Both the position numbers and the translations under genes were made by a program. A DNA stretch of 28,003 bases from a virus. Position 1 is the first letter of the stretch. The number at the start of each line of letters is the position of its first letter. The stretch covers positions 1 through 28,003 of IMG/VR virus record IMGVR_UViG_3300006919_000321, one strand, 5' to 3'. Below the pieces are notes generated by a model. It ran no database searches. It was not told where the DNA came from and saw only the letters and a program-made list of their open reading frames with translations. Below are positions 1-28,003 of this stretch, in pieces.

Positions 1-99
1 ACAGGACGTATAATGAACTATCGAATAACAGAAACAAGCACTAATGATTACTCGATTGCAGAAATGGCACTTGAAATTGCTAAAGGAGGTGAGCGTTAA
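1..99 (+). CDS. C-terminal end of an upstream gene (partial)
   Basis: An open frame runs from the first base of the window to a TAA at 97-99 and ends in AEMALEIAKGGER. It is either the tail of a gene that starts outside the window or, less likely, a 28-aa peptide from the ATG at 13, which has a weak AGGA upstream. Its stop overlaps the next ATG (TAATG at 97-101), so the two are probably translationally coupled. No family is recognisable. Confidence 0.5.
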   Translation, partial: TGRIMNYRITETSTNDYSIAEMALEIAKGGER

Positions 100-284
100 T
101 GTCTCAAATATTACAACCTATAGTTACAGGAAATAGTATTGTTGACTCTTGGTCTTTTAGTGTATCAGATAGCAATAACGAACTAGATAATAAACTCAAA
201 GCTGTATTAACAGCTATGCAAGATTTGTCTAATGGTTCTACAACAGATCAATTAAGAGATGCAATTATTAGTGCATTATCATAA
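99..284 (+). CDS. small hypothetical protein, 61 aa
   Basis: I do not recognise this protein. It is 61 aa, acidic, Ser/Asn/Asp-rich in the first half with a short amphipathic helical end (TDQLRDAIISALS). There are no cysteines and no membrane segment. The start is well supported: a strong Shine-Dalgarno (AAAGGAGGTGAG) sits at 82-93 and the ATG overlaps the previous stop. It is the first complete gene of the + strand late block and lies 9 bp before the next gene, so it is probably a minor virion or tail-related protein. That role is inferred from position only. Confidence 0.7.
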   Translation: MSQILQPIVTGNSIVDSWSFSVSDSNNELDNKLKAVLTAMQDLSNGSTTDQLRDAIISALS

Positions 285-293
285 GGATATAAT

Positions 294-677
294 ATGAGGA
301 TATTAAATAACGATGAGCTTGCCCGTATGTGGGGTGAATTAGAGCCTAAAATAAATAAGGCTTTAGAACACGGTACTGGGGAGAGCTCATCTTATGATTT
401 ATTTATAGAGTGTTTGAATAACAATGCACAATGTTGGGTGCATAAAGACGCAGTAGCTATTACTCGTTTTATAAATTACAATAAATATAAACAATTACAG
501 ATTATTACTGCTACAAGTAATGATTGGTTTAAAGATGGTTTTAAATGCTTAAAGGTATTTGAAGAATTTGCTAAGGAAACTAAATGTCGTAATATTGCTA
601 TCTGGGGACGCTCAGGTTGGAAAAGAGTATTAAAAGACTATAGTGAACCTTACACAATCCTAGTTAAGGAGTTATAA
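294..677 (+). CDS. GNAT-fold-like phage protein, T7 gp13-like candidate, 127 aa
   Basis: This 127-aa protein has the look of the GNAT-like proteins found next to internal virion protein genes in T7-type phages (T7 gp13 is about this size). Visible hallmarks are QCWVHKDAVAITRF near residues 46-60, a central strand-loop (YKQLQIITATS), a helix (CLKVFEEFAKETKC), then NIAIWGRSGWKRVLKDY and a final strand. The WGRSGWKRVLKDY end matches the usual 'GR.GW.R.L...G' end of these proteins. No clear acetyl-CoA pyrophosphate-binding loop is visible, so catalysis is doubtful; a structural or assembly role is likelier. It ends exactly where the next ATG begins. The family call is by eye and moderate. Confidence 0.55.
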   Translation: MRILNNDELARMWGELEPKINKALEHGTGESSSYDLFIECLNNNAQCWVHKDAVAITRFINYNKYKQLQIITATSNDWFKDGFKCLKVFEEFAKETKCRNIAIWGRSGWKRVLKDYSEPYTILVKEL

Positions 678-1457
678 ATGATCGATCAATTTGAAGACCT
701 AATGGGCATTGTACATGAGCCTACAGGTAATGCTTTTATTGATAAAATAAAAAATAAAAATATATGTTACAAAGGCGGTGGCGGTACTACAACTACTTCT
801 ACTTCGGGTGTACCAAAAGAATTCAGGCCTTATGTTACTAGAGGTCTTGCAGATGCTGAAGCAGCAAGAGAATCAGGTGAACTTAGCTTTGTAGCTGGGC
901 TTACTCCTGAACAAAAAGAATCACAAGAAATGCAACTTAATCTTGGTAGAGAAACGCTTCCAGGGATTGCAGAAGAATCTGCTGCAGCAAGAGGAGTATT
1001 AGGAGAAGCTTCTCGTGGTGAAGGAATTTTCGGTTCTGGTGCTTATGAAACAGTAGCTAACGATATGTCGGATAGACTTGCTTCTTTAGGTGATCAAGCA
1101 AGAGGAATGTCACAAACCCAATCTGCATTAGGTGGAGGTTTAGGTTCTGCCCGATCACAAGCAACAACTGAAAAAGCAGTAATGGATACTATGTTTGACG
1201 AAGTGAGCAAAGAAGTAGCTGCACAAAGAACAGGGCGTTCAGGTGCAGCACAAGATGTAATAGGCACAGGTGCTGACGTAGGCGCACAATACGGTTTAGG
1301 AGCTGCTGCAGTTGAAAGAGTAGGTAGTGCATTACAACAACAGGCACAAAAAGAAGGCGATACTACTTATCAAGGATTACAACGTTTCTTTGGATTATTA
1401 GGTTCACCAGCGGTAGGCTCTGAGACTACATCAACTCAAAGCGGAGGTGGTAAATAA
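678..1457 (+). CDS. Ala/Gly/Gln-rich putative internal core/ejection protein, 259 aa
   Basis: The protein has a short N-terminal segment, then a GGGGTTTTSTSG linker (about residues 34-45) followed by VPKEFRPYVTRGL, a combination often seen in podovirus virion proteins. A long, Ala/Gly/Gln-rich helical stretch with phased small residues (about 60-230) follows, ending in a Ser/Thr/Gly-rich tail. Size, composition and position directly before the two giant ejection-type proteins resemble T7 gp14, the outer-membrane channel component of the internal core, but there is no clear sequence match. AAGGAG precedes the ATG, which abuts the previous stop, and its own stop overlaps the next start (TAATG at 1455-1459). 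Function is inferred from context. Confidence 0.6.
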   Translation: MIDQFEDLMGIVHEPTGNAFIDKIKNKNICYKGGGGTTTTSTSGVPKEFRPYVTRGLADAEAARESGELSFVAGLTPEQKESQEMQLNLGRETLPGIAEESAAARGVLGEASRGEGIFGSGAYETVANDMSDRLASLGDQARGMSQTQSALGGGLGSARSQATTEKAVMDTMFDEVSKEVAAQRTGRSGAAQDVIGTGADVGAQYGLGAAAVERVGSALQQQAQKEGDTTYQGLQRFFGLLGSPAVGSETTSTQSGGGK

Positions 1458-1942
1458 TGAACTATATGGAATTATTTAAAGATGATCCTATCGCTAAATC
1501 AGAAGTAGATGAACAACCATTAGCCCAAATAGATAGGCAAGCGCCTTTAGCTCAACCAGTGCAACAAGAACAATCAGCTAGCGGTATGCTCAAAGAAAAA
1601 GCGATGGAAATGGGAACAGATAAAGCTAGTGAATTTGGTATGGATAAACTTGCTTCTATGTTTGCAAAGCCTACAATGTCAAGCATAGCATCACCTTTAA
1701 TGAAACAAGGTGCAGATGCAGCAATGGCTAATGCAGTAGCTAAAAATACGGTAGCAGGGGCTGGTGCAGGTGCTATGGGTGCATTAGGCACAGCAATGCC
1801 TTATATCGGTATGGGATTACTTGCTGGAAAGGCATTTGGTTTATTTAGTGATGGTGGTTATGTTGGACCATTATCAAGTGTAAAATATAAATATGGTGGC
1901 GGACCTGTTAAAGAAGAAGTCGAAATGAAATACGGTATGTGA
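1457..1942 (+). CDS. putative virion protein with hydrophobic helix and FSDGGYVG motif, 161 aa
   Basis: The first third is polar and Gln-rich. Residues about 90-130 (AVAKNTVAGAGAGAMGALG onwards to LLAGKAFGLF) form an Ala/Gly-rich hydrophobic stretch that could insert in a membrane. The end reads LFSDGGYVGPLSSVKYKYGGG. FSDGGYV is the first half of a motif seen at the ends of many tape-measure proteins (F-A/S-DGGYV-GpGt); the second half appears at the start of the next gene. GGAGGTGG precedes the start. Probably a small ejection or core protein; exact role unknown. Confidence 0.6.
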   Translation: MNYMELFKDDPIAKSEVDEQPLAQIDRQAPLAQPVQQEQSASGMLKEKAMEMGTDKASEFGMDKLASMFAKPTMSSIASPLMKQGADAAMANAVAKNTVAGAGAGAMGALGTAMPYIGMGLLAGKAFGLFSDGGYVGPLSSVKYKYGGGPVKEEVEMKYGM

Positions 1943-1949
1943 GGTTAGT

Positions 1950-4900
1950 ATGCATATAAAAAGTTTTACTCAAAAAGATAGATACGGAAATATGACTTCC
2001 GTAGAATTCTTTGAAGATCCTGGAATACCTTCTATTACTGTTATACCTGAATATGATCATCCTGGAGATCCTAAAGGTACTGACACAGTCCCTGCATGGT
2101 TAACTCCTGGAGAAAACGTAGTTAATGCAGAAGCATCTAGACTTCCTGGAAATCAAGAAATAATTGATAAGATGAATGAAGATGGAAGAGAAATACAACA
2201 GGCACAGGGTGGACCTATTCCTACGTATGCTAATGAAGGTAAGTTTATTGCAGCACCAAAACCTGATTGGTTAACTGAAGATTTAATTTATGCGTTAATG
2301 CTTGCAGAGTCTAGTGGTAATGCAGATGCTAAAAACCCTAGTAGTACAGCTACAGGATTAGCACAAATTTTAATAAACACTGCTGCAGATCCAGGATATA
2401 AGACTCAACCATTATCTCCTGAAGATAGAAAAGATCCTGTTAAAGCTAAACGATTTGTTGAGCAATACTTAAGTGGAATACAAGAAGCTTATCCTAAATT
2501 TACACCAGAACAAGTGATTACTGCATATCATGCTGGTCCAACAGGTATGAAAAAATATTTAGATGGTAAAGGAAAACTTCGTGAAGAATCACAAAATTAT
2601 TACAATAGAGTATTAGGTCATCAAAAAGGACTTTCTAGTCTAAGAGAAAATAGTGGAATGATTCCGACTCTTACTAAAACTGGGATTGGATATAAAAGTA
2701 TTGACCCTTCTCCTGAAGAAGAAATAGCTAAAGGTAATTTAATCCCAGTTGAAGAGTATTTAGGTATACCTAAAGAACAAGCACCACCTCCAGTAACCCC
2801 TGAAAGAGTGCAACAAGAAAAAGGGATGACAACATTTATGCAGTCATTATTACCAAGCCTAAAAGTACCTATGTATAAAGCAACGGGTACAGTTAGTACG
2901 GATGATGAGTTTGCAAGAGAAAGGGAAGAACAAAAAAGAATAGCACAAATGATTACTGCTAGTGGTGCAAATGTAGTAATGCCTGAAGGTGATGCTAATA
3001 TTCTTAATCCAGAAGAACAACAAGAACAAATTCAAAATATAAATACGGCTAATATAGCTAAGCTATTTCCAGAACTTGATGAAGAAGATGCTCAAGCTAG
3101 TCTAGTTATTCCTCCACAAAAACCAGCATTAAGCACATTCCAAAGTGCCGATGGTCAAACAAGACCTGTTACTGAAACACCATTATCTCAAATACCCAGT
3201 TTAGGATTAGGGTATGACGAACTTATGGCAGAAAAAAGAATAGAACAAAAACAAGAAAGAAGAGCAGACGCTTTAGCAATAGCACAGGCTAATCAACCTA
3301 AAACACCATTATCTCAAATACCTAGTTTAGGATTAGGAGATTATAATCCTACTATTGCTGAAGGAAAACAATTTGATTCTGATGTAATAATTCCTGCCCC
3401 TACAAAAGAACAATTAAATAAACTTAATCTAGATATAGAAATTCCTAAAGAAGAAACTCCAGAGTTATCTCCCATAGATCAAGTAATTTCAGATTACGAA
3501 AGCATGAGATCGCGTGGTCTTTCTAGTGGTAAAGCACCTTTAAATGATCCTGCTTTTCTTAAGCCCTGGAACGACTTAACTTTAGAAGAAAAAGAAAAGT
3601 ACTTAAATTTTGTAAGTCCAGATAAATTAGGCATTTCACCTTTAAGAAGAAGTGTTAGTATTCCGACAGCAGAAAATACAACTTCTGAAGATGAAGCAAA
3701 TAAAATATCAGAGTCTGTAGGTCAAGTTGATTTAAGTAACAAAGGAGAATTAACACCTTCTACAAAGTTAGGTACATTCCAAAGTGACGATGGTCAAACA
3801 AGACCTGAAAACACTCCACAACAAAAAGAAGCTTTAACTACTATAGCTGATAGAGCAGATAAAATTACACCTGAAGGCGAAGCAAGTATTCAAGCATTAT
3901 TGAATAGTTTAAAGCCAAGTGAAAAAGATAAAGTTAATAAAATAGCTAGTAACGTGGGTGGCTGGTTTAAAGATGCATTTAGTGATTTATTTAGTGGACC
4001 TGAGTTAGCACGAATGGCATTGCTTTATGCAGGAAGTAGAGTTGCTGGCTATGATCATAATTCTTCACTTGGTTATTCGGCTAAACAATATCTTAAAAGA
4101 GTAGATGCACAAAATGCTCAATTCCAAAAAGATATTCGTGATGAAGATTATCAAGATTTTACTGAAGCGTCTCGCAAAGAGTTTGAAAAAACTAAAGATT
4201 ATTCTGTATTAAGAAAGAAACCAGAAGCACCAGCAGGTATATCAGGTACATCAGGAACTAAATACGATACTTATAAAGGAACTATTGTACAAGTTTATAC
4301 TGTAGGCGAAGGCGCAAATAAGCGTTTAGTTGTTAATGATAATGGTACACTTATACCAGCTACATCTAGTCGTTTTGAAGTTGTACAACCTGAAACACAC
4401 AATTTAGCAAAGGTTACAGATAGATTTAACACTGCATTACAAGCCAAAGCTGATGAAATTAATAAAACAAGAACTAAAGAGAAAGAACCACTTATTGACT
4501 TTGCAACTCAAGAACTTGCTCAAGAGTCTGCTAATTTTTATAATGCAACACGTCAATTATTTAGAATGAATGTAAACACTTCTCAGCGTCTTCGTTCAGA
4601 AATACTTGGAGCACAAGCTGATTATTTAGAAGCTATGGCTAAAGGTGAAAATCCGTCTAGCATAGAAGGTTTCTACAATAAAAGAATTATTAGTCTTAAA
4701 ACAGGTAAAGCAATTAGCTTTAACGATATAAAAAATACTGATGCTGAAAAGTTTAGCCAAGTAGATCAATCAATAATGACGTTAGCTAGAAATCAAGCAG
4801 TAGATGAAAATAAAGATGCAGGTAAATTGTATAGAGAATTTTGGGAAAAAGCAAAATCTGATTGGAATAAAATAGAAGATAAAAAAAGTTATTCTAAGGC

Positions 4901-4997
4901 AAGCTATACAGATGGTTATGATCCTTTTGTAATGTGGGTTAGAGATGTTATACTCGAAGTACCCGAAGCAGTAGCGTTATCACCTGATGAAAATTAA
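1950..4997 (+). CDS. internal virion/ejection protein with lytic transglycosylase domain, 1015 aa
   Basis: This is probably a virion protein that opens peptidoglycan during DNA entry. Residues about 105-225 match the SLT/lysozyme-like transglycosylase pattern: LIYALMLAESSGN with the candidate catalytic Glu at 120, TATGLAQI (133-140), ITAYHAGPTGMKKYL (190-204) and QNYYNRVL. In T7 this domain is at the N-terminus of gp16; here it sits on a separate protein. Residues 43-75 carry GTDTVPAWLTPGENVVNAEA, a motif familiar from tape-measure proteins. The middle (about 240-640) is low-complexity, Pro/Gln/Glu-rich and contains two short duplications; the rest is largely helical. It starts 7 bp after the previous gene with GAGG upstream. 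The transglycosylase call is firm; the virion location is inferred from neighbours. Confidence 0.82.
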   Translation: MHIKSFTQKDRYGNMTSVEFFEDPGIPSITVIPEYDHPGDPKGTDTVPAWLTPGENVVNAEASRLPGNQEIIDKMNEDGREIQQAQGGPIPTYANEGKFIAAPKPDWLTEDLIYALMLAESSGNADAKNPSSTATGLAQILINTAADPGYKTQPLSPEDRKDPVKAKRFVEQYLSGIQEAYPKFTPEQVITAYHAGPTGMKKYLDGKGKLREESQNYYNRVLGHQKGLSSLRENSGMIPTLTKTGIGYKSIDPSPEEEIAKGNLIPVEEYLGIPKEQAPPPVTPERVQQEKGMTTFMQSLLPSLKVPMYKATGTVSTDDEFAREREEQKRIAQMITASGANVVMPEGDANILNPEEQQEQIQNINTANIAKLFPELDEEDAQASLVIPPQKPALSTFQSADGQTRPVTETPLSQIPSLGLGYDELMAEKRIEQKQERRADALAIAQANQPKTPLSQIPSLGLGDYNPTIAEGKQFDSDVIIPAPTKEQLNKLNLDIEIPKEETPELSPIDQVISDYESMRSRGLSSGKAPLNDPAFLKPWNDLTLEEKEKYLNFVSPDKLGISPLRRSVSIPTAENTTSEDEANKISESVGQVDLSNKGELTPSTKLGTFQSDDGQTRPENTPQQKEALTTIADRADKITPEGEASIQALLNSLKPSEKDKVNKIASNVGGWFKDAFSDLFSGPELARMALLYAGSRVAGYDHNSSLGYSAKQYLKRVDAQNAQFQKDIRDEDYQDFTEASRKEFEKTKDYSVLRKKPEAPAGISGTSGTKYDTYKGTIVQVYTVGEGANKRLVVNDNGTLIPATSSRFEVVQPETHNLAKVTDRFNTALQAKADEINKTRTKEKEPLIDFATQELAQESANFYNATRQLFRMNVNTSQRLRSEILGAQADYLEAMAKGENPSSIEGFYNKRIISLKTGKAISFNDIKNTDAEKFSQVDQSIMTLARNQAVDENKDAGKLYREFWEKAKSDWNKIEDKKSYSKASYTDGYDPFVMWVRDVILEVPEAVALSPDEN
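3135..3807 (+). repeat. duplicated 34-bp segment inside the 1015-aa gene
   Basis: The 34 bp at 3135-3168 and 3774-3807 differ at one base (GCC against GAC). Both encode TFQS(A/D)DGQTRP. They lie in the low-complexity part of the transglycosylase protein, about 640 bp apart, and look like a recent internal duplication or gene conversion. Confidence 0.85.
3175..3337 (+). repeat. duplicated 37-bp segment inside the 1015-aa gene
   Basis: The 37 bp at 3175-3211 and 3301-3337 differ at one base. Both encode TPLSQIPSLGLG. The first copy begins within about 10 bp of the end of the first 34-bp repeat, so two repeat families are interleaved in this linker region. Confidence 0.85.
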
Positions 4998-5011
4998 TTT
5001 ATACTTAATAA

Positions 5012-5037
5012 AAGGTAGGGAGGCAACTCCTTACTTT
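5012..5037 (+). promoter_or_regulatory. stem-loop with GCAA tetraloop before the 1409-aa gene
   Basis: An 11-bp stem pairs 5012-5022 with 5027-5037 around a GCAA (GNRA-type) loop. Two of the pairs are G.U (5014/5035 and 5018/5031), which are allowed in a + strand RNA but would be A.C mismatches on the other strand, so the structure belongs to the late-strand transcript. It is followed by ATTTTT and then the ribosome-binding site AAAGGAG, 19 nt before the ATG at 5057. It could be a weak or partial rho-independent terminator, an RNA-processing site, or a protective 5' leader hairpin. Confidence 0.6.
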
Positions 5038-5056
5038 ATTTTTAAAGGAGCATTGA

Positions 5057-8000
5057 ATGGAAACTTTCCGTAATAACGATAACGAGTCTTTTCTTGTAAT
5101 AGATGGCGATACTATTGCTAATACTAAGGGAGAACGTTTACGTATTGGAAACATTAATGCCAGAGAGATAGATAAGATTATTGAAAAAGATGGCGGTTTT
5201 GAATTTAAAGAAGGTCAAGTAGGTGGTGACGCACAAGCCGCAGCTATAACTAGAATAATCAAAGAAGGTGGTTTTACAAACGTTGAATATTCAAATAATT
5301 ATGATGAATTTGATCGTCAAATTATTAATCTTATTAACAATAAGGGTGAAAATTTAGAAACAAAATTAGTAGCTTCGGGTGTAACCGAGGTAAGTCCTTA
5401 TACTTCAGAAGAAGCTATTATAGCTAAGCGAGAACAAGAACTATATGAAGCTGCTTTAGGTAAAGAAGATGATTTAGCTAATAGATTAGGCGATGAAATA
5501 AATCAACAAATTGCCAGTGAAGGCTTGTTGTATAAAACAAAAGCAATTAATGAAAGATATTATGATCCTGAAATACATTCAGGAGTCCAGTTTAGAGATC
5601 CAAATCGTACAATAGATAACAAAGCAATAGGTATTTCAGGTCAAGTTGCCACTGCATGGGATCAAGGTTGGGATGGTGTTAAAGAAGGACTATGGGGCTA
5701 TCTTGATGCAATAGGACAAACAACAAATATTGAAATGTTTGAAAACCTAGGTGAAGCAGGAGTACGTGCTGCTAGAGATAGAATGTCAAATGCGCCTGAG
5801 ATTATATTAGATTATAAAGAAATTGATAATGTATGGGATGCTTTTAGTTGGACAATGAATAATGCAGTAATGTCTGCTCCTTATCTTGTAGCAACTTTTG
5901 GTGCAGCGGCAGCAGCCGTTCCTGCAACAATTGTAGGTGGTCCTGTGTTAGGTGGAGCAACTGCTTTAGCTCCTATTTCAGCAATATATGCTGGTCATAC
6001 TTGGAATGAGATGGAAGGTGAAAAAGGTATTCCGCAATTTTTATCTGCAACTGCAGCTGGTGTAGCTGCGGCTTCCGTAGAAAGACTTGGTATGAAAGCA
6101 TTAATAAGTCCTACAGACATATTATCTAAACAAGGTTTAAATAAACTAATTAATGTTTACGCTAACAAAAACAATATATCAGTAGATAAAGCAAAAGAAA
6201 TTGTAGTTAAAACAGTTAGTCAAGAACAAGCATCTATGGCACGATCTTTACTTAGAATGAAACCCTCTGACATTGCTAACTTTACAGGCATGGGTGTAGT
6301 TAAAGCAGCAGGCATTGGTGCATTAACTGAAAGTGGAACTGAAGTAATACAAGAAGGTATACAAGCAGCGACTGCTGGTTTAATGTCTGATAAAGATTAC
6401 ACTAAGGATGAACTAGTTAATCGTTTTATTAATGCAGGTCTTGCAGGTGGTGTACTTGGATCTGGCTTTTCTACAGCAGGAAATGTATATAACCAAGGTA
6501 AAAATACACTTTTAAAATCTGATTTAGCGAATGCAAGAACAGATAGGTATAGAATAATTGAACAAGCTAGAATAAGAGACTCTCAAGCTAGCAACACTAC
6601 ATCTAGAAAACCTTCAACTGTAGAAAAAAATATTGACAGCGTTGATAATGAAGTTGAAAAACTTGGTTACGATTATGATAGTAATATAAATCACTTTTCT
6701 AATGAAGCACAAATTCACGAGAATGAAAAAAGAGGATTTAAAAATATTATTAAAAATAATGAAGATGTTGCCGATTATATATCAACTATAACTAGTGGAT
6801 TTGGAAAGTTATTTAAAGCAGCTGAATCATCTGCAATTGATTTTAATAAATTAGTTCAAAGTAAAATTGGATTAGATATTTTTTCCCGTATCGGACAAGT
6901 GACAACAGGTGTTTATCATGCTGGTCAAAATTTTAAACAATATAATGATCAACTTATTTCTGATTTTAAATCTTATGTTGATGAAACAGCAATTGCTAAA
7001 TCTTTCGGTGAAAAAAATCTTAACTCTAAAAACGCTGTTACTATCTCTAAAAAGTTAAGAGAGTTTGGACGTAATGGTGGTTTTGAAAATTATGAATTAA
7101 TGATTTTACAACAACAAGGTGCATTTGATTTAGCAGATAGCTATATTAAAGGAGACCGCAGTACAGATATTATAGAAGAATTAAGAAATTTAAATTTAAC
7201 GACTGATAGTGAAATAAGAGAATATTATACTAGAGCTAAAAAATTTGCTAATGGTGTAGTACCTCTTGAAGCATTAGGTGTGTCTAGTGTTATTGAAGCA
7301 AATTCCTTATATGCTGCCTCAAAACAAATTAAAAATTCTTATGACGTAGCATATAATGCTATCAATGAAGAGTATGAAAAAGCTAATAAAGGTAAAACAA
7401 TTCCTTATAGAAGTGACTATTGGTGGAGACATCAAGGCTTTGATCATGTTAAAGTTAGAAAAAACCCTGCAAAATTTAAGAAGTGGTTAGCTAATATTGA
7501 CCCTACACTCGATGTAGAAACGATATATCAAAATATAGCTAATCGTGGAGCGCACGGAGCACAAGGGGACTTCTCTTTAGTTGGTGGAGTTAAATGGAGA
7601 CCTTGGTCTTTTAACCCCATGGCTGCAAATATAACTGATGCTAAAGATTTTTCGGATTGGTCTAATGATAATTTGTTTGAATCATTAAATAAAACTCAAA
7701 TTGAAGCAGCTAAATATAATTCAACTACTAGATATTTCGGAGAAGGCGGTTCTAAATTATCTAAACTATTTCAAGATCTTAGAGAAGAAAAAGTTTTAAC
7801 TGAAGAAGAGATTCAAAAATTTGCTTGGTACACTAAAGCAATTATTGATAGTTCTCACGGTAACTTTAGAAGAATAAAAGATCCACGTTGGGCTGCAGTA
7901 AATAACTTTTTAACTTCATGGTCTATATTTGCAGGCTTACCATTGTCTACTATTTCTTCTATTCCAGAAACTGCTATGATTTATTTTAAGGTAAAGGATA

Positions 8001-9286
8001 GCGATGAATGGAAACAAGCAAATAAAAGATTTATACAAGAGCTTACTGGTGCATGGGATAAAGCTTTAAAAGCAGAAGTAAATATTGCTAAAAAACAATT
8101 AGAGTTATCTGGTCTTTCAGAAGATCAAAACACAGTTGTTGATAGATTAGCTACAGGTGAACGTGATGTTTCTTATATTAAAGCACATGAAGCATTTTTT
8201 AGAACAGTAGGTATTAAACAATTTACACAATGGCAAAGAAGAATGAATTCAGCATTTGCTGTTGATACAGTTAAGTCAGGAATGAATCGCTTAGAATATG
8301 CGCCTAAGAAAAAATCAATTGATTCTGATAAAGAAGTATTTGATTTAGATAATTTTAATGAAGTTGAAATGCGAACTTATTTAGATCTTAGCGATTTAGG
8401 TATCGAAGTTCAGTCTTTATATGATTATTTTACTGAAGTAGATGAAATTTATCGTGATAAATTATTTGATATAACAGATAATCGTTCTATAGACGCTAAT
8501 TTAGATGAGTATATTAGGTCGCCTACAACAAGAGAAACTGCAACTAGACAGCTTGCAAGGAAAGAAAAACTTAAAGGCGAACCATTACTTGAAAGAGCAA
8601 TGGAAATACAAGAAGAAATAAATGAACAAATACAAACTGCTATTTATAGATTTGTAAATGAGCGTATTCAAAATCCGCAAGCAGCTAATCGTCCTTTGTT
8701 TTTTCAAGATCCTCATTATCAATTGTTTACCCAGTTTAACGGTTTTATTAGTACATTTACAGCTAATATAATCCCTAAACTCTGGCGTGATCAATTAGCA
8801 AAAGGTAATCCTAAAGTTAAATATGATACTTTTGCATTAGTCATAATGATGTTAGCATTAGGCGGTGCTTCTCAGTATATTAAAGATTTAATTAAATTTG
8901 GACAATCGAGTCCCTATTTAAATGAAGTAGGTTATATACAGAGAGCATTATATTCTTCTGGTGTTATCGGACAATATGAGAGAGTAGTAGATTTAGCTCA
9001 TCCCCTCTATCCGCAAAGAGGAGACGGACTAGAATGGATGTTTAATACACTATTAGGAGAAGCTGGTCCTTCTGCTAGGAATATTGAAACAATATTTACA
9101 GCGACAGGACAGGCGTTATCAGGAGAAACTGAACGAGCAGTAGCCAATGCAGGTAAAGTACTACCTGGAATTGGTCCTATTACTTCTCTTCGTAGATCTT
9201 TAGCTGATATAACACACTTAGAAAACCCCCTTAAAGGGGTAGAATTGCCTGATTCAGATGATGTAATCAGCGTATTACTAAAATAA
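5057..9286 (+). CDS. large ejection protein with N-terminal SNase-like nuclease domain, 1409 aa
   Basis: The N-terminal 115 residues look like a staphylococcal-nuclease (SNase/OB-fold) domain: VIDGDTI with D16 and D18, LRIGNINARE with R29 and E37, and YDEFDR with R87, then LETKLVASGVTEV. The second Ca-ligand Asp of SNase appears to be Asn34, so activity is uncertain. Hydrophobic Ala/Gly-rich stretches lie at about 270-345 and 410-475. The C-terminal 200 residues (PHYQLFTQFNGFISTF, then NIIPKLWRDQLAKG and FALVIMMLALGG) resemble the end of T7 gp16-type channel proteins. It probably helps form the DNA-ejection channel across the inner membrane. It is preceded by AAAGGAG and follows the transglycosylase gene after a 59-bp gap with a hairpin. 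Context and C-terminus are fairly firm; the nuclease fold is by eye. Confidence 0.78.
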   Translation: METFRNNDNESFLVIDGDTIANTKGERLRIGNINAREIDKIIEKDGGFEFKEGQVGGDAQAAAITRIIKEGGFTNVEYSNNYDEFDRQIINLINNKGENLETKLVASGVTEVSPYTSEEAIIAKREQELYEAALGKEDDLANRLGDEINQQIASEGLLYKTKAINERYYDPEIHSGVQFRDPNRTIDNKAIGISGQVATAWDQGWDGVKEGLWGYLDAIGQTTNIEMFENLGEAGVRAARDRMSNAPEIILDYKEIDNVWDAFSWTMNNAVMSAPYLVATFGAAAAAVPATIVGGPVLGGATALAPISAIYAGHTWNEMEGEKGIPQFLSATAAGVAAASVERLGMKALISPTDILSKQGLNKLINVYANKNNISVDKAKEIVVKTVSQEQASMARSLLRMKPSDIANFTGMGVVKAAGIGALTESGTEVIQEGIQAATAGLMSDKDYTKDELVNRFINAGLAGGVLGSGFSTAGNVYNQGKNTLLKSDLANARTDRYRIIEQARIRDSQASNTTSRKPSTVEKNIDSVDNEVEKLGYDYDSNINHFSNEAQIHENEKRGFKNIIKNNEDVADYISTITSGFGKLFKAAESSAIDFNKLVQSKIGLDIFSRIGQVTTGVYHAGQNFKQYNDQLISDFKSYVDETAIAKSFGEKNLNSKNAVTISKKLREFGRNGGFENYELMILQQQGAFDLADSYIKGDRSTDIIEELRNLNLTTDSEIREYYTRAKKFANGVVPLEALGVSSVIEANSLYAASKQIKNSYDVAYNAINEEYEKANKGKTIPYRSDYWWRHQGFDHVKVRKNPAKFKKWLANIDPTLDVETIYQNIANRGAHGAQGDFSLVGGVKWRPWSFNPMAANITDAKDFSDWSNDNLFESLNKTQIEAAKYNSTTRYFGEGGSKLSKLFQDLREEKVLTEEEIQKFAWYTKAIIDSSHGNFRRIKDPRWAAVNNFLTSWSIFAGLPLSTISSIPETAMIYFKVKDSDEWKQANKRFIQELTGAWDKALKAEVNIAKKQLELSGLSEDQNTVVDRLATGERDVSYIKAHEAFFRTVGIKQFTQWQRRMNSAFAVDTVKSGMNRLEYAPKKKSIDSDKEVFDLDNFNEVEMRTYLDLSDLGIEVQSLYDYFTEVDEIYRDKLFDITDNRSIDANLDEYIRSPTTRETATRQLARKEKLKGEPLLERAMEIQEEINEQIQTAIYRFVNERIQNPQAANRPLFFQDPHYQLFTQFNGFISTFTANIIPKLWRDQLAKGNPKVKYDTFALVIMMLALGGASQYIKDLIKFGQSSPYLNEVGYIQRALYSSGVIGQYERVVDLAHPLYPQRGDGLEWMFNTLLGEAGPSARNIETIFTATGQALSGETERAVANAGKVLPGIGPITSLRRSLADITHLENPLKGVELPDSDDVISVLLK
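9222..9243 (+). promoter_or_regulatory. promoter-like site P3, late strand
   Basis: AAAACCCCCTTAAAGGGGTA (from 9222) matches the - strand site at 23647-23666 at 17 of 20 positions. It lies inside the last codons of the 1409-aa gene (NPLKGV) and 92 bp before the 1159-aa gene, pointing towards it. It could be a promoter for a phage RNA polymerase, or a chance match in coding sequence. Confidence 0.4.
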
Positions 9287-9292
9287 TTCAAC

Positions 9293-9317
9293 GGTTAGTC
9301 TTCCTAAGAGGCTAACC
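9293..9317 (+). promoter_or_regulatory. 10-bp stem-loop before the putative virion RNA polymerase gene
   Basis: GGTTAGTCTT pairs with GAGGCTAACC-type sequence (9293-9302 with 9308-9317) around the loop CCTAA. The two non-Watson-Crick pairs are G.U on the + strand only, so this is a feature of the late-strand mRNA. It ends 17 nt before the ATG at 9335, with GGAG between. There is no T-tract, so it is not a rho-independent terminator; a leader or RNase III-type processing site is more likely. Confidence 0.6.
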
Positions 9318-9334
9318 TCCCTTGGAGAAAATTA

Positions 9335-12300
9335 ATGGGTAAATTTAGTCAAACAATAGCGAATGCAAAACGAGCTAAAGCTCCAACAATGTCACCTCAA
9401 GCGGTGGCTTTAGAACAAGAACAAAGAAAAATTACACAAGCGGAAGAAACTTCTCCTGCTATTTTAGAGACCCCTGTTGAACAGTTAGGTGTTACTCGAA
9501 CACAAGCTCCTCCCGAAGAAACAGAAGGAGTACTTTCAACACCACAAATAGCTCCTAGCCAAATGGAACAAACAGAAGAATTAGTTCAAGCTTCAAAGAG
9601 TATAGCTCCTATAGCTAGGGAAGTCTCTAAGCGAGGAATTACTAATTTAGAAGGAGAAACTGATTTTAGCCCTGCTGCGGCACAAGCTGCAGTAACCGAA
9701 GAATTAAAGTCTCAGTATGAAGCTGCGCCTATTTATGCACAAGATTCAGATGAAGATTTTTTTGATTATAGAAGTACAGATCAATTAAAAAAACGATTTG
9801 AAAATGTAACATCTACTCGCGATGCTTTAATGAATGTAGTAAATACAGGCTTTGAATTAAGAGAAAGATTAGATGACTCTTTCAGATTAGCTTTGAATGA
9901 TACAACAGATACTGCACAAAGTGTAAAAAATATTTTAGTAAAAAATGATTTATTAGATACAACTACAAATCAATTACAACCTAAAGTAGCTAACGCATTA
10001 ACTATTCAGCTTATTGAATCTATACAAGATCACATTAATAAACGCGATGATCGTGCAACTGGTAATTATAATTCTACAATGTCAGAAATGGTTTCCTTGT
10101 TTGATGTTGATGAGCCTGCTAAAATACAAGGACAAATACTTAATCCTGAGTATACAAGAGGTAAATTAGCTAGAGGTGTAATAGGAAAATTAGTACAAGC
10201 ACCTACTCAAGAAGGGCAAGTAGTTAGTGGTTATGGTAATGCAGGAGTTACATTAGATCCTGAATCAGCCGATTATTTAGACACGCTTATGTGGAACGCT
10301 GTTAAAGAAATGGGTTTTCTTGAGTATAATACTGACGGACAAAGTGAATTTTATAAGATGTCAGAAGGGGCTGAAAATTTTTTTAATAATACTAGAGAAT
10401 TATTAACTGATATACAACCTGAAAATAGAATAGATGTATCATCTACACCAACAATTGAAGGTCAATCTTTACCTGGGTTAGAAAGACTTAAAGGACGTTC
10501 AGCTGGTCCCGTGTCTCAAAAGTCTAAGCTAGATGAAAATATGGTAATTGAAAATCAAGTTAAAAATAATCTTGGTCGTATGCCATTGCGTATTTCTACA
10601 GATCGTTATGCCTTTGCTATGCAAGTAGTTGCTTCTGTAATACAAGTAGCAGAAGATGGTAAAACAATTACAGGATTAGCAAAACAATCGGATAGAGGTT
10701 TTTTCTCAACTGAGCCATGGGCATCAATGATAGGTCTTGACGAAAAAAAATGGACAAAAGCATATAGCCGTGGATTAAAAACTCATAATGGTAATGAAGC
10801 ATTAGCAACTGAACAAGCAGATCGTGTAGTTAGAAGAGAAGCTAAAAAAATATTTCAAACTATGATAGATGGAGATAATAAAGCTAACAAAGTCTTTTAT
10901 AATAAATGGTTTCATGCGTCATCAGTAGGTCGCTATTTTGTTAGAAACACAATGCTTAATTACCAAGACAGTAAGCTTGTAAGAAATTTTTTAAGTAATG
11001 CTAAACGGACTCCTCTTAATTTAAATAATAGTACAGATAAAAATTCAAAAATATTATCTAATTGGAAATATATTATTGGTAAAAATCTTTTAACTCCAGA
11101 AGAAGTTAATCTAAAAGACAGAACAGGTGCGTTTGTTAGAACAGAAGACATGACTTGGAATGCAGTTATGAGAGCCTCTGAAAAAGTAATTAATGATCCT
11201 TTAAATAAAACCTATCAAAAATGGTATGCTACAGGCGATAAACTCAGAACAATAAAAGATAGCGACTATATTAATATTGAGGCTTTAAATGAATTAGTTG
11301 GCCCTGATTTTATATCAGAGTTTCAAGACCCTGCAGAATGGGGTTACAAATTACAATCATTAATTGATTTTGCAAACTTTATAGATGCTAAAAAGAAAGC
11401 AAAAACAAATCCAGATTCTATTGCATTATTTGAACCCCAAGCTCAAACTCAACATGACGGTAAACAAAACGGAATTGCAATACAAGCAATGCAACTTGGT
11501 GATGTAGATTTATTAGCTGCAGTAGGTACTATTTATAATCCTGAAGAAGGCGTAGTAATTCCTGAAGGTGATATCCGTAGAAAATATATAATGGAAATGT
11601 CATCTTCTATTAAAAAAACTTTTACACAAAGTCCAGAAAAAGTAGATCTATGGTTATCTGTAATTGACGGTATTGACAAAAACGAAGATAGAAAAGCAAT
11701 TACTAGATTGATATCTAGAACGCCTTTACTGGAAGTCTCTTATGGTAAAGACCCCTCTTATAATCATGAAACTGTAATTGAATTTTTAAGAGGAAAATAC
11801 GGTTACATTATTCGTGATGCTATACGTACAAGCGATGTGCTTGATTACGAAAATGAAAATCGATTGATTGAAGATTTTAATTCATTAATTAAAACAACGT
11901 TAACGGACACTTTAAACACAAAACATCAAAAAACACTTCAAAGCATGGGACTATTATGGTCTATGATGGGTAAAACACCTTATTATAAAGGACCGCTTGG
12001 TACTACTATTTTTTTAGGCTCAACTGAATTTACAAAAACGGGAGTTACAGTACCTATCCCTACCCCCGAAGGCACTATATTTAAAGATATAAAAATAAGT
12101 AAACCCACAGGGAGTAAAAGATCTAAAAGTAAAAAGATATTAAATAAAGAGACGGGTTGGTGGGAAACTGCGAAGCCTTCTAGATATGGACAAGAAGTTT
12201 CAAATCAATTGCCTGTTATTTCTATTCAACAAATTGATGCTGCTATTATGGCAAAAACAATTAATGATATTAATAATAACAGAAAGGAATCTCTTTTTAT

Positions 12301-12814
12301 GTTACCCGTTCATGATGCGATTATTACAGACGCATCTAGTGTAGATGAATATCATGCAAGGATTAATAAAAATTTTGTAGAAGTAAATAAAAATTATAAT
12401 TTAGCAAATAATATTTTAAACGGTTATAATGAAGCTAAAAGCATTTTTCAGAATACAACTAATCCGAATGGAACTTATTTAATATCTGAGGATAGTCCTT
12501 ACCGCGCAATCCATACTTATTTAATTCAAAAGATAGAACAACAAAAAGAAAAATCAGGCAAGATAGTTGCACCATTAACAGGCCAAAGAGGTTTAAGAAA
12601 AGGAAAACTAGATGAGCTGATAGCTACTATTAAATTAAATAATTGGACTGAAGATGGAGGTAATGTAACAGGTAATAATCTATTAACTATTTTTAAAGCA
12701 ATTGAGAATTACGAACGACTTAAACCTAATTTTAATGAATGGAAAAGACTTTCAGAAATTGGAAAGAAGAACGCATTAAAAGAATTAGCTGAATTAATTT
12801 ATGAGTATAATTAG
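9335..12814 (+). CDS. putative virion-packaged single-subunit RNA polymerase (N4 vRNAP-like), 1159 aa
   Basis: All four polymerase signatures of the T7/N4 family appear in order. (1) SSVGRY, S529-x-x-G532-R533, matching the T/DxxGR element. (2) QTQHDGKQNGIAIQAM, motif A with D708 (T7 D537, FDGSCSGIQHFSAM). (3) RLISRTPLLEVSYG, motif B with R791, R795, Y803, G804 at the spacing of T7 R627, K631, Y639, G640. (4) ISIQQIDAAIMAKTI then LPVHDAIITDA, motif C with H993, D994 (T7 H811, D812). The usual motif B Lys is Arg795. Spacings (179, 87, 199 residues) lie in the family range. Its 1159 aa are close to the ~1100-aa catalytic core of the N4 enzyme. Residues 1-140 are low-complexity. It sits last but one in the virion block, where packaged ejection proteins are expected. 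Polymerase homology is strong; packaging is inferred. Confidence 0.8.
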   Translation: MGKFSQTIANAKRAKAPTMSPQAVALEQEQRKITQAEETSPAILETPVEQLGVTRTQAPPEETEGVLSTPQIAPSQMEQTEELVQASKSIAPIAREVSKRGITNLEGETDFSPAAAQAAVTEELKSQYEAAPIYAQDSDEDFFDYRSTDQLKKRFENVTSTRDALMNVVNTGFELRERLDDSFRLALNDTTDTAQSVKNILVKNDLLDTTTNQLQPKVANALTIQLIESIQDHINKRDDRATGNYNSTMSEMVSLFDVDEPAKIQGQILNPEYTRGKLARGVIGKLVQAPTQEGQVVSGYGNAGVTLDPESADYLDTLMWNAVKEMGFLEYNTDGQSEFYKMSEGAENFFNNTRELLTDIQPENRIDVSSTPTIEGQSLPGLERLKGRSAGPVSQKSKLDENMVIENQVKNNLGRMPLRISTDRYAFAMQVVASVIQVAEDGKTITGLAKQSDRGFFSTEPWASMIGLDEKKWTKAYSRGLKTHNGNEALATEQADRVVRREAKKIFQTMIDGDNKANKVFYNKWFHASSVGRYFVRNTMLNYQDSKLVRNFLSNAKRTPLNLNNSTDKNSKILSNWKYIIGKNLLTPEEVNLKDRTGAFVRTEDMTWNAVMRASEKVINDPLNKTYQKWYATGDKLRTIKDSDYINIEALNELVGPDFISEFQDPAEWGYKLQSLIDFANFIDAKKKAKTNPDSIALFEPQAQTQHDGKQNGIAIQAMQLGDVDLLAAVGTIYNPEEGVVIPEGDIRRKYIMEMSSSIKKTFTQSPEKVDLWLSVIDGIDKNEDRKAITRLISRTPLLEVSYGKDPSYNHETVIEFLRGKYGYIIRDAIRTSDVLDYENENRLIEDFNSLIKTTLTDTLNTKHQKTLQSMGLLWSMMGKTPYYKGPLGTTIFLGSTEFTKTGVTVPIPTPEGTIFKDIKISKPTGSKRSKSKKILNKETGWWETAKPSRYGQEVSNQLPVISIQQIDAAIMAKTINDINNNRKESLFMLPVHDAIITDASSVDEYHARINKNFVEVNKNYNLANNILNGYNEAKSIFQNTTNPNGTYLISEDSPYRAIHTYLIQKIEQQKEKSGKIVAPLTGQRGLRKGKLDELIATIKLNNWTEDGGNVTGNNLLTIFKAIENYERLKPNFNEWKRLSEIGKKNALKELAELIYEYN

Positions 12815-12826
12815 GAGGACAATTAT

Positions 12827-13075
12827 ATGGAAAAGAAGAGCTATAATAGATTAGCATTACAAGGCGTTGATGTTGATGACATGGAATTTGTAAAGGAATT
12901 TGAATTAAATCCTCAATTAGCATATACACCTGCAATTAATGATGCGTTATTAGATAAAATGTATCAAAAAAATATTCAATATTATGTTAATGATGGTATT
13001 CCTTTGAGAGAAGCTAAGTCAAAGGCTGGACGATTAAAAGCACAAGCAAAAAAAGATATTACTGCTTTGTTGTAA
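12827..13075 (+). CDS. small hypothetical protein, 82 aa, last gene of the late block
   Basis: I do not recognise this protein. It is 82 aa, helical, with a very basic C-terminus (REAKSKAGRLKAQAKKD) and no membrane segment or cysteines. A strong AGGAGGACA precedes the ATG and it starts 12 bp after the polymerase-like gene, so it belongs to the same transcript. Its stop is 9 bp before the bidirectional terminator. The basic tail could bind nucleic acid or another virion protein, but nothing more can be said. Confidence 0.7.
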   Translation: MEKKSYNRLALQGVDVDDMEFVKEFELNPQLAYTPAINDALLDKMYQKNIQYYVNDGIPLREAKSKAGRLKAQAKKDITALL

Positions 13076-13084
13076 AAAAAAAAT

Positions 13085-13123
13085 AACCCCACAGGGAATC
13101 CTATATGGAAACCTTGTGGGGTT
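13085..13123. terminator. bidirectional rho-independent terminator
   Basis: A 12-bp stem (AACCCCACAGGG at 13085-13096 with CCTTGTGGGGTT at 13112-13123, one G.T pair) has a 15-nt loop. A T-tract follows on the + strand (13122-13129) and an A-tract precedes it (13073-13083), which is a T-tract on the - strand. It sits exactly between the converging late and early blocks, 9 bp from each stop codon, and can stop transcription from both sides. Confidence 0.93.
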
Positions 13124-13131
13124 TTTTTTAT

Positions 13132-15261
13132 TTAACAAAACAAGTAATCAGAATTAATAACTTCAGATATTTGCAATACGCCAATTGTAGGAGGGAGTAT
13201 ATTAATACCTTTTCCGAAGGGAATAGTATCATAAAAGTTTTCTTTATCATATAACGTGATAAACTTTTCTCTAGTATCTACCATGAGACGTTCTGTTTCC
13301 GTAGCGTAACTACTAAACGAATCATGAACTGCACCAAAGTCGCTATCCCACTCTGCAATCACTAATGCCATATGACTAGCATCCATGCTATGAACAAAGT
13401 TAGGGCTGATACCACACATGAATCCTCTTCTATCAGGGATATCAGTCTTTTCTCTAAGTACGTGTTTAAATCTTATTTCTCCTTGCGGAGTATTAAATCC
13501 GTAGCAATCTACCTTAACAGGTCTAGTACGATAACACTCATATATAACAGGAAATCCAGATGGTGTTTCCCATTCTATAGCGTGGCCTCTATCCGTACCG
13601 TACAATCCTCTCCAATTAAGTATCTCTTGATCAGCTAATTGTTGAAGATATTTCATAGTAGTTAATGGTCCTGGGCAGACTTCTTCAATTGCTTTTATTA
13701 TTTGACCGCTAAGATCTATACAGTCTTGTTCGGAAATATTATATAAATTAGTATAACCATATTGATAACAATCGCTATACATTGATTCAGCCATTTTCTT
13801 TTGACCACAGCTGTAAGCACGAGTCATAGCAGCTCGCTTAGCAATTCCTTTTCTAATATGCTTCATTGGTATTTCTCTTTCTTCGAACCAATCAGGCATA
13901 CGTTCAGTAAGTCGTTTAGCTATCTGTACATAAAAATCATTTTGCACTTTTCTAGGTATAAGACCTACTAATAGTCCTGTCTTCTCGTCTTTAGACATTG
14001 CACCAAGGTGTTGCCAACCGTTATTAGCCCCATCAATAGGTAAAGGAAGATGAGTATAAAAGTCAAGATCATCTTGTTGAGCCTTATAGTAGTTATACCA
14101 CTCAATACAACAAGCTAGAAAAGAAATTTCTTTTTCTGCTTCTTTACTTATTATTTTCATTTCACCTAATTCAAGAATTTCTTCTAGGTGTTGTTGAGTC
14201 CACATTGCTCTGTCTTCTAATGTCATTTTATCTACTGAGATAGTATCTAAGCCTTCTTCTTCTAAGATACTTTTGTAATCAGTTGTAACCCAATTAGGTA
14301 TTTCTTCTATATGATAAGAACGATTGTAACAACAAGCAGTATGAACGGCTAACCAGAAATTAGCAGATTCATTAAACAGTTTACCTTCTGAAAAGAGTAA
14401 TTGTCCTCTTGCCATGTCTGATCCTTGGAAGTTAAAGAAAGGTTCTGAGTAATATAATCTTCCTCTATAATCAGCGTCAATATAAAAGTAAAAATCTTTA
14501 GACAGCCATTTAGCTGCAGTAGCCATTATCTCTTTTACTTCTCTGTTTTTTGAAGCTTGACGTTGATATAGCTTATCATTCTCTTTCTTATCATCTCCAG
14601 AAAACTTTTCAGTCTTAATAAACATAGAATAGTTATCTAGAATTGCTTGATGTACTTCATTATTAACCTTAAATCGAGTTGCTTGAAGTTTATTTATTGC
14701 CTTTACAAATGGTTTATCTTTATATTTAATAAACAAATGCTCTTTAGATTTGTCCCATGTTTTAATAACAGGCTTTCCATTATCTTGAAACAAAGAAGTA
14801 ATAATAGGAATAGCTGTTTCACTAATACAATTAGTTTTACCAGCAATTACTTCCATCTCACCCCATTTATCAGTAGCGTGTATAGTAACTGGCTTACGAC
14901 TCTTAATATGACCCACAGATATTGTTAAGTAATTACACATAACAAAGCCTTCAATAATTAAATCACCTACTCTAACATGGTCTCTAAAGTTAACATTGTT
15001 ACTGTCCCAACCTTCAACTATATATTTACCTATAGCCATTGAAGTTTGAGTAATAGGCGTTTCACCCTCTGTTTTACTACGTTTAAAGCAACGTTGTATA
15101 TATTTTCTGGCATAGCTTATCATATCATCTACTAAGAAATCAAGCATATCTACACCATCAGTGTCAATCATTCGCATTATTTGAATATTACGTCTAGGTT
15201 TTACACCTAGATCCTCACTACGGATTCTCGTTAAGAGATATTGTTTTATGTCCTGCATCAT
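13132..15261 (-). CDS. T7-like single-subunit DNA-directed RNA polymerase, 709 aa
   Basis: This phage RNA polymerase has all catalytic motifs intact: DADYRGRLYY (D264, G267, R268), motif A PIDGANNGWQH with D410, motif B AKRAAMTRAYSCG with K475 and Y483, and motif C PNFVHSMDASHMAL then AVHDSF with H646, D647. T7 RNAP is 883 aa; this one is about 175 aa shorter, nearly all missing before DxxGR (residue 264 against 421), so the promoter-binding N-terminal domain is reduced. The C-terminus ends in DYLFC, not the T7 FAFA. It is the last gene of the leftward block, unlike T7 where RNAP comes first, and overlaps the preceding gene by 44 bp. It probably transcribes middle and/or late phage genes from short specific promoters. 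Confidence 0.96.
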   Translation of the reverse strand: MMQDIKQYLLTRIRSEDLGVKPRRNIQIMRMIDTDGVDMLDFLVDDMISYARKYIQRCFKRSKTEGETPITQTSMAIGKYIVEGWDSNNVNFRDHVRVGDLIIEGFVMCNYLTISVGHIKSRKPVTIHATDKWGEMEVIAGKTNCISETAIPIITSLFQDNGKPVIKTWDKSKEHLFIKYKDKPFVKAINKLQATRFKVNNEVHQAILDNYSMFIKTEKFSGDDKKENDKLYQRQASKNREVKEIMATAAKWLSKDFYFYIDADYRGRLYYSEPFFNFQGSDMARGQLLFSEGKLFNESANFWLAVHTACCYNRSYHIEEIPNWVTTDYKSILEEEGLDTISVDKMTLEDRAMWTQQHLEEILELGEMKIISKEAEKEISFLACCIEWYNYYKAQQDDLDFYTHLPLPIDGANNGWQHLGAMSKDEKTGLLVGLIPRKVQNDFYVQIAKRLTERMPDWFEEREIPMKHIRKGIAKRAAMTRAYSCGQKKMAESMYSDCYQYGYTNLYNISEQDCIDLSGQIIKAIEEVCPGPLTTMKYLQQLADQEILNWRGLYGTDRGHAIEWETPSGFPVIYECYRTRPVKVDCYGFNTPQGEIRFKHVLREKTDIPDRRGFMCGISPNFVHSMDASHMALVIAEWDSDFGAVHDSFSSYATETERLMVDTREKFITLYDKENFYDTIPFGKGINILPPTIGVLQISEVINSDYLFC

Positions 15262-15478
15262 TTCTCTTTCTAATATCTACACCCCAAGTTGGGGCTGGTG
15301 GGTTGTGTAATGTTTGAATATCGCAAGTTATTGGATTGTAATTTGTTTTAATCCCGACTAGAATCTCATAATTTTCGACAGGGAATATTTCTTTTATTTG
15401 ATCTAATTCTTCTCTTGTGCATTCAACCCATGCAACATAATTAGGATCATGTTTTAATTGTTTAAAATTGACTTGCAT
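15218..15478 (-). CDS. small hypothetical protein, 86 aa
   Basis: I do not recognise this protein. It is 86 aa and soluble, starting MQVNFKQLKHDPNYVAWVEC and ending in a Pro/Arg-rich segment (NPPAPTWGVDIRKRND). It overlaps the deaminase-like gene upstream by 25 bp and the RNA polymerase gene downstream by 44 bp. This points to one tightly coupled transcript and a possible role tied to transcription takeover. No catalytic motif is visible. Confidence 0.65.
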   Translation of the reverse strand: MQVNFKQLKHDPNYVAWVECTREELDQIKEIFPVENYEILVGIKTNYNPITCDIQTLHNPPAPTWGVDIRKRNDAGHKTISLNENP

Positions 15479-15885
15479 AACCTAATCAAGTTCCTTTCTT
15501 TTAATATTTGATATGCATCCATATATTTTTCAGATGCTTGTTTAATAATTACTTCAGATATACCTGATTGTAATATAAGTTTAGTACACTCCATACAAGG
15601 AGAAGTAGTTGTATATAGTGTAGCCCCCTCTCCATTACCATTTGTTTTTGCTAGCTTACAAATAGCATTAGATTCAGCATGGATTACATAAGGTAGTGTA
15701 GCTCCATTAGCGGCTTTACATTCATTATCAAAACCGCTAGGTGTACCATTCCAACCCATTGAAATAATATTACCTTCTTTGACAATAACTGCTCCTACTT
15801 TAAGATCACTATCATAAGACATCTCTGATACACGAGAAGCAATATCCATATATAATTCATCATAACGTTCTTCTTTAAATGTCAT
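15454..15885 (-). CDS. dCMP deaminase-like zinc deaminase, 143 aa
   Basis: It probably deaminates dCMP to dUMP, feeding dTMP synthesis for an AT-rich genome. Zinc-deaminase motifs are complete: HAE at 69-71 (His ligand and catalytic Glu71) and PCMEC at 96-100 (Cys97, Cys100). Upstream, DLKVGAVIVKEGNIISMGWNGTP (split across 27-49) is the substrate-binding part typical of the ComEB/dCMP deaminase group. Length is normal for phage dCMP deaminases, which are usually 140-190 aa. It overlaps the 60-aa gene upstream by 11 bp and the 86-aa gene downstream by 25 bp. A free-cytidine or other (d)CMP-type substrate cannot be excluded. Confidence 0.9.
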   Translation of the reverse strand: MTFKEERYDELYMDIASRVSEMSYDSDLKVGAVIVKEGNIISMGWNGTPSGFDNECKAANGATLPYVIHAESNAICKLAKTNGNGEGATLYTTTSPCMECTKLILQSGISEVIIKQASEKYMDAYQILKERNLIRLCKSILNN

Positions 15886-16057
15886 TTAATAAACTCTCTA
15901 TTTTATTTTGACGCATTATAGCTTGACTTCTATATTTATTACGTTCTTTAGTTAACTCCTCTATTTGTTTAAGTAGATCTTTATTTTTAGCTACGGCATC
16001 ATTTAACGAATAGTTTACTTCTGCCCATTGCTCATAACTTATTGAATAGCTTCCCAT
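15875..16057 (-). CDS. small coiled-coil hypothetical protein, 60 aa
   Basis: The second half (NKDLLKQIEELTKERNKYRS and on to IESLLNDI) has heptad-like spacing of Leu/Ile and is probably a coiled coil. No family is recognised. Its ATG overlaps the stop of the primase-helicase gene by one base (TAATG), and its end overlaps the deaminase-like gene by 11 bp, so translation is coupled. Confidence 0.65.
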   Translation of the reverse strand: MGSYSISYEQWAEVNYSLNDAVAKNKDLLKQIEELTKERNKYRSQAIMRQNKIESLLNDI

Positions 16058-17709
16058 TATACCACCTCAAAATCAATAGTTTTATTATCAAAATAAGTTA
16101 GTCTAGTCGTGTCATGATTATACTTTGCGTTTCCAGCGGGACCAGTTCTACCTGTAAACCTACTCTTAAGCACGATGAAATTAATTGTGTTTCTAATCTC
16201 TTCGTTTTCATTCGCCATGTCTCTAGCGAATCCAATGATATCGAATGATATTTGTTTGATTGAACCAGAACCTTTGATATCATCCATGCTAGGTAGTTTG
16301 CCTTGTTCAAAAGTCGATCCCCCACCTTGAACTTTACGTAGGTGAGAGATAATTCCAAGCCAAATATTATGCTTCTTAGTAAGCTTAAGGAGATCTGACA
16401 TGACTTTATCGATAGCTTCGTTACCAGTGTAACCTTCGGCTCCTTCAGATACCGCGATTGTAATATGGTCAAGGATAAGGTACTTACACCCCATAAGAGC
16501 CATATACTCGATCTTATCAATGAGAGACTCATCCCCAACAGAACCCTGATGATCCAACAATATAAGTTGTTCAGTACCAAATATAGCACGAGAAGCTTCC
16601 TCCTGTTCTTCAAGAGACACTTCGTACTCTTGTAGATTACGTTGTAATTTCATTTGAATAAACTTTTCTGCTGTATCACCGACAGATTCTTCAAGTGAAA
16701 TCATACCTATTTTATCTTCAGATTTATTAAGGATATCTAAAACAATTTCTTTAATTACTGTAGATTTACCGCTACCAGTACCGCTAGTAAATAAAGTTAT
16801 CTCACCAAAACGCATACCATTAGTTTTCTCATTTATCCCTTTTAAACAATCAGGATAAGCGATAGATTCTGTAGATCGTCTAGCTAAATATTGTTCCCAT
16901 ACAGGCTCATGACCTACAATAATGCCTGCAGGACTATAAGGTTGTGCATCCCATATAGCACGCATCACTCCGTCCTTACCTGTAGCTATATACAATTCGC
17001 AAGGATCTTTAGCAGCACTCACTGCAATCTTTACTTTGTCTATGCCAATAATATTAGCAGCTTCTTTAATTGCTTTCTTTCCAGCATTATCATTATCAAA
17101 GAATAGTACTACCTCTTCGAATGACCGAATCCAAGTACGATCATTAAGTAAACTCTTTAAATTACTAGCACTAGCAATGCTAACAACAGGATAGATTTTA
17201 TTATAATGATCAAGAGACGCTTGTGCAACTGCCATTGCATCAAATTCTCCTTCCGTGATGACGAGACGCTTACCGCCAGCTCCAAAGCTTTTGCTACCAA
17301 AAGTCCTGACATTTTTAAAGTCTCCTACTGTACTAAATCGTTTGGGTAAAGCTCTAGTTTTATATGCAACTAGTTCTTCATCTTTATAATATGGATAATG
17401 ATATGCAGTAATATTACGTTCACTATCATAGCTAACTCGAACACCATAGTGTTCTGCTATTGTTTTAGTAATTCTCCTGTCTCGACAACCACGAGCATCA
17501 CCTGTATTACTCTTAAACATTTCGATATTAAATTCAGTATTATCTAGAGGCATTTCCTCTTCCTTTCCTATTTCTTTTTCATAATAATTACAAACAAAAC
17601 AATACCCATGGCCATCATCATATATTGTAAAGCCATCTGATGACGGACAAGTAGGGCATTTAGTTTTACCTATTTCTTTACTTTCCGTAAATTCTTTTTT
17701 CTTTAGCAT
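16057..17709 (-). CDS. T7 gp4-like primase-helicase, 550 aa
   Basis: This replisome enzyme makes RNA primers and unwinds DNA ahead of the polymerase. Domains in order: zinc-binding C18, C21, C37, C40 (CPTC, CFVC); Toprim primase with VITEGEFDAMA (E153) and VLFFDNDNAG (D205, D207); and a RecA/DnaB-like helicase with Walker A SGTGSGKST (309-317), catalytic Glu340 in GMISLEES, Walker B YLILDH (D414) and an arginine-finger candidate R517 in VLKSRFTGRTG. The length is close to T7 gp4 (566 aa), so all parts are present. It sits between the exonuclease/nuclease genes and the deaminase-like gene, with a 32-bp overlap with the upstream small gene. No internal start for a zinc-less helicase form is obvious. 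Confidence 0.96.
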   Translation of the reverse strand: MLKKKEFTESKEIGKTKCPTCPSSDGFTIYDDGHGYCFVCNYYEKEIGKEEEMPLDNTEFNIEMFKSNTGDARGCRDRRITKTIAEHYGVRVSYDSERNITAYHYPYYKDEELVAYKTRALPKRFSTVGDFKNVRTFGSKSFGAGGKRLVITEGEFDAMAVAQASLDHYNKIYPVVSIASASNLKSLLNDRTWIRSFEEVVLFFDNDNAGKKAIKEAANIIGIDKVKIAVSAAKDPCELYIATGKDGVMRAIWDAQPYSPAGIIVGHEPVWEQYLARRSTESIAYPDCLKGINEKTNGMRFGEITLFTSGTGSGKSTVIKEIVLDILNKSEDKIGMISLEESVGDTAEKFIQMKLQRNLQEYEVSLEEQEEASRAIFGTEQLILLDHQGSVGDESLIDKIEYMALMGCKYLILDHITIAVSEGAEGYTGNEAIDKVMSDLLKLTKKHNIWLGIISHLRKVQGGGSTFEQGKLPSMDDIKGSGSIKQISFDIIGFARDMANENEEIRNTINFIVLKSRFTGRTGPAGNAKYNHDTTRLTYFDNKTIDFEVV

Positions 17710-17905
17710 AACGAGCTTCCTTTCTGCGATGCCTAGCTCTGTTTGATTTATTTATTTTTTCTGCCTTTTGATTTTTATTATTAAATATATCTATTAAATC
17801 TTCATCCCAATCCTTTTCGGTAACTTCATTTTTCTTTGAGGGGATTATCGTATGCTTACGAATATCATTATAGTAAGGATTACGCATATTCTTCTGCGAT
17901 CTCAA
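17678..17905 (-). CDS. small basic hypothetical protein, 75 aa
   Basis: I do not recognise this protein. It is 75 aa with many Lys/Arg and Asn, and a very basic C-terminal end (KSNRARHRRKEARYAKEKR) that could bind DNA or RNA. It overlaps the GIY-YIG-like gene upstream by 26 bp and the primase-helicase downstream by 32 bp. The reading frame is reasonable for the operon, but no motif supports a function. Confidence 0.6.
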   Translation of the reverse strand: MRSQKNMRNPYYNDIRKHTIIPSKKNEVTEKDWDEDLIDIFNNKNQKAEKINKSNRARHRRKEARYAKEKRIYGK

Positions 17906-18500
17906 TTTGTCTCTCCATATTTTTCATTGAAGGTTTAAATTTAATTTCATGAACCCATTTGTTATACCAACTATTAGAGCATAGCGCATGAGTTTTTAGT
18001 ATCATAAAGGCTTCCATGTAGCTTAAGTCACCTTTCATTTCGCAAGAAAATAATATATTGAATATAAAATTTTCTTTACCTGCAGCTTTGATTTCATCGT
18101 TAAGCTCAAGAGAAGAACTAGTATATCCTTTCCAGCTCGTGTGTAGTGTTTTAACCCCAATGTATCGTTTAAGGTTTTTAGTATCTGTAATTATATATAA
18201 GAAACCATAATGCGATTCATCAAATGCTTCAGGGTTTATTATAGTCCAATGGCTTTCTACTTTGATATGACCCTTTACATCATCAGCAATTGTTGGTGTA
18301 ATGCCATTAAGAAAATAAATAGTTAATGGACCTTTAAATCCTTTCTTTAATTTAAATCTATATTTATTTCTGCGTTTACAACGTATTTCACCATGTTCTT
18401 TTGTAATAATACCACACCAATTATTAGTATCGAATTGTGTAACACGTTCTACCTGAACGTTATGCCAACGCTCATGATTATTAAATCTTAAAGAAGTCAT
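17880..18500 (-). CDS. GIY-YIG nuclease-domain protein, 206 aa
   Basis: Residues about 97-180 fit a GIY-YIG nuclease: YGFLYIITDTKNLKRYIG (GFLY at 99-102, YIG at 113-115), then WKGYTSSS, LNDEIKAAGKENFIFNIL, the candidate catalytic Glu163 in SYMEAFMI, and N180 in WYNKW. The pattern from GYTSSS to ENF is typical of the Seg/homing-endonuclease branch. The first 95 residues (WHNVQVERVTQF, GEIRCKRRNKYRF and on) are of unknown fold and may bind DNA. It overlaps the exonuclease gene by 20 bp. It lies among replication genes where T7 has the gp3 junction-resolving nuclease, so it may be a host-DNA degrading or branch-resolving enzyme, or a homing nuclease. The usual Arg after YIG is not obvious. Confidence 0.72.
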   Translation of the reverse strand: MTSLRFNNHERWHNVQVERVTQFDTNNWCGIITKEHGEIRCKRRNKYRFKLKKGFKGPLTIYFLNGITPTIADDVKGHIKVESHWTIINPEAFDESHYGFLYIITDTKNLKRYIGVKTLHTSWKGYTSSSLELNDEIKAAGKENFIFNILFSCEMKGDLSYMEAFMILKTHALCSNSWYNKWVHEIKFKPSMKNMERQIEIAEEYA

Positions 18501-19167
18501 TATGTCTCCTTAAGATATGAATACCATTAGCAGTTTCCATTAGCTTATCTTTCCATTTATCTCTGCCATATTTAGCTCTATATGCAGATAAAACTCTAGC
18601 CTTACGTCTAGATTTAGGTACACCTGCAAGCATCTTTTCTGCTTTCTTTGGACCTATTTTAGGAAGCCCTGGAAGATTATCCGTAGGATCTCCTTTAAGC
18701 ATTTGTAACCAGTAATGCAAGTCAGCACTGTCTTCATCTATCTCATAGAATTTTGAATGTTTAGGGTTATAATGTTTACCTGCAATACAATCTAAATCTT
18801 TATCAATATGAACTACAGTATGATTAATACCTTCTTCGCTTAACTCAATAGATTTTATTCTTACCATATCGTCAGCTTCCATTCCATCCGAAGGTATAGC
18901 TAATCCTTTGTCTATTATCGCCTGTGTTAAAGGACGAAACAAGCTGGCATCTTTCGGTGGATCTTTCCGATTAGCTTTATATTGTGGACATAACTTATAA
19001 CGAAAGTTATCTTTACCTCCGCAATAAATAAATTGTTCATCAGACCACACAGGATCAACCCAGTTCTTTTGAAGTATAGCTTTATAATTTTCTAAGGCAT
19101 CTTCAATAGTGTCTTGTTGCCATGCGGCTTGATAGATACAACTATCAACATCAATTACTGCTATCAT
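18481..19167 (-). CDS. 5'-3' exonuclease (T7 gp6-like, FEN family), 228 aa
   Basis: It probably removes primers and degrades host DNA. Metal-binding acidic residues of the FEN/PIN fold are visible: D6 and D8 (AVIDVDS), the clamp Arg67/Lys68 (YKANRK), GMEADD (E97, D99, D100), HIDKDLDCIAG (D122, D124) and GDPTDN (D160, D163). These are followed by the helix-three-turn-helix LPGLPKIGPKKAEKML (165-180) that binds DNA. T7 gp6 is about 300 aa, so this is a compact version. It is coupled to the 76-aa gene upstream (TAATG overlap) and to the GIY-YIG-like gene downstream. Confidence 0.93.
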   Translation of the reverse strand: MIAVIDVDSCIYQAAWQQDTIEDALENYKAILQKNWVDPVWSDEQFIYCGGKDNFRYKLCPQYKANRKDPPKDASLFRPLTQAIIDKGLAIPSDGMEADDMVRIKSIELSEEGINHTVVHIDKDLDCIAGKHYNPKHSKFYEIDEDSADLHYWLQMLKGDPTDNLPGLPKIGPKKAEKMLAGVPKSRRKARVLSAYRAKYGRDKWKDKLMETANGIHILRRHNDFFKI

Positions 19168-19397
19168 TACTCATTCCTTTCTAGATAATCTGTCATGTAA
19201 TCATTCCAATTACCTTTAAGTTCATTTTCTATTTCATTATAATAAGTAGCATTATCTAAATGAGATAGTAATTCATTTTTCCTATATCTCATATAGTCTC
19301 TGTATTCATTCCAATTTTCTGCTATGTACATATATTCTGAGGCTATCTCATAAAATTGATCTTCTAATTCCATAGCTAATCTTTTCATTTTTCCCAT
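19167..19397 (-). CDS. small acidic Tyr-rich hypothetical protein, 76 aa
   Basis: This is a 76-aa helical protein rich in Tyr, Glu and Asn (for example YEIASEYMYIAENWNEYRDY). No family is recognised. The ribosome-binding site AGAAAGGAAG precedes it, and its stop overlaps the exonuclease ATG by one base. It lies between DNA polymerase and exonuclease and could be an accessory factor for either; that is only positional. Confidence 0.65.
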   Translation of the reverse strand: MGKMKRLAMELEDQFYEIASEYMYIAENWNEYRDYMRYRKNELLSHLDNATYYNEIENELKGNWNDYMTDYLERNE

Positions 19398-19409
19398 TGT
19401 ACTTCCTTT

Positions 19410-21224
19410 CTAGTGTACATCTGCGTAACAATTACCAATAACACCATCACCATTCATACAAGTAACTCCAAAACGTTTAGGTGCTTCTCTAAAAGCTTCT
19501 ATACAAATTTGTCTTACTCTTTCTGCATGAGCTTCATGTGCTACCCATGCCATTTCATCATGATAAAAGATAACTGGATAAGCATCTAACTTTTCAAGAG
19601 TTATGAGATTTGTAGCATAACTGATAGCTGCTTTACAAGTAATTGCTTCAGCTGATTGGAGTAAATAGTTTAAAGATTGATGAGCAGAGCTAACATAAAC
19701 CCTACGACCATCCAAAGCAGGAATAAACGCATCCCCATACCCAGAACGAGTCTGGTTGTATATCTTATCCAGCTTTGCCTTAATCTGTCCGAGACCTGGA
19801 ATTGCTGATTGATATTTTCGTTTGGAAGAATCCCCTGCTTTCGCATCAGGTTTACCTGTAAGTATAGTTCCCAGCTTTTTACCACCGCCACCAAACAGAT
19901 AAGCATAAAGCCAACGTTTAGCATCACCTCTACTACTACCCAAGATGTTTGCATTATAAGAGTGTATATCTCCATTTGTTACTTCCTTAGTAAATTTGTC
20001 ATCACCGATATAATGACACAAGGCTCGCATTTGATTTCCTGCTGAATCAGCTCCAACAATTCGGTAGCCTTCTTCTGCAATAAAGAGGGAACGCATTTCT
20101 CTTCCCCAAGCCGCTTCAACGCTTGGCAAATTGGTAATGACTTCATGTCTAGCTCTGAAGGTTGGCGTACCGATAACCCACATTCTTCCATGTAGCCTAT
20201 TTCCCTTAACCTCTTTAAGCCATCCTTCGAGAATAGATTTTCTAGATCGCGTTGTATAATACTTATCGATGTCATATCCGATATCTCCTAATAAAGCTAA
20301 TGAAGTAGAGGTAAGCTTTGGACTAGTTTTATGAAACTCATAACCTACTTTCTTATAGTTCCAGTCATCAGGTTTCCAGCCAATAGTATAAAGATACTCT
20401 TTAACTTCTTCCATGTTACCAAGCGTTACTTGTGTTTGATAACTACGTTGAAATTCTTTTTCAGGTTTCCAATCTTCTATAGAAGGCTCATAACCTAAAT
20501 ACTCTGTTAAAAGCCTTCGAGTAACAGCTGTAAAGTCTCCTTTCTTAGTATACTTAGCTGTTTTAGGTTGTTTATCTACCCATATAGTCATCTCAGGTAG
20601 TTTAGGATGAACACGAGATTCAATATCTTCTAACTCTTTAGACATTTCTGAGTGAAGAGATTTGGCTTTATCAATATCAAACAACCAGCCTTTGCTTCTA
20701 ACTAGTTCTTCAAAGATTGCAGCATCATGTTCAACACGTAAGCCTTCTGCAATTAAAGGTTTAGTTTTTACTTGTAGTTTAAATTCTTCCATAAGCACAT
20801 CAAATACTTTATGGTTTAAATCTACATCTCTAACACAATATGTTAGCATTTCTTTAGTGTACTTATCCCATTCATTAAATTCAAACTTAGAATAGCCAAG
20901 GGCTTCACCCCACGAACCTAATCCATGTTTATGTTTACGTTTATAGTTAAGTACTTGACTCATAATCCAAGTGTCATATAACTTCTTGTTAAATAAGTCA
21001 TTTCCTGTTAATCTTTTAATAACAGATAAGTCATAACCAATAATATTATGGCCAATTAAAGCATCAGCGTTTTCTAATAAGCTATAACCGTTATCTAAAG
21101 ATAAACAATTCTTATCATAATCAGAAAACTTATATAATGTATTAGTATCTACGTCTTTAGCTACAATACACCATATTTGTGTGGCTTCAATACCATCAGT
21201 TTCTATGTCGAATACTAATCGCAT
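19410..21224 (-). CDS. T7-like family A DNA polymerase with 3'-5' exonuclease, 604 aa
   Basis: This is the replicative polymerase. Exonuclease motifs are present: FDIETD (D6, E8), GHNIIGYD (N60, D65) and YCVRDVDL (D133). Polymerase motifs: GADSAGNQMR (motif A, D393), the O helix RGDAKRWLYAYLFGGG (R432, K436, Y440, F444), LDGRRVYVSSAHQSLNYLLQ and YHDEMAW (motif C, D556, E557). T7 gp5 is 704 aa; the ~100-aa shortfall suggests the thioredoxin-binding insertion is missing, so processivity must come from elsewhere. The E. coli Phe762 position is Tyr440, as in T7, but the following Tyr (T7 Y530) is Phe444. AAAGGA precedes the ATG, and the zinc-ribbon gene upstream overlaps by 10 bp. Confidence 0.96.
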   Translation of the reverse strand: MRLVFDIETDGIEATQIWCIVAKDVDTNTLYKFSDYDKNCLSLDNGYSLLENADALIGHNIIGYDLSVIKRLTGNDLFNKKLYDTWIMSQVLNYKRKHKHGLGSWGEALGYSKFEFNEWDKYTKEMLTYCVRDVDLNHKVFDVLMEEFKLQVKTKPLIAEGLRVEHDAAIFEELVRSKGWLFDIDKAKSLHSEMSKELEDIESRVHPKLPEMTIWVDKQPKTAKYTKKGDFTAVTRRLLTEYLGYEPSIEDWKPEKEFQRSYQTQVTLGNMEEVKEYLYTIGWKPDDWNYKKVGYEFHKTSPKLTSTSLALLGDIGYDIDKYYTTRSRKSILEGWLKEVKGNRLHGRMWVIGTPTFRARHEVITNLPSVEAAWGREMRSLFIAEEGYRIVGADSAGNQMRALCHYIGDDKFTKEVTNGDIHSYNANILGSSRGDAKRWLYAYLFGGGGKKLGTILTGKPDAKAGDSSKRKYQSAIPGLGQIKAKLDKIYNQTRSGYGDAFIPALDGRRVYVSSAHQSLNYLLQSAEAITCKAAISYATNLITLEKLDAYPVIFYHDEMAWVAHEAHAERVRQICIEAFREAPKRFGVTCMNGDGVIGNCYADVH

Positions 21225-21370
21225 TCATTTTCCTTTCTATCTTCACACAATGGACATATAAATTCATAATTGTTTTTATAATCTAAAGGTGCAGTTGTGT
21301 ATTCTACGTTACAAACAGAACACTTTTGTTTACTTATTTCTTGTTTTAAGAAATCAAATTGATTGTTCAT
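21215..21370 (-). CDS. zinc-ribbon microprotein, 51 aa
   Basis: Direct translation from the ATG at 21370 gives 51 aa with two Cys pairs, KCSVCN (about residue 17-20) and ICPLCED (about 39-42), a likely zinc ribbon, plus a late Cys. It overlaps the DNA polymerase start by 10 bp and the preceding 64-aa gene by 17 bp, filling an otherwise empty 129-bp gap in a packed operon. GGAAATG lies upstream. Function unknown; a small nucleic-acid or protein-binding factor is plausible. Confidence 0.7.
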   Translation of the reverse strand: MNNQFDFLKQEISKQKCSVCNVEYTTAPLDYKNNYEFICPLCEDRKENECD

Positions 21371-21548
21371 AATCACATTTCCATTTAAATTCTACGTTTA
21401 GATCTTTAAAAATACTACCTATATCATTAGCCATTTGGTGTGATCTTTCTTTACATTCTTTTTCAGTGTGATATGGACCCCAGATATCTTCAAACTCTTG
21501 ACATATGCCTGTTTCAATTACACACATTAATACTAAAGCTTTAAACAT
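21354..21548 (-). CDS. small hypothetical protein with hydrophobic N-terminus, 64 aa
   Basis: The start MFKALVLMCVIETGICQEF is hydrophobic and could be a signal peptide or membrane anchor. The rest (GPYHTEKECKERSHQMAND and on) has spaced Cys residues and resembles a type of small exported phage protein seen in marine phages, but I cannot name a family. It lies 3 bp after the MPYI-type gene and overlaps the zinc-ribbon gene by 17 bp. It may act in the periplasm or membrane of the host. Confidence 0.62.
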   Translation of the reverse strand: MFKALVLMCVIETGICQEFEDIWGPYHTEKECKERSHQMANDIGSIFKDLNVEFKWKCDYEQSI

Positions 21549-21551
21549 AAT

Positions 21552-21827
21552 TTATTCATATACTTCATAGTACACATCTCCATTCTCTCTAATTTTACTG
21601 TCTTCATATTCAGATACAAAGCGTCTATAAAACTCCATATTAGCACCTGTTAATGCGCCCATAACATCATTACATGTTTGATAATTAAGACCTTTTTCGC
21701 GTACAAAGTGATGTATCATAATAGCAATAAGGTATTGAAGTTCACCTGCTTTATTTGGTGGTGTATCTTCAATTGCGCTTTCAATCCACATAAAGTTTTT
21801 ACGGTCTTCTTGAGTAATGTAAGGCAT
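21552..21827 (-). CDS. conserved phage protein of the MPYI..ENGDVY type, 91 aa
   Basis: The start MPYITQEDRKNF, the central GELQYLIAIMIHHFVREKG and the end EFYRRFVSEYEDSKIRENGDVY are hallmarks of a small protein widespread in tailed phages (I believe it is the DUF6899 family). Its function is not known. AGAAAGGAAAAACA precedes the ATG. It sits among nucleotide metabolism and replication genes, so a role in early infection is likely. Family recognition is good; the number of the domain is from memory. Confidence 0.78.
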   Translation of the reverse strand: MPYITQEDRKNFMWIESAIEDTPPNKAGELQYLIAIMIHHFVREKGLNYQTCNDVMGALTGANMEFYRRFVSEYEDSKIRENGDVYYEVYE

Positions 21828-21860
21828 TGTTTTTCCTTTCTAAAGTTCGCTTGAATCTTC

Positions 21861-22298
21861 TCAATAATAATAAGTAATTGAATCAATACATTTTTCTAAA
21901 GAGAAATATTTTTCTGTATAAATACTCTCATAGAAAGGATGTATATAATCATCTTTGTCTGCCCATAAAATAATTATTTTATTTTTGGTATGGGCAAACA
22001 TTAACTCCATAGAAGTACCAGTGCCTCTACCGCTACTTCTACGGACATCTGCAAGAACAACAGTACTATTTGCTATGTCTTGCATATCCATTTTAAATAT
22101 TCTTCTACAAGTATTTTGTGATTCTGTTTGCTTTTCACTTAAAAATAATTCCTCATGAAAAGATACTCGTCTTGTAGGATCAAGAGAGTTAATCCCTAAA
22201 GCTCCCAAAGAATTCGACGCCCGAATCCTCCATCCAAGCATCATTTCTTTTGTTGTGTCCTCCATCGGACCTGCTAGATAAACGAAGTTTTTCAGCAT
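21861..22298 (-). CDS. nucleoside 2-deoxyribosyltransferase-like protein, 145 aa
   Basis: The pattern FVYLAGPM at the start, WRIRASNSL then LDPTRR, DIANSTVVLADVRRSSGRGTG (D84) and TSMELMFAHTKNKIIILW (candidate catalytic Glu98) matches the nucleoside 2-deoxyribosyltransferase-like fold. These enzymes exchange or cleave the base of a deoxynucleoside or deoxynucleotide. In a phage it would act in nucleotide salvage, along with the dCMP deaminase-like gene. A good AGAAAGGAAACAAG lies upstream. The first 110 bp of the gene overlap the end of the 107-aa gene in another frame. Substrate cannot be read from sequence. Confidence 0.78.
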   Translation of the reverse strand: MLKNFVYLAGPMEDTTKEMMLGWRIRASNSLGALGINSLDPTRRVSFHEELFLSEKQTESQNTCRRIFKMDMQDIANSTVVLADVRRSSGRGTGTSMELMFAHTKNKIIILWADKDDYIHPFYESIYTEKYFSLEKCIDSITYYY

Positions 22299-22512
22299 CT
22301 TGTTTCCTTTCTTCTGCTATTATAAAATCTTTTATCTCTTTTAATTTTTCAGCTAAAAATATATGATACAATCTATTTGTAGTATACTTTACTATTTTTG
22401 CATCACCATACTGAGCCTCTATTATATTTTGTTCACACCAATAATCAACTGCATTAGTGAGTTGTGTTATTGTTTCCTGCAAACTCTCTCTTAATTGATT
22501 TGATGACATCAA
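22189..22512 (-). CDS. hypothetical protein overlapping the deoxyribosyltransferase-like gene, 107 aa
   Basis: It is 107 aa, helical and soluble. The last 37 codons share DNA with the next gene in a different frame, and the protein there becomes polar and Ser/Arg/Gly-rich (LRLSSRSDGGHNKRND), a composition suggesting an overprinted tail. Its start lies inside the previous gene (58-bp overlap). No family recognised. A frameshift shortening of a separate gene is possible, but both frames stay open cleanly. Confidence 0.55.
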   Translation of the reverse strand: MMSSNQLRESLQETITQLTNAVDYWCEQNIIEAQYGDAKIVKYTTNRLYHIFLAEKLKEIKDFIIAEERKQDAEKLRLSSRSDGGHNKRNDAWMEDSGVEFFGSFRD

Positions 22513-22795
22513 TTAATTTCTCCTTTGATTCTTTACTTAAAGCTATTTCATTATCTTCACTTACTATAATTTCTCCTTCTTGCATAAACCAATAACATAA
22601 GTCAGAAAATTGTAAGAATAAAGTAAGATATAGTTCATGATCTTCTTCAGGAATCAATTGTCTAATTAATTCTCCACCGAAAGAAGACCATAATGAAACT
22701 ATTGAAATAGTTAATAGCATTTGTCCTTCATAATTATTATCTTCTAATTCAACTTTTATAATTTTGTGAGATTTAAAATCAATTATATCACCCAT
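22454..22795 (-). CDS. hypothetical protein, 113 aa
   Basis: I do not recognise this protein. It is 113 aa and acidic, with a mixed hydrophobic middle (GQMLLTISIVSLWSSFGGEL and on to LFLQFSDLCYWFMQEG) that looks like buried helices more than a membrane span. The ATG overlaps the SSB stop by one base (TAATG at 22795), so it is coupled to the SSB gene and may be needed with it. Confidence 0.62.
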   Translation of the reverse strand: MGDIIDFKSHKIIKVELEDNNYEGQMLLTISIVSLWSSFGGELIRQLIPEEDHELYLTLFLQFSDLCYWFMQEGEIIVSEDNEIALSKESKEKLIDVIKSIKREFAGNNNTTH

Positions 22796-23292
22796 TAAAA
22801 ATCTACCTTGTCTATTTCTTCTGGTACATCTTCGTTATCTTCGATTTCAAAATCAACTGCTTGCGTAGGTTGATACTTTAATAATTCAGTTACTTGTATT
22901 TTAGAGAGTATAGACCCTACTCCTTTTCTACCGCTAACATCGTAAGGATATTGAAATAACATTATATTTCCGATAGAACCATTACCAATGGTAGTTCCAT
23001 CAATAGACTGTTTGTTACCATCGAGTACTTCAGGTGGTGTATTAGGATTTCCGTCTTTGTTGATTGCTTTACGTTTAATATTTGATTTATAATAAACTCC
23101 ATCATCATCCTTTTCTGTCTTAGTAGTTAAATAGAATTTATCTTTCCATTCTTTAGCTTTCTTTTCATCTCTAGTACGTATTTGTACTTCCCATTGTGAA
23201 GTTCCGAATGGACTTACAGGTGTTACTACTTTTGCCCAGTGTAATTCTGCGTCTCTAATAATTACTGTTCTTTTATCATCTAGCATACTCAT
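22795..23292 (-). CDS. T7 gp2.5-like single-stranded DNA-binding protein, copy 1, 165 aa
   Basis: The core TTIGNGSIGNIMLFQYPYD then SKIQVTELLKY matches T7 gp2.5 (IGGGSKLKVKYSLVPYKWN then LESVMLVELA), and the protein ends in an acidic tail with a terminal Phe (EDVPEEIDKVDF). That tail is the gp2.5 hallmark for contact with polymerase and helicase. The N-terminal part (IIRDAELHWAKVVTPVSPFG) matches the second SSB at 27099-27566, so they are paralogues. It coats ssDNA during replication and recombination. It overlaps both neighbours by one base. Confidence 0.85.
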   Translation of the reverse strand: MSMLDDKRTVIIRDAELHWAKVVTPVSPFGTSQWEVQIRTRDEKKAKEWKDKFYLTTKTEKDDDGVYYKSNIKRKAINKDGNPNTPPEVLDGNKQSIDGTTIGNGSIGNIMLFQYPYDVSGRKGVGSILSKIQVTELLKYQPTQAVDFEIEDNEDVPEEIDKVDF

Positions 23293-23633
23293 TATCCTCT
23301 TTCTTTAAAGTGTTTATTGATTTCTCTTTCGGCATTACTTATAGTTTCTTCACGTTCTAATCGTTTCATTAGAAACTCAAGATACCATTTTACTTTACCT
23401 AATTCTTGTAGCTTATCGTCTTTCTTCCCATAACGCATAAGATACTTGTACATCTGCCCCATAAGATGAGCTTCATAACCGTTCATATCTTTAAGCATAT
23501 AAACCATCATGTCCATATATTCGTACCCTGGTAGTATTTCTTTATAATGCTTAGGGCTTATTGCGTTGTTTTCTTTAGACATTTCTGCCTTCCTTTCTGC
23601 ATCTAAAAATGCTTTGTAGTGTTCGTATTTCAT
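23292..23633 (-). CDS. DUF3310 protein (T7 gp1.7-related region), 96-113 aa
   Basis: NAISPKHYKEILPGYEYMDM (23-42) followed by GQMYKYLMRYGKKDDKLQELGKVKWYLEFLM (split over 59-89) is the DUF3310 signature. The same domain is found in T7 gp1.7, a phage dNMP kinase, but whether this short version is a kinase is unknown. The long start at 23633 overlaps the previous stop (ATGA); the internal Met18 at 23582 has the better ribosome-binding site for this genome (AGAAAGGAAGG), so the protein may be 96 aa. It is directly upstream of the SSB gene. Confidence 0.8.
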   Translation of the reverse strand: MKYEHYKAFLDAERKAEMSKENNAISPKHYKEILPGYEYMDMMVYMLKDMNGYEAHLMGQMYKYLMRYGKKDDKLQELGKVKWYLEFLMKRLEREETISNAEREINKHFKERG

Positions 23634-23815
23634 TCAGATACCCCTTCCCCCCTATAAGGGGGTTTTATAGGTGTACCCTCAAGTATTAAATAATTTTCAT
23701 CATAAGAAACTTTTTGAACATTAAAGACATATCTTAGTCTTATTCGTTGTTCTGTTATTTGATTAATAATGAAATCTTTATTCGCTTTGTTCCTTACTAT
23801 CATTATCTTTTGCAT
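23630..23815 (-). CDS. small hypothetical protein, 61 aa
   Basis: A 61-aa basic protein (KIMIVRNKANKDFIINQITEQ and on), with beta-type hydrophobic patterning and no known motif. The last codons (TPIKPPYRGEG) are encoded by the GC-rich promoter-like site P1, so this region may serve two purposes. It overlaps the 78-aa gene upstream by 38 bp and the DUF3310 gene by 4 bp. Confidence 0.5.
   Translation of the reverse strand: MQKIMIVRNKANKDFIINQITEQRIRLRYVFNVQKVSYDENYLILEGTPIKPPYRGEGVSE
23647..23666 (-). promoter_or_regulatory. promoter-like site P1, early strand
   Basis: On the - strand the site reads AAAACCCCCTTATAGGGGGG. It differs at one of 20 bases from the site at 25922-25941, and its TTATAGGGGGG end resembles the start region of T7 promoters (CTATAGGGAGA). 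It also forms a CCCCC-TTATA-GGGGG hairpin. It lies just before the DUF3310 and SSB genes. It could be a promoter for the 709-aa RNA polymerase or, because of the hairpin, for an N4-type enzyme. Confidence 0.6.
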
Positions 23816-24014
23816 TCAATGATCCTTTTAACGCTGATATAAAACCATTTTCAGACATTATTAATCTATCTAACTTAATTTTAAGGGTAGAAGATTCATC
23901 TCTAATATCATTTATTTGTTTAATAAAGTATAATTCGTTAGAGTCTAAGCTATCTAACTCATATTCAACGTTATCAATAGTTATTGTTTTTGTTTTTTCC
24001 TCGTTTAAAACCAT
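23778..24014 (-). CDS. small conserved phage protein (DUF6447-like), 78 aa
   Basis: TITIDNVEYELDSLDSNELY followed by a helical stretch (INDIRDESSTLKIKLDRLIM and on to FISALKGSL) matches the layout of a small phage family that begins 'TITIDGKEYD.DSL' and continues with a coiled-coil-like helix. I believe this is DUF6447. Function is unknown. The end is polar and acidic. It overlaps the 56-aa membrane gene by 10 bp and the 61-aa gene by 38 bp. Confidence 0.65.
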   Translation of the reverse strand: MVLNEEKTKTITIDNVEYELDSLDSNELYFIKQINDIRDESSTLKIKLDRLIMSENGFISALKGSLNAKDNDSKEQSE

Positions 24015-24175
24015 CCTAGTTTACTCCCATTGTGTATAATAATAAAAAAGCAAGCAACCAAGTGAGTGAGTACCCAAAAGGTACGTAACATAGCGGCAAT
24101 ATCGCTTTCATAGTTTTCATTTGATATTTTACTCCCTATAGTTTTAGCCCATATTCTCCATGCTTTACTTTTCAT
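24005..24175 (-). CDS. single-pass membrane microprotein, 56 aa
   Basis: Translation from the ATG at 24175 gives 56 aa: a polar start with WAKTIGSKISNENYES, then one membrane helix (TFWVLTHLVACFFIIIHNG, about 32-50) and a short basic end. Similar small proteins (KIG.K...FW.L.H....FII) occur in marine podoviruses as far as I recall. It fills a 150-bp gap and overlaps both neighbours by about 10 bp. It may act on the host inner membrane. Confidence 0.7.
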   Translation of the reverse strand: MKSKAWRIWAKTIGSKISNENYESDIAAMLRTFWVLTHLVACFFIIIHNGSKLGWF

Positions 24176-24356
24176 AGTTCTTTCTTTGTATTTCTGTATA
24201 AGCTAGTCGAGATATTTCGTGTCGTTGTACACCAATATCTTCTAAGGTACTATCAGGTAGCTCATGTAGTTGACGTATTACTCGCCTAGTAGTTCGCCAA
24301 TCTACTATATACCTTATAAACCTTGTTAAATAATTTTCTAATGCTAGTTTTTTCAT
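24165..24356 (-). CDS. DUF1127 domain protein, 63 aa
   Basis: The pattern YIVDWRTTRRVIRQLHELPD then STLEDIGVQRHEISRLAY is the DUF1127 signature (W..R.TRR.L..L.D..L.DIG..R.eI), covering about residues 16-52. Such small Arg-rich proteins are common in alphaproteobacterial hosts, where some bind RNA and take part in small-RNA and stress regulation. A phage copy probably came from a host and may tune host RNA metabolism. It overlaps the genes on either side (11 bp and 1 bp), so it is a settled part of the operon. The family call is strong, the function inferred. Confidence 0.85.
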   Translation of the reverse strand: MKKLALENYLTRFIRYIVDWRTTRRVIRQLHELPDSTLEDIGVQRHEISRLAYTEIQRKNYEK

Positions 24357-24529
24357 TACATCTCCTTTATCTTTATTATTTCATCGCTTATTTCTTGTTC
24401 ACCATAAAGATTTACAACATAATCACTATAATTATTCCAAAAGTTATCTTCAGCTTCGTATCTATCCTTCGCTTTTAATTTTACTTTATATGCTCTTACT
24501 TCTTTAATTGTTAATTCAAACTCAGTCAT
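24356..24529 (-). CDS. small acidic hypothetical protein, 57 aa
   Basis: Translation from the ATG at 24529 gives 57 aa starting MTEFELTIKEVRAYKVKLKA, with a central YEAEDNFWNNYSDYVV. The layout (beta strand, then 'A.D..EAED.FWNNY') is similar to the 53-aa protein at 24979-25140 (ESEEEAIEDYYNN), so the two may be distant relatives. Its stop overlaps the DUF1127 start by one base; its ATG directly follows the TAA of the 92-aa gene. Confidence 0.7.
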   Translation of the reverse strand: MTEFELTIKEVRAYKVKLKAKDRYEAEDNFWNNYSDYVVNLYGEQEISDEIIKIKEM

Positions 24530-24808
24530 TTATAAAACCCTTTTACAGTTAAAATCTGCTTCATATATTCGTGTTTTACCTTTAACTTTCTCATAACACT
24601 CTACTATATCAGTAGTCTCTATCCATACTTTAGCACCACAAGATAGTGGTTTGTCTGGACTATAGACTATTTCTGTTATGCCATCTACTATTACTCTATC
24701 ACAATAAACATTTTCTTTGCCAGCTTTTACTGTGATAACAGGTTTACGCTCTCCATTCTTATTGTTCGAGCGAATAATGTGTTGATTAATATGTATTCTT
24801 TTAAGCAT
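24530..24808 (-). CDS. conserved phage hypothetical protein (HINQHIIRSN type), 92 aa
   Basis: The start RIHINQHIIRSNNKNGERKP and the end YSPDKPLSCGAKVWIETTD are strongly conserved in a small protein of marine phages, cyanophages among them, from memory. It looks like an all-beta protein with an N-terminal His/Asn-rich segment. Function is unknown. It overlaps the 58-aa gene upstream by 8 bp. Confidence 0.75.
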   Translation of the reverse strand: MLKRIHINQHIIRSNNKNGERKPVITVKAGKENVYCDRVIVDGITEIVYSPDKPLSCGAKVWIETTDIVECYEKVKGKTRIYEADFNCKRVL

Positions 24809-24977
24809 CTTTTGCCTTTCCGTACTGTATAGTTTTACCAGTACTTATTCTTTTCTTGTGAATAAATAATTGACTTGGTGGTTGTTCGTAATACTCTTTC
24901 TTCTCAAAGTTTATTACCTTATCAGTCATTAAGCGTAATACTTCTTTGTACTCTTCGACTGTCATTGATACGTCCAT
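24801..24977 (-). CDS. small basic hypothetical protein, 58 aa
   Basis: Translation from the ATG at 24977 gives 58 aa: an amphipathic helix (TVEEYKEVLRLMTDKVINFE) followed by a basic end (IHKKRISTGKTIQYGKAK). Not recognised. It lies 1 bp after the 53-aa gene and overlaps the 92-aa gene by 8 bp, filling what would otherwise be a 318-bp gap with the 53-aa gene. Confidence 0.65.
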   Translation of the reverse strand: MDVSMTVEEYKEVLRLMTDKVINFEKKEYYEQPPSQLFIHKKRISTGKTIQYGKAKDA

Positions 24978-24978
24978 C

Positions 24979-25140
24979 TTAATATTTTTCCACTTCTACT
25001 ACATAATTTTCTATTACTTTTTCACCATAAGGATGACCACTATTATTGTAGTAATCCTCAATAGCCTCTTCTTCACTTTCTGCTTCTACGTCTACATAAT
25101 AACCTATTTGTTCACTTATGAGTAGCCTATAAGTATTCAT
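24979..25140 (-). CDS. small acidic hypothetical protein, 53 aa
   Basis: Translation from the ATG at 25140 gives 53 aa: a strand (TYRLLISEQIGYYVDVEA), an acidic helix (ESEEEAIEDYYNN) and a second strand (KVIENYVVEVEKY). This alpha/beta layout matches many tiny phage proteins of unknown function and the 57-aa protein at 24356-24529. It overlaps the 103-aa gene by 14 bp. Confidence 0.68.
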   Translation of the reverse strand: MNTYRLLISEQIGYYVDVEAESEEEAIEDYYNNSGHPYGEKVIENYVVEVEKY

Positions 25141-25438
25141 CAATCAAATCCTTTCCGATTTGTTTTTCTAGTTGTTTATCTATGTCTGATATCTCTGATA
25201 TAAGAGAATCAGCTTTAGTGTGTGTAGACCCTATTAGGTTTTCAAATACAACATCGTCTTCTATTGAGTCTAACTGAGAGAATAAGTCAAAAGAGTGCAT
25301 TAGCGCACTCTCTATTCTTAAAAAGTCTCTAATCTGCATACTAGGAACTTCCTGTTTAAACCAGATATCCCACGACATATAATCAAAGGATTTACTATTT
25401 TTAAACTTAGCTCGTAGTTCGTCTATGCGGCTTGACAT
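25127..25438 (-). CDS. hypothetical protein, 103 aa
   Basis: I do not recognise this protein. It is 103 aa, acidic and mostly helical, with a central segment (SWDIWFKQEVPSMQIRDFLR) and a C-terminal coiled-coil-like stretch (LISEISDIDKQLEKQIGKDL). It overlaps the 78-aa gene upstream by 16 bp. Early-region location suggests a host-interaction role, without direct evidence. Confidence 0.62.
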   Translation of the reverse strand: MSSRIDELRAKFKNSKSFDYMSWDIWFKQEVPSMQIRDFLRIESALMHSFDLFSQLDSIEDDVVFENLIGSTHTKADSLISEISDIDKQLEKQIGKDLIDEYL

Positions 25439-25659
25439 AACCTTATTATCCTTTCTTTATGCTTAGCGTAATTTTTGGAATATTTATCATACACAATTGT
25501 ATCATTTGTTAGTCTATCTGAGAATAAGACTACAACGTCTCTTGTTTTGTTGTATAACCATATTGCACTATCAGTATGATAAACATATACGTTTCGACTA
25601 TCCGTTCCATAGTTCATAAAGAACTTAAAGTGATTATTGTATATAAAACGTTTACTCAT
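25423..25659 (-). CDS. hypothetical protein, 78 aa
   Basis: A 78-aa Tyr/Asn-rich protein, probably mostly beta in its first two thirds (VYVYHTDSAIWLYNKTRDVV and on), with a basic helical end (YAKHKERIIRLCQAA). No family recognised. It starts within the stop of the 75-aa gene (4-bp ATGA overlap) and so is coupled to it. Confidence 0.62.
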   Translation of the reverse strand: MSKRFIYNNHFKFFMNYGTDSRNVYVYHTDSAIWLYNKTRDVVVLFSDRLTNDTIVYDKYSKNYAKHKERIIRLCQAA

Positions 25660-25883
25660 TCTATCTCACCTTCCTCATATCTTAGTTGTTCTCTTATATA
25701 TTCTTCTTCCCAATCTCTAGTTTGTTCTACTGATCCTTCTATAATATCGTTCTTTATAAGAGCCTTATATACGTCTTTAGGTGCATCTTTAATTAGCTCT
25801 TCAGCGTAATCGTAGTTATCCTCACGATACGCCTTAAGGATATTACTTTCGTAGTACCCGTAGATAGCTGGTGTTCTCTTCAT
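25656..25883 (-). CDS. hypothetical protein, 75 aa
   Basis: A 75-aa very acidic, Tyr-rich helical protein (YREDNYDYAEELIKDAPKDV and on). No family recognised; the charge pattern would suit a small inhibitor or DNA mimic, but that is speculation. It is the first gene after the promoter-like site P2 (25922-25942), has AGAAAGGACA upstream, and so probably heads a transcription unit. Confidence 0.65.
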   Translation of the reverse strand: MKRTPAIYGYYESNILKAYREDNYDYAEELIKDAPKDVYKALIKNDIIEGSVEQTRDWEEEYIREQLRYEEGEIE

Positions 25884-25921
25884 AGTATTGTCCTTTCTGT
25901 TTTCTTATAGGTATATATCAA

Positions 25922-25942
25922 CCCCCCTATAAGGGTGTTTTT
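25922..25942 (-). promoter_or_regulatory. promoter-like site P2, early strand
   Basis: On the - strand it reads AAAACACCCTTATAGGGGGG, with one extra A before it; 19 of 20 bases match site P1. Unlike P1 it lies in a true gap (25884-25959) and points at the 75-aa gene 39 bp away, ideal for a phage promoter with transcription starting in the G run. Similarity of TATAGGG to the T7 promoter start region supports this. Confidence 0.65.
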
Positions 25943-25959
25943 AGGAAGTTTCGTCAGTA

Positions 25960-26304
25960 CTATACGATCTCTATGTGTTTTTCAAGATAATACGGATCAG
26001 CGTCTACAATCTCTCTATAGAAATCAATGTATATTGTGACTTCTAAATATTTATCAGTTTTAATTAAAGACACTCCTTCTTCACCACGTTCATTAACTAC
26101 AAGGTTGAAATCAACAGATATTTCATCTATTTTCATTCTAACATCACCACTAATAATATCAGTCTTCTCGTAATAGTGTCTTATTACGAAATGTTCATCA
26201 CTCTCATCCCAGATATCCCAGTTGAGGCTATTTAAGTTATCGTCTATGAATTCTATGTTATAGTATATAGACTTCTCTTCTATTTGTAGGTATTTGATTT
26301 CCAT
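25960..26304 (-). CDS. acidic hypothetical protein, 114 aa
   Basis: I do not recognise this protein. It is 114 aa, strongly acidic and predicted by its alternating hydrophobic pattern to be mostly beta (IKYLQIEEKSIYYNIEFIDD, KYLEVTIYIDFYREI). The start has AGAAAGGACTACATA upstream. It is the first gene downstream of the repeat-rich noncoding region, so its expression may be controlled from there. An acidic beta protein of this kind could mimic DNA, but there is no proof. Confidence 0.65.
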   Translation of the reverse strand: MEIKYLQIEEKSIYYNIEFIDDNLNSLNWDIWDESDEHFVIRHYYEKTDIISGDVRMKIDEISVDFNLVVNERGEEGVSLIKTDKYLEVTIYIDFYREIVDADPYYLEKHIEIV

Positions 26305-26407
26305 TATGTAGTCCTTTCTATTCTATATTTTTTAAGTTCATATTTTAATACACTCAAAAGTACATTCTCAGTAACATTCCCACGTAAACTACTCACCTTT
26401 ACCTAAT

Positions 26408-26455
26408 AATACCAAAGTGGTCCTATTAATAGTACCAAAGTGTTACTATTAAATA
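26408..26455. repeat. tandem 23-bp repeats, cluster 1
   Basis: Two units start at 26411 and 26434 (each ACCAAAGTG...CTATTAA), 23 bp apart. The first contains the perfect palindrome CTATTAATAG at 26423-26432. The 23 bp at 26411-26433 recur exactly at 26518-26540. Confidence 0.85.
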
Positions 26456-26514
26456 CTTTTAATAACTTACTACGGTAAGAGGTCTCAGTGTTTACTGTAA
26501 GTATTACTATAAAT

Positions 26515-26560
26515 AGTACCAAAGTGGTCCTATTAATAGTCTCAAAGTAGTTTTATTTAA
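26515..26560. repeat. tandem 23-bp repeats, cluster 2
   Basis: The exact copy of the first unit lies at 26518-26540 with its palindrome at 26530-26539. A degenerate unit (CTCAAAGTAG...TTATTTAA) starts 23 bp later at 26541. Cluster spacing is 107 bp. Confidence 0.85.
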
Positions 26561-26635
26561 TTACAACTTTTTGTATATTAAAAAGAATCTAAATACTAGT
26601 ATTAAAAATACTATTAAGCCTATAATAATAGCCAT
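26561..26635 (-). CDS. 24-aa membrane peptide
   Basis: Translation from the ATG at 26635 gives 24 aa that are almost all hydrophobic (AIIIGLIVFLILVFRFFLIY) and end in KKL, a clear single membrane helix with a basic end. Its ATG overlaps the stop of the 73-aa gene by one base (TAATG), so it can be translated by coupling, but no separate ribosome-binding site is seen. Possibly real, possibly a chance frame. Confidence 0.4.
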   Translation of the reverse strand: MAIIIGLIVFLILVFRFFLIYKKL

Positions 26636-26856
26636 TATTTGTATATCTTACTATTTAATATACGATCGACTATTCTTCTAAGAGCTTCATTAATAATATC
26701 ATTTTCTACTATATCAAAGTCCTCTAGTGTTCTACCATCTGATAACCAATCGTTGTATTGTCTTTCAGTAAAGTTCATAGAAAATTCTTCAGATGCATTA
26801 TTAAGTGCATCATCAAGTATTTCTACAAGATCATTTATTTCTTTATCGATATTCAT
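26635..26856 (-). CDS. small acidic hypothetical protein, 73 aa
   Basis: A 73-aa acidic helical protein (DKEINDLVEILDDALNNASE and on to ALRRIVDRILNSKIYK). No family recognised. Its ATG overlaps the stop of the 55-aa gene (ATGA), so the two and the 24-aa peptide form a small coupled set behind leader 27046-27088. Confidence 0.63.
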   Translation of the reverse strand: MNIDKEINDLVEILDDALNNASEEFSMNFTERQYNDWLSDGRTLEDFDIVENDIINEALRRIVDRILNSKIYK

Positions 26857-27020
26857 GCTCCAGTTCTCCTTCTGCTTTCGATAAGTTCTAGTTGTTGATA
26901 TTCTTCTTCATCCCATGTCTCAGGAATTCTGAGTGTGCGATCTTGAAGTTCAGCCGAGATAGCTTCATGTAGCTCGGTTAAAGATGTTGTACTCATATTG
27001 AGTATATCTGTTATGTCCAT
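26853..27020 (-). CDS. small hypothetical protein, 55 aa
   Basis: Translation from the ATG at 27020 gives 55 aa starting MDITDILNMSTTSLTELHEA and ending in EEEYQQLELIESRRRTGA: acidic helices with a basic tail. It has a strong AGAAAGGA ribosome-binding site and follows the structured leader at 27046-27088 by 25 nt. Not recognised. Confidence 0.7.
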   Translation of the reverse strand: MDITDILNMSTTSLTELHEAISAELQDRTLRIPETWDEEEYQQLELIESRRRTGA

Positions 27021-27045
27021 GATATTTCCTTTCTTTTTTCATGGT

Positions 27046-27088
27046 AGGACTTAAGTGTCCTCTAGGAGAGACTCTTTCGAATCTCCCC
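27046..27088 (-). promoter_or_regulatory. structured double-hairpin leader, copy 1
   Basis: In the - strand RNA a 10-bp stem with a GAAA loop (27065-27088) is followed after 3 nt by a 5-bp stem AGGAC/GTCCT with a 6-nt loop (27046-27061). The first stem has two G.U pairs that would be mismatches on the + strand. It ends 25 nt before the 55-aa gene. A near-identical copy lies before the SSB gene (27591-27633). Confidence 0.8.
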
Positions 27089-27098
27089 ATGAGGCTAC

Positions 27099-27566
27099 TT
27101 AGAAGTCAGCTTTGGCTTCTTCTGCAGCTTGACCTGTACCTATGATATCAAAATCAATAGAACTTTCTTCTTTATATTCTATGAACTCCGTAACCTGTAC
27201 CGCAACCAATATTGTCTTAGTACCAGATTTACCAGCTACATTCCAATCATATTGATATACAATAATATTACCTTTAGAACCATTACCTATCTTTCCTTCT
27301 AATGGTCTTTTAACTTCGTCTACAACACGTACAGGAGTTTCTTGTCCCTTAGCATTAGTAGGCTTTCTGGTTATGTTAATAGAAAACGAACCATCGTCTT
27401 GTGGCTTTACTTTACCATAAGCTGACATTTCCTTAACTCGTTTCTTCGGGAATCTAACCTGAAGATCGTAGATAGTAGTGCCAAATGGTGTTTCTACTGG
27501 TTTATCCAACTTTGCCCAGAAGAAAGTTAAGTCACGTAGGATGGTTGTTTGATTTTCGTTTGCCAT
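27099..27566 (-). CDS. T7 gp2.5-like single-stranded DNA-binding protein, copy 2, 155 aa
   Basis: KIGNGSKGNIIVYQYDWNVA then VAVQVTEFIEY matches T7 gp2.5 (IGGGSKLKVKYSLVPYKWN) better than copy 1 does. It ends EEAKADF, with a milder acidic tail and a terminal Phe. It shares with copy 1 the pattern RD..(L/F)..WAK...PV..PFGT and the IGNGS core, so they are paralogues, though the tails differ. It is flanked on both sides by double-hairpin leaders and has TGAAAGGAAA upstream. It coats ssDNA and probably recruits replisome partners through its tail. Confidence 0.85.
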   Translation of the reverse strand: MANENQTTILRDLTFFWAKLDKPVETPFGTTIYDLQVRFPKKRVKEMSAYGKVKPQDDGSFSINITRKPTNAKGQETPVRVVDEVKRPLEGKIGNGSKGNIIVYQYDWNVAGKSGTKTILVAVQVTEFIEYKEESSIDFDIIGTGQAAEEAKADF

Positions 27567-27590
27567 GTTATTTTCCTTTCATAGCGTTAT

Positions 27591-27633
27591 AGGACAGGAT
27601 TGTCCTTTAAGAGAGACCCGTTAGGATCTCCCT
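27591..27633 (-). promoter_or_regulatory. structured double-hairpin leader, copy 2
   Basis: It has the same layout as copy 1: a 10-bp stem with a TAAC loop (27610-27633), 3 nt, and AGGAC/GTCCT with a 6-nt loop (27591-27606), ending 24 nt before the SSB ATG. Two stem pairs differ from copy 1 by compensatory changes (U-A to C-G and G-C to A-U), and the two G.U pairs are kept. Conservation of structure over sequence indicates a functional RNA element. Confidence 0.8.
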
Positions 27634-27639
27634 AGAAGG

Positions 27640-27720
27640 CTAATCCGCTAGCAATGCTAACAGTATTGCAGTTATCATAAAACTGTAAGATACTATGTGT
27701 ACTATTAAATCTACCGACAT
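27640..27720 (-). CDS. 26-aa membrane peptide
   Basis: Translation from the ATG at 27720 gives MSVDLIVHIVSYSFMITAIL plus LALLAD, a single hydrophobic helix. AAAGGAG lies upstream at slightly long spacing and the start overlaps the end of the zinc-ribbon gene by 10 bp. It may be a membrane-acting early peptide. Confidence 0.5.
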   Translation of the reverse strand: MSVDLIVHIVSYSFMITAILLALLAD

Positions 27721-27830
27721 TTGTATTTATGCTCCTTTAACCAACATAAAGCACATAACCACCAACTGGAATAGTTAGTAACTACAGCTTTATCTTTACA
27801 ACGATCACACTTAATCGAATCCATAACCAT
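27711..27830 (-). CDS. zinc-ribbon microprotein, 39 aa
   Basis: Translation from the ATG at 27830 gives 39 aa with IKCDRCKDK and WLCALCWLKEHKYKC: two Cys pairs forming a likely zinc ribbon. The ribosome-binding site AGGAGGAG is the strongest in the early block. Function unknown. It follows the partial gene at the window edge and overlaps the 26-aa peptide gene. Confidence 0.68.
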   Translation of the reverse strand: MVMDSIKCDRCKDKAVVTNYSSWWLCALCWLKEHKYKCR

Positions 27831-27837
27831 TCTCCTC

Positions 27838-28003
27838 CTAATGTCTTAAATCAGTACGACCTCGACCTATTATAGATATCCTATCTAATCCACTTTTGTC
27901 ATATTGAATAGCGTCTAACTTTTCCGCTAATTCTCTTTGTATAGATTTTTCTCGGTACTCTTCTATACGTTCATTGACAAGGTCTATTTTATCTAACCTA
28001 AGT
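27838..28003 (-). CDS. C-terminal part of a gene entering from the right edge (partial)
   Basis: An open frame of 54 codons runs from the window end to a TAG at 27838-27840. It is highly charged and helical (DKIDLVNERIEEYREKSIQR and on), with a basic end (GRGRTDLRH). The start lies outside the window and no family can be named. Its stop is part of the next gene's ribosome-binding region. Confidence 0.65.
   Translation of the reverse strand, partial: LRLDKIDLVNERIEEYREKSIQRELAEKLDAIQYDKSGLDRISIIGRGRTDLRH

What the first reader, a model, noticed from the sequence alone, without database searches (positions are those of the whole stretch)
5057..5401. Staphylococcal-nuclease-like domain at the front of an ejection protein
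Residues 1-115 show DGDT, RIGNINARE and the FDR arginine in SNase order. A nuclease-fold domain on a channel protein that enters the cell could cut host DNA, process the entering end, or act only as a binding OB-fold, since one Ca ligand is Asn34 instead of Asp.
Basis: partly seen in the sequence, partly recalled or inferred. Interest (0 to 1): 0.68.

Follow-up and report, generated by a model that had tools for sequence, protein, structure and literature searches.

The report
Nuclease domain on phage ejection protein
A marine short-tailed phage carries a staphylococcal-nuclease-type domain, with nearly all of its cutting residues conserved across relatives, at the front of a large protein probably injected into the host, so it may deliver a ready-made DNA/RNA-cutting enzyme together with its genome.

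Summary
Residues 1-136 of the 1409-aa ORF (5057-9286) form a genuine staphylococcal-nuclease (SNase) domain. A family profile finds essentially only SNases in the PDB. The AlphaFold model (pLDDT 90, pTM 0.81) has SNase topology, and the top structural matches are all SNase (Z 10.3). In 25 homologous domains, including that of the cultured roseophage CRP-7, eight positions are invariant. They include D16, D18, R29, E37, R87 and D83, the equivalents of SNase D19, D21, R35, E43, R87 and D83. The worrying Asn34 (SNase D40) is Asp in 17 relatives, Asn in 5 and Glu in 3, and Asn in 2 of 16 cellular SNases, so it does not by itself signal inactivity. The protein body belongs to a 'virion structural protein' family. 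It lies between a transglycosylase protein and a second single-subunit RNA polymerase (fold Z 25.8 to T7 RNAP, 22.3 to N4 virion RNAP). Best reading: an SNase module in the enzyme slot that T7 gp16 fills with a transglycosylase, delivered with the ejection proteins as a probably active nuclease. Fold and residues are shown; activity, virion location and target are inferred. One precedent exists (a tail hub). Verdict: new variant of a known kind.

The parts
5057..5464 (+). SNase-fold domain, residues 1-136 (D16, D18, T19, R29, N34, E37, D83, R87)
5057..9286 (+). 1409-aa ejection/virion protein carrying the SNase domain at its N-terminus; hydrophobic stretch at residues 270-310; C-terminal part matches PHROG 6958 'virion structural protein'
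   Evidence: E 6e-14; homologue L012 E 7.6e-25; hydropathy; homologues
5044..5050 (+). Shine-Dalgarno AAAGGAG for the ORF
   Evidence: sequence
1950..4997 (+). 1015-aa neighbour with SLT transglycosylase domain (residues 108-212), first member of the three-gene ejection-type cassette
   Evidence: Pfam PF01464 E 3.3e-14; synteny
9335..12814 (+). 1159-aa single-subunit RNA polymerase-like protein, third member of the cassette (candidate virion RNA polymerase)
   Evidence: invariant R533, D708, Y803, D994 in homologues; fold Z 25.8 to T7 RNAP and 22.3 to N4 mini-vRNAP
678..1942 (+). two small conserved virion-cluster proteins (259 and 161 aa), position of T7 gp14-like ejection proteins; role inferred from order only
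   Evidence: synteny

Best explanation
The domain is a true SNase-family nuclease module fused to the N-terminus of a large podoviral ejection protein of the CRP-7-like marine phages. It sits in the N-terminal enzyme slot that T7 gp16 fills with a transglycosylase; here that activity is on the preceding protein. Shown by computation: the fold, the invariant catalytic set and the gene context. Inferred: the protein is packaged and leaves the head before the DNA; the SNase domain, tethered at the end of the ejectosome and held off the phage's own DNA, is supplied with Ca2+ on the envelope side or shortly after entry and cuts nucleic acid non-specifically. The likeliest use is attack on host nucleic acid early in infection, feeding the phage 5'-3' exonuclease and nucleotide enzymes. 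Rough probabilities: SNase domain 0.97; catalytically competent 0.75; delivered with the ejection proteins 0.75; host nucleic acid as target 0.4.
For: Homology to SNase by profile, fold and Pfam over cut-off in homologues. Only invariants in 25 domains: D16, D18, T19, R29, E37, D83, R87, G97. dN/dS about 0.12-0.24 across the domain between close relatives. N34 is D/N/E in the family and N in 2 of 16 cellular SNases. All 22 viral loci found through body motifs, not SNase motifs, keep the domain. Virion-protein family match. Cassette order small proteins / SLT / SNase / RNAP kept in window-like loci and, at lower similarity, in CRP-7. T7 gp16-N is an exchangeable enzymatic domain on the periplasmic side (PMC8954989). 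No T7-type endonuclease I found in these records, including complete CRP-7, although T7-like replication genes are present.
Against: No activity, virion proteomics or topology data. One Ca ligand is Asn in the window protein. A nuclease packed near the phage genome must be restrained by an unknown means. Absence of endonuclease I is weak evidence for a role, since most records are fragments. No sequence similarity to T7 gp16 was found.
Confidence: 0.68

Rival explanations
1. The domain is a catalytically dead OB-fold that only binds DNA or another ejection protein.
For: One Ca ligand is Asn in the window and four relatives and Glu in three; a tethered nuclease beside phage DNA looks dangerous.
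Against: D18, R29, E37 and R87 never vary in 25 sequences while most of the domain diverges to 22-40% identity; binding alone would not need both arginines and the glutamate. Asn at this site occurs in cellular SNases.
Confidence: 0.17
2. The nuclease acts on the phage's own DNA: trimming or nicking an end at packaging or entry, for example to make a single-stranded start for the neighbouring virion-type RNA polymerase.
For: The SNase protein is directly followed by a second single-subunit RNAP whose fold also matches N4 vRNAP; N4 vRNAP uses hairpin promoters (own knowledge).
Against: SNase family enzymes are sequence-non-specific (own knowledge); no processing site or end structure is known here; the window is a fragment without end repeats.
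Confidence: 0.12
3. The nuclease stays on the envelope side and destroys foreign DNA there (competing phage DNA or DNA at the cell surface) rather than host DNA.
For: By analogy T7 gp16-N lies in the periplasm (PMC8954989); seawater and periplasm are rich in Ca2+, the cytoplasm is not (own knowledge).
Against: No direct evidence of topology; benefit to a single infecting phage is unproven.
Confidence: 0.22

Closest known systems
Staphylococcal nuclease / thermonuclease family (PF00565)
   Same: Fold, order and identity of D19, D21, R35, E43, D83 and R87 equivalents; profile and fold matches.
   Different: N-terminal domain of a 1.4-kaa phage protein rather than a secreted enzyme; Asn in place of D40 in this member; a predicted beta-hairpin (residues 40-51) after E37; activity untested.
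T7 gp16 ejection protein (N-terminal transglycosylase, membrane segments, C-terminal cytoplasmic DNA-binding part)
   Same: Large protein of the late virion cluster with an N-terminal enzymatic domain followed by a hydrophobic stretch.
   Different: Enzyme is a nuclease, not a transglycosylase (that is on the preceding 1015-aa protein); no detectable sequence similarity to gp16.
SNase domain on the tail-hub homologue of Bacillus prophage-like region BtI1 (relative of phage 0305phi8-36 gp147; PMC2147016)
   Same: SNase domain at the N-terminus of a phage virion protein in a slot otherwise used by a cell-wall enzyme; those authors could not say why.
   Different: Myovirus-type baseplate hub, not a podoviral ejection protein.
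CRP-7 gp34 (roseophage CRP-7, MK613349; annotated hypothetical) and uncultured Caudovirales protein A0A6J5NQ80 (1342 aa, auto-annotated SNase-like)
   Same: CRP-7 gp34 is a true homologue with the same domain (HMM E 2e-18) and the same gene order; A0A6J5NQ80 matches the domain by fold (E 3.9e-4).
   Different: CRP-7 gp34 body is about 20% identical; I found no published functional description of the domain in either.
Phage polyvalent ejected proteins (PMC5512222) and N4 virion RNA polymerase
   Same: Enzymes carried in the virion and delivered with DNA; the neighbour ORF has the single-subunit RNAP fold.
   Different: The polyvalent-protein paper's main text does not mention SNase; here nuclease and RNAP are separate proteins.

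Membership tests
Staphylococcal nuclease family (PF00565) | Profile-level sequence homology to SNase | tested here: met
   PDB profile search E 5e-5, shown hits all SNase; hhalign E 1.3e-9; homologue L007 over Pfam cut-off (27.2 vs 21 bits). The window sequence alone is below the cut-off (13.5 bits).
Staphylococcal nuclease family (PF00565) | SNase OB-fold topology (barrel strands, helix, two strands, two C-terminal helices) | tested here: met
   AF2 pLDDT 90.2, pTM 0.81, elements as expected; top Foldseek and VIA rows all SNase, Z 10.3, 117 residues, rmsd 3.7.
Staphylococcal nuclease family (PF00565) | Catalytic Asp21, Arg35, Glu43, Arg87 | tested here: met
   D18, R29, E37, R87, invariant in 25 sequences, aligned to SNase.
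Staphylococcal nuclease family (PF00565) | Asp40 Ca2+ ligand (not shared by all members) | tested here: inconclusive
   Asn34 in the window; D 17, N 5, E 3 in the family; N in 2 of 16 cellular members.
Staphylococcal nuclease family (PF00565) | Ca2+-dependent nuclease activity | not testable with these tools
   Needs a biochemical assay.
Podoviral ejection (internal virion) proteins | Encoded in the late virion cluster with other ejection-type proteins | tested here: met
   Order small proteins / SLT / SNase / RNAP kept in window-like loci and in CRP-7.
Podoviral ejection (internal virion) proteins | Member of a virion-protein family | tested here: met
   PHROG 6958 virion structural protein, E 6e-14 window, 7.6e-25 L012.
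Podoviral ejection (internal virion) proteins | Present in virions and ejected before DNA | not testable with these tools
   Needs virion mass spectrometry and ejection assays.
T7 gp16 homologues | Sequence similarity to gp16 | tested here: inconclusive
   No Pfam match of the body above cut-off and no PHROG match named gp16; divergence in this class is high (PMC8954989).

The most novel reading that the evidence does not exclude
CRP-7-like marine podoviruses eject a three-enzyme cassette ahead of or with their DNA: a wall-cutting transglycosylase, an SNase-armed channel protein and a virion RNA polymerase of the single-subunit kind. The phage would arrive able to cut host nucleic acid and transcribe its own genes at once, although it also encodes a separate T7-like RNA polymerase. 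A packaged single-subunit RNAP has been described as unique to N4-like Schitoviridae (PMC12633501).
Probability: 0.45. Interest if true: 0.8.

Novelty: new variant of a known kind. Interest (0 to 1): 0.6.

Why it matters
Enzymatic domains known on podoviral ejection proteins are mostly wall hydrolases or the N4 polymerase. A conserved nuclease there would make the question of when host nucleic acid attack begins (before any phage gene is expressed?) directly testable in a cultured phage, CRP-7. It also raises a concrete puzzle: how a non-specific nuclease is kept off the packed phage genome. The adjacent second single-subunit RNA polymerase, not recognised in the CRP-7 genome paper's text, widens the interest.

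Tried and rejected
The weak tblastn hits in Pelagibacter phage Baldr and Enterobacter phage Tyrion (E 5-9) were judged chance: the Baldr stretch lacks DGDT and has no profile match. Vibrio phage Phriendly and Pseudomonas phage KPP25 share only the C-terminal body and have no SNase. Inserts of 88-272 aa at body residues 501-550 of five homologues have no Pfam match. NCBIfam gave nothing relevant. Paper searches for SNase on phage virion or ejection proteins found no study of it. Kinetics of SNase position-40 mutants could not be sourced in the library, so none are quoted.

Full report
What is there. The window is a 28,003-base virus record, classed as a linear fragment, with late genes on the + strand (up to about 13.1 kb) and T7-like replication genes on the - strand: RNAP, primase-helicase, 5'-3' exonuclease, family A polymerase. 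The finding lies at the start of ORF 5057-9286, 1409 aa, with a good ribosome-binding site.

Is it SNase? The single sequence is borderline for Pfam SNase (13.5 bits, cut-off 21) and finds no PDB relative. With homologues the case is clear. Twenty-two viral loci encode relatives (best segments 29-78% identical), found with patterns from the protein body, and all keep the N-terminal domain. A profile of 18 of these domains matches staphylococcal nuclease in the PDB with E 5e-5, aligning DGDT, R35, D40, E43, D83 and R87 in register. hhalign against 16 cellular SNases gives 96% probability, E 1.3e-9. Members L007, L005 and L008 pass the Pfam cut-off in their own right. The AlphaFold model of residues 1-140 has pLDDT 90.2 and pTM 0.81 with SNase element order; Foldseek's listed matches are all SNase (best E 1.8e-4) and VIA-align gives Z 10.3 over 117 residues at 3.7 A. 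No coordinates were returned, so the distance between the active-site residues was not measured.

Is it likely to cut? Across 25 domains, including CRP-7 gp34 and its relatives, the invariant positions are D16, D18, T19, R29, E37, D83, R87 and G97, with G25 in 24. The domain is under purifying selection (dN/dS about 0.12-0.24). Position 34 (SNase D40) is Asp in 17, Asn in 5 and Glu in 3, and on a tree of the protein bodies the Asn label changes at least twice on well-supported branches. Two of 16 cellular SNases with the motif also have Asn here, one of them the highest-scoring of its sample (L057, 93 bits). Asn34 is therefore natural variation, not a sign of death. Activity itself is untested.

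What protein carries it? The C-terminal body matches PHROG 6958, 'virion structural protein' (E 6e-14; homologue L012 E 7.6e-25), and distantly the structural or particle proteins of Pseudomonas phage KPP25 and Vibrio phages. One hydrophobic stretch, residues 270-310, may be membrane-active. The order small proteins / transglycosylase protein / SNase protein / RNAP-like protein, then the opposed RNAP and primase, is kept in window-like loci. It is kept in CRP-7, a cultured roseophage with a short tail (PMC6918029), at much lower similarity; gp33, the RNAP-like member there, was aligned by position and motif. In T7, gp16 carries a transglycosylase at its N-terminus on the periplasmic side and a DNA-binding C-terminal part in the cytoplasm, and such enzymatic domains are swapped among ejection proteins (PMC8954989). 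The SNase domain occupies the same position; the transglycosylase is on the preceding protein (Pfam SLT E 3.3e-14).

The neighbour. The 1159-aa protein downstream shows the single-subunit RNAP motifs: the GR motif (R533), motif A Asp708, motif B Tyr803 and motif C Asp994, invariant in the aligned homologues. Its model (pLDDT 72.6, pTM 0.72) matches T7 RNAP at Z 25.8 and N4 mini-vRNAP at Z 22.3, the latter over 753 residues. It is a second polymerase next to the T7-like one at 13132-15261. Placed in the ejection cluster, it is a candidate virion RNAP. A recent preprint calls packaged vRNAP unique to N4-like phages (PMC12633501). No relative of it was found by tblastn among annotated phages.

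How it most likely works. Shown: fold, catalytic residues, selection, context. Inferred: packaging, ejection, restraint inside the head, Ca2+ supply outside, and target. I favour attack on host nucleic acid, because the phage group has exonuclease and nucleotide genes and no T7-type endonuclease I was found even in complete CRP-7, but this is weak evidence. Clearing of foreign DNA at the envelope and processing of phage DNA remain open.

Known or new. SNase domains in phages are known as stand-alone genes, and one N-terminal SNase on a tail-hub protein was noted in 2007 without explanation (PMC2147016). The main text of the survey of polyvalent ejected proteins does not mention SNase. An SNase on a podoviral ejection protein is, as far as these searches show, undescribed apart from automatic annotation of one uncultured phage protein matched by fold. 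I rate it a new variant of a known kind.

Noticed in passing
9335-12814 (+): Second single-subunit RNA polymerase-like protein in the ejection cluster, with catalytic motifs conserved and a fold matching T7 RNAP (Z 25.8) and N4 vRNAP (Z 22.3); candidate virion RNA polymerase outside Schitoviridae.
   Followed up: partly
26404-26560: Four near-palindromic copies of about TTAATAGTACCAAAGTGGTCCTATTAA in an intergenic region, each a possible hairpin with a 3-nt AAG loop; related sites in G003, G005 and CRP-7 (1517-1534). Could be phage RNAP promoters, hairpin promoters of a virion RNAP, or operators.
   Followed up: partly
5012-5037 (+): Strong terminator-like hairpin followed by T-rich sequence between the transglycosylase ORF and the SNase ORF (folding z -4.1).
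   Followed up: partly
window 6557-6706 (protein residues 501-550); L004, L005, L006, L007, L009: Variable slot in the body of the SNase protein: five homologues carry 88-272 extra residues there with no Pfam match.
   Followed up: partly
22795-23292 (-) and 27099-27566 (-): Two proteins alike by eye; the first is an Enc34-type single-stranded DNA-binding protein candidate (Pfam E 3.6e-5, just under its cut-off).
   Followed up: no
17880-18500 (-): SegE-like GIY-YIG endonuclease in the replication module (Pfam E 1.5e-16).
   Followed up: no
L056 (CALGTL010000115.1): A contig of this phage family is binned in a Dehalococcoidia metagenome-assembled genome, probably a binning error rather than host evidence.
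   Followed up: no
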